Assembly (NCBI RefSeq): GCF_000003815.2
Contig: NC_049987.1
Coordinates: forward strand, 9,195,100 to 9,259,099
Direction: 5' to 3'
DNA length: 64,000 nt
Source of the DNA: Branchiostoma floridae
Taxonomy: Eukaryota > Chordata > Leptocardii > Amphioxiformes > Branchiostomatidae
A program made the translations under genes and the position numbers. Positions 1 to 64,000 of the stretch are shown here, in pieces. Position 1 is the first letter of the stretch, and every line of letters starts with the position of its first letter. The notes beneath the pieces are model-generated. The model ran no database searches. It saw nothing but the letters and a program-made list of their open reading frames with translations, and was not told the origin of the DNA.

Positions 1-1164
1 GAATCAAACGTGGCATTTAAGTCGTCATCTCAAAGTGTCATCACAAAGTCTATGAAGGCAGCACTGAAGCTTGTTATTAGACGTCAACAGAACTTACATT
101 AGGATGCAGTGCAGTTTGTCTGTACATGTCTGATATCCCGTATTTCTTGGATGATATCCAGCTTATACAGCAGTGTTTGTGGCTTTTCATGCATGGCATT
201 TGCAGCTCCCTGGTGTGATTTTAAAAGGTCATGCAAATGCACCCAACAGTGTTAGGCAGTCTATAAAGAATGTGAAATGAATAACCCTAAAACTAGTTTA
301 GCCCCCTGCTTACATTTATAATTTGATCAGATACTGTAGATACTAGATGATGTAGGAGAATGCAGATTATTATATTGTGTAATCATCAGAAGTTATGATG
401 GAAAAGTACCTAAACATTTAATTTAGATCATCTTATGTATAAGTTTTCAAGCTGCCCTTTTAACACAGTGACTGTATATCCTGATGAATGGACCCGTTCC
501 CTGTATTTCACTTTCCCAGCCATCGCATTTAAGTGATAGATATCTAGCACATTCAAATGTGTCCAAGTTGGTGCATTTTGTACGAACTGCATTCATGTTT
601 GTACTGCAGAACTTGAAATCATCCAGGGTTGACTCCCTTGGTTTTGGGGAAGAAATATATGAACTAGATGCTAGTGTGAGAATACAAGATGAATTGTGTG
701 AGTGAGTCTATCGCGGCTGACATCTGAAGTAATCTGTGAATGTTGAGAGAGCAGCGAGATAGACAACAGCAGGGGTAGACTGGTGGATTTAGTTGGGATC
801 AGGGGTTCAGGGAGCAACTGAGCTATACATGTATCACTGCTACTGTGCCTATTCTGGGTCATTTGTATGGGAGAGATCATGCTGAAAATTCCAGTAAGAT
901 GTTCACTCCATGCACTTGTCAGGAAAGCTGCTGATTTCTACCAAAAGATATTGAAACTTTGGTGGAACTTATTACTTTTATGCCATTTATTTTTGAACAG
1001 CCTTTGTGGAAATTTGAAAGGGGGTGGAATCTAGGTGTTAGATGTCAATGCCCTGTCGTGCGCGGCTTTCAGATCGGATATAACTTGTCATCAACTGTTT
1101 CATTTTATGACCTGAGTCAACCTTCATGCATCCTAGTTCATGTTATGTATGTGATATTGTACAA

Positions 1165-1425
1165 TGTACCTCCTACTTTTGCCCTTTCTATATTGAACAT
1201 GCTATCCTAGCTTACAGTCAACTCAGGCCATCACAGAACTCACCGTGCATAAAGTACATGGTAGGGATGTACATATAGTGTTCATGTGTTAATGTGGTTG
1301 TACTTCCTACTTTTACCCTTTCTATATTGAACATGCTACCCTACCTTACAGTCAACTCAGGCCATCTCAGAACTCACCATGCATTAAGTACATGGCAGGG
1401 ATGTACATGTAGTGTTAATGTGGTT
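1165..1425. repeat. Two-copy direct duplication, offset 134 bp
   Basis: Two copies of a block containing CCCTTTCTATATTGAACATG begin at 1182 and 1316, an offset of 134 bp. They remain alike through the segment AGTCAACTCAGGCCATC and beyond, with scattered substitutions. It is a local tandem duplication with no coding content. Confidence 0.8.
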
Positions 1426-1580
1426 CTATACCAGATGTGACAGATGTTAATTTTTGAACGCGGTGGGCCAAATTTGTTGGCAATGTGACATTCTATCGAA
1501 TGTCACCAAGGACGTTTGAGCATACATATTCAGGGCTCAACCCACAAAGTACATATTCAGGGCTCAACCCACAATGTACC

Positions 1581-1727
1581 AGGATATATGAGAATCTTTT
1601 TTACAGAACCAGCAGGTACTTAACATTGCTTACGTTCCAATGTCACTCAGACACCTTCGTCAGAGCTCCCTTCTGCTGAGTTCAGTAAGTACCTGCTGGT
1701 TGTATAAGAAGTTTTCTCATATATCCT
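1581..1727. mobile_element. Short inverted-repeat (fold-back/MITE-like) element
   Basis: The left arm 1581-1622 and right arm 1686-1727 are near-perfect reverse complements of about 42 bp, starting AGGATATATGAGAA and ending CCAGCAGGTACTTA. They enclose a loop of about 63 bp. The shape fits a miniature inverted-repeat transposon, but no clear target-site duplication was seen. Confidence 0.7.
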
Positions 1728-3897
1728 ATATTCTACCAACATGATGAAACTGTTTGGGGTACAATGTACCACCTGTGTATGTGGGTAGGTGTAGGTAAAA
1801 GTACAATGTCATGTATCTACCCGCACCTTACCTGCCCAGGTCCATTATGAAATAGTCCACCACTAGGACGACATAAACCATTAGGTAGGCTCCCAAATGC
1901 CTGATATTTTTCACAGTAATATGCTTTAATTCAGCGCATTACAAGATTCAAAATGGTACTGATTGGAACAACTTCAAAACACAGTGACAGTTGGAGGAAA
2001 AGAGATGTTCAGTGTAAAAGAATTTGGTGCTGGTAAAAGTTGTCTGGTGCAGGCATTAGTGAAAAAAAGAAGTATTTCCAGCCCCAATATTGCAGCAAGA
2101 TGACAATTAACATTATTAGTAGGTCTTACAGACAGGTAGTTTATGTCTTTGATATGTACTTAAGGTAATTTGTATTACCTAGAAGTTGCAAACAATCATG
2201 TAATCTTTGATAGAGGATACAGCACCCAGAATGAGGTTAATACATTGAGGTTGATGACCTCATAGATGAGTTCAGTGACCTTCAGGTCGGGTTACAGATG
2301 AGATGGAATTAGGTGGCAATCATGATATTAGGGAGTGAATATTAAGTACTTTGCAATCATTAACATGAAGCTATGTGATGATTACATGAGTTTGATGGAT
2401 GACAGATGCTAGTTCTGTATCATTGAGGGCAGTGCTGATGTGAAAGAGGACAGTGCGCCCTTTGAAAATTGTGATTGAGGCAATTCGAATCTACATTCTG
2501 CAGTACTTAATTGTGAATTGATACGACAATCAGAGTAATCAAAGTGAAAGGCATACAATAAAATAAAAGCATGATGAAATTGTAGATGAGAATACTGAAT
2601 GACTTACATCCTTATGGCCTACTTAGACTACTCTGAAAAGGCTCAGCAGTGAGCATGCAGTATGCAACAGCACAAAGGAAAAGGGCATACTGGCCCTAAC
2701 CAGGAAAATTAGATGATATCAAGAGTCTTCCAAACAGGTCACGTGAGATTATTTCAGTTTGTCCCAGCCCAATGCAATCATTTTACTAGAGCCTGACTGT
2801 ACAACACCTCACCTTTGTCCCACTTTGGCTCATCTCTGGTGACAGAATCCATGATGAAGTAGAATTCATGATAATATTATTACAATTTTGAAAAGTTTAA
2901 AAAGTACAATCATTCTTTATTCGAGAAAGTACAGCAGCCTTTCCACATAGAGTGAGACAGAGTCATTTTGGGTTTGGTTGCATGTTTTGAACAGAAGTAG
3001 AATTTTGTACAAGGCTAGTGATGTATGATACAGTGATACTAGTAAGGAAGGGTCAGACAGGTGAGTTATAGGCCTTGTCCAGACTAGTCCCACATGGCTC
3101 TTGGGAGGATCTACCGTCCATTCATCTGTCTGCTAAGGTCACTGACCGCAGGGGTTGAACCAAGAAGGTTATCACTGCTTCAAGTTTCATGACTCTTTTA
3201 TCATGAGCTTTGGGTTTAGTAGAATCTTGGGGGAATGGCAGATCTGTATCTGTGCATGCTGGGTTCCAAGTCTCTGTTCTTCTCAATATGTCATAGTAGG
3301 AATGTAATACCACTTTGTTGATAATAAAAAAATTATGTATTTCAATATTCACAGTAACGTGCCTTACACCCTAATCCCCTTCCTACTGAAAAGTTACCGC
3401 TTGGTAACATGTCAGAGGAAGAGAACTATAACAACTACTTTTTTTTGACATCAACTGTCACGATTTTCCTGTTGATCATTTTTAGTCTGCAATGCCATCC
3501 TGACTTGACTGACAAACTGACTGTAATCAGTAAATAATTGTCATTCAATGAAAACTTCCGCCGTCAATTTTTATGAATGATGTATCTGATCTACATATAG
3601 AGATATCAGTCCTAAAATCTCTACTTTCTACCTGGAGCATAGGAGTGATTTTCAACATTTGGAAAGTCATCATCATCATTGAAATAACAAACACTCTGAG
3701 AAATGTAGAAGATTTCTGTAGTATCATTAATTTACCTTTGCACTATACTCTGTATCAGTAGGAAAGCTATAGTCTAGATCTGCTTGGTTGTTTGTAGAGA
3801 TTTGATTTTGAGTTGATTACTTTTTGGCGATGCCTCAAGTGTGGAGCCATTTTGTTATCCAATTTTGTTCTTGCCTGATTTGCTATCTCTGACACAG

Positions 3898-6800
3898 ACA
3901 GTGACGACATGAACAGCAGCCTCAGCATGTCCTGGGGGTCCAGCGTGAGCCGGCTGTTCCGGACAGAACTAATCAAAGGTTTACTGTCCTGTTTCTTTCC
4001 TGCTTAGCATTCTTTTCAAAACTTCTGTTTTTTTATATCTCTTCTTCTTTACATTTTGTTGCTTCACTAATAATAAAAGCTGCTTTGTTTGGCTTGAAGT
4101 GGCGCTTCTGCTTCTGAAGAAGGTAAAATGACAAAAAATAACAGCGATGACAAAGCCTTACAAGTAAGTATGCAGCTGACAAAAAAGCAGCAAAGAAAAG
4201 TTTCATCCTTTCCTGCTCCAGCTGAAAACATTGTATACGTTTTGCAATGTTTATGCCAAAAACTTAACCAGGTTAGGTAACACATCACAGTGGCTTAATG
4301 CAGGAGGTAGTTTAGAATGAAATACTTGTCTACCTCACACAATACAGCAGAAAAAAGGATTTTCAATGATCGGGACCGGTCAGAAAATCATGACGTTCAC
4401 ATACACCATGACGTTTATGCATGAATGTGTCTCTCCCTCGCAGCTGAGGCCATGTTGCGCCGACAGAGAAGTAGTAGCACCTCCAGTGTCGGCAGCCAGT
4501 CTCCCAAGGTTACCCCCAAATGTGCGGGGACAGACCCCCATGTAGCCTCCCACAAATGTCCGGGCAGAGACTCACCCAAAGGTGGCTGTTCTGCCTCATG
4601 TTCATCCCCCCTCTTTCCTCAGATTAGTGTATACGAACACTCCAAATAACTTCACCATTAAATTCCTGTACTACAGCTAGGATAGAGGCAACCAGTCGAT
4701 CACCCCCCCCCCTCCCCTCTAAAAGGCTGAACTGCAACAGTGTATAATGCAGTAGCAAAGTGATATACAAAATGTACATTGTGTGTAGCATAGATGTGTA
4801 GTGTCACCAAACATCTAACTGTAACACGATCTTACATCTTTCCTGATATGTAACTATATTTAGCCCAATTTCAGACAGTTCTTTCAGACATAGATAGGTT
4901 TCTCTCCCCTTATATTGCAGTTTTTTCACATTAACTGCACAGGCATATATGTTTAAAGCACTCCTTATGCAGTACAGAATAATATCTGCAGCCTACAGTC
5001 TTTATCACCAGATCCTGTAATTTTGTCGGCATCTTTTTTTAATATCACTGACTGCTCATTATCATTTCCCCAGCAAATGCACTGTCACACATATATTTGT
5101 TTGGTAGTTTATAATGTGCTCGTTTTGTCATATGCACTTTTTAAATGTAAAATGGTGTTTCTTGCAGGTATGTACAATGACAATTCTTTTCTTGCTTGAC
5201 AACATTGGATCATATATACATTGTATATATATATTGTTTTATGAGAAAAGCAAATTTTGAATGCAGACACTGCCAGAACAGTGCAAAATGTCAATTGATT
5301 GTCCAAACTTTGCTAACCGTGTTGCCTCTCTTGCTATGATTGTACTGAAAACGAATCTACAAAGCTGCATTGTGTGTTTGTTGCTGCCAAGTGAAGAAAA
5401 GACAGCAGAGACCGCAAGGCTTGTGCAAAGCCTCCCTCCTTGGTGCAGATAGCTTTCCTCACCTGTACTGAGTTGACCTGCATGTTGTCTCCTTGCAGCT
5501 GACAGTAAGGACGGCTCGTTCAGCCGCTCACGAAGCTCCAGCATGTCCAGTCTGGAGAACGTGAGCGCGGAGGGCATCAACTGCCTGTCCTTCACAGAAT
5601 CTTACACCAGGAAGACAGGTAGGGGCTCTGAGGATCCAGGCATTCCAATTGTTGCCTGCATAACGCTGTTGCTACATTTTATTTTGCATTAGTTTGACTT
5701 TTTGTTTTGTTTTGTTCAAGGGGTATCTTACTTGACTGTGATACGTTAGCAGCGCCGCTGCATTTGCAATTGGATTTGTGTTGCTCTTGACTTTGTGATG
5801 GGAATATCATGCAAAATGTATAAGTATGACTAAAGCTGTTAGACAGCAAAACACCCAAAGTGTTAAAAGATTTGTTCTTTATCTATGAAATTTGTGGGGC
5901 AAATACTGAAATAGCTCAGCCACAGCTTTAGTGAGATACCCCCTTTAACCATAGAGCTGATGGTATAGAAGTTTTCAAGGTTTGACAGAAATTGTTTTGA
6001 ATATACCACAAAATTCAGTTTATTTCTACTATAAATGCACCAGCTTTTAAGTTAAACCATTCAGATTTTTTTTTTACATTGTGAGTCATAACGTAGTCTA
6101 CATTGAAAAATTATACAGAATCTACTGCAGGTATTCAGTACATAAAGTGAACATGAAAATAGATACTAATGGTGACTTTGTCAAAAATGTGAGCCTCATG
6201 ATTTAAGCCCTATACAGTCATTTATACCAAACATAGTTTCACAGCACAAAGATAGGTTTTTTATCTTTAATCTGTGCTGTCAAACCCCTATGCATCAAAG
6301 ATAGTTTTCACAAAACAAACTAACTTAAAGGTAGCTTTCACCTTTAACCTATGCTGTCATCTTGGTTCCACCCACAATGCACTGGCTCATTCCAGGGCCT
6401 TCGAAATCTCGTCACCGGAGGCCAAGTAAAGAGCAGCAGCATGCGACACCGGCTTTCTTCCCCACCCCCACCACTTACATGGTGACACCTGAACATAGTG
6501 AGGCCTTTGACCACCACAAACGGAAAGCCCAACAGACATATTCCTTAGGTATCCGCAGCAAACTCTGACCACAATAGCTCTCTCAAAATTCCAGTTGACC
6601 TTAAGTACGTCAAATCATCTGATAGTCGTTGTTGCAAGACAAATTTCATAAGCAGGCCTTTGTTTCAAAAATGAGAATAAATTCTGATCATCTACTCATA
6701 ATGTTATCATGGCCCTTGTCATGAGGCAAACTCATTATGTTATTAACTACAATATTCTCCAATTTGTTTGGCATCTCCAGTCAGACTTGCAGCAATGATG

Positions 6801-9800
6801 TAACATGTGATTACTGCTCATCTAATACAGACCAATCTTCTAGACCAATCTCTGCAAATCTAAAAAAACTCTCTGCAAGCTAACCTTGCTGCTGCAAGGT
6901 TGATAAATAGCCTGCTTGTAGACTGAAGAGGGCAAATTCCTTCAACCCAGAACTAAAAACCTTTTAAAGTCTTTCCTGACATGACTGCTGCCAATAAAAC
7001 TTCCTTGTAGCCTCCTCAACAATGCAATCACTACACAACTGCACAAAACAGCAAAATTGTGCTTTCTTCTCAAGTGGTCTGATAGATTCACCTGTCGTTT
7101 CCCCCACAGACCCTGTGACATCCCCATGCCTTTGGGTAGGCACAACCCTGGGGTCCGTGCTAGTCATCGTGTTGAACCTTCCACCCCAGGGGGACCAGCG
7201 CCTGACCCAGCCAGTTATCGTTTCCCCCAGTGGTAAGTACTTGCCATGTTCCATAACCACTGCTTGGTCACTTTTGGTGCACATGTATGTTATGTTTGGA
7301 TACCGGTGGCACATTGCTTAAGAAAAGGGGAGAAAGCACCACTGTCACATGATGCATTGCTACTATCTTAAGTGCTATAAATTGTCAGTTTCTGTCAAAG
7401 GTTTTAATGATTGAATGACAAGCCAAAACATTTGTATGGATAGCATAAATGCCAGTGTGTCTTTATATTTAGAGACTTATGATTGAAAACCTGAAACAAT
7501 GATAATTATGTACACTACTGAGAAGTTTAGCATATAAGTGGAATGGAAAAAAAGTATCAGAAATGACCTGAATGGAGAAAATGACAATAGAAAGGGAATA
7601 TCTTTTTGCAGTGTTGAAATTTCTATGACTCATGAGTGATGTAAAATATCCATTTGTCAGCACATGTGGTGAAAGGTTATGGCAGGATTACCATAATTTG
7701 CCAGAGGATGGGAAGATGTTAGAACTGACTGAAGAAATTTTACTTTAAGCAAAAAATGAAAAGTCTGTCCTTTTGAACATCTTCCAAAGACTTGTAACCA
7801 CACTTTTTTATATGCAAGCATATGTATTTTGAATTATGCAATTGTTTGAGCATTCTGTTGCTCAATAATAGTTTTGAAAAATGAGAAAAGACTTGGAAAT
7901 TGTTCGCAGCTTGTATGAATACCCATACCCTACACTGCTTTCAGCATTCCTGCAAACAAACCGTGGTACATGCATGATGCATGACTTATCACAATAAACT
8001 TGGTAGCCATTTCCTTGATTCCTGCATCACCTGAGCATGAGATCTTCTTTTGATCAGTCACAATTTCTTCACACTNNNNNNNNNNNNNNNNNNNNNNNNN
8101 NNNNNNNNNNNNNNNNNNNNNNNNNNNNNNNNNNNNNNNNNNNNNNNNNNNNNNNNNNNNNNNNNNNNNNNNNNNGTTTTTCAGGGAAGCAGGTTTGTGG
8201 TGCCTGGAAGATGATATGCATGGTCCTTTTCCCCTCCCCTTACCTCTCTCCCCCGCCGTGGTGGTTCTAGGTCCCATGGGCGCAGCAGCATTCGGCGACC
8301 TCCAGTCGCAAATGCTGATGTGCGTTGGTCACCCCTCAGGCACGATCCTGCGGCTCAAGGGCGCCATCCTCGCCATGTCGTTCCTGGACTGTAACGGCAT
8401 GACCATCCCACCCCTCTTCGCCAAGTGGGAGGATCCCAAGAAGAAGGACGAGAACAGGGAGACCAAGGATGGACAGTCCATGAATCAGAGAAGTGAGGGT
8501 TTCGTATCTGCTGGCACTTTTCTTCATTCCAAAGAACAAACATGGTTCTGTCACTAGTGTCAGTTCAAATTGCAATCAGAGTGTATGATTTTTAAATATT
8601 TGCTTTCACTTAAAAGACAGAACTTTTCAACTTTGATTCATGTCACTTTAAAGATAGACATGAAACGTTATAAATGTATAGCTATACCTCCTTAATACAT
8701 TCTTAGCATGGTGATCAGGACCTTGTCCACAGAGACTCTGATCACAATCTCAGTAGAATTGGCTGTTATGCCACATAGCAAGCTATATCCTGACACATAC
8801 ATTTACACAGAAGTATGAATGTGAATTGCCCTTAAAGGTATATTGCTTATGACTAATTATGTTTTAGATCTAAATGTATCCTTTCCCATACAATACTCTT
8901 ACTACATAAGAACTGAAAGCCTATGTCTTCTTGCCTTTCCCCAGGAGGATGGCAGCAGTTGCAGCATCTACACCGGCAGAAAGCCCCGTCCTCCCCCACA
9001 ACAGAGACCATCTCAGACAGACAATTTGTTGTCATATGTTCAGAGAAACAAGCCAAGGTAAGTTACATTGCTTACATCTAGTAATGACTTGACTATATCT
9101 GCTGATAACACAAACTGGTATGGAGTTATTCTTACAGATAGCTATAGAATAGTTACAGTAATATCTTACCCTAAAGAAATTGAAAACACAATGTTGTATT
9201 CTAACTCAGTCTACTTCTTCTTTGATCCGAATAGCACTGTGTAGCCATAGGTTATTTACTTGTAAGTGTTGTACAGCTAGTTTATGAGTGTGTATCACAT
9301 CACCATTTACACAATTACAGTTTTACAGTGTTCATGAAGGTGTATTACTAAGTTTTCCACTTTTGAAACATTCATGATTTGTTGTTTCTTTGTCTTTCAG
9401 GTTATTTCTCTCCCGTCCCAAACATGTGCATACAAGCTCAACATTACAGAAACGTCCTTTGTGTGCAAAGCTGATGTAGTTAGTATAGCAAGTGAGTATG
9501 TCTATACATAGTGCTTCATCACAATTAATGTTTTGGAGGCTATTTTGATTCATTTGAAAAGTTGAAGGGGCAATGAGGAAAATTATATCAACTTCCCCCT
9601 TTGCTTCTCTTCACTTCTGATTTGTTAGGTAAAATATTGCTGGCTCCTTCTACTAAGTTGTAGTTATCAATAAAACTTGAGGGTGCCAATTTTCAACTTT
9701 TTAATTTTTTCCTGTTTTTATATAAATGTACACATTTGTTGTAACTTGTATGTCTGTCTCTGTGCACCATACGCTGAAGTACTGCTTCCATGATGTCTGC

Positions 9801-12800
9801 AGATCGTCCAGATCTCTGCCATTTTTCTGACTTCATCATTGTGATTGCCCAGCGCTGTATCATTGTGATTTCACAGCGCTGTATACTGTGTTCCTTTGCC
9901 TCTCAACAGCCATGTATTGCCAATCATGTGTCTGTTTGTCTCTACATTACTTCTCTAAATGTTAGTCAATGAACCATTTCAAACTGTGCAACACATGTAG
10001 GTATGTCTGCATATATATGTAAAGGGATGCCACAAAGGGTGAAAAGAAAGACAGAACTTTTGGTTGTCTTTTGATGTACTGTTCTGATGGCACATGCTTT
10101 GAGATGTTGTACACCATTGTCATCAGTTCCTGACAGACATCTATGTCAGTACAGAGGTTTCTGTGTCTGGATTTTCCCTAATTCTCTCTCTCTTCTCTCA
10201 ATGACACTGACAACACTGTCCACGGTACTGAATCACAATTACACTGACAAAACTGTTTATGGCACTGCATGACAGTCACACTGACACTGTTCATGGTACT
10301 GAATGACTGTTGCACCGACAACACTGCCATCGGTACCGAATGACAATCACACTGACACTGTCCATGGTACCGAATGACAGTCACACTGACACTGTCCATG
10401 GTACTGAATGACAGTCACACTGACAACACTGCCCATGGTACTGAATGATATTTACACTGGCAACACAGTCTATGGTACGGAATGACATTTACACTGAAAA
10501 CACAGCCCATGGTACTGACTGACAGTCACACTGACACTGTCTTTGGTACTGAATGACTGTTGCACCGACAACACTGCCATCGGTACCGAATGACAATCAC
10601 ACTGACACTGTCCATGGTACCGAATGACAGTCACACTGACAGTGTCCATGGTACTGAATGACAGTCACACTGACAACACTGTCCATGGTACTGAATGACA
10701 GTCACACTGACAACACTGCCCATGGTACTGAATGATATTTACACTGGCAACACAGTCTATGGTACTGAATGACATTTACACTGAAAACACAGCCCATGGT
10801 ACTGACTGACAGTTGCACTGACAACACTGTCCTTGGTACCAAATGGCAGTCACACTGACACTGTCCATGGTACCGAATGACAGTCACACTGACACTGTCC
10901 ATGGTACTGAATGGCAGTCACACTGACACTGTCCATGGTACCGAATGACAGTCACACTGACACTGTCCATGGTACTGAATGGCAGTCACACTGACACTGT
11001 CCATGGTACTGAATGGCAGTCACACTGACACTGTCCATGGTACCGAATGACAATCACACTGACACTGTCCATGGTTCTGAAGGACATTTATGCTGACAGC
11101 ACTGGCAATTCCAATCACACTGACAGCACTGCCCATGGTACTGAATGACAAAAGCACTGACGCTCTCCTTGGTATTGAACGACAGTCGGACAGACAACAC
11201 TGTATTTGGATGTTAAAGTAAAACAAAAGCCTCCTCAGATGCACTGAAGTCAACTTGTGACAGATGCAGACTTACCCACACATGCACAATGCTGCACACA
11301 CTCGCACACATTCCCAAGACATCCGACAGTACCACATTTCTACCTTTATTCCCTTACTACTTACCTGTCTATCCCTCTCTGCTCCTCCAGAACATCAGAG
11401 CAAGGTTGGCCACTCTACTAATCTAACCAAGAAAAAGGTTAGAAATGGTTAGTATGATTCACACCAGCTGCTTCAGGTCTTCAACATTTCATCCTGCAGT
11501 TGCCAGCATTACTTTTTAACCTCCTGTTACAGTAGTTTTTGAGCTGTTGTTGGCTTGGTGTTGTCTTGTGAGTGGCCCTTGCAGTTTGTAGTTGTGGCAT
11601 GTTGTTCATCTTCTGTTTGCTTTTAGGTGCTATGGTTCCTGTCAGAGCGTACTTTGATATTAACGTATGATAACTTGAGCTGATTTTTTACTTCACAATC
11701 ACAATATGTCATGATAATTATAGTTCATGTCATGGCATTGCCATTGTTTATCCTACAAAGATTCACTATGTATCCCTTTGCAATGAAGTGAACTTTGGAA
11801 GAGTGTTCATATTCAAGTTGATTTAACCAGTGCAAGATATTCCCTGGAAGAAAACAGCAAGCATTGTATGCTTGTAGCGTGAGAAACACAGAAGTTTGGG
11901 GTGTCTGCCTTGTTGGTTTGAGGTGTGAATGACAATTGTATCTCACACACCATAGCTTATACCTATGGGAGGCTTGTGTGAATGAAATCTTGCACACTTG
12001 GTCCAGTCCATCAGTGCCTTGTCTCACACCACATGATTCCCCTGTGCATGTGGTGTACTACTTACAACACTTCCAACATCCTTCCTTCTCCTTCTCCCTC
12101 TCCTTCACTGTTAATCCTGGACCAGCTCCCGGGCTCTGCTGTGCCTTGGACAGGGTCACATCCAAAGTTAAAAAAGGTCAGATTGTTTCCTCTTGTCACT
12201 GACGAAAGACATGAGATGGTTGTCAGAAACGCCTGACCGTTTCCAAAATCATATCCAGTTGCTTGAGTAACTTCTCTTTGGCGTATCTTATTACCTGGAT
12301 GTCTAACCTTCATCAACGTATCAGATGTTTCCTCTTGGACTGAATATGAAATGAGCACAAAAAATTATTTTTCGCAGAAAATACAACTAGTAAATCTTCT
12401 AGAAGATGTTTGTGTTTGTGGGATGCCTTAAGGGCCCAGTGTAGCATAGGGAGCTCTTATTGTATTCACATACAGGTTCAACCTCTTGACGAATCTTTTC
12501 TCCTGCATTCACCAAGCTGACAATATTTCTCATTCAATATTTCTGACAATATTTCTTATCCTCAGATTAATACATACAAGACACATCTGCTCACCATGCT
12601 AGTAACTATGCTAACTAGCTTGATGTATTTCATGACATGGCTTTGCAAGGCTGTTGAGATGGCAAAACTGCATTAGAAAAAAATAATGCATTCTATATCA
12701 TTTTGTAACTGAACATTTCTAGTAATGTGCTTTGCTTGTTATGGTTCGTCATTCTTACCCATGAGCTATCAGTATTGCTTTAATCTCAGGTGTCTGTGGT

Positions 12801-15640
12801 TCATTAATACCCCCTTTCCATTAGGACAGCACTCTTGCCGCGCTCTCTCTGCGACCTAAAATTTGACATATCGATCAACGAATTCTATAGAAAAGAAACA
12901 AATATTGTTACACTTTGTGCGTTTTGTTGTCTTCTCAGTCGCACTTTTACGTTTTGTATGGTATACCCAATGTGAAAGCAAAGGTTACACATATATCCTT
13001 CTTAGGTCACAGTGAGAGGGCAGCACGATCGCCTTCTGGTGGAAAGGGGGCCTTAGGAGTTGTTCAAAGCACTGCAGTCCTGCAATATTTCACAGCAATA
13101 ACACAATTTGATTTCTTAAAGTTCACAGCAAACAAGATTTCCTCTAGATTTATGTTAGCAGCAGCAAGGAGCTGTGTACGGCCAAGTTGGTAAGTTACAC
13201 CTGGGTTGTCCAAGACGGATCAGCATAGAGATCTGCATCTATGTGCCATTCAACAAACTAACAATCATGCTGTTTAAGTGTAGGACACTGCTGTTATCAT
13301 GGGCTTCTCTCATTTGTGCCTTCCAGATAGTGTCTGTCTAGCCTGCTTCCTCGCCAACGGGCACATCATGACGTTCAGCCTTCCCAGTCTACGGCCACTG
13401 CTAGATAGCGACTTTCTCCCGCTAGCTGACATGAGGTAACGCACACTAGTCACTATTTTCATCCTAATACATTTTGTACTATGCTTCCTTGTATTAAGCC
13501 GATTAGCATTATAGAACTGTAGTTATGTATCAGTAGATCCCCTGCTTTGCACCTAATGTACAATTGTTGTGTAGTAAAGTTATACTTCTTCTTCTCAGAC
13601 ATGATTTTATTCAAAGACTGGTCTGATCAAACTGGAAATAATTAAGGATATTCGTTTGAAGGTTCATCTGAGACAGCAATTGACATAATAAAAGTGTTAC
13701 ATGCTATGACTGAAAGCTTGTTACTTAGTGCTTTATGTTGTTTATAGAAAACTTGTGCAAGGTTTTTACTTAATGATTTAAGAGTTATATCTTAGATTTG
13801 ACTAGTTTTTTTTGCTGTAGGATTGCCCAGACCTTCAGCTTTTCGAATTGCGGGCAGGCGCTCTACTTATGTACGCCGAGTGAAATCCAGAGGATAACCC
13901 TTGCTGCTGATACGTGGTAAGGTGTCATTCTTTATTTACTTCTTAACGATCATCTTTAACGGTCATAAGATGACCTGGAAAGTGCTGTAGTAAGTGGTGC
14001 CACTGAAAGCAAAAGTGCAGTGGCCAGTTGTGTTAGTGTAATTGGGTTTGAGGTGTGATGAGGTTTGTCTGGTATTGTGATTGTGCAGCAGGTGGTTTTG
14101 TACAAAGGTGGCATCCAAGTATGCAGGGGCAAGGATGTTAATACATTATTTTGAATGATGCAGTCGTTGACCTGTTTTCTCAATGTATTTATTAATAACT
14201 TGCTGTTCCTTCCAGTGAGAGTCTTCAAGAGATGCTGTGCGAGCTGTTCCTTCCTGTGGACACACCCGAGGGGCCCAAACAGAGCTTCTTCAAGGGCCTG
14301 TTCAGCAGTCCGTCTATTGTCGACAAGGAGGAACTCTGTAAGTTCACTCTGCAAACTACAGTTGATATCGAACTGAACTTAAGCTGCAATGAAAGTATTA
14401 TGTATTTATGGCAACGCTATGCTCTTGGAATACATATTAGGTAAAGTTACTGCCAGCGCTATATAGCTATGGCTGAAATATTTCAGTTTGCGAGTGGCTC
14501 GCATATGGGCAAAGCATCATTTTAGAAATTAGAAGACAAAGTTGACGTATAGTTCACCATTTTGTTCGGCCTGGTTACATGTAGCTCATGACAAATTTTT
14601 AAAAAGTCAACACAAAATTGGAGTGGAGTGCACACACAATTTTCCCACTGAACGATTACTACTTTTCTCACTAATACTCCATGAGAATTTGCACTGACAG
14701 TCTTGTTGTTTGTCCAGTCGGAGAGGCAGCCAGCGGTAAGGCTTCACGCAGCGTAGCCAAGCACATTCCAGGAACTGGTGGTATCGAGGGCGTCAAGGCG
14801 GAGTCAGGCTCTGCTATGGCTGAAGTCCAGAAGGCCAGAATGGTAAGTTTGTTTGGTGCATCATTTCCTTTGTTACTTTTTACATTGCTTTGGTTGTGGA
14901 GCAGATCTTTATTTTCTACAGCTTATGGGCATTGTGTTTGTACAGGATAGAAATTTGCTGCTTTTGGCATGGTGTCTTCATAATTACTTTGCAAATGTTT
15001 CTCCCTCTCCATCTTGTCATGAAGTTCTTCTTGTACGAATCTACAGCAATGGCTTGCAATCTGAAAACTTTTAGAAAACACACTGAACGATATTGTTGAA
15101 AACCAAAGACACTATGCCATGCCATTGTAGTGACCCAGATAAAAGTTGTTGTTTGTTTATTATTTGTTTATTTTTAGCACTCAATGATAATAGATACATA
15201 TAGAATACAACTAGGTGTATTCCGAATCACCCAAGATGCCAGCCTGATCCGCGGAAGTGCTGGGACTGAGGGTGATGTGGAATACACTATGTTGTATTAT
15301 ATTTGTGTCATACCCAGAACAAAAGAACTCTGTTGGCTTGCAGTGAAGACTTCTATTAAATGGATGGAAGCCTGTGTGATACAACTAAGAAGCCTGTGTG
15401 ATACGGAAAATTGTCACCCGGTCCAGAACACTTGTATCAAGCATTATCGCAGCCCAGGTATGACATAAATATTAACAATATGTGCATTGTTGTATCCCAC
15501 AGGCACTTGTGGAGCGAGGGGAGAAGCTGTCGGAGTTGGAAGAGCGGACGGAGGCGCTGAAGGTTGGCTCGGAGCTGTACGCCAGCTCGGCCCACCAGGT
15601 CATGGAGAAGTACAAGAACAAGAAGTGGTACCAGCTCTGA
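3898..15640 (+). CDS. STXBP5: Tomosyn (syntaxin-binding protein 5), C-terminal half, 13 coding exons
   Basis: Tomosyn binds syntaxin and SNAP-25 through a C-terminal R-SNARE and restrains vesicle fusion. Coding exons: 3898-3978, 4444-4581, 5499-5618, 7110-7232, 8340-8492, 8945-9057, 9401-9491, 13327-13435, 13821-13916, 14216-14337, 14718-14842, 15503-15640; phases agree at every junction, all introns are GT-AG, and the stop is TGA at 15638-15640. (Twelve exons are numbered; a further micro-exon near 4100 was not accepted.) Exons 1-3 encode a serine-rich linker containing RSRSSSMSS, matching the alternatively spliced hypervariable linker of the family. Exons 4-9 encode late WD40/propeller sequence with the family strings LWVGTTLG, LRLKGAIL, VICSEKQAK and ANGHIMTFSLPSLRPLLD. 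Exons 10-12 encode the tail and the R-SNARE, with GKASRS, ERGEKL (the zero-layer arginine lies here) and the terminal KKWYQL. The N-terminal half lies before the window. A 100-N gap sits in the intron before 8340. The first exon (3898-3978) is the least certain. Confidence 0.93.
4702..4718. repeat. Poly-C tract
   Basis: A run of about ten or more C, followed by TCCCC, lies in a tomosyn intron. It is simple sequence. Confidence 0.8.
8076..8175. other. Assembly gap (100 N)
   Basis: Exactly 100 N, the usual placeholder for a gap of unknown size. It lies in the tomosyn intron between the exons ending at 7232 and starting at 8340. The coding phase matches across it, so no coding exon need be missing. 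Confidence 0.99.
10195..11200. repeat. Minisatellite array, 34-37 bp unit, with 250 bp higher-order repeat
   Basis: About 1 kb of tandem units built on GGTACTGAATGACAGTCACA followed by CTGACACTGTCCAT, or a longer variant with CTGACAACACTG. A block of several variant units is itself repeated: the marker TGCACCGACA occurs at 10311 and again at 10561, a period of 250 bp. Units towards 11200 are more degraded. It lies entirely inside a tomosyn intron. Confidence 0.9.
12178..12330 (-). repeat. Interspersed repeat family A, copy 1
   Basis: Read on the minus strand, this contains CAAGCAACTGGATATGATTT, then a segment resembling GGTCAGRCRTTTC, and ends near CTTTCGTCAGTGACA. The same order occurs on the plus strand at about 28490-28580 and, partly, at 35155-35225. 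The family is not coding and was not identified by name. Confidence 0.75.
15196..15472 (+). mobile_element. Interspersed repeat family B with internal inverted repeat, copy 1
   Basis: The sequence from TAGAATACAAC to AGGTATGACATAAA is found again in reverse orientation at about 36305-36700. It begins with a near-palindrome: an arm at about 15203 ending in GAATCACCC pairs with an arm ending about 15300 that starts GGGTGATGT. It lies in the last tomosyn intron. It is probably a non-autonomous DNA transposon. Confidence 0.7.
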
Positions 15641-18600
15641 GCACGGCCCTGGTTCTGACGGCCTTTTTTGAGGAAATGGAGATTTTCTGAGCGCCCACGT
15701 CTGGTGGGGAGGCTAGGGGAGGTACTCACGATTAACGTAGCACACTCGCAGCGGGGGCCTGCCTTTGTAGAGAGGAATGTTGAGGTGCTTTTTGCTGCGA
15801 CATGGGCAGAAATAAGATAACCCCTGCAGCAGATGATCCTCCCACGCACTGTTGCTTCAACTGATGCCTACCAACCTTGGGCAGGGACTCCTTGACTGTT
15901 CTTTTACACAATTGCCAGCAGGTAGAGCACTGCAACCATAGTGTAGTGAATTAGGGCATTTATATGCTGAACAGACAGGCAGCAGAGGAGGGCAAAACAG
16001 AAATAAGTAGCACCAGGTTTTACAGTCACTGATTCTTTCCATGTCATTCATTTTACTTCTTTCTCCAGGAATCTATAAAAAAGTCCTGATTCTAAACACT
16101 TTCTCATGGGGAAAGAGGCATCAACCTGAAACATTTTCTATATTCTTTGATAGATATTTGCAGAATAGTAACTGTAACTTCAGGGCCTGTTGTGTATGGC
16201 TCTGTCCTCTGCTGTACAAGGACTATGATGCAAACGGAAGAGAACAAAAGATTTTGTTCTTCTTTCTTGCATGGGGAACCAGCCTATTGCTGAACATTAT
16301 GAGGCTCATATGTTGGCAATATTGCTGCAAGGCTGCTCGAACATTAGAAAAAAATATGAGGGTTCACTATAAGGAAAGGTAATAGAATTCTCTGAGAAGC
16401 AATTTAAACTTGCAAACAGCTGACCTGGAGGAATTTTTATGCTGCCTTTGTTAAGTGCAATCAAAGTACGTAGGTGAGTCAACTAAGTGGAATTCTGAAA
16501 TGCAGTAAACTAGCACTGGTCGAAACAAAACCATGATTACGGAAGGGCAACATAAAACTAAGTTACTCAGTTTACCTCTGACTAATTTTGACTATAAATG
16601 CTGCCTACATGCATTTTCTTTGGATTATATTTTATTCCTTGTGAATTGGAATTATAAAACACCAAATGATAATCAGCAAACTGGCTTTTCTTTCAGTTGA
16701 AAGTCTATTATTATTGTTATGATTATTATTATGAATGAAGGACATAATGTTAGATAGGAATGAAGAGTAGCTATTGATTAAGAGTGTTGTAAAGAAATCT
16801 AAAGACAAATTTATGAGGATAAAGATATATTGTCTCAAAAAAAGATGTTTAATTTGCTTCCATTACATATGCTTTTTTTAAATGTAAGCTTTTATTCCAA
16901 TGAATTCTTCCAGCAGGAGCTTTTAAAATTTTCAGTGAAACTATTATGTGAAACTATTATTCCAGTGCTGACAATGTATTATTTGGCTTAGTGCAATATG
17001 GTCATTAGATTAGAGCTTTATGGTAAAGTAAGGATGGTCATACTAGTACTTACTGTAAAATTTGTGTGATATTCCTAAAATTTCTAGGGTGATAGTGGGA
17101 CAATCATATGGATGTGAGGCTGAGAAAATTATTGACTGGTCATTACTCAAGATTCCTGTTTTCATAAACAAGACAAAAGTTGTACCTTAGGTTCTTGATT
17201 CCTATCTTTTATACAGTAATTTAACAGGTTTTACTATTTCTTACTCCCGTACACAGTGCCCTGCATTTTGTTTAGAAAATGGGAATTTCAAATTAGACCA
17301 AAGCTGGGCGAAGAGCTGAACGCCTTCTGAAGCATGTTACTGGGGTAAAGGTTATTCATGAAAGCTCTACATAATATTCTGACCAACCATATTCAACCCT
17401 ATTCCATCATGCTAGATTTTGAAAAGTAGGTTTGTTAGGTTTGCAAAACACACAAGATCATTTTGAAAATTCTTATGCTATTGTATATGTACCATTTTCA
17501 TAAATAACAACACAACAATGCATATTTTATACAGAGGGTGATACAAAATGCAAGAAATTGTTATCTGGAAGATTTTTTTTTTCAAATAAGTTCTAAGTAG
17601 GTATCAAACTGCTACTTAATATGTAGCAATGGTATGGTTGTCTTTTAATGAGACCAACGGATAGTAGGTTAACTAGTCCAAGCTCAAGTATGAAGGTAAA
17701 TGTAGATGTATAGATATTTGTGTCAGATGTAACATAAATCTAGTCACCTAACAAAGTGTTGGGTTCCAACAATGTCAACTGGTACAACAACTACTGGTCC
17801 ATGGTGCTGGCATGTCAAGTTTGCACAGAATTTTTTCTTTGTGTCACTTGTTTTTGGCATTTTGAATTTGAAAAAAGAAGTGGAAGGGTTGTCGAAAAAA
17901 GGTTGAGGCCTTTGAAATGCAAGGTTTTCAAGAGGACATATTTTGAAGAAAAATATGTTCTGGCAATAGCTGCTCATTCTATTTAGTACATGCAAAAAGC
18001 CAGAACCTTTGGGTTGAAATCTTGTGTAGGCTTCATTGGCTGAATAGAAGAATAAAGGAATAAAGGGATGGATTTTCTTCCCATTTTCATTGTCAAAGTC
18101 ACCATAGGGCCGAAGATGTTGCTTGGACATATATCTTCCCCTTGGCATTTCAATGGCAAATTTGGAGACCCAAATAGCTGAAACAGTGTAGTACTTTTAT
18201 GTACAGATAGACTGTCATAGACTGATCATCAGTTGCTGCTGTATTATGGATGTAAGAGTTGTATTTACTTTTAAACCATAGACTTACATGTAATGATGTA
18301 TTTCCATTGAAATCTCAAAAGATTTATTATGTTGCCCCAATGGAATGTCTTTGTCTCAAAACTATACACGGCAGTCAAAATGTCCATGTTGTGTGGTCAG
18401 TGTATGGAAGTAAAATCATAAGAGAGTCCCTTGGCTTAGAGGGTGATGAAAAAAGCAAGAATTCCTTTCAATATTTGTGACTTCTCAATTAAGCATTCCT
18501 CATTTTCAACATTTTACAGGATGTAGTCAAATATCTGTTCCATTTTTTTGGATGATTGTGCAGTATGTTTCTACAAATTTGACAGGGTTGGACTTCCTTG

Positions 18601-19384
18601 ACTTAAGCACTTGAGGGTGGAAAGTCAATATAAAACATTCAGAAACTTCATAGTTAATTAAGCTGCCATTTACAATTTTGAACATTATGCGCATAACGTG
18701 CAATGCTGTGGAGACAAAACAAGCTAAACTTGAATTCTAATAAAGACAAAGCGGAATGATGAAAAAAGAAATGAAGGACAAATGATGTAGGTGTACATAA
18801 GATGCTTACTATGTGCTGTAGTGTCATGTATAGTACATAGATAGATTCCTGCACTGATCCTGTATATCACGCCACACTGTTGCCTCTAGTTCAAGGTACT
18901 GCACAAAACAACGGCTCAACTTGATTGGTTGTTTGTAATCAAGAAAGATATATTTTCTAAAGCGCCACTTCGAGTGAGACCATGAAGCCAGGAAAAACAA
19001 GCCGTGCATTACGCTGTAATTACTATCATTTGATTACCGTTCATTAACACAGTGAAGGACCCCTGGGCGTCACACCAAATTTCCAAAGAACATTCAAAAG
19101 TCCACTAGTTAGTTGGAGAAGGCACCTGAATCGAAGATCCTTTGTCTGCAGCACTCATTTGTAAATTTGTGTTAGGTTTTTGTATCCTATATGCTGTTTA
19201 CTGTATGTCTTACCAATTCTATTTATGTGTATAAAACGAAAATGATGTATAGATATGGCATAGAATACTTCTGGAGCACATGTGATGCTGCCGAACTCAC
19301 CCTGTAGGAGATGGTGGCACTTGCTGGAGCTCTGACCACTCTAAGTTGTACATATTATGACATATGTAGCAGATGTCAAATAAA
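15641..19384 (+). other. Probable tomosyn 3' UTR and flanking DNA
   Basis: No supported coding exon follows the tomosyn stop. The first canonical polyadenylation signal with T/G-rich DNA after it is AATAAA at 19379-19384, which would give a 3' UTR of about 3.7 kb. Earlier cleavage sites cannot be excluded. A 134-codon minus-strand ORF at 17744-18148 has no recognisable domain. Confidence 0.45.
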
Positions 19385-19875
19385 CTCAGTGTCAAAGTAC
19401 ACACAAGTCTCTTGCAGTTTTATGGAATTTGGTGTGTCTGACAAGGATTAATGTGAGAAAGTATCATATATTCCAGCCTACTCTAACATTGCTGAATGCT
19501 AATTGGCTACTGACAGAAGATGTCTGTCCAAGTCATTCCAATTATATAAGACATACTAGTACGTATTAACGGTACAAAAATATACCATTGGAACTTCACT
19601 GATAAACTAGCAATTAGATTTTATATTCCTTTGACAAATTGGTGAAAACCAGCTGTTGGGCTGTGCAATAGTAATGTACCTTGGCTAAAGAATTCCTCTA
19701 CTACATTTGCTGTACATTTTGAAAACGTAGAATTTTCAACCTGACAGTGGTAGAACCTACATTGACAAGGATCAAAGACTTCCTTTTTCCGTAACAGAAC
19801 AGCTGACATTTGAAGGACACACGCATTCAGTTTGCGAACTTCAGACGTTTGTGACCCTAGGAAACACAGGCACGG

Positions 19876-21911
19876 TTAGTCAGCACTGTTGCCACTAGAC
19901 CCAGACTCACAAGCCGTAAGGATAATGTTGATGTCTGACTCGTAGCTACTGCAGGTATCCATGTCCAACACCTCCAACTGCTGTATCTGTGCCAGGTGTC
20001 CGTTGAGGACGGACGACGCTTGTGCCGACATGTTTAGGAAGTTCAGATGCACCTCCTTCAACTTCTGCATGGAAGCGAACGTCTCGCCAAGGGACTCTGC
20101 TCCGTCTTCGTTGATGCTGATGTGGCTGCACTTCACTTGCTCCAGCTGTGGGGCGCTCTCTATTGCTGCCAGGGCGCCTTCGTGAGTGAGCCCGTTTCCT
20201 AGAAGGTTCAGCACTTTCATCCTCTTCAGATATCCTATCTTTCTGCCGAGCGATTTCGCTCCAGCATCTCCGATACGATTGAATGCGATCACGAGCTCTT
20301 CAAGCTTCCTCAAAGAAGGAAGCTGCTCGGCTAAGATCCCAGCGCCGTTGGCGGATAGGTTGGTCGTGTGGAGTGATAAAACTCTCAGATCTTTCAGATG
20401 GACGAACGCTTCGGATAAGTCTACTGCAGTGTCATTTTCGATCTGCACCCTGAATACGTACAGCTCCTGGAGTCGCGGCATGTAAGGGAGAAGTTGGATT
20501 ATGGCCTTTGCTTCTTCGATGGTTTTGGTGGTGTACACGGATATCTCAATCGTTAGCCCTGGTGAGCTGCAACCTTCGCCGTCAGCGGACTCCAGCGATG
20601 TAATGATATCTGGCAACGCTCTGAGTGCCTCAAGGAGGCTGGAGTAGAGGCTATGTTTCCCAATTATGTTTTTCTGGCGGTGCCTTTCGGCACCTTCCGT
20701 GACACAGTGTATGGTAAAAGATGTGAGTGATTTGGGCACTACATCGTAATGATCATAGTAGGAGCAGACAAAGTCCCACAAAAATTCATCCTGGATGTAC
20801 GGCAAGTATGTACCGTCTTCATCGGCGCACACGCTCAGCAACTGCTCCCCCTGGCATCTCTTGGACACGAAGTATCTTCTGACGAATCTCTCCCACGGAC
20901 TCGGCATCTCATCTGCAGAACATTGGACACACAAGAAAATGGGTCAACATTATGTACATTATGCATGTATGTTTTTTTTATGCAGGTGAGGAATCATGGT
21001 TCAGCCTAATCTAGAGGATGTAGAATTAGACTCAATGCATTGCATTGCATTACGTTAGTTTTTGCGGCTTTTCATTCGTCTTCATGGACTTGGTGGACAG
21101 CGTTTTCTCTCTCCGCCTCCCCAAAAGCACTGAGACGGGAAAAAAACCTAAAAATTCCGGAGTAGATACTGAGCCGGGCCCTACCTCTGCTTGACGAGTA
21201 CAAGCAGCCTAGTAACCGATCCACAGGTATAGTGTGGCGTTAGTTATTTGGTTTGTAATATAAACCATTTCGACTCGCAGATCAGGGATAACAGAATAGC
21301 GTGGCGTGAATGTCACACGTTACAATACAGTGTGCAAATGTGGCTTTCTGCTAGGTGCAAATATGATACATTACATCACATTCACCAGCAACGCTTAGAG
21401 AAGTGCATTGGTGAACATGAAGCAAGAAAATATTTGCGCAAAAACAACGTTAACCGTTCTAAAAAGCTACAATTGATCACACCGTGATGATTTGCGCATG
21501 TCTTTGTTGATGCTTTCTTTTAACATTAAAAAAAGACGAAATAAAGTCGCAAAAAAAGGGAACTATACCTTCATCAGACGTTCTTGGAGTTATCTCAACA
21601 TCCACCTGTCGGGGTGAAGTAAGGACTTCAGCCGCGTCTTCCTCAAGGGCCTTCGCAAGATGCGTGTAACATATGCTCCTTAGAGAATTAGTAAAGGACC
21701 CGAAGACTTTGTTTTCCTTGGTTTCCAGGATGTCTAGCAATGCCCTGACCTGGTTGTGGCGGTTGGGAAGAGACAAGACTGTGTATTCTTCCTCTGGTGA
21801 AAACGTGCCGTCTGTAACAAGGCAGGCCAGCAGGGCAGCGACGTTCGGGTAAACTTCCCCCACCAGCTTCTGCCTGTAGTGGTGGAGAATCCTCTTCAGG
21901 GATTTCCGCAT
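19876..21911 (-). CDS. CARD plus leucine-rich-repeat protein, no NACHT domain
   Basis: Two exons on the minus strand: 21911-21569 (from the first ATG) and 20912-19876 (stop TAA). The donor reads GATGAAG|GTATAG and the acceptor TTCTGCAG|ATGAG; both are phase 1, giving a protein of about 459 residues. Residues 1-100 have a CARD/death-fold pattern (RKSLKRILHHYRQKL, LLACLVTDGTFSPEEE, VRALLDILETKENKVFGSF). A middle segment of about 100 residues is unrecognised. The C-terminal half contains ribonuclease-inhibitor-type leucine-rich repeats (LEELVIAFNRIGDAGAKSLG, MKVLNLLGNGLTHEGALAA). No P-loop, Walker B or TIR motif is present, so this is not a full NLR. It is probably one of the expanded CARD- and LRR-containing innate-immune proteins of invertebrate deuterostomes. 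It converges with tomosyn and is head-to-head with TMEM181. An upstream in-frame extension lacks an ATG, so a further 5' exon is possible. Confidence 0.82.
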
Positions 21912-21932
21912 GGTGGCAGTACTGGTCGACAC

Positions 21933-23240
21933 GAAGCAAAACTTGTAACAAAGTTAACAAAAAGTTGGCAAAATATTCTGACAAAGTAGTAATATTGAGC
22001 CCACTCTCCCAATTGCTGAAAGTGTTGTGGCTAAGACAGTAGCACCGGTATCCAAGAGGGCGATACACTCTGTAACCCTTGAACAAACAATCGGGGGTAT
22101 AGGTAACATGTGTTCTCAATAGGCCCCATTCGGCTTGGTGTAGGATGGTAAGCCTACACGGTAGATACCAGTGAGTCGGGAAATATAGCACCTTTTGCGC
22201 TTTGAAATCTCAAGGGTCGGGTAGAATGGTTGAATGTAAGACAAGACTTAAGTCAATTCAATCAGTTGTGTCGACCGGTCCATTCAAACTGTGGGTCACA
22301 TATTGCCATTTCTTATATCTTACTCCTCGAAGATAGAAACTAACGCAAGCAGGAGATATCTAAAATTCGATTCAGCCTTTAATGAAAATATGAAATTAAC
22401 AAGCTGGTCTATCTTCCATAGGCCGCTTCTATCCATTCAGGCGTCTAATGTCAGAAGAGATCTAAAACTGAAACCTAAGATTATCCCCACCTGATTCCAA
22501 CAAGGTACCGCAAATGTATATGGCTGGTTTATTGAGTGAACTTTCTTTGCATCTGTGGCTTAAAACTGACGTTTCCGGGTCACAAACCGGATACTCCACA
22601 AATGAGTAAATTCTCATTTGTATGATATGAAAATGATAAAATTTTCCATTTACATCACTTCAAAAATTGATAAGCACTTTTTTCCAAACGCAATGTTGGA
22701 TTTGAGCTGCAGTTTCATGGCACAGGTGCAAGAAATAGCTATTTCCGACATTTCTATTTTGTAGTTTGTAGTTGACCCCGCAAAAGTCCTAGCCATTCTG
22801 TTGGGTCGACAAAGCTTCATTATCTTTCACCCATCAACCATGATGAGAACAGGTAAGATCAAATTAAGGAGGTTAATCTCCTTGGTAAGGTTATATCATA
22901 TGGTGACAACTACCGAAACTACCTGAAACTGCAGCACAACGCCCGGTGAGAATGCGGCAGATGCGTGCAGGCCATTTAATGAGAAGCATCATTAATATTC
23001 AGTACTGCTCCCTGACGTAATGGCCAAAATAATAGCGAACAAATAGCCTGCCGTTCTCAGTCGTCAAGTGTTAGCAATTCAAAACAGGTCGCCATCCATC
23101 GGATACGTATTTATTCAGGGTCGTGACTGAGTGGACAATATGGAGCGCTGGATTACATCGTTGTATATTGAACGCAGCAGTTGTTGACAGAGTATCTCTA
23201 GACGTTCCCTGTCCTCCATATCGGTCCGCGTTGTGTCATC
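21933..23240. other. Intergenic region between CARD-LRR gene and TMEM181
   Basis: This head-to-head interval should contain both promoters. It also contains the left arm (22566-22731) of a long inverted repeat. No TATA box or recognised ORF was found. Confidence 0.5.
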
Positions 23241-24102
23241 ATGGACTCCCTGGGATATGCGTCCTACGAAACGCCGTGGACGGTGAAATTCCGCTCCTTC
23301 TTGGCGAGCTTCAGCGACGTTTTCAGTAATTTCGGGACACACATTGGGGAATCCTACAACCATGATCGCTGTTACAGGTACGTTTGTTTTTTAAAACAAA
23401 TACGCTGATTGTACTGCACATTTGGATATGATTCAATGCATCTACATTTCATGCGTAGGGAAAGTATGTTAGCCATAGACGAATTATTGATAATAGGACA
23501 AAAACATTGTAACTTACACGTAGAATGGGCTAGCAGGTGTCTTTCAATAAAGAAAAAGATGGTTGAAAAGGTAAGGCACACAAGGCCTTTTATGCGGAAT
23601 ATCCCTAATTGTGGTTCTCTTCAGTGCAATGGAAAATAGGCGCCTAGAATTCATCCTCTACATAATTGCATGGAGCCATCACGAAGACTTGGAGAGGCCA
23701 TTGCTCTAAAGAGATCCATGCAATAAAGGCTTCATTAGCTATATAGCCAACGTCTGCCTGCCTGTCTGGTTGTCGATAGAAAGATTGCTGTGGAAACTTG
23801 CATTTCAGTTTACCTTCTCCTCCGCCCAAAATGAAATTTACTAAGTGACACTGTTTTTCTATTAACGTTATATTATCAACGTTAAACAGTGTGTCACACC
23901 GTAGATGGGGGTACTACCGTTTCAACTTAATGCTTGCACCTGTACCATGAAATTGCAGCTCAAATCCATCATTGCGTTTGAAAAAAAAAGGTGCTTATCA
24001 ATTTTTGAAATCATGTAGATGGGGAATTTTATCATTTTCATCTCATGCAAATGAGAATTTATTCATTTGTGGAGTATCCGGTTTGTGACCCGGAAACGTC
24101 AG
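22566..24102. repeat. Inverted repeat with about 165 bp arms bracketing TMEM181 exon 1
   Basis: The left arm, 22566-22731, starts CTGACGTTTCCGGGTCAC. The right arm, 23934-24102, ends with the reverse complement GTGACCCGGAAACGTCAG. Matches continue inward through the CAAATGAG, TTGATAAGCAC and GAGCTGCA segments with some substitutions. The 1.2 kb between the arms includes TMEM181 exon 1. No target-site duplication is evident at the outer ends. Confidence 0.85.
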
Positions 24103-27100
24103 GACTGGTGTACACAGTGACGTAACTGACATGCGCACTGCGAAGCTTGGCCGCCATGTTGGATTCAGCAGAGTAGACGACATTTTGGCACCAACTTTAC
24201 TTCTCCGAAAACTTTCTCAAGTTTTACACCACTTTCTTCTGCATTACATTGAACGCCCGAGGTTCCCATTCTACAGCAATAATGGAGTCGTATGTATCTA
24301 GTATTTTAGAACGATTTGCTGTAGTACAAGTGTTATATTATGGTTTCAAATGTATTTGTTTTGGCGATAATTTTTGGGAGAGTCCAAAATTTTTCCACGT
24401 CAACCTGTATTTAGAGTAACAGGTGTTTGCACCTGAACAGGTGGCATTTTACTTTTTGTCTGACTTTTTGCGTTATATGATCATGATTTATTTTAAAATG
24501 TTAAAATGTAGCTATTACATATGGATGATTATAGTCATTATGTTGTTGTTGTAATAAGCCATTTGCTGATTTTCGAAGAATCAACATGTTCGTTATCTTT
24601 CCTGCAGACAGATTTTGAGTGAAAATTTGACATGTAAATTGTAAATGATAGTATTTTGTACTGTTTATTGTGTTTTAGCCATGGTGTTTTAGCTTCTACT
24701 CTTTCATCAGACGAACTTATATTTCTTGAAATTACGTAATATACTGATGCAAAATCCTATGGTACATAAATGTATATATTAAACACCCTACTGTATTTAA
24801 GATATGAGTGAACATATCGCTTATGAAAGTGAAAGGTAACGTTACATATTATATATTATGAATCATGTTTCCCCAGATCCGTACAGATGCGGCTGTACAC
24901 CCTGAGTAAGCGTCAGTTCGTGCTGGTGTTCGCGGGATTCTTCATGTGCTTCGCCGTGTCTGTGTTCATAGGAGTGGCAGGTGGATAAACACTCCTGTTT
25001 ACCTATACGTAAAGTCAACATCATAATCACACACAACCATCTGACCTTGCATGGGGTCTGCATGCTTTTTTTCATAAAGCAGGAGGGTTGACTTCAACAT
25101 AATGCAGTAGGGTCGTCTGTGAATGTGCCATAAATGCGTAATGATGATGAGTGGGGGGAATTTTGCCTAATTGGTAACCACTGACACCAACTGTAACACG
25201 CCACTCTTGTTGCAAGTCTAAACATTGTGTCCTTTGGAAAGGCACTTTACATGACTTTCCTCACACTTTTAAAAATGAGTGACTTTGGTTGGGGGGTGGT
25301 AACTAAGGCACGATCTAGACACGGTTTTTCCCGATATCGGCGAGCCAACAACTTCTCGCTGACAGCTTTTTTTCAGCGTCTAGATGGAACTGCAATATCG
25401 CCATAAAGATATCGGGAAAATTTCTCCCGAAAGGTCCGGACCATTCGTACGATAGCTTAGCAGGGGTCCCCGATAGCTTTGCAGGGGTCCCCGACAGCTT
25501 CCGCGCGCGTGTAGATGTGTCCCAACTTCGGGAGAGCTCATTAGCATACAATTAGGGTTCATTAGGCTATATAGCTGTTTATGACTGCAAGCGCCACGGG
25601 TGTCCCGCGGCCAACGTTCCAGATCCCTCCCGACACATCCACAGATATCGGTAAAAACTGTGTATAGATTAGGCCTGAGAGGTGCAGAAGGACAGGGATG
25701 GGTTCTGCCTTCCAATACTGTGCCCTAGACATTGACAGCTCACTGTCCCTTCAGCCTCAAAAAGACTATTTGGCTATACTATCAATGCACAATTACCTAC
25801 CTTTTTTTACCAACTCACCCCACCTTAATACATTCTGTAGCACACCAAGAAATTGAAGTGTAAAAGTCAAAATATTTTACAATTTTGTATTAAAGGTATC
25901 CATCAACGATTGTGCCAGGAAATCTTTTTCTTCCTTTAAATAAAAGTATGTATTGTATATAAGGTGGGTGCCAAAGCTGCAATTATTCAGAATGTTAGAC
26001 TCTCAATTCAGACTTTGCAATTAATGATTTCAACATATTTGTGACATTTGTTCAATATCCAGTGTAACTGTTAGTTCTACATACAACACAAAAGTGAGTC
26101 GCACAAAGTCCCCTAGTGTTTGGTAGCCTACCGAAAACACTCCAGCTCAGACAAAATGGCTGTCAACTCAAGTGGCAATGGAAACTCAAAGTGTAGAAGA
26201 CTTCAATTCTCCTGATACAGGAAAGCCACATTCATATGCCATATATATTACTGTGTATTGTAAAGGTGGGGTCACACCTGCGTATTTAAGTCTGTATGAG
26301 GCGTGCATGAGAGTATTTGCCTCCACCAGGCTCCACAGGCCGTTCTAAAAATAATAGAAATTGGACAAACATAAACAGGTAACATGTCAGACAAGTTAGC
26401 TGGGTCGCAAACCATAATTCTCGGTCAGCTAACTCATCTGGCATGTTATGTATCTATATTTGTCCAATTCGTACTATTTTTCCCGCGACCCGCGGAGCCT
26501 GGTAGAGACTAAGAGCGTCATACGCACCTCAAACGGACTTGAATATATACGCATGTGTGACCCCACCTTAACAAGGTGGGTTCAACTTGTGGTGTAGAAA
26601 AATGACCAAAAACAGTAACCTTGGTTTTAACATTCAGGTTCTATGATATGGACCCTTTAGATTTAGAAATTGCCCTGAAGATTACTTTCCCTTTTATTGC
26701 AGGTCCACCAATTGTGACCGAGCACGATGTCAACGCCTCCGCACTTCAGTCACCAAAGGTGGAGAACTTAGCTGTAAGTAATATAAGGTTCTAACACTTC
26801 TAACACACATTGTCCTATGCCCTTGCATATACAGTGCAGTATACACTAATACAGGCTTTTTATATGACGTCATCTGCGCCATGTTGGATTACAGCGTATG
26901 GCTGTAAAGCACAGGAAGATGCCATTGCTTCATCCAACATGGTGGCCCGGGAATTCAAATCATAGTTATTATATGATGTCATGGAAAGCCTGTATATATT
27001 ATGTTATTATGGTATGGACCAGCAGACTCAGGGAAAATGTGGCAAGAGTCTTTTGTAATTGTATGTACATGTTCAGGTGAACAACACAAGTAATTGGTTG

Positions 27101-30100
27101 CTATGTTGTAAAGTGCTGGTGCACTCAACATCCAGAGCCTGTTGACCTGCACATGTGCACACTTATCTCAAAATCATGCATGCTTAGTCATTGCAGTAGG
27201 GAAAAGCAACTCTTGAAGTGTTTTCCCTTTGTTGTTTTCAGACTGGACCTTTCCAGTTGCGAACACCAACCCTATCCACATTTAACCAACAACTGTGGCT
27301 GACATCCAAGATATTCATACGAAATCCCAAAGGTAAATAACAAGCATTGCATGGTTGGCACAAGTGATGTTGAATAAGAAATCTTATACAAGCCCCTAAA
27401 TTGTGAGCCGATTTCAGTTGTAAATATTCCTTTGCATGTAAATCTTTTTTTATATATCACTACTGATTTTTTCTTACCTAACATGCAATGTTGTCTCAAT
27501 GTAATGGAACTGCCTGAGAATAAATTGACTTGAAATGCATTATACTGCTAAACAACTTTCTATGTACATATAAGTGCTAAATAACTGATTCAGCTTTATA
27601 AGACTTTACTACAGTTGGTACATAAACTATTGCAGAAATGAAGACATCAGAACTTTGTGGGAAAGTTTAAATGTATGTTTTACTTGGCTCCCGGGAGGGG
27701 GTTCACCTCCAACATAGGGATTGTTTTTGGTTTTGTTTCTGTTTTCGCACCTATGACTCAAGTTCCTTTTGATAGATTTGTATGAATTTTGGCATACGGA
27801 TAGTTATTGGGGTCCCAAAGAAACATGGCAATTTTGGGTCCCCTTAGCAGCATTTACAGGTGCTGCAACATTACTAGAGGACACCCCCTCCCTGAAAGTA
27901 GTGTGGTATAGTCCATGAACAGGTGGTCATCTGCCCCTGATGGATGACCCCTAATTATGGGAGGGAGATGGCTGGGATTGGGAAGGGATGGATCACTAAC
28001 ACTAGTGTTATGGGTGGGGCTGTGGCATTAAGAAACTCACAGAAACTTTCTATCATATAGGTATGAGACCTTCCATTTTCTGTTTGACCTGTTTACAGGT
28101 GACACAATCAAGTCCAAGTTCACCATGAGTGTGGTAGTGGAGGGGCAGGTGGCTGACTCTTCAGTCCTGATCACAGGGGAGAGAACACACAACCACTCCA
28201 GGACACTACACTGTAACAAGGAGGTAAGGGAGGCATAGTACTCTTTTGTTATAGTGAACTTCAGTTCATATGGAATATGAGTATACATGAATGATAAGTA
28301 GCAAAATATACTGTTGTGAGACGTAGCATAATATACTGTTTGATAAGCATACAACACTGCAAATGTGTACTGAACATCCAAGTAAATGCTTTTTCCTCTG
28401 ATTCTCAAGTAATTCCACATTGTGATAGTGTCAAGAAAAAAAAAACCCTCTGTTATCTATCTTTTGCCTTCTAGCTCATATTCCAAAAAGGAGTTACTCA
28501 AGCAACTGGATATGATTTTTGAAATGGTCAGACATTTCAGACAGCCATCCTGCGTCTTTCGTCAGTGACACTAAGATTGTACCCAGCCACTATATGCTGT
28601 ATGCCTTTTGTTTCAGACATGTAATGACCTAGTGATCCTACACCTGGGATACCTGGACTTCACCACCTACCTGGTCAGGGTCATGTTCTTTGGGATATCA
28701 GACAAGTACCCAGTCACTGAAGTGGGATTCTCGGTGGGTATCTTTATCTTTATCTGTATGGCCAGTATAGCCACCCTTCAGCGTAACACACGTAAAGCAT
28801 GTGGCACAGCAACAGCTGGTTACACCCATGTACTATACTGGATGATCTGTCATGCCTAACCTTTGCACATATAGCTGTAACTGTAAGCGTAACGGTGGTT
28901 TCAAGATATATACCAGTAGTGAGAATGCCCCTTGTGTAGATGGTAATTTGGTAGCAACAAGTTCTACTCTATGATAGCTCAAGGAGAATCCAAGTTAACG
29001 TGCAATACAAGTATAGAAGTTTTTCATCTTTTCAATTTTGATAAGAAAGCATTTCCTCTTTTTTAGATGTTATGCACATAGTATTGAGATGAGAAGAAGT
29101 AAAAAATGTGAAAATATGTTTTACAGTTCAAGATGTACAACCCAACCTTCACTCAACTGGAGATCTGGTTCAGATTTGTGTTCCTCGTGCTGACGTTCAT
29201 GGTCACGGTAAGTATTCACCTGTTTCAACCTTCCTATTTATTGTTATCGTTTTCTTCCTTTCCACAGATACTTAACTGTGTATGGCACTTGGTCTGTTTA
29301 TGACGCTGTCACTGAGGGCTGGCAGATAATGATGAAGATGACACATGCTATCAATACATTATAATTTTTATATACATACTGGGTATTTGAAGGTAGCAGA
29401 ACACAGATTTTGGCCTATGGGGATTTCTATAGTACTATATCCTGCCTGACCTCCGGGCGTGCTCCGAAGAGAGTGTAAGGTATGGGCAAAAAAGTCCGGA
29501 GCAAAACGCCCGGATTGTCGTAAACGGCGGGATAAGGCACACACCAGTATAGATACACTCTAATACCGCATACCTCCATCCTTTCCCATTCTTCTATCCT
29601 TCCCCAAACCTCAATTCTTTCCCAAACCTCAAACTTATCCCAAACCTCTATCCTTTGCAAAACCTCTATCCTATCCCAAACCTATATCCAAACCCTTCTT
29701 CCAACCCAAACCTCTACTCGAACCTAGAAAAAACACCCTTTAGCTAAGTCAAGTACTAATTTCGTCCCAAGGCTGACCCTGAGATGACAATTCTCAAACA
29801 AAAACAACTCACTTTTACTCTTACTGTAACGAAAAAGGAAAATTGCAAACTAAGAAATGACCGTCTCTCTCAATAGCCGACATTCCAAACAATAAATACA
29901 CGGCAAGCAGACTAGAAACATGCAATTTTAAAAATAAAGATTAACCCAGGGTCAGCCCTAGGACGAGCACCAGCCCCCGGTTGGTGGGCCTACCGAAGTA
30001 GAAGGGTAATAATAGGAAACCCCGGTGCCCGCCGTCGAACATCCCCCGAAAAAGGAACTAATAAACATTACTTACTACTTACTAGGTCTAAAAACTTCTG

Positions 30101-33100
30101 AACAATGCTAACCATGGAAAAACATACAGAAATAAGCCGCCTCGTAAACTAGCAACAATCGGTAAATAAACCTATTCACAGTAGATGCGTTCCACACAAC
30201 CGATAAAACGTCTGCATCCGCAAAACATGGATATCGTACCCCAAAAGAGATCAAACAATTAAAAACAACCGTGGGTATACTGTCCCCACAACAGGCAAAA
30301 TGAATCAAGTGGATATCTTCCACACAAAAGAAGATAAAACACTAAATCCTCCACACACACGAATAAAATTGACAAATGGATTTCCCTCTACATACCCAAT
30401 CATTTACGTGCCATAGGAAACCCACCACAAAAACGATAAAATATACTATCCTCCACATAAACCAGTTCAATTAGTACAGGCTTTCCCTAAGACCTCACCT
30501 GCCAAATTGGAATAAAGCGCACAACTATAAACCACACAAAAATGCCATTGTTTAAACTAATCATTCGCCACGTGGTCGTCAGAGGAATCAAATTATGCGC
30601 CACCTGCGCCATGTTGGATTACAGCGTACAGCTGCAAACCACACCAAAATGTAACTGCTAAAATTAATGACCCACCACATGGTCGTCGGAGGATAAAAAA
30701 CATAATACCCTCCAAAAACTAGAGATCACAGCTAGTGGTTGCCCACCACATAAGGCGAGAGAACATTATTACTATCAGACTTCTTCCACGGAAACGATAG
30801 ACAATTTATTAGTGGAAGCCTCCACAAAACAATAAAACATTTACTTGTGGTTACCTACCACATAAGGCGAGAGAACATTACTAGCAGACTTCTTCCGCGG
30901 AAACGATAGACAATTTATTAGTGGAAAGCCTCCACAAAACAATAAATCATTTACTTGTGGTTACCCACCACATAAAGCGATAGAACATTATTAGCGGACT
31001 CCTTCCGCGGAAACGATAGACAATTTATTAGTGGAAAGCCTCCACAAAACAATAAATCATTTACTTGTGGTTACCCACCACATAAGGCGAGAGAAATTTT
31101 ACTAGCGGACTCCTTCCGCGGAAACGAAAGACAATTTATTAGTGGAAAGCCTCCACAAAACAATAAATCATTTACTTGTGGTTACCCACCACATAAGGCG
31201 AGAGAACATTACTAGCGGACTAGTCCTTCCGCGGAAACGAAAGACAATTTATTAGTGGAAAGCCTCCACAAAACAATAAATCATTTACTTGTGGTTACCC
31301 ACCACATAAGGCGAGAGTACATTATTAGCGGACTCCTTCCGGGGAAACAATAAACAAATTATTAAAGGATAGCCTCCACAAAACAATAAATCATTTATTA
31401 GTGGCTACCCACCACATAAAACGAGAGAACATACTAGCAGAATCCTTCCGCGGAAATAAAAAACAAGTTCTAGTGGATAGCTTCCACAAAACAAAAAACA
31501 ATTTACTAGTGGTTACCCTCCACAATAAAACGTTAAACAATACTAGTGGAATCCAAAATCGAAAAAGCAGCACTGTGGACATGCTCCCCAAAAAAATAAT
31601 ACTAATAGGAACAACAAATTTAAAGGAACCTAATCAAGTCTCACCTGTGAACCCCAAGAAGAATGCTCTAAGTCGGCCAAAACGTTCAAGTAACTCCGCC
31701 GCCAGGCTGCCACGTTAAACTGCCCGTCCTGGGCTCTAAACTCGGGTTCTCCGACCCGACCAACCGTAGTCTGCAAACCCCAGGACGATAAGTAAGAGCA
31801 AAGAGCTATTAAATCTCCTTGGTAAGAGTAAACCATCCCCCAAACCTGACTACAACACTGGGCTCTCAAAATCAGCATCTGTCGCGCTGGGAAGACCTGG
31901 TCTAAAAACAAAGTCGAGAGCACGTGAAGAAGACGAGAAACGTGGTAGCGAAGCTTCCCCTACGCTGCGGTGAGGCTCGTCCGCTCCGAATGACAAAATG
32001 CAAGATTTCTCAGTGTAATAAGTACCCCTGTGTCAGGTGAGTATGTCCAGGTGTAATTGAGGTCACGTGGCGCGCCCCCAACCTGTTTACGCTTCTTAAG
32101 GAATGCGCAAACAGGCTGGGAACGCTAACTTGACTCAATTAGAATAGTTGAGGACCACAAGGTGACTGACATCAACGCTGATAAAACCATAGTAGGATGC
32201 AGTTTTCAAGCAAGACAAACTGATATGTTGAGGTCGAGGATATAACTGAAAACCCAAAAAAGTTACAGTTTTGAAATTTTTTAAACACTCTTTTAAAAAG
32301 ATCTCCATATGTAGGGGAAGGGCTTCAAATGCAGCAACCCCTCCCTGTACAAATTACTCTGCCATAGGCATTACAAAGAGAGTAACAACCATATCCATAT
32401 GCTCATGTACTGACAGAAGTTTTACTTGTGTTCCAGTGTGTCTTTGCTCACTCCTTGAGGAGGTTCTCCATACGTGACTGGTCCATCGAACAAAAGTAAG
32501 CATCTGGTTATTAGATAAGGTGACAACAAACTAAAAGTTGTCAAGATAACTTTTGCTTTCCTGTGTGCTAGATGCTAGTCATTACTGTTCCCTTTTTCAT
32601 TGTATTGAATAAAAGTTGGCTTTGTCAAACTAACTCAGAGCATCTATATGTTATTCATGATGTCTCTTATTGTCTAGTCCAGAATTTCGTATTTCAGAAG
32701 CAAGCAAAAACGTGTTTGTACTTTCCTGTAAATTAAACTTATGTTCGCATTGATGTTAAGTTTACAGTAAATTAGCCACCGCAAAAACCGCAAATATAAA
32801 ACCATCGCGAACGTTTCTGCATTTACAGTTGTAAAATGTAGCACTGTGTGCCCAAAATGTTTTTGTTTTTTTTGTCCAGATGGATGTCGATCCTGCTGCC
32901 GCTGCTCCTGCTGTACAACGATCCGATCTTCCCGCTCACGTTCCTGGTGAACAGCTGGGTCCCGGGGATGTTCGACGCCGTGTTCCAGGCCTCCTTCCTC
33001 TGCGCACTGCTGCTCTTCTGGCTCTGCGCTTATCATGGCATCAGACAGGTGGCGCTTTTCACACACTTTACAATCATGATGCTGTTCACTCACTCACTCA

Positions 33101-36100
33101 CTATCCATTGTTTAGTTATACTGCTGCTGGGATCCCTGACCCAGAGGTAGGCAGCAGTCGGCTTAAGTTTTCATACCGCGCTTCCATGCGGCTCTGTCCA
33201 GTGGGTCGACCCCTGTTAGACTGCACACCCCGATGTCCCTCCCAACACACTCCATCCAGTGTTTATCTCTACCACAACCCCTGTGACCTGACAATTTCAG
33301 TTTGGTGATGGTATTATGCAGTCACTTGATCTTTCTACGTGTCCAAACCACCTGAAATGTTGTGCTTTATTTCCCAAGTAGCATGTTGTTTATTCCATTT
33401 CAGATATTGAAGGTGGCACATCAAGAATGCTTGTCCCGTTTTATCATCCATGAAATGTTCTTTTGCCTCTGAAAGTTTCCACCATTCCATTTTAAGAAAT
33501 AGGAAACACTTGTGATAGAGTACGTAGGAAAGGACAACCTCAAACCAACTGCAGACACTTACGCCACATCTTCAGAAAAGACGCTTGAGTCGCATATTCC
33601 TTGTTTGGAACTTTATTCGAGCCAACACGCAAACATGTTTCGCCATGTGGCTTCTTCAGTGCTTTGGAAATACTTGTATTGTTCTAGAAAAGCCAACACA
33701 TCTATAGTCAACCAGCTACGTTAACCTAATGAGGTCAAAATTTCATGCATATTTTTCATGTTCTCACAGTACGAGCGGAGATTCATGACGTTCTATGTGC
33801 CCAAAGTTATGATCGTTGGGCTCCTGTGGATCTCTGCAGTTACACTGGCCTCCTGGCAGGAGTAAGTAGTACTGCAGGCCCTTTTCTACTAAAACATGCA
33901 ATTTGGATAATGTGGGTAGAAACACTTGTGTTCAGAAGCATTCTGTCCGTCCCAACTTCCAGTTGTCTAGTTTTCCTTAAACCTGTCCATTTTGGGTACA
34001 GGTTATGAGGTGAATTTTAGCAGCCAAGAAACTAGAGTACACGTATTCCTTTCCTTTCTTTCCCTCCCAGGTACAATGAACTCCAAGATCCAACATATCA
34101 GTACAAGGTGGACACAGTCAACTTCACAGTAAGTCTGAATCTGACTTTCGAGCACTAGATTGTGACGATAACAATATAAAGGGATCAGATGTAAAACATT
34201 GTCATGTTAATTGCTTATATCAATCAATTTATTGACTTTAGGGTGCATAGTCTTGTGGTTTAAGTTACCTTGCCACATGACCAAGAAGTCGTGAGAATGA
34301 ATTCCAGCTATATTGTCACTCACCCAACATGCACACTACCAGTAAGGGTTGCAGTCCTTTTAGGATGAAACATTTAACTATGGCCCATTCTTCTTTGTAC
34401 CTATCAAAAAGAGCCACGGGACTTTCCCTGGTACAATAAACCTGTACATACATTTGTAGCTTCTGTCTTCCCTATCACAATCAGGGAAGGTGTAGCTCAA
34501 CTGTTCTTTGACTTTGCTTTAACTTAACTGGTGCAAGCTCACTATCAGTATTACTTTCATGGTGGTGGTTGAAAAAATGATGTTATTGTGTCAAATACTA
34601 ATTATATTAATTTCAACTTAGGGGATGCAGATTTTCTTCTTCGTCATCGGTTCAGTGTACCTACTGTACTTGTTGTACCTGATCATCCGTGCCTTCAGTG
34701 AGCTGCGTGCCATGCCATACTTCGGTAAAAACTATAACCTATCACTAGATACTGCTGTGAGTTATTGCTTGGCATCAGTCTTAGCCAATATAGGGAAACA
34801 ATATTATATAAGATACACAAATGTAAGTGAAGCAGTGTTCTGTTGTTTTCATTGTCATTAGTGGTGTAGATAGCATATGAAATACTACTTAATGCATAGT
34901 TAACTGAATTCTTGTTGTCTATTTCAGACCTGAGACTGAAGTTCCTGACAGCTTTGATGTTTGTTGTGCTGGCCATCAGGTATTTTCTTTAACACTGTGC
35001 TGTTGCAATGACCTTAAGGGCATGTTTCTGGGCATGAAATGTACAAAAGAAGCAACTTGGAAAATGCAAAAACAAAAGGGAAGGGTATATTGTAACACAC
35101 ACCGATGTAGTTTAGACATCCAGGTAATAAGATATGGCAAAAAGCAGTTAGTCATTACAAGCAACTAGATATGATTTTGGAAATGGTCAGACATTTCAGA
35201 TAGCATCCACTACATTGTGACACAGATTGATTTCATTGTTCTGCAATGTCTTTTCACCAACTGTTTAGTGTCCTTTAGCTAATTGTAAAATGTTTCTCAT
35301 TTAGCATTGCCATCACTGTGATGCGGTTTGGGACAGGTGTGCTTCAGGACAACTTTGTTGCTGACTTGGCCACACACTACAAGAACTATATCCTTTCTGC
35401 CGGCCTTGTTGGCTCAAATCACATGTGTTGTATATGTGGTAGACTTATCCTCGGCCAACTGACATACTCTGCACCACAATCATCCCTCAATAAGTTAGTT
35501 AAAGTTAAAGTTGCCCGTACATCTGGACCAGATGCGTAGGGGTGGCGCCCATCTCCATTTCTGTAGCCCTTGGGCCACACATGTGCAAGCCACTACAGCA
35601 GGGGGCTGGTCCGCTGGTATTGATGTGTGTTTAACTTCCATACTCTTCCTCATTAGTGCTGAGTGCTAAGCAGAGAAAGCAGCATGTACCATTTTTAAAG
35701 TCTTTGGTATGACTCGGCCAGGGATCGAACTCACGACCTACCGAACGCAAGGCGAACACTCTACCCACTCGGCCATCCCTCAATGAGACAGAGATGAATT
35801 TAGACCTTTCCTTCAGTACTAGCGCAAGCCTATCCCCATCTTTATATTGTGTATTAGGACTGTCCTCAGGACTCATCCCTCTGTCCTGGGGTGAAAATGT
35901 GCAAGTTGGGCAGACAAACATCCCGCACCATTTGGCCAAAGCTCTGAGCTTCATGACATGAAATTGATGAAAAGATATTTTCATAAGCTTGAATTGACAG
36001 TTACAACAACAGTTAACAACAACAAGCAGTGAGCAGGACAGAAAAAAGTTGCAGCTGGAGACAGCCCTCTTGTGTATGTTAAAAAATGTGGTGAATGTAG

Positions 36101-37350
36101 CTTGCCCTTTGTTTCCATTAGGACAACCAATTTCCAAGAGAATTCCTTAACAGATCTTACCTGCAGAGTTCCTGTCATTCTACGGCCTGCTCAACTTCTA
36201 CCTGTACACCATGGCATATGTGTACTCTCCTTCCAAAAATGCACTTCATGGTAAGAAGCCCAGAACATACTAATGCCAGAAAATCAAGAACAATATCAAT
36301 TTTTATGTCATACCTGTGCTGCAATGATGTTTGATACAGGTGTTCTGGACTGGGTTATAAGTTGCCATATCGCTTCCATCCACTAAATCAAATGCACTTT
36401 ATGTGTAATGAGTGTGGCGCAGTTGAAAATTCAAATACCATATTCAGACTTTGGAATTGCTGTTGTTACAATTTTTGTTTGAGGACATCAAATTTTCTCC
36501 ACTTCTGGTGCATTTCATATTGAAATGTGTGCTTTTCTTTTGGGTGGGCATGACATTAATATAATACAACACGGTGTATTGCGCATCACCTTCTGTCCCA
36601 GCCCTCCCCCGGGTCAGATCGCCCTGCAACAGCACATGCTAGCACCTCAGGTGATTCACCATGTTGTATTCTATATGTGTAAACTTTTTCATTGGTTATA
36701 CACATGTATATGACATTTATCCACCTTGGAAAATTTGGTTCCAAGTGAAAGCTATCATTTTTATATAACACATACCTTACAGAATCCCACTTCAAAGACA
36801 ACCCTGCATTCTCCATGTTGAACGACTCAGAAGATGAAGTCATATATGGGTAAGTTCCACAACTTTTTTATTAGAGTAACAAACATTTCCCATTTCAAAC
36901 TATTTGTCTGCTTACATTGTGTGTAGGGGTGGGTACAGGTACAGAAAATTCAGGTCCAGGTCCAGAAGATCAGGTCCTGGTACGGACCTGAACCTGGACC
37001 TGATTGTCTGTGAAAATGGGCAACATACAAAACAATGGTCCATCTCGCTTCTAAGGATTCTGTTAAGTGTCTTTAAAATCCTATCTTCATGTAAATAACA
37101 CTAACTATGACCAAGTTTGACTGTAGAAACTTTTGGACCGGCCCAATAAGAAAAAAACAGTTTTGTACCGGTACACTGTCAGTACCCACCCCTAATTGTG
37201 CATGTACATTGTAAGATTTGAGAACTGCAGTTAACGTTCCTACAATTTCTTACAATGTCATTTCTTACAAGGAGTGACAATGAGAGGAATGAGGAGAGAA
37301 CTCGCCTGACCAAACCAGTGCCAGCGTACCAAGACAGCGACTCAGACTAG
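23241..37350 (+). CDS. TMEM181: Transmembrane protein 181, complete, 17 coding exons
   Basis: TMEM181 is a GOLD-domain seven-helix membrane protein of the Wntless/GPR107/TMEM87 superfamily; its cellular role is poorly defined. Exons: 23241-23377, 24877-24980, 26703-26773, 27242-27332, 28099-28223, 28617-28733, 29127-29207, 32437-32495, 32880-33048, 33770-33861, 34071-34128, 34622-34724, 34928-34979, 35305-35387, 36161-36250, 36783-36849, 37272-37350 (stop TAG). Every phase agrees, giving 525 residues. Exon 2 encodes MRLYTLSKR and the first hydrophobic helix. Exons 3-6 encode the luminal domain, including STFNQQLWLT. Exons 7-15 encode seven hydrophobic helices with WSIEQKW, LLYNDPIFP, FWLCAYHGIR and YSPSKNAL. 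The tail is acidic (NDSEDEVIYG, ending DSDSD). Intron 14 is AT-AC, the rest GT-AG. Exon 1 was chosen because DRCYRSVQMRLY matches the N-terminus of the long vertebrate form. Confidence 0.95.
24110..24289 (+). promoter_or_regulatory. TMEM181: Possible alternative TMEM181 promoter and first exon
   Basis: Just outside the inverted repeat are a CRE-like TGACGTAA (near 24118) and a YY1-like GCCGCCATGTTGG (near 24151). An ATG at 24282 is followed by GAGTC|GTATGT, a good donor after 24289. That short exon ends in phase 2, exactly the phase needed for the exon at 24877, and would give MESSVQMRLY. It is an inference from splice phase and motif content; no transcript evidence was available. Confidence 0.45.
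25180..25290 (+). mobile_element. SINE fragment (family C)
   Basis: The segment GGAAAGGCACTTTACATGAC followed by TTTCCTCAC matches the body of the SINE at 55411-55905 (GGAAAGGCACTATGCACCAA). Only part of the body remains; the promoter boxes are absent or eroded. Confidence 0.6.
25307..25677. mobile_element. Non-autonomous transposon with terminal inverted repeats
   Basis: The left end, around GATCTAGACACGGTTTTTCC and CGATATC, pairs with the right end GATATCGGTAAAAACTGTGT followed by ATAGATTAGGC. Inside are two adjacent 21 bp copies beginning GATAGCTT and ending AGGGGTCCCC (near 25451-25492). There is no transposase ORF. Confidence 0.65.
26264..26568. mobile_element. MITE with TAA target-site duplication (Harbinger-like)
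   Basis: The left end AGGTGGGGTCACACCTGCG and right end ATGTGTGACCCCACCT are inverted repeats. Each is flanked by TAA (26261-26263 and 26569-26571), the 3 bp duplication typical of PIF/Harbinger. A second dyad inside (ACCAGGCTCC near 26327 and GGAGCCTGGTAGAGACTA near 26495) shares its sequence with the palindrome at 43834-44037. Confidence 0.75.
26850..26994. mobile_element. Short MITE, possible TA target site
   Basis: The ends TACAGGCTTTTTATATGACG and ATGATGTCATGGAAAGCCTG followed by TA are inverted repeats. The motif CCATGTTGGAT occurs near each inner end in opposite orientation. A fragment related to the left part (GCGCCATGTTGGATTACAGC) occurs at about 30605 within the satellite intron. 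Located in TMEM181 intron 3. Confidence 0.7.
28490..28580 (+). repeat. Interspersed repeat family A, copy 2
   Basis: Contains CAAGCAACTGGATATGATTT, GGTCAGACATTTCAGACAGC and CTTTCGTCAGTGACA in the same order as the complement of 12178-12330. It ends about 40 bp before TMEM181 exon 6. Confidence 0.75.
29575..29740. repeat. Short degenerate minisatellite (CCCAAACCTCNATCCTTT)
   Basis: About eight imperfect copies of an 18-20 bp unit such as TCCCAAACCTCTATCCTTTG lie in tandem at the start of the A/C-rich block. Confidence 0.75.
30100..31560. repeat. Satellite with 36-37 bp subunit and 110 bp higher-order repeat
   Basis: The marker TTCCGCGGAAACGA, or a close variant, starts near 30781, 30890, 31000, 31111, 31224, 31334 and 31443, a period of 109-113 bp. 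Each period contains three related subunits of about 36 bp of the form CCACANAAACGATAAA followed by TTATTAGTGG. The left part (30100-30750) shows the same 36 bp rhythm but much more divergence. Confidence 0.85.
31645..31960 (-). CDS. Unidentified minus-strand open frame ending at a splice donor (possible exon)
   Basis: An open frame of about 105 codons runs on the minus strand after an upstream stop and ends at CACAG|GTGAG (donor after 31645). It contains RQMLILRAQCCSQVW, YSYQGDLIALCSYLSSWG and FNVAAWRRSYLNVLADLEH. The only ATGs are internal, so it would be an internal exon, a truncated gene or a retroelement remnant. No family was recognised. It lies opposite to TMEM181, beside the satellite. 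Confidence 0.3.
32053..32143. repeat. Imperfect 90 bp palindrome
   Basis: The arms TAATTGAGGTCA...CCTGTTTACGC and GCGCAAACAGG...TTGACTCAATTA are inverted around TTCTTAAGGAA. The innermost 34 bp (about 32083-32116) pair almost perfectly. It may be one end of the element that carries the satellite. Confidence 0.7.
35155..35225 (+). repeat. Interspersed repeat family A, copy 3 (partial)
   Basis: Contains CAAGCAACTAGATATGATTT and GGTCAGACATTTCAGA as in the copies at 28490 and 12178, then diverges. Located in TMEM181 intron 13. Confidence 0.65.
35388..36160 (+). other. TMEM181: U12-type AT-AC intron of TMEM181
   Basis: The intron starts ATATCCTTTC, the minor-spliceosome AT-AC donor. It carries TTCCTTAAC at 36143-36151, a perfect U12 branch-site consensus, and ends TTAC at 36160, ten bases after the branch A. 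Joining AAGAACT to CTGCAGAG gives KNSAEFLSFY, as in vertebrate TMEM181. Using the nearby CAG as the acceptor instead would create a TAG stop at the junction, so the AC end is required. Confidence 0.93.
35492..35773 (-). mobile_element. tRNA-derived SINE inside the U12 intron
   Basis: Read on the minus strand, the head is GCCGAGTGGGTAGAGTGTTC (A box) followed by GGTCGTGAGTTCGATCCC (B box). A body follows (CATACCAAAGACTTTAAAAA then TGG), and the tail is AACTTTAACTTTAAC-like. It is flanked by an 11 bp direct repeat, CATCCCTCAAT, at 35481-35491 and 35774-35784, consistent with target-primed insertion. Confidence 0.88.
36305..36700 (-). mobile_element. Interspersed repeat family B, copy 2
   Basis: The complement matches 15196-15472 at both ends and in the middle (TAGAATACAAC, GGGTGATG/GGTGATGCG, GTCCAGAACACCTGTATCAA, GGTATGACATAAA). 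About 100 bp near 36420-36520 has no counterpart and may be a later insertion or divergence. Located in TMEM181 intron 15. Confidence 0.7.
36924..37194. mobile_element. hAT-like MITE in the last TMEM181 intron
   Basis: Terminal inverted repeats TAGGGGTGGGTAC and GTACCCACCCCTA are flanked by ATTGTGTG (36916-36923) and ATTGTGCA (37195-37202), an 8 bp target-site duplication with two changes. The interior is made of GGTCC/GGACC dyads. These are the marks of a non-autonomous hAT element. Confidence 0.82.
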
Positions 37351-39605
37351 ACATGACTTCCCACAGCACCAGTCTTTATCCTATATTAGGTGGCAAGGTT
37401 TCAAGTGTCAGCAAAATGAAATTTCCCCTGTCGTTCACATGAAAAATTTTATCTATGACATTGTGATATTCAAATCAGTTGCACACTGTGTGGTTTTTGG
37501 TATGACAGATTAGCAACTAGACATACTAGGTAACGGGATGTCCTTTCTGTGACGTCACAACCCATTGCTATTTTGTCCTATCTAAGAGCACACAGTAAGT
37601 AGACAATTCATTTAGGTATCACATACACATAGATGTTTTAAGAACAGACCATTTCATTTACAGAAATTTCACTTTGCTGGCACTGTAAAAGACATAATCA
37701 AGTATAGAAAGCTAACATTTATGTTCAAAGATCATTTGATGGAATGAATGTGTAGGTTCTATTGTCAAGGACATCATCTGGTGAATTTAGATTGTATATT
37801 TGGCTTTTGTACATGTCGTTGCTAATTTGTGGTAGTTGGGCAGGGAGGGGGTTACTCAAATACAAAAGATTGTGAGAGCTGTCAGACTGAAAGATTAAGT
37901 TCAACATGAAAGTGCTGTACCAAGTGTTGAGATTGTTTGTCACTACAAAATTGAAAATCTGAGTTCTTCCTCAGATTTTCAAGGATAAAAGAACTTGTTT
38001 ACTATAGACCACTACCTCTCAAATGTGAGTTGTTGTTTTTTTCAAGGAAAATTTGACCAACTTCTCAACCTGAAACGATGCATCTATTTTGGCTGCTGCA
38101 AGTCTAAATTCCAGGAGACTCTTAAGTGCAACTGTGAGTTTAAATCCTGGGTCTCTCCAGCATTGAATTTCTCCATGCCACTCATCGTTTGGGAGACCAT
38201 CTTGTTAATTACCTCCACATCAAGGTTTGAAAAATGCAATTTGTCAATTTCATGCCATGAAGTTCAGATTTGTTTGACAAATGGGAGGATTTTTTTCAGT
38301 CCCAGCAAGCATGGTCTGAGACCTACTTTTGGATACAATGTGCATTAAAGACTCACAGGTGAGAGTGGTTGCCTGCAGTAGACTGAATCAGATGCTTATA
38401 CTTGGTTGGACCAAACTTGACAGGCAATCATTGGAATATCGTAAATGCAAATATTCCTAATTTCATCAGACTGGAATGTTGTTACTGCAACAGCATTGAT
38501 ATTGTATGTACAATACAGAGAGACTTACTCTCAGAAAAACTATGACCATTGATATTAGCTAAATAGAGGGAAGACAACTGTACAAGTCATGTAACATGAC
38601 ACGCAATTATGGATAATTCAGTGTTATGGAACCATTCATCTTTGTTCAGAAAACCCATGACATACAGATAGTTGTACAGTACAAGTATATTTTAGTTCCT
38701 ATATTTCAAACAAGTTCTTAGTTAAGGTTGTGCTATTGCTTTCCTTGCTCAACTGTTTTGTCATGAGCAGTGTGGCAAAATAGTCTCTTCTATGTAGGTG
38801 GCATGTAGGTAAGTTATTTTTCTCAATGTTAAACCCAAAGGTAGTAAATGTATAGGGTATATATCTACAATATAATATAATATAACATAGATATATATAG
38901 GGCATACATCCATACTATGCCAACTAAAGTTATGGTAAAACATTTGTTGTATCTGTTTTATGCTTAGATACTGTATTTGTTGCAGCTTAATTTTGAAATC
39001 ATAGTATGGTTGTTCCAGATTGTTCAAGTTGAACTATTTGATGTACCAAATACATGTATCAAGCCTGTTGAAATGCAATCAAGGAAAATCTCATTTGATG
39101 TGAGGATAATGAAGTGTTGATTAACAACATAGTGTATACACATATTGGTTGGTGGACACATCAGATATATGCTGCTGTGAGTTGCCTTTGTTCTTCTACA
39201 AGAGGCAACATGTAAGTCTTTCAGTAACCATAAAGTACTTACATATACCATTACTTGATAGTGTTAATGTTGACTGCTGAAATTCTTTGTAAATATTGGT
39301 CATTCCCATGCTGTCAAATTGCTCAGATGTTTGTTTTCAGTTTGTTGTACATTTTATGACAATCTTCAGAGGAGAATTGGAAGTAAAGAGCGAAACTAGT
39401 GCTGTCTGTTATATTTCTTAAGTTATAGTTTGTATAATTTTGTCAATGGTGATATCTATATGATCTGATGATTATTATTGTGTAAAATAGAGAGTAAACT
39501 TCTTTGGTGATGTAAGAATTGGTATATTTGCAGCCTTTCCTCAGAAGTAGGCCAGGGATTGAATATGTGCAAAGATTATGGCCAATGTGGTATTTGGTGA
39601 ATAAA
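37351..39605 (+). other. TMEM181: Probable TMEM181 3' UTR
   Basis: No coding exon follows the stop at 37350. The signal AATAAA at 39600-39605 is the best placed polyadenylation signal, giving a 3' UTR of about 2.25 kb. The segment 38947-39090 is duplicated at 41112-41247. Confidence 0.5.
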
Positions 39606-39995
39606 AGAATCATGAATATACAATCATGCTTGAGCTGTCTTGTGCTGTAAGTTAACGTACAGTCGGGCCATACTGAATTGATTATATGGATGACATCTGT
39701 GCATGCATCAATATTTCCATCCGTTTAAAAAAACGTGACCAAACAATCACACAAAGAAGCTTTAAAATGAGCAACTAAACGCTGTTGGTTGCAAAAAAAA
39801 GTCAGAAAACAGATCTTGATATTGTAGAAATTGATCATATCCCGCCAAATAACCGAAGTTGAAAGTCTTATTTCATAGGGCCTTCACACGGAAATCGAAT
39901 TAGCAGGAATCAAGCCGAACCAGCCGGAATGAAGTATATGCAAACTTCGTGTCACATTCGGGGCCATTCGGGTGGGAATTCCAAATGGGCCTTAA

Positions 39996-40468
39996 ATCCA
40001 CTTCACACGAGAAGGAATGAGCCGGAATGCCGTCAGAATGAAAATTCTTGTCTATTCCTGTGAATTCGTAGTGCATTCTAGACATTCTTACGGCATTCGA
40101 AATATTCTTTCGGCTACATTCTGGCAGGATTCGAGGTGGCTTGCCGTTTCGGTTCTTCATCGAATGAGATAAGAATGTTTCGAATAATGTTAGAATGCCG
40201 TAGAATGCGGTCAGACTGCAGTCAGAATAGTTAGAATACACTAAGAATCCACTACGAATGCCATTCGATATTTCTCCACTTCGAATGCACCTCGACAGTT
40301 TTTAACATGTCAAAAACTTTCGAGCCAGCCAAAAGAACGGGGACGAATATCTCGAATGCAGTAAGAATGTTTAGAATACAGTACGAATTGCGAGGAATTG
40401 CCAGGAATAGAAAAAAAATTCATTCGGACGGCATTCCGGCTCATTCGTGCTCTCGTGTGAAGGGGGCT
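39996..40468. mobile_element. Element with long inverted ends and TTAA flanks
   Basis: The left end ATCCACTTCACACGAGAAGG and the right end CGTGTGAAGGGGGCT are inverted and extend inward through GAATGAGCCGGAATGCCGTC. TTAA lies on both sides (39992-39995 and 40469-40472), the target typical of piggyBac and Kolobok. The interior repeats GAATG/CATTC words throughout. A related half-end (GGCCTTCACACGG near 39880) suggests an older nested copy. Confidence 0.72.
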
Positions 40469-41111
40469 TTAAGAAAGATAACTATGGTGGCATTTCTGAT
40501 CATTTAGGCAATTGATGCATCATGATCCCTTCTTGACTTATTCTGTTTTAAAGTCTGAAATCAAACTGGCTCCTGCAGTGAAAACCACTCCTTGATCTCT
40601 GAAATTTGAATTTGCCATCGTAGCGAGAGCGCCGTCAGGTGGAATGGGGGTACGGATACAGCGCGTCCATTCCATGAGGTGCGGAATGCGGTCGGAACGC
40701 GCCATGCATACCCACCTAGAAATCATCGCAGCAAGAAAAATATTAGTGTTGCGCACTGCATACGCACTTCAGACGGAATGGATATGCTGAAGTCCTAATT
40801 CAAACGCTAGATGGGCGTGACCTATACTTATATCTGTTTAATCCAAAACGTACGACTGCGTATTGGCAGAAATCCGCGCGGACCTCATACGCACTTGAAA
40901 ATATACGCACGCGTGAGCCCACATGAAGGGTAGCACCGAATTAGTACCGTTCGTTCTGCGATCGGGCAGTGCATTGTCAAAGTTGACAAATGACAAACGC
41001 AATTATCCCGTAATCGACGAACACCCAGGGTACACTTGAGATTTGGTATAAGTATTACGGCTGAGTCACATTTCGGGCAGCCCATAATGACAAAGGTTTG
41101 CAAATCACTTC

Positions 41112-41247
41112 TTGTATCTGTATCATTCTTAGATACTGTATTTGTTACAGATTAATTTTGAAATCATAATATGAATGAATGTTCCAGATGTTTTAACTGT
41201 GTGATGTACTAAATATCAAGCCTGTTGAAGTGTAATCAAAGAAAATG
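41112..41247 (+). repeat. Second copy of a TMEM181 3' UTR segment
   Basis: Matches 38947-39090 at an offset of about 2165 bp, sharing TTGTATCTGT, TTAGATACTGTATTTGTT, TTAATTTTGAAATCATA, GTTCCAGAT and CAAGCCTGTTGAA with small differences. Either a local duplication or a dispersed repeat. Confidence 0.75.
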
Positions 41248-42752
41248 TCGTACACTCAACTAAAATAATCCATCACGGTAGTACAAGACCATTGTTTATT
41301 TTCGTCGATAGACCTAACTTATGGCATGGCGTCATTGTTCTGCTGTATACACCTCTTGTCGAGTCAAGTACATCCAGATGAGCTCAAGAATCCTCTCGTT
41401 GCAAGGACTGTCTTGTCAAATCTTGCCATCAAACGTTGCTTTCTGGTTCTTCGAGTGAACCACTACGTACTCTCGTAGGACAACTGAACGGCGGTAAACG
41501 TGTTAACATCTAGTGCATTACTTAGTCCCAATCTTCTAACGGAAAAGTCGGGCGCGAACACCATGTCATACGGACCTGTTTCCCTTCCTCCGGGAGTAAA
41601 ACCTACGCTTGTGGTCTTCATCGCTGCCGGCATTGTCTTGGCTAATACTTTTGTCGTCCTGACGATTGTGAAGGCCAACCGCACGCCGACCCTGAGAGGC
41701 TTCGCAAGGTTCCTGGCCATACTCCTGGTGTGTGGAAACACCATATCAGTTTTGTTAGTCGTGTCCCTGGCCTTCAGCGTGACTGACCAATGGCAGTACA
41801 GGGACACATTCTGTCGGGTGAGTCTGTCTTTAATACTACCACCTGTTACCTATGCCGTGTCCTCCTATTTGTGATTTTAAGGGCCGGGTGGGGCGCATTG
41901 GAAGGCATAACTCGTCACAATATCTATGTAAAGCTTGTTTGGCATTTTTGCGTAACAATATGTGCATACGTACTTCCAAAACATGTAACGTTACCCCCCC
42001 TTTCTATTTGATCTCAGTTTTGCCAGATTCCCAGGTGACTGGGAACCATGACTGAGAACCATGACTGGGAACCAAAGACTTCAGTGTCCAGTGCGACACA
42101 TGCCCTAAAGTTTGATTAACTAAGAAAAGGGTGTTTAAGAATTTTAAACATCCTTGGTCTATTACAAGACAAACGACGTCAAGTGATGTACACAGTAGTA
42201 TCACTTTTCGTCTCACATCTACTGAAAAGACTCCACATATAGAGGCTGTTTCTAAATTGTATATTCGGTAATGTGAATGGCATCTGCTGTTTTTTGTGTG
42301 ACATTTAATCTAATAACCATCTTAGATATTTGACAGCGCTTCAAGGGCGAGCCTGACATATGTGCGGTTTGTAAGAATTCTAGGACTTTCCCCTGTTTTT
42401 CCCATGTCCAGGCATGAGTTTTCATTTGGAAGAAAACCCCTGATAAGGATACCGAGGGATAATCAACCTCTGATGGAAAGATCCTCAGTTCGACAGTGAA
42501 GAAAAAGAAATATCATGAACAGGAACATGCAATTCTTACAGGGTTTAGTCCTCCTCTGATCGCCTGTAGTCAAAGGCCACCGTTCCCATGACGATGATTG
42601 TGTTGATTCCTTGTTGATTCTTTTGTTTTTCGTTGAACTATCACACTTACAGCAAACAATCCTGGACTCTTTCGCCTGTTATGTGGCTACCCTGGCCATG
42701 ATGTATGTCGTCACCCACCCAACAAGGTTATCATCTTAACCTGAAAGTTCAT

Positions 42753-43180
42753 CTAGTAGAACTGGGTTAACTGTAACATCCAACACAAAAATTGGACTCA
42801 CCCAAATTTTCGACTGAACAGCACCAGTCTGAGTCACCTGTTCTATCTGCATAACGTGACGTCACGGCAGCAGTAGATTGTTCATTCCTTGAGGGCGTAA
42901 AAAGTCCCAACTTTATACCCCATAACAATCACAAAAACTCTTTTTGGCCCTAATCAGAAAGTAGAAACCCTCCCCTGTCACACCCACCTCAAAACTGCCA
43001 GGATTTCTACCCATTTGACCAGGAAAACAATCTTGAAGTTTTAGGCCCTGAACTATATTCGAACCATCAATTTGCATGGCGGATTGACTGGCGGATCCCC
43101 TTGACAAAGACTGGTGCTGTTCAGTCGAAAATTTGGGTGAGTCCAATTTTTGTGTTGGATATTACAGTTAAACTAGTTCT
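42753..43180. mobile_element. Fold-back element with about 80 bp arms
   Basis: Left arm 42753-42836 and right arm 43102-43180 are inverted copies sharing AACATCCAACACAAAAATTG, GACTCACCCAAATTTTCGAC and TGAACAGCACCAGTCT. The interior has no ORF. It begins about 30 bp after the candidate GPCR TM3 exon. Confidence 0.8.
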
Positions 43181-43664
43181 ATACGGGTTATCATCTCCTT
43201 AGAAAACTTGCTTCAGCTTTAGATCATATATATCTCAGCAACTGTGTTTCAGTGGAGTCTCGGAGGACTGCCCAAAATTGTGTCAGGAAATTGTACCAAC
43301 TTTGGAAAATTGTGCCAATATTCCCTCACGGTTGCCCCGACGTGTTTTCATATGAAGCCAAGAGGAAAAGGATACTGGAAATCTATGCTGTGTTGCGGTT
43401 GAATAAAAAAAACAATGTGATTCTGAACGCACCAATGAGAGATTTGAAATTGTAAAAGGATTTTTACGTTTTTATTAAACATTTATGAATATTTATGATA
43501 GCCCCTTTTGTTAAGGATCTTCATATTTGGCGCAACATGTAAATTAACCCATATGTGAGCTTTTTGCGAATTGCATTTTTTTTTCCACATTTAAAATGTC
43601 GCAGTCGCAAGTCCTGCCCCTATCTGAGCCGATTCGCGATGCCTGACGCAATTGAGTGCAGTCC

Positions 43665-43764
43665 NNNNNNNNNNNNNNNNNNNNNNNNNNNNNNNNNNNN
43701 NNNNNNNNNNNNNNNNNNNNNNNNNNNNNNNNNNNNNNNNNNNNNNNNNNNNNNNNNNNNNNNN
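43665..43764. other. Assembly gap (100 N)
   Basis: Exactly 100 N, a placeholder for unknown length, between the GPCR fragments and a palindrome. The downstream GPCR exons could lie here. Confidence 0.99.
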
Positions 43765-43833
43765 AATTGTGTGCATTCCGGAGAGTTCTATTCCATGGTA
43801 AAATCATTTTTTTCTAAAACAGGGACGGTAGGA

Positions 43834-44037
43834 GGGGCCTAGTCTCTACCAGACTCCGGATCGCTGGAAAAATCGTAGAAATGGACCAAATCAGAGGAAT
43901 AGGCCGGCCAGAGGAATATATCCGTCCAGGGAACAGCACGGATCGCGAGCTGTTCCCTGGCCGGTTATATTCCTCTCTATTTGTTCCATTTCTACGATTT
44001 TCCAGCGATCCGGAGTCTGGTAGAGACTACGAGGGGC
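43834..44037. mobile_element. Long palindromic element
   Basis: Two arms of about 95 bp pair from GGGGCCTAGTCTCTACCAGA outwards-in through CTCCGGATCGCTGG, ATCGTAGAAATGGA and GAGGAATATA, with a short loop near CAGGGAACAGC/GCTGTTCCCTG. The outer motif TAGTCTCTACCAGRCTCC also occurs inside the MITE at 26264-26568. Confidence 0.82.
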
Positions 44038-44072
44038 CCTCGTAGCTTTGTCACTGTAAGGTATAAAGCATA

Positions 44073-44088
44073 ATGAGGGGGGGGGGGA
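44073..44088. repeat. Poly-G tract
   Basis: A run of about 13 G after ATGA. Simple sequence directly after the palindrome. Confidence 0.85.
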
Positions 44089-45361
44089 GTAAAACATGCA
44101 CTTATGTATCGAAGTGCAACCTTGTTTTCTAGCTATACCACTACCAAGCCTTCCCTTACTCTAGCAGATCAAAAACACCTGATACCTGAGGGTATGAAGG
44201 AATACAAATTTAGGCCTGACGTGACGGCCGATATAATTTCTTTGGGCCCAAGCACTAAAACCGAAGTTCTCTTATAACAACTAATCAGCGCCTTTCAAAC
44301 AACCAATCAGTGTTCAGAAATTACACGTTCTCTCGTGAAGAGATTGAAGAAGGACAGACAATTTTTTAAGCTTCCCCCTGGCATAAATTCATTTTTGTGA
44401 AACAAAAATTTCTGTGTCTGAGTTTGACTATCTTTACTCTCTTCATTCCTAGTTTCCAACACAACATGGAGCTCAACCCTTTCCTCGCCTTCGTTGCTGC
44501 TGCCGGGATTCTGCCGTTTTTCCACATCACTGGCCTTGCTCTTGTCCTGATCTGCGACTAACAGAGGTAAGGCAATAAAGCAAACAACGTACTTGAAAAG
44601 AAATGAAAAGGCTAGTACTTCGATGGAATGATTTGTCAATTATAGACAGCAGGAACTTTCAGGTTGCAATTGATGGTGTAATTCTACGTACATGTATACC
44701 CTGAATATTGCATAGAACAGTGCAAATTAGCATAATTTATGCAAATCTAATTATGAAAGATATTATAGATAACATAAGATTTTATATAACGTTATGTAAG
44801 AAAATAGCAGTAATATAGCAAAATGAAAAAGACATTGTTAGAACCAAAATTAGCGATTTTCGTCAAAACAGTTGCCATGGCAACGACAAAAATGGAAATT
44901 GTTTGAAACTTTGTGAAATTGTTATCAACTAAATTTTCGTAAACCTCACTAAGTTTGGTGGCTCTAGCGTAAGCCGTTTTGGCGCCTGAATAGGGTTACG
45001 TAAATATTGCACAGAACAGTGCGTTTCAGCCGAGGATGATTACTCCACTGTACCGAGAGTACTAGTAAGTGCCAATTCCTGTTATCTATATCACAACTAT
45101 CGTAGCCTTTGTCTCCACTATCGGAGCCCTCATACATCAACCCCATTCCACTGCTGGAAACTGCGACTTATAATCAACCAAAAATTGAAAGATCGCTCGA
45201 CGAATTGTGTCAAGTTTATTTGTTTTGGTGTTTTCTAAACCGTGTACTTTTGCATCGTGCATCATAGCCCAATTACAATTTCAAGGGCCACAAATCCAAT
45301 CTTGGTCGCCCAGTGATCACCTAGTGGAAAGGCGTTGAGGTAAAAACAAATCAAGCCAAGA

Positions 45362-45368
<7 letters not shown>

Positions 45369-45396
<28 letters not shown>
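45369..45396. repeat. (TA)n microsatellite
   Basis: About 14 TA units. Confidence 0.9.
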
Positions 45397-47089
45397 CAAC
45401 GCTACGATTCTGATAATTCCGCCAACAGGTCGACGTCGGGTCATCAGGCTGTCATCCCCACCATCGTCATCCAGTGACCGGTCAAAACGTGTCCATCTAA
45501 CGTTGTCGTGAACTCTTTGAAAGCGAGACAGAAATACGTACCAATATTTCAAAGTACTGTATGATTTTGTATACTAGACCAAGATGCTGAGTGCAGTGCA
45601 TGATAGAAGACAGAGCTTTTTGATAAACCACTGCGCCAACCAGTTTACCATGCAAATGTAAACAATCGAGCGTAGAAGGGATTCGGAGTCTTGAGTTGGG
45701 ACTACATGATTATAAATATAATGCATTTTACGGTGTCACTAACGTCAATAGCGAACTTGAAGCAAGAAAGAATCCGGTTTCTTTATCGGGAAGTAATTTG
45801 ACATATTTTCGTAGCCATGAAGTGTCTGTTTTAGTCTCATATGTTATATACGATACGGAATGTAAGTCAAGTGTCAGACTGTACTTGGTACAAGCTGTAG
45901 TACAAGTGAATGACTAACTAAATGTATAAGCTATTTTGCGTGAAAGCAAAAATGCTAATGGCACATATTAATTAAGAAACAGCATCTCAGCTATGCAAAC
46001 ACCCAAAGGCTTGAATAGTATACTACGAATATAACAATGTTACAGCAAAATCATTTTTGTCCGTCTTTTGTCTGTTTCAACATCAGTCGAGCTAACACTG
46101 CGACAAATGGTTGCGCCAAAATTCGAGAAGAAAGAACAAGCATATGTTAAACGGTCTGATCGCACAGTTCGCCATTGGGTGCTCAGGGATCACTAAAGGT
46201 CGCTCATGAGCAGCGGTCTCCACAGGACTTGCTAACATGATGACGTTTTTTTATTGCTGAACGAGCGCTCAAGGATCGCCAGTCTCGCTCGCTTCCACTA
46301 GAACGGGTTTCGGACGGGTTGAAGAAGACACGCGAAAAATCCACTGGAGCCATTTGGCAAGCTGATCGATCGCTTGACAACCTGTGCCTTCACTTTGTAG
46401 TTTCCCACGATATACAGTATAGCTGATCACACCGTCAACGCACATGTGTGTAGTCTAAGTGTCTAGTAAAGATTCATTTTACCTTCCTTTCCTTTTGTAA
46501 AATAAGCAGATACTGTTTAAGTCAACAATAAGATGGAACGGTTAACTTGCTTTGGTTTAGGAAGTGCTGTGCTCATGGGATGAATATTCGGCTGCCAAAG
46601 CACGAAGTCTCCACATTTCAGCCACCTGTGATGATGAGAAAGTTTCCCTGAGTATGAGCTATTCAGGGAACGAAAATAAACCATGAACGTGCACGTGGGG
46701 CTTGGCATCGGGCAGAAACTGAAGATTGACGCTTGTCTGTCGCTCTGCTGCTCCAAAAACAGGACGTGAGCCCACAAAGTTCGTCTGACTGCATGATCAT
46801 CCACCGCCGGGCAACGTTAACAGATATTCTTCCTGGCCATGGCCCGAGCAGAGACAACATCTTCTACTTGTACAAATGCACATGTACAGTACCGTATTAT
46901 ATGAATAAAGATCAATGGGTACCAAAACCATGTGTACTGTATTGCGCGTGGTCAATTAATCAGCATTTTCTCTATATTGGCCACCTCTATAGTGGCCAAT
47001 TTTGACCAGTCCCTTTCAGTGTCCGCTATAGACAGGTTTGACTGTACATGATACAAGAGAAAGTGCCTCACGAGATATCAAAACCACAA

Positions 47090-47260
47090 GTTCTGCTGCA
47101 GTGCCATAGCAAGCCGCTAGGGAGCCTAAAATCTAATTTTTTCAAGGTCTCATCAAGACCTACCCATGTAACATTACAAATATAAAGACAATCCATCCAG
47201 GTGTTCTCCAGTTATGAGAATGCAACCCGAAATATAACCTTGGTTGCAAAGGTAATGAAT
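47090..47260 (+). mobile_element. Retroposon family D 3' region, copy 1
   Basis: The order CTGCAGTGCCATAGCAAGCC, CTAGGGAGCC, AATCCATCCAGG, TCCAGTTATG, ATATAACCTTGGTTGCAAAG is repeated at 48115-48330. The ending AACCTT...GGTAA followed by A-rich DNA resembles a non-LTR retroposon tail. Confidence 0.65.
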
Positions 47261-47472
47261 TAATGAAAAATAAAGTGCATAAAATGAACAGAACTGTACA
47301 ACTATGTACAACAGCCATACTAGTGAACAGAATGAGGCCCTACAGCTGGGTGTTGACAGGTAGGCCAAGGTGACTGGCCAACCCCATCTTTAAACTAGAG
47401 TTCCACGACCTCATACCTTCACCAAATGACTTTATCTTTTACAACTGCTCTATTAATTGTGTTTGTCATTAA

Positions 47473-47875
47473 TTATGCAAAGATGGTTCTAATTTGCATA
47501 GATTATATTACTTGGTCATCTCCACCACCAAACAACAGACATACGCAATCTATGTTAAGAAAGAAGGTTTTATCATATTTTCTGATAATTTATGCAAATG
47601 AGGACCTGATTTGCATAATCAATGCTCAATGATGTTCACCGGATCATAATTTCCAAATGCTTCAAGTAATCAGTTCCTGTCATTTTACCACAATGACATT
47701 ATAGCATTTTCTCATTGATTATGCAAATTAGGTATCTATTTTGCATAATTTATCTTATAACAGTCTTCTCTTTCTCAGTTACAAATGTCACATGTTGCAA
47801 TGGCCCTATAATAGAACTGACGTGTTTAGACAATTTCCAAATTGATTATGCAAATTAGATTCCAATTTGCATAGG
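47473..47875. repeat. Four-copy array of octamer palindromes
   Basis: The pattern TTATGCAAAT, about 10-15 bases, then ATTTGCATAA (or a near variant) occurs starting at 47473, 47590, 47719 and 47846, a spacing of 117-129 bp. The sequence between the palindromes is poorly conserved. ATGCAAAT is the POU-domain octamer. Confidence 0.7.
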
Positions 47876-48114
47876 TAAGATGTCATTATGTGAGGCATCA
47901 CATAAGCTATCTACATACCAAAAATCATGACAATCCGTCAACCCCTTCTTGAGTTATTCCCTTTCAAAATCTGAGACTAAACAGGCCCCTGTAGTTCCAA
48001 AACTATCCGCTAGGGGGCCCAAACCTACACCAATTACTCTCGGCCCCACGAGCTATCTACCACTAAAAAATCATGACTACAACATGTCCACAACTCGAGA
48101 CATCAAACCAGGAA

Positions 48115-48250
48115 GTTCCGCTGCAGTACCGTAACAAGCCTCTAGAGGGCCCCAAATCTAATTGTTTCCAGGTGTTATCAAGATCTACTCACATACCAAA
48201 TATCACTACAATCCATCCAGGCATTTTCCAGTTATGCCGGTGTTCTACGC

Positions 48251-48287
<37 letters not shown>

Positions 48288-48330
48288 AACGCTACCCAAA
48301 ATATAACCTTCTTGGCGAAGGTAAAAATGA
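48115..48330 (+). mobile_element. Retroposon family D 3' region, copy 2, with (CA)n
   Basis: The second copy carries CTGCAGTACCGTAACAAGCC, AATCCATCCAGG and TCCAGTTATG, then a (CA)n microsatellite at 48249-48290 and ATAACCTTCTTGGCGAAGGT followed by AAAA. The microsatellite sits where the first copy has only GAGAATGCAACC. Confidence 0.7.
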
Positions 48331-49016
48331 GAGTGCATGATAAAAGTGTACCTGGCAATGTGTTCCACTCGATGATGGTGTGTGAGAAATGATATTTGGC
48401 ATCGATATCGTTGTGTCAAGCCACTGTCAAGTGAAATCAGATCCTGTGCGTGCGTGTGTGCGTGTGCTTATTCCAAACGTCTGGGAAATGATTACAAAAT
48501 TCATCAACATGGACATCGTCAGTGCCTTACACAACACAACGGCATAATTTTTCATTGTAGTTGCGAGGTAGCTACGTTGTAAACTACATATCCATCATTA
48601 TTTATCCATTACCCTAATATAGTGTGCCACAGGAAAGTGGGCCAAAGGCCTAACAAGTACCAATAAATTGCTACAGCATTTGTGATCCCTTTGTGTTTAA
48701 AACATCTGATTATGTATCAAACAGCTTTCCTTCATTCCTGAAGAACACGACCTGACGGCTAGAAAGGGCATACATACATACATTATCGACCGGAGGTAGG
48801 GGTGGGCTGGTACATATTTCACTCCATAAAGCCATATCTAACATTGCTTTTCCTAAGTTCTCAAAATCAATACCAGAGTCTCTAGATAAAGTGTGTAAAA
48901 GTCAAACTTCTGCAGTGCATCCGGCCATTCGGTTTCCATAGGCGAACAGATAAAACTATTTCCTGTTTGGCTCAACAACGCAAATAACGGGCAACACACG
49001 TAAAAATGTTCGTATA

Positions 49017-51147
49017 TTTATTCTTCTTTATGTAAACTTGAACACAACATTGACTACTTCATTCTACCAACAATGTTGAGCAAAAAAACACACAAAACAA
49101 ATATCAAAGCATGCTTTTAACACATCATTTGTGAAGTCTATAAAGTAAAAGAAATCAATACATCTTGTCTGCAAATTTACTAAGCTTCCCCATTCTGCCT
49201 GACCCTAAAACCAATCTAAATGTTATGTAACAAGCAGATCCAAACTTTTTTGTTCCGCTGTTTTGAACAGACAGTTGGATCATTTTGTTCTGCTCAGTTC
49301 CAGCAATGCGTTGATATCATCATCATATAAAATGACATTTTGGGATTCAGTCATTTTGACATGTTATTTAGAAACTTACACAATGTACAAATGCCACTAC
49401 CTTTGAAGGGCCTATTAGCTTGGGATACTTTTACTAATAACGTAAGACATTGTAAAAATGGTACATCTTTGCACGTCTTGGAAAAAGTTAATGGCAAAGT
49501 ACTTAATCAAATCGAGAAAATTGTCTTTTGGAGTCACCTCATCAGTTGCACACTTTAACATAACGCTGGCATTGCCAAGTGATGTTACATAACAAGGGAA
49601 TGTTTCTGATACTAACGGAAAATCATATATAAAACTACTGACCAGCATTGTACATCAAAAGTTGGATTTCTCTAATTGGATTCTCATTAGACCTCTGTAT
49701 GTATAATACTAAACAGTTGTAAAACCCATTTATCTCTGTTTTGATCTTTAAAAAGGTACGGAAAGCACAAAAATCCCACTTCAACAATAACCCAACACAA
49801 CACAGGTCAGGATAAAATATAAATATATTGTCCATACCACCTAATTTTGATTTAGGCTTAAGAGGTTACACAAGTCGGCCATTGCACAATGTAACTTATA
49901 ATTCCCCATCAAATTCTTTTGTACAAGGTAAAACTTACTGCCTGAGAACTCTTTCGAATTCCGGGAAGGAAATATATTGGACCAAAACAGTTGAAAAGAA
50001 AGGTTACATATACAATAAAGTTTCTGCTGAGTTGTACATCTAGAGTAACAATACAAGTCTTGTGTATTGTCAAAATGTTGTCTTTTCCCTAGCCTTCTAT
50101 TACAATGTATTGTACCTTCCAACTAAACATGCATTACATAATATACATGTAATAAACCCTCAATAATACCAGATTGTGACATTCAATCTTGGTTGCCCAT
50201 TCAATATTGCACCATATATACATGTAATAGTATTTCATGGCCAGTTGTAGATAGCCTAATCATAGATTGGCATCACCAAATTACTTATTTAATGTTTCAT
50301 CTACTATAAATTTTTTTTAGCAGACTATTCATCTCTTAATATACAGATCATAGTATGACTAAAATTTTTGTCCAAAACTGCTAAGATATGTACAACTTTG
50401 CAACTATATCAACAATTACACAAATGATTGCAGGCTTGATGTAAACATTCATTCTTTCATACAAACACAAAACCACTGCAGTTTGAAAAGTTTTTCATAA
50501 TCACAAAAGCAAATGATACCCCCTATAACATTCATGCATTCCATATTGTTCTTGCTGATTGGTTACTTGTTGCTAAGTTGGACTGCTCTACTTGTAATAT
50601 AGGGGTGCTCACTCTTCTTCTGATTCATTTCTTTACATTCCAGTTCCCAAGTCTGTCATGTCAGGTTGCCTGTGAACATAAGAGGAGAAAGAGGTCAGGA
50701 AAACTTGTTCAAACTACATGTACTGTCAAATCAATTGTTTTTTTAACCTCCTTGGTCAAATTAAGAGCCTCGTTACTCTCTCATTCACATTTCTACATCT
50801 CTTATAAATGTGGTGTTTGCTTCTGTTTCGTTACCAGCTCAATTCCTTTACACAGAGTTCAAATCAGACTAAAACTGAATGATTATCATAAAATCATAAA
50901 ATCATGATCATAGCATATAGTAAGCACTACATGGCACTGAGACTTTCCACAGCTTGAATATCTTCTATGAAAGTCTATGACAAGATATCTACATGATTTA
51001 GTAGGGGGAATCTGGAAGTTAAGCAGGTCTTTGTCACTAGAACAAGGAACAGAAGGTTTCACTAGAGGCATTGAAGCAAGCAATTAGGGTAAAGATAGCA
51101 CCTTATCCCAAGCTGCAGATTCAAGGAATCGTATTATGATTTACCAC
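49017..51147 (-). other. TMEM30A: Probable TMEM30A 3' UTR
   Basis: On the minus strand, AATAAA lies at 49022-49017 downstream of the stop at 51150-51148, giving a 3' UTR of about 2.1 kb. No other ORF here looks coding. The UTR extent is inferred. Confidence 0.45.
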
Positions 51148-54100
51148 TTATTCATTGGTAAATGCTGCGGCGGAAAATCCCACTGGGTCTTCAGAAGTGC
51201 TAAACATGGTGGACAACAATCAAGGATGTCAAATTATCGTGAGTCATTGTTTGATCTGATACCACAGTGATATTCAGTTTCAACCACTGTCATGTACACT
51301 AACAGAAGCTAGGAAAGCCATGGAAAGTGCTACATTTGTGATTAAAGAATCTTTTTCATGCTCACTTATTGGGAAGAATGAAAGATCAATCAGCAGTATT
51401 TCATTCGTGATTGATTTATACTGTCATTTGCTAGGACAGTAACTGTTGTAAAACAAAAGATGAATACCGAGTTTTATTGTCTCTCTGTAGAAGAAAGGGA
51501 AGCTAATCGTTGCTGGGAAGCTACAAGTTTGGCCAGTTCACCCTCCTCACTGAAATATGATGGTTTAGTCAATACTTTTAAAGAAGTATGTTTTCCACCA
51601 ACATAACTCAAATTACATTTATCCATTCATCAATTGTGTATCTTAATATTCATTAATCAGACATATTCTGCAACATGGTATCATGGAAAAGTCGTAAATG
51701 TCATGAAAATATAGATTTCATAATTCTCTTCTACCAATCATCTTTGACTATTCTAAATCAATTTTCACATTTGACTGCAGTCACTTGCCTTTTTTTCTGA
51801 ATGACGTGCTAATCCAAAATCTTTCTCCTACACACCTCCACATGTGGCCACTAGCTTAATTCTCATATTACTAATACACATATACCTTTTAGCAATAGGT
51901 TTAGTAAATTAAACTATAGATTTCTTGGGGAAAAATGTTATAGAGCTAGCTTTTGGGTGGGAATGGGTAAGTTTTACCTTAAGGCACAAGCAGCACATGC
52001 ATGTTTGTTAACTCAGCGTGAGCCCATATGTCTTACTTTAATCTTAGATCCTGGGAAACTTTAACATTTAGCCTGCTAAGGTAGCCATCTGGCACAACAT
52101 TTGTATTGATAACCAGGTTATAGGCAGCAGGGAGAGGGGTACGTAAGGTATGGGGTATCATGACATTCAGCTGGATCATAAAGCTTTTACTTATCAATAA
52201 ACCAATAAACCACACACTTGTCATACTTCATAAAGGTTACACTTAATGTTTGCCACAACAGTTGCAAACTTTCTGATTGATAGAAAAAAAAACCTTTTTT
52301 ACCATGCATAATGCTTGGGCTTACTTTTACAATAACTTTAATTTACACATTGTATATGCTCTTTTGTGGTTAATACTATAGTAGTATATCAATTACAAAA
52401 AGGAGGAAATAACTACTCAAACATGAGTGCAACAAACACAGTACTGACACGGAACTTACTTTTTCCCATACTTGATATGTATGATGGTGAAAACGAGGCC
52501 GACAATGAGACAGATACAGCCAACCACGATGTACGCGATACCCAGGAAGCTGTTCTTCCCTCCGAGCCATGAAACCGTGCTGAGGATCATACGCTTGGTG
52601 CCATCAAACGCTGTAACGGGATATTCTGGTGGATACTGGTTAGGGATCCTCCAACTTGTGATGTGATTTAGTAACAGTTATTTGACCATTTGTGCCTATA
52701 CAGTGTATAATATGTTCAAAAAGACTATGTAAAACTGTTTCGAATACAACATGTACAAAATCATAAAAATTCTTTAAAATCATAACTGCATAGGCTTCTT
52801 CAGCAAGGTTATACTTCCTAAAACACAACAAATATTAGGATAACTTAAATGTGTGGACAATTTAATGTAGTTTGTTATAGCAGATGACTTGAACCATGAT
52901 AAATGGTACAGGCATGTCTAGCCTTTTATCTAACTTAAACAGGATACACTATAGAAAAACATCCTGAAATTAAGACAGCTTATTGCCAAAGGATACTGTA
53001 GTCCACAGTCAGGGTATAGTTCCCGGCCGGGAGACCGTCCTGGAAGGTATCGGTGTGGTTCACGCGCCGGTACAGCTTACGGAACGTGGGGAACGCCGCG
53101 GTTCGCATCCAGACGATGAGATCTTCGTTCAGGTACCCGTTGTTGTCCGGCTGGTCAGTATCAAGCTCGTATACTGGGTTCTGCCAGTACTTGGGCTTCA
53201 GAGTACCTGGGGAAATGGAGGGTTAACACTGATTGTAGACTTAAATTCATTCTTGTCTGGTATCCCATGGAGTGTATTATGCATTGTTCAGGTCAGTTCA
53301 GTTCATCCTCGGGGAGGTGACACCAACGTCTCCATATATTCCTATCTAGCATTATCGAACGGAGCTCGCCGGCCTGCAAACCCGTGTCCTCCGTGTCCTG
53401 AGTGTGACCGAAGGGCGGCCACGCCTGCGCGGCTCGTTTGGTTCCCAAAGCAAGACCTCTCCTGTAGTTATGTCTAATGTTTTCTAAATGTCCAATTATC
53501 ATTATGTCTTTGAAAATATCATCTTTTCATTAGTCTTCAGCTGAGAAACCATGCATACCATCTAGTCATTTGTCACAGCCAGGGTATTAAGATGATGAAA
53601 ATATAAACTACTATTAGTATAAGTCATTTGAGCAGAAAAAAAAGTCTATGTTACTCATGACAATGCATTATAGTATAATTTCACTGACTTTGTATGAAAG
53701 AAAGTTTATACAGAAAGCTGTGAAATCTTTCAGTGAAAGATAATTTGACTGAGGGTCAAACCTTTAAAAAAGTTAAATGCATTATCAACTTCTAGCATTT
53801 TTCTCATTTTCTTATGTTCAACTTAACCCTAACAGTAACAGCTGCTATTGTATGATTGTATTGCCATTTGAATCCATCCATCCATCCAACCATCTCTCCA
53901 TCCATCCCTTCCTCCCTCCCTCCATCCATACATCCATCTTTCCCTCCAACCATCCCTCTATCCAGTCCTCCAACCGTCCTTCCCTCCCTCCCTCCTGTAC
54001 CTGAAAATGCATCTTGTAAGTTGCTCCCAGTCGGGTTGCGGAACTTGACATTCTTGTCCGTCCACCAAGCGATCCCGGTGTTGATCAACCCCACTGGGGT

Positions 54101-57100
54101 GCTGCCATAGGACAGGGTCAGGGTATCTAGGGGGCAAAGGTGAAAGGTCATACAATGATTGATAGTGGTGGCAGTAGGGCATTATAGCATAGTACATGGG
54201 ACAATTTAAAACCTCTATTGGCATCTGCATTTGATGAGACACAAATATATGTGTGTAAGCATTAAACACAGATACATTTATCGAGCTACCGGTAGTGGCA
54301 CCAAAAGCAATATTTGCAGATGTCCTTGCCACTGACCCTTCTAATTAAGGGCCTCTTTTCCCTTCTCTAGTATCTGTCATTCTGTCCACAATACGTTATC
54401 AGTCTCCTCACTAATGAAGGCATCAATCTGTCTCACTGTCTGATGTGTGCACTGATGAAATGGAGACAGGGATCCGGAAACATCCGGTCAGCTGATTAAT
54501 CCTCCCGAAGGCCATGGTGAGAACACTTACACGTGCTGCTACATCCAATTTTCACTCAGCACGCCAACATTTAGACAACTTTTGGATCTTGTTTGCAAGT
54601 ATAGCAATACAAGCAACTAATTTCTATGAAAGGTCACCTTTGTCAGTAGTAAAAGCTAAAACTTTGTTCCAACACAACAATTACATGTAAGAACATGGAA
54701 TTTTTTATAGTCTTACTGCAATCTTCAGGGCTCGAAATACCACCTGCATTGGAGCTGTGCAGGTAATTCTGATGTCTACCAGCACCTAACCTGCACTGGT
54801 CCATGTACCGTGTTTCATACAGAAATGTCCTATGATGTAGGTGTATATAGATTCAATCTGTTATTAGCTGCATTGACTGTTACCACCTATATAATATAAT
54901 TAAAGAATAATTAGCAATGGTTTCTGAACAATTTTATTTTTAGTATGATCCACACTTCCCAAATTCAGAGTTGTGCAGGTAAAATTTGTCTGGTGCAGGT
55001 AATTTTCAATGTTACCTGCACCAGTGCAGGTGTGCAGAAAAAAGTATTTCGAGCCCTGAATCTTCTTGACTAGTACTAGTAGACTTCACAGTTTTAGCTA
55101 CTGGTTTGTACTATGTATGTTTTTCTGAGTGTTCCACTAGAACCTTTTGACACTGATACACACACATTAAGTACTTAACATATATGTTATATTAACTTGT
55201 AGGGCATATAAAAGTTTATGACTTGTCACAGCTACAGCAAATACAAGAACATAAGGACATGTATATTCATGAGTGTCATGCACTCGTTAAAGCAAACAAA
55301 CAATGAAATATCAACACATACATTGTCAATGATGTATACATAATGGGTAGATCTACATTGTATTATCTCCAGATGACTGCTTTTCTACATGTGTACATCA
55401 GTTATTTATGGCAGCACGGTGGCCTAGCAGTTAGGGTTGTTGATTCTGGAGGTGAATACTGTAATTCTTGATTTTTTCACTGTACTTTTATGTTCACGGT
55501 TTTCACTGTGACGACTGTAATGTGAACTTATCATTACTGATAACAAATAATGCACAGACTTTTTTTATGTGCACATGCTGCCATCGTGAACATTTAGTTC
55601 CGAGAAGAAGTTAAATTTTCTCAGACCGTGAAAGTTTGGTACCGAGAAGACAAAGTGAATTACAGTAGTTCAAATCCCTGACATGTCCCAATGTCGTGCC
55701 TTTGGGAAAGGCACTATGCACCAATATCCTCACTCAACTCAGGTGTAAGTATATACCTAGCTTCAGGACACCAGGATAGAACGTTAAATGGTAGTCCTGT
55801 GTTTGAGGAGAGTCACACTACAAAAGCATTAAAGAACCCATCACACTTATCAAAAGGAGTAGGGGTCCATCCCAGTGAGACTGGATCAAAATCATCAAAT
55901 ACTGTTTAGTAGAAACCAGGTGTGTTACTTGTTACAAAATGTAGATGTGTAAGCGGTTTACTGTGTACGCAACACAAACAAACACAAACAGGTTCCTACC
56001 ACTGAAGAGGCTGTTAGCAATAGCTCCACAGGGTGCATATGGCATGAAGGTACCGTTGACTGTTTCCCCATCGTATGGCCTACAGTCCGTGTTCAGGGTG
56101 GACTTGGATTGCTGCAAATACATGTCACGTGTGAGGTGAAAAATCCCAACAAAAGAACATTTTGGAGTTTCCAAATTCATACAGAATTTGCAACGAAACA
56201 TGTCCTGTCACATTCACATGACTTCTATCTTCAATGAAAGTATGACTTCTATCCTTTATTTAAAGTTTCACAACAGGTCAGCACTGCATATATATAGATC
56301 TAAATTGGCAGTCACAACTATTTCTACATAAATTATCCATGTTCATCAAATTCTATTAGCAGAAGTACAATTGATAGGGTTAGGATATAATTTATGGCAC
56401 TGGCAAAAATGATATTGGGGATGGCTGGGATGAATTTTTTGTCTGTAAATTTCCTCAAGGAGGGACATGACAGCTCTGCTACAAACCCTTATTTTTGCAG
56501 GGACTTAATTTTGCACTAGAAGGGAAAGGAAGTCTTGCTGTGTTTTAGGTTCGAATTCACAGCTGAAACTTCTGAAGTACAGTAGCAATACAATTTGGAA
56601 ATGCAATGTCATAAATTTGCAGGAGAAATCATTGCGCAAAAACTAAAACACCGCGAACATTTCAAGATCATCGTATCATTACCTACATGTAATGATGTTA
56701 CTCATACTGTCCCTAGAGCTGTGTACTGGTACAGTGGTACTGATACAGTACCAGTACGATAGTGAACCGTAGTGGACCTGTATCTAATTAGTGCAAGTCA
56801 GACAGGATAACAGGTCAGAGGATGGCCACTTTGACAGATAAAATTACCGTGAAATTAACTCTGTCCCTGAGCACCAGTGAGAGAAAAAAATAATGTTGTA
56901 AGGGACAAATCTTTGTTGCATCATGTGTCTACCACAGTGAAAGATGTTTTCATTGGTTCAAACTTGCCTCTATCCTTATTGAAGATCGAATTTTACTTGA
57001 ACAAGTAGTTCAGGTACAGGTTCGGGTCCAGACCTGTACCTGCACCTGTACCTGTACCTAAAACTTGTTAATAATAATAATAATAATAATAATCTGGTGT

Positions 57101-58458
57101 ATTTTGCCAGCCAGTAGGTACCCAAAGTATGAGTAATGAGGCTGTTTAACGTGGTCGAGGCACCTCCTCGAGCACGGGACCCCCGTTTTACGTCCCTCCC
57201 GGAAGACGATTTCGTGGAAAACTTCGTGAGGCTACAGCAATCCGGACGTCCTTGGTTGGTCCCCCATCCAAGCACTATCCGGACCGCGCGTTGCTTAACT
57301 TCCGAGATCGAGGGATCGGGTGTACCAACGTGCCATGCGGCCGTAGCTTAAGGTACACAGCTCTAACTGTCCCTCCCCTTACCTTCACTCCCAACAACTG
57401 GTCATCATCGCGAGACTTGACGTATCTGCGGTGGTTCTGGAAGAAGTTGGTCAGGCCGTAGTACATGTAGACACTCCCCGTGATGTCTGAGCTGATGCTG
57501 AAGTCCACCTGGCACACGCAGGTTCCCGGGCTGCTCACGTTCTGTACCACCTCCGAGCACGTCTGGTTAGCGCCGGCCGGCTTACAATTGGTGTAATCCA
57601 CCTACATGGGTGAGACAGGCAAATTGGTTGGTCATTTCCTACATATGGTCTATCAACAGAACAAGTCAACACATGGCTATTGCAGATAACTGCAGTTATA
57701 TGCCGATGAGGTAATGCATAATGACATAGACACATTTTTTGGTACTTTATGTCATCAATGGCCATTTTGTACCAGCAATGTGTTGAAAATCATGTACAAT
57801 GATTGTGCCTTGAATATTGCCCGTGTAGGGACCAACTGTAACTGCATTAAGTTTGAATGTTGTACAGTTAGATGTTAAAAGTTGTGAGGTTCATATAACA
57901 TAATAAAATATGATAAAAGCTCTTAAAACTAAGGGTTTGCCTCCGCATTTTGTTCAAAAATAAGTTAATAAGACTCCTGGTTGGCCATTTGTATATTGTA
58001 TAATTATTACCTAAATCAATCAATCAATTCAGTCCAATGCCAGTGCAAATGAACATGTATACCAAACAAAATGATATTCTTCTAACTTTTAGATTAAGAT
58101 GACTCAAAATCCAAGGTAAACAATAAAATTCTGCTTCCATATGGTGACCAAAATCAATGCACTGAATGAATCCTATATCAAAACATCTAACAACATAAGA
58201 AAACATGTCAGCAACGTTAAGCAAAATACTACATCCATTTTGTGTAATACTACCAATAAATCAACTCATTCAGAAGCTGCACCTTACTGTACATAGAGAA
58301 AAGGGTATATCTGAAATTGGCTCTCTATACATGGCCATAGTGAAGAGTATCTTAATCTGGACCCAAATTTTCGATGTAAGATAATCACTTGCTACATACA
58401 CTATAAGGTATACCAATAAAATATCATAAATTTTCAGAAACTTTCAAATCACTTTTTG

Positions 58459-58493
<35 letters not shown>

Positions 58494-61400
58494 CTAACCA
58501 AAACCCAATAAAAAAAACATAACCTTGCAATTGGTAGATGTGCAAAACAGCCACATATGGAATGATACATCTTACCAACACTTCCTGCACCCCGTTAGAA
58601 GTCACAAGCATAAGCGTGCCAAGAGGGATAAACGTTATCCCGAGAACGAAGAAAAGAGGCAGGACACATTCTGCGCCAAACAGGTCGGGTGAGGACGCCG
58701 GCAAGTTTTGCGCCCTAAAAGCATCCAGCATCTTCTTACAGATCATCCAAAATATGCTATAATACAGTTAGACAATTCTATAGCATCTTTTCCTTGCTCC
58801 AGATCCTGAGATGTCTCTGTTCTATGCTTTAAGTTTATCTGAAATGGTAACATCTGTTCGTTCAGCTCCTTCACATGTCTGAACCTGACATGCACACGCC
58901 GCCAACAGAGATCACACGGCAAACTGTCAGCTAAATAAAACAACCGACCTAATTTTCGGCACGCCCTCAGGAAAATAAGATTGGTTCTGTACAGAACACA
59001 AGCTGCTACCTGAATAATAATGAACCTCCCCTAATCAGTGGGTTGGTCTAAAGCGACGCTTTTCTGCACCGTCCTGTTGGCCAATCTTCCAAAGTGCTTT
59101 TTGTAAAACCCCTGGAGGCTGAATATTAATTTTTCTGCTTAAACCAGACTTGAGTTAATCTCCGTTCGCGCTGGAAATCAATTGAAAGGCTTGCTACAGT
59201 TTCCATGCAAGAAACATCCGGATCCATCGTAGGCAATGTCATTAGCGGTAAACCTAGGTACCAGACAGAGTCATGATTTAATATTCATGGGACACTGTCC
59301 CTCTAAATCACTTATTCCACACATAATGTGTTTACTGGCAGGCTTCTCTGTAATGAATTGCTTATTGTCTAACTCCCTATGCAATATAGTGCTAAATACA
59401 GATGCATTTTGCCTATGACCTGAGTGAGGAAAGGGGGAAGATGGTACTGTACTTATAACTTAAGCTAAAAACTGTTCTAATTTTTCATTTCTTTTCCAAT
59501 TCTAGCATTTGTTGCAAATTTGTGGTTGAAAATGTCCCTAGTCTTTTATCTAAGACAACTATTCTACTAGTCCTAAAGTAATATTTGTAATGCTTATGAA
59601 ATTGCATACATAACTTGTTTTCAGGCTTTTAGCTAGGATTTTATTATAGGGAGTCCAAACTTATTGGTAAGTCGCGGTAAGTGACTATTGTAGGGCGGTC
59701 TGGGGGCATCCACCTTCCACGGTGCAGAGCTTTTCAGGATTTTAAGTTAAAACAGTGCATTCTAAGGTATCCCAAGAGGCAAAAATACTGTTACAGATGT
59801 CACAGTAGAAGACTGTGACCACAGATGACCTGGTTGCATCCCTGGTCAATCAGTATTTCATGCTTGTCAGAGGATTTTCTCCCCAGTATAGGGCGTCCAG
59901 GGGCATCAAATTTCTTGTTATTCTAAGAAAAGTGCGTCCAGATGACGCGTTGACGCATGCCTGGCTAAGAGCCTGCTTGTTTTTATTTATCTACATTTAA
60001 GGCACAAACATGGGAAAAACTCCCACTTCTATAGTGTAGTAAAATCACACAGAAATGGTGAAATCGCATCTCCTTATACAACAAAGCATCTGTCCAATCA
60101 GGTCTTTAATGACTGTAACAGTAGATCTGCATCAAAAATTGATCAAAGGATCTGGTGGCAGTAGAGCAAGCATGTATGTTCTGAGATCAGACTCATTAAT
60201 TCCTGGGCTATCCTGTTCTAAACAAAATGCATACAGTGAAGCAAACCCTCCTTCAGTTCTATACATCCAGGTAATTATATGTAATGAGAGAATTATTCTT
60301 TTTGATTAGTTGCTATCAATGGAAAGACTGTACATGAAGGCATTAAATTGCCAAGGTCCATTTGCATATACATGAATGTGTGTACTACATATAGTACCAT
60401 TTCCTGGGAGAGGGAAGAAACATTGCATTTCCATGCAAAACATAAAGGGCAGATTTGCTTTTGCTTTGAAAACCCAGATGGTCATATTTTCAAAGAACAA
60501 ATTCAGCATTCTATCACAAAGGGCAGACCCACATATACTAACTCAGTAACTGTCCTTTTGGTTTTCTCCTTTGATATTTCAGCTTTTTATGTCTCTATGG
60601 TATGGACGTCACAAATCTGTAGTGTGCGTCTAGTTAGATACATCAAACAATATACGGGAGAGTTGGATACTGCTACATATATTATGTCATAATCAATGAG
60701 TACAAGTTATGTGCTAAGTACAAACCAGGACAAGATTATCTTTGCATTAATACTTATAGTAATATTTGAATTAATTAATTACTTAAAGTCAAAATTCATG
60801 TAACTTTCTAAAATTTTAATTTAAATTTTAGAGAAAATTTACAAGGCAACTAACAAAAGTATGGTTAATTTGTTACTATCACCTATGTATGTATGTGTCA
60901 GTTATGTTTTCCTCTTACAACATTTGGTCAAAGGTGCTAAAACATAGATGCAGTTTAAAGTTGTATCACTAGGAGGCACTATTGTGCATGAAATGTGTGG
61001 TAAGTCTTGTATTCAGGACTTGACTTGACTTTAATTGGATCCACATTTAGCTCAACAATGTTGTCAGCTATTCTTCCTGTGATCCTCCACATAAAAATAC
61101 ATCAATACACACATAACGGACATGACAGAAAGATTATAAAATAAACTTTTTAAACACACCAAAATTACATCGGATACATCATACATATGTACATTTCAAA
61201 CTGCAAAGCAAAGAGAAAATACAAGTTCATGTAGACTTGTAACTGTCCTATCAAGTGATGTGTTCCAGTGGTAAGCAATACGGTAGAGGAAGCGCAAAAT
61301 ACATTGGTCCTAGGTTTTTGAAGATGACCTACCCGTGCTCTAAATATTTTTCTCTGCATACCTGCACTGGTGCAGGTAACATTGAAAGTTACCTGCACCA

Positions 61401-62649
61401 CTCAGAATTTTGTCAGTGACGATTTTACCCTCTGTAAATATTAAAGAATGGCAATAAAAATGTTTTTAAAATGGCGATGTTTGTGTTTTATTCTAATAGC
61501 TAGAGGTGAAAATAAGACAAACCAAGCCTGGAAAAGAATGAACTGGATGTTAAGTCCTGTGATTTAGCAGCATTTTTTTGGCTGGATCTTTTTTTTCACT
61601 CTTGCATGTTAGTCTTGGGGTCTCCAGAGGATGACATGATTGACATCCATAAAATTAGGTCAGTCAGTGTGGCCTTAGTTGGTAAAACTAAAAGGCTACA
61701 TCACCACCATCATACTTGTACATCACATTTTACTCAATGTCTTACATGCATACTAGTATGATATATGTTTATGTGTGTACTTATCTATGTTTATAGAAAT
61801 TAGTATGTCTACCTTGTCCCCCAACGACCTGGAGGTCAAGGGACTAGGTAGGTAGCTAGGTGACTCATAGATACAAGGAGCTTTTGATATAAAAGCCCCT
61901 TGATAACGTACTTGTTGATAGATATGAAGAATGACTGATATATAACCACTATAACAGAGGCAGACATCAACAGGCTATTGTGGCCAGAGGTGATTTTTGG
62001 AAGAAATATTGAGTAGACAACAAACTGATCATGTTTTATGGTTCTAATAACATATAAGTTAACCATGCACTGAACAATCATAATCAGACCAAAGTTCATT
62101 CATCTATTAATATATCATTATTTGCAATTTGTAAAAAGAAGTCACATTTCATCTAACACGATCACAGCCCAACGATGTACCTGTGATTGTAGCCTATCAT
62201 CACTGATGCAACTGTAATTTCTGACAGGAAACACACCCATCATTGGATACCTGAGATGCCCCACCCACCACCCCCTTATTCTTGTAGGAATAAGGTTTAA
62301 CGCGTGTCATCAAAAGACCACAGAGAGCAACAGAACCACTAGATTGTTGCTATATGAATCTACATGCCATGATGTGGTAGCAGGGGTGGCTCTAATCTTC
62401 TAAATTTGATATTTAATACAAATATATTCTTTTATGATTTTGAGAACACCTGCTTACCACTATCTCCTGGACGTTGTTGGACGTGACCAGCAAGCCGATC
62501 CCGATGGGGATGAAGAGCAGCCCCACGCCGTAGAAGGCGGGCAGGACAGTCCCTGCGGTCATGATAGGCTGCCATGCCGGCAGCCGTTGTTGTTTAAAGG
62601 CGGTATCTCGGGGTTTTTTGTCCCCCGATCTTGTGCCTTCGGCAGACAT
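51148..62649 (-). CDS. TMEM30A: CDC50A/TMEM30A, P4-ATPase flippase beta subunit, complete
   Basis: TMEM30A binds P4-ATPases and is needed for their ER exit and for phospholipid flipping. Minus-strand coding exons: 62649-62458 (exon 1a), 57601-57383, 56111-56000, 54126-54001, 53206-52997, 52625-52460, 51199-51148 (stop TAA). Phases agree throughout, giving 358 residues, close to the vertebrate 361. Exon 1a carries [14 protein letters not shown] and TM1 ([25 protein letters not shown]). Exons 2-5 encode the ectodomain: cysteine-rich start, [66 protein letters not shown], with several N-x-S/T sites. Exon 6 encodes [19 protein letters not shown] and TM2. The last 17 residues come from a short exon chosen because its acceptor and phase fit; this is the least certain part. 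Intron 5 is U12-type. An alternative first exon lies at 58746-58576. Confidence 0.94.
52626..52996 (-). other. TMEM30A: U12-type GT-AG intron of TMEM30A
   Basis: Read on the minus strand, the donor is GTATCCTTTG, matching the U12 consensus over its whole core. A branch-like ATCCCTAAC (52647-52639) agrees with TTCCTTAAC at 7 of 9 positions. The acceptor CCACCAG follows 14 bases after the branch A. Joining GACTACA to AATATCCC gives [11 protein letters not shown], matching the family. An alternative in-frame acceptor after GTTACAG would drop five conserved residues. Confidence 0.88.
53871..53998. repeat. Polypyrimidine (CCAT/CCCT)n tract next to a TMEM30A donor
   Basis: Plus-strand CATCCATCCATCC- and CCTCCCTCC-type units fill this stretch. 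On the coding (minus) strand it is purine-rich and starts four bases into the intron after exon 4 (TTTTCAG|GTACAGGAGGGAGGG). Confidence 0.9.
54726..55058. mobile_element. MITE with CAGGGCTCGAAATA ends (hAT-like)
   Basis: The ends CAGGGCTCGAAATAC and GTATTTCGAGCCCTG are perfect inverted repeats, flanked on both sides by AATCTT (54720-54725 and 55059-55064). The CAGGG...CCCTG ends suggest hAT, although the visible duplication is 6 rather than 8 bp. The interior repeats GGTGCAGGTAA and TACCTGCACC. Related degraded pieces are near 1795-2100 and 61350-61440. Confidence 0.82.
55411..55905 (+). mobile_element. SINE (family C), split by a later insertion
   Basis: The head GCACGGTGGCCTAGCAGTTA resembles a tRNA-type A box. 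After the inserted element the sequence resumes with GTTCAAATCCCTGACA, a B-box-like motif, and the body GGAAAGGCACTATGCACCAA...CCTAGCTTC. A body fragment of the same family is at 25180-25290. Its 3' end is unclear. Confidence 0.65.
55459..55665. mobile_element. MITE nested in the SINE, TA target site
   Basis: The ends CTGTAATTC and GAATTACAG are inverted and flanked by TA (55457-55458 and 55666-55667). Removing it rejoins the two SINE halves. It is consistent with a Tc1/mariner-type non-autonomous element. Confidence 0.7.
57065..57355 (-). mobile_element. 5S-rRNA-like SINE with (ATT)n tail
   Basis: Read on the minus strand, the head has GCTACGGCC, GATCTCGGAAGTTAAGCA (5S box A region) and GTGCTTGGATGGGGGACC (5S box C region), then GCTGTAGC, all in the order of 5S rRNA. 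A body of about 130 bp follows, and the element ends in (ATT)n at 57065-57094. A 5S gene would stop after the GCTGTAGC region, so this is a 5S-derived SINE (SINE3-like). Its head lies about 27 bp downstream of the TMEM30A exon 2 donor. Confidence 0.85.
58458..58494. repeat. (CAAT)n microsatellite
   Basis: About nine CAAT units, roughly 80 bp downstream of the donor of the alternative TMEM30A exon; a shorter run lies near 58014. Confidence 0.9.
58576..58746 (-). CDS. TMEM30A: Alternative first coding exon (1b) of TMEM30A
   Basis: From ATG at 58746 the exon encodes 57 residues and ends GTGTTG|GTAAGA in phase 0, the same phase as exon 1a. Its C-terminal half aligns with exon 1a: [30 protein letters not shown] against [30 protein letters not shown]. 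Its cytosolic part differs: the family motif [10 protein letters not shown] is replaced by [14 protein letters not shown]. It lies in intron 1, about 975 bp before exon 2 in the direction of transcription. It is either an alternative promoter exon or an exon copy joined by splicing. No in-frame defect is seen. Confidence 0.8.
58747..62457 (-). other. TMEM30A intron 1 between the two first exons
   Basis: No further exon is supported. A degraded piece of the GGTGCAGGTAAC element occurs near 61350-61440. An alternative promoter for exon 1b should lie just above 58746 but no clear core motif was seen. Confidence 0.5.
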
Positions 62650-63065
62650 TTTGCTTCCTTTTCTCTGGAATGAAATTACACTAAGAGAAAAACTAGCAGG
62701 TGATTTGACTACGCAATGTATTTGAGATAAATATTATCAGGAATATCACACTATTACCCAAAAATAGCAAAAATGTTATATTTTGAGCTAAAAACATAAC
62801 TGCCGTAGTAAAATGCTTATATTTTATAGGAACAGTTGTATTTATTGTTGTGAATACTGCGGAGAATGAATGATGCGAATGTCGGGTCTTTTTTTCACAG
62901 CTTTACATAAATCTCATTACTGCGCAGCTGGTAGTGCGCAGGGAATAGCCAGGGTTCGTGCAGACGTCTTGCACGTTTTTGCCATTTCTGGTGTAGAAAT
63001 TTTCATTTTTCTCGAGGGAATCTGAGTACTTTATTTGCTGTAAGGGTTAAGGATCTGGTCTAGAG
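62650..63065. promoter_or_regulatory. Bidirectional promoter of TMEM30A and KDM1A
   Basis: The two start codons, at 62649 (minus) and 63066 (plus), are 416 bp apart. Two TGCGCA words (near 62922 and 62936) flank CAGCTGGTAG; the first overlaps an E-box CAGCTG. TGCGCA is a half-site of the NRF-1 motif. No TATA box is placed well for either gene. The 5' UTR ends are unknown. Confidence 0.65.
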
Positions 63066-63807
63066 ATGAGTCAGTTCAAACTGATCGCCCCGAAGCCGAA
63101 CCCCGGGCCGCTGCCGCCCCAGGACGGGGAGGAGAACAATAGGAAGCGGCCGGCCAGCTCCAGCCCGCCGCCCAAGATAAAGATGGAGGGGGCTCCTCCG
63201 CCGGCTCTGCCGGGAAACACGGCCTCCTTAGGGGCTGCGGGGACGAACGGGATGCTCCTGAACCCCGGAGGGGTCCCGCTGGACCCTGCAGCGGCGGCTG
63301 ATGCCGAGGCACTGAGCCGGAGAACCAGCCGAAGGAAGAGAGCGAAGGTGTGGCTTGAACGTCCTTTGTTTTGTGGCACAAAACGTGTTTTTTCTGTGTC
63401 CTTGCATATTGATGAACGCCCTTTAATAAACATGTGCGTTGGAGATACTTGTTGAAGAATTACATGTTTCATCGCTAAATACAACATGAGATCGCTCTAA
63501 GGCGTTAGTTTTATGGTGTAGTAATGAATTTAGTCCAATGTCACGAAGCAAGGAAAGAGTTTTTTTATGAAATCTTTATCATCATCATCATTTACTTACA
63601 ATCATTTTTATGGCTTTAACAGAATTGTCCTTCACGATTTTCTTCTCACTTCTGTTCAGGTTGAGTACAGAGAGATGGACGAGAAGTTAGCTAACCTGTC
63701 GGAAGACGAGTACTACTCTGAGGAGGAGCGTAAGGAGAAGGAGTACAAGAAGATCGAAGATGCTGCACCTGAACCTGAGGAAGACTCCGATCAGGATGAA
63801 CAGACAG
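63066..63807 (+). CDS. KDM1A: KDM1A (LSD1) N-terminal exons, continues beyond the window
   Basis: KDM1A is the FAD-dependent demethylase of mono- and dimethyl H3K4 in CoREST complexes. Exon 1, 63066-63347, encodes a proline- and alanine-rich disordered start and the nuclear localisation cluster [10 protein letters not shown], ending at GCGAAG|GTGTGG (phase 0). Exon 2, 63660-63807, continues [20 protein letters not shown], nearly identical to the vertebrate protein, followed by an acidic [17 protein letters not shown] stretch, and ends ACAG|GTATCG in phase 1. About 143 residues are seen; the SWIRM, amine-oxidase and tower domains lie past 64000. The start ATG follows an in-frame upstream TAG and is the first in frame. 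Confidence 0.96.
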
Positions 63808-64000
63808 GTATCGCCTACTTGCGATCTGGTATGGAATGATCTAAGTCACAATTTTACTGCCTTGGCTCATTGGCTGGTATTCTGCTGTTTAAGCTCTATT
63901 CAGTGCTTGCAGTTGAGATTTTTCTAGTACAGGGCTTAGCATGTTGTTGGTTTCTTCGTTAGACATGGTCTCAAGGTGCTGCTCTCTACATGGTGCTTTA
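63808..64000 (+). other. Start of KDM1A intron 2
   Basis: Intronic sequence to the window end; no exon seen. Confidence 0.8.

Follow-up and report, generated by a model that had tools for sequence, protein, structure and literature searches.

We analysed a 64,000-nucleotide window of the Branchiostoma floridae genome (the whole stretch, numbered from its first letter), in which a gene on the forward strand spans positions 24887-36849. Its exons were assembled by eye, using open frames and splice signals, into a model of 15 exons and 450 codons from an assumed start codon, interrupted by 14 introns. The 450-residue product matches the Pfam families WLS-like_TM (PF06664; 281.8 bits, profile positions 1-247 of 247) and TMEM181_GOLD (PF21885; 121.5 bits, profile positions 1-111 of 111), and because of this pairing of a GOLD domain with a WLS-like transmembrane domain the predicted gene is identified as TMEM181, the name already given to it in the first-pass annotation. 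We take TMEM87 and TMEM181 to form one group of GOLD-domain seven-transmembrane proteins. No exon carrying a stop codon was found for the gene, and a short-motif search for a further exon came back empty as well. When the genome (513,431,437 bases in 431 contigs) was searched with the C-terminal 131 residues, all four matches were exons of this locus, so at that sensitivity there is no second copy, haplotype copy, paralogue or retrocopy with the spliced junction. A tandem array at 30732-31524, with about seven copies of a 110-bp unit and a longer period of 334 bp, lies inside intron 6 (3229 bp).

Thirteen of the 14 introns could be modelled as GT-AG at boundaries that fit the frame, and the remaining one, intron 13 (35388-36160, forward strand, 773 bp), begins with AT and ends with AC. 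Exon 13 (35305-35387) ends in ...CACTACAAGAACT in phase 1, and exon 14 (36161-36250) starts with CTGCAGAGTTCC (S-A-E-F-L-S-F-Y); joining ...TACAAGAACT to CTGCAGAGTTCCTG gives Y-K-N-S-A-E-F-L-S-F-Y. The first-pass annotation had described this intron as opening with a U12-type 5' splice site, carrying a branch site ten bases before its end and closing at an AC that restores a conserved KNSAEFLSFY, where the adjacent CAG would give a stop, and the sequence details of this description were borne out. The 5' splice site ATATCCTTT at 35388-35396 is an exact match to the consensus RTATCCTT(T), the branch site TTCCTTAAC at 36143-36151 is exact too, and joining 35387 to 36161, just past the AC 3' splice site at 36159-36160, keeps the frame in phase 1; use of the CAG at 36164-36166 would turn the split codon into TAG. 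Counted from 36150, the penultimate A of the branch motif, the distance to the last intron base is 10, or 11 with the first A taken as the branch point, and the motif itself ends nine bases ahead of that last base. Branch sites are judged here by a near-exact TTCCTTAAC within 10-20 nt of the 3' splice site, and intron 13 has one. The distance of 10 sits at the short edge of the range of 10-20, with an optimum of 11-13, given in PMC8199999, which counts somewhat against a U12-type reading, whereas phase 1 agrees with the under-representation of phase 0 among minor introns described in PMC10639083.

The two signals set intron 13 apart from its neighbors, as it has no mismatch at donor positions +2 to +9 and none at the branch site, with the other 13 modelled introns showing three to seven donor mismatches and two to four at the best 9-mer in their last 45 nt. 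Taken singly in the 64-kb window, RTATCCTTT was seen four times, with 1.32 expected and a count of four attained in 2 of 100 shuffles, and TTCCTTRAC twice, with 1.37 expected and a count of two attained in 41 of 100. From base frequencies, the chance of both exact signals falling in their proper places is about 6e-10 on a strict count and about 2e-8 (2.4e-8) on a lenient one that allows R at +1, TTCCTTRAC and 14 introns. The single 9-mers are thus not striking in 64 kb; both of them, exact and rightly placed in one intron, are beyond chance. A possible second U12 intron in the window, running from GTATCCTTT at 8876 to TTCCTTGAC at 18594, was rejected, as by eye no exon lies there.

A genome search for the minor-spliceosome snRNAs returned one match above the Rfam cut-off for each, namely U6atac (133.6 bits), U12 (132.1 bits), U11 (94.1 bits) and U4atac (81.1 bits). 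U6atac contains AAAGGA, complementary to donor positions +4 to +9, and the U12 stretch GTAAGGAA can pair with TTCCTT(A)AC, leaving one A bulged. The start of U11, AAAAAGGG, can pair with the CCTTT at donor +5 to +9 through a five-base AAAGG match found by eye; the longer AAGGA, looked for in U11 by script, is not there. Such a pairing arrangement is known for the minor spliceosome, in which the order of the snRNA steps is established. From the sequence signals, the fit of the protein and these snRNA genes, we infer that intron 13 is removed by the minor spliceosome. U11, and then U6atac, would pair with ATATCCTTT; U12 would pair with TTCCTTAAC, with the branch A near 36150 bulged out; and ...AACT would be joined by the spliceosome in phase 1 to CTGCAG..., beyond the AC that lies ten bases downstream, so that the K-N-S-A-E-F of the transmembrane domain is restored.

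Two rival readings would involve the major spliceosome. The exons might be spliced through a GT-AG or GC-AG pair close by, the AT-AC signals being coincidental, and such pairs are at hand: among GT-AG, GC-AG and AT-AC junctions with donors at 35325-35639, acceptors at 36000-36234 and an open frame, we enumerated 62, including 15 GT-AG and 15 GC-AG. Ten of the 62 were scored against the Pfam WLS-like_TM profile, comprising the proposed AT-AC, four of the 15 GT-AG, three of the 15 GC-AG and two of the other 31 AT-AC junctions, and the proposed junction was the best of these ten at 89.0 bits, with the nine alternatives at 70.1-81.4. The four GT-AG and three GC-AG junctions each fall 7.6-15.1 bits lower, 11 and 12 of their respective kinds being unscored, and coincidence would require both U12 signals to stand exact at these sites, at odds of about 2e-8; we therefore hold ordinary GT-AG or GC-AG splicing here to be extremely improbable. 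The other reading, in which the major spliceosome removes the AT-AC intron itself, has known precedents in introns such as those of sodium-channel genes (PMC2831892). The cases described there have G at +5, however, and intron 13 has C at that position together with a full U12 5' splice site and branch site, which makes this reading extremely improbable as well. Removal by the minor spliceosome thus stays the preferred reading of the junction.

Within intron 13 lies a SINE in antisense orientation to the gene (35492-35773, reverse strand), with its tail at the low coordinate and a tRNA-like head at the high one. It is flanked by two copies of a target-site duplication, CATCCCTCAAT, at 35481-35491 and 35774-35784 on the forward strand, which a near-repeat search recovered as a 14-base repeat (13 of 14 matching) 293 bp apart, with 11 exact bases bracketing 282 bp. 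The part that matches other copies runs from about 35497 to 35776, so up to three bases of the duplication are ambiguous. The first-pass annotation had reported a 282 bp SINE with an 11 bp target-site duplication that left the splicing signals unharmed, and this description stands: the duplication is exact, it frames an insert of 282 bp with relatives elsewhere in the genome, and the insert sits mid-intron, touching no splice signal. The insert plus one duplication amounts to 293 bp, and the intron without the SINE measures 480 bp.

The element shows the features of the SINE class: it is repeated, its copies share their ends, and it has tail repeats and a target-site duplication. It resembles tRNA-derived SINEs in its AACTTT-like tail repeats and target-site duplications and, perhaps, in its head, where words resembling A and B boxes were picked out by eye; neither ARAGORN nor Rfam at its gathering cut-off called a tRNA or RNA family on the element. 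A genome query yielded 3119 first-look candidates, 40 of which were scored to give 43 matches, one being the window copy itself, and 40 of these 43 showed 93-100% identity across most of the query's length. Inside the 64-kb window we found no other copy at E 1e-5. Compared with the majority of 29 relatives, the window SINE differs at eight of 279 columns and by one gap, and at two of the eight columns its base is carried by 5 and 9 of the 29 copies. Most copies (25 of 29) start, by eye, about nine bases earlier than ATGGCC with a ACCGGTGCA-like stretch; these head bases are missing from two copies (L018 and L027) and from the window SINE, and are masked in two of the 29. A simple word search, run without a shuffled control, gave exact flanking repeats of 10-14 bases for 16 of the 29 other copies, repeats of 7-9 bases that may be chance for six, and none for seven, two of which have N-masked heads. 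The family thus appears abundant and young, though its age is given as roughly young because the 29 aligned copies were picked for similarity.

Could the SINE alter the use of the intron, for instance through more retention or a cryptic exon? If intron 13 were retained with the SINE, translation would meet the stop TAG at 35537-35539, inside the element, and in the empty-site form the frame of exon 13 runs on through 92 intron codons without a stop (window positions 35388-35961, forward strand). In a single post-hoc test, 0.6% of 20,000 introns generated from a Markov model had an open length that great, which speaks for such an effect. Against it, the 93-residue stretch has no Pfam family match at E 0.1, and a retained stretch would cut the transmembrane domain. 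The open frame into the SINE-less intron is probably a product of chance, and we judge an influence of the SINE on splicing very unlikely. There is an equally slim prospect that the SINE is still polymorphic and that alleles with and without it differ in how often the minor intron is retained, which would change the C-terminus of TMEM181 or its dose; if true, this would offer a natural test of how insertions affect slow U12 splicing.

We compared the site of intron 13 with its homologous position in WLS-like genes. In one such gene with a readable exon there (L053, C15:20405157-20417936), the exon reads ...HTVEINSAFLTGVYGMWNVYVF... uninterrupted, and a homologous minor intron is absent. A single BLASTP comparison with the TMEM181 piece gave a gap-free alignment (10 of 26 residues identical, beginning with NSA; E 1e-5) in which the NSA of the WLS-like protein faces the intron-split NSA. 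When these two pieces were aligned globally, NSA was matched again, with gaps before and after. The uninterrupted exon with its aligned NSA indicates that intron 13 is not common to that paralogue, and gain in TMEM181 or loss in WLS is equally allowed. A second WLS-like gene on C15, at 18.3 Mb, has no match past profile position 220.

Several further features were detected in the window. Its sole Rfam match at the gathering cut-off was a 5S rRNA at 57229-57348 on the reverse strand (56.1 bits, full model length). At 10204-11086 a 34-bp unit is repeated in tandem about 25 times, with longer periods of 250 and 287 bp. An open frame at 41488-41874 on the forward strand resembles by eye the part of a 7TM receptor that holds its first membrane spans, with one Pfam match far below the cut-off, and a run of about 100 N lies at approximately 43663-43764.

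Introns of this kind are well represented in animals. The AT-AC share of human minor introns is put at about 22% (PMC6717393) or 26% (PMC10639083), and U12DB ratios of GT-AG to AT-AC range between 3:1 and 1:1 (PMC2831892). The U12-type AT-AC introns that PMC2831892 describes for human and fruit fly, in SLC9A7/Nhe3, STX6, PHB2 and KCMF1, have AT-AC ends with the consensus ATATCCTT at the 5' splice site and TCCTTAAC at the branch site; intron 13 matches these, and no difference in signals is apparent against that text. Mouse Tmem87b, like TMEM181, encodes a membrane protein and contains a minor intron (PMC6717393). Our paper searches, which left aside database tables and supplements, found no report of a minor intron in TMEM181 and no literature joining the minor spliceosome, AT-AC introns and amphioxus. 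By word search, Branchiostoma is unmentioned in PMC10639083, PMC2831892, PMC6865273 and PMC2846911, and TMEM181 in PMC10639083 and PMC2846911.

We hold it very nearly certain that positions 35388-36160 constitute a minor-spliceosome (U12-type) AT-AC intron of TMEM181 that later received an antisense SINE mid-intron with its signals intact. On this reading, a 480-bp intron grew to 773 bp when a tRNA-like member of the young, abundant family retroposed into its middle, and the signals stayed untouched. An AT-AC intron with a mid-intron SINE in a lancelet gene is ordinary and expected, both being of a well-known kind, since roughly one human minor intron in four is AT-AC and a SINE in that place touches no signal. 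The insertion is likewise unsurprising because minor-intron lengths follow major-intron lengths, their medians being correlated across species (PMC10639083). The locus is a clean example of U12 AT-AC signals that are readable from genomic DNA alone in a cephalochordate, alongside four minor snRNA genes, and it indicates that the space between the signals of a U12 intron is open to retroposon insertion. If the minor intron of TMEM181 is common to other deuterostomes, it would be an old one, missing from the homologous site of the WLS paralogue.
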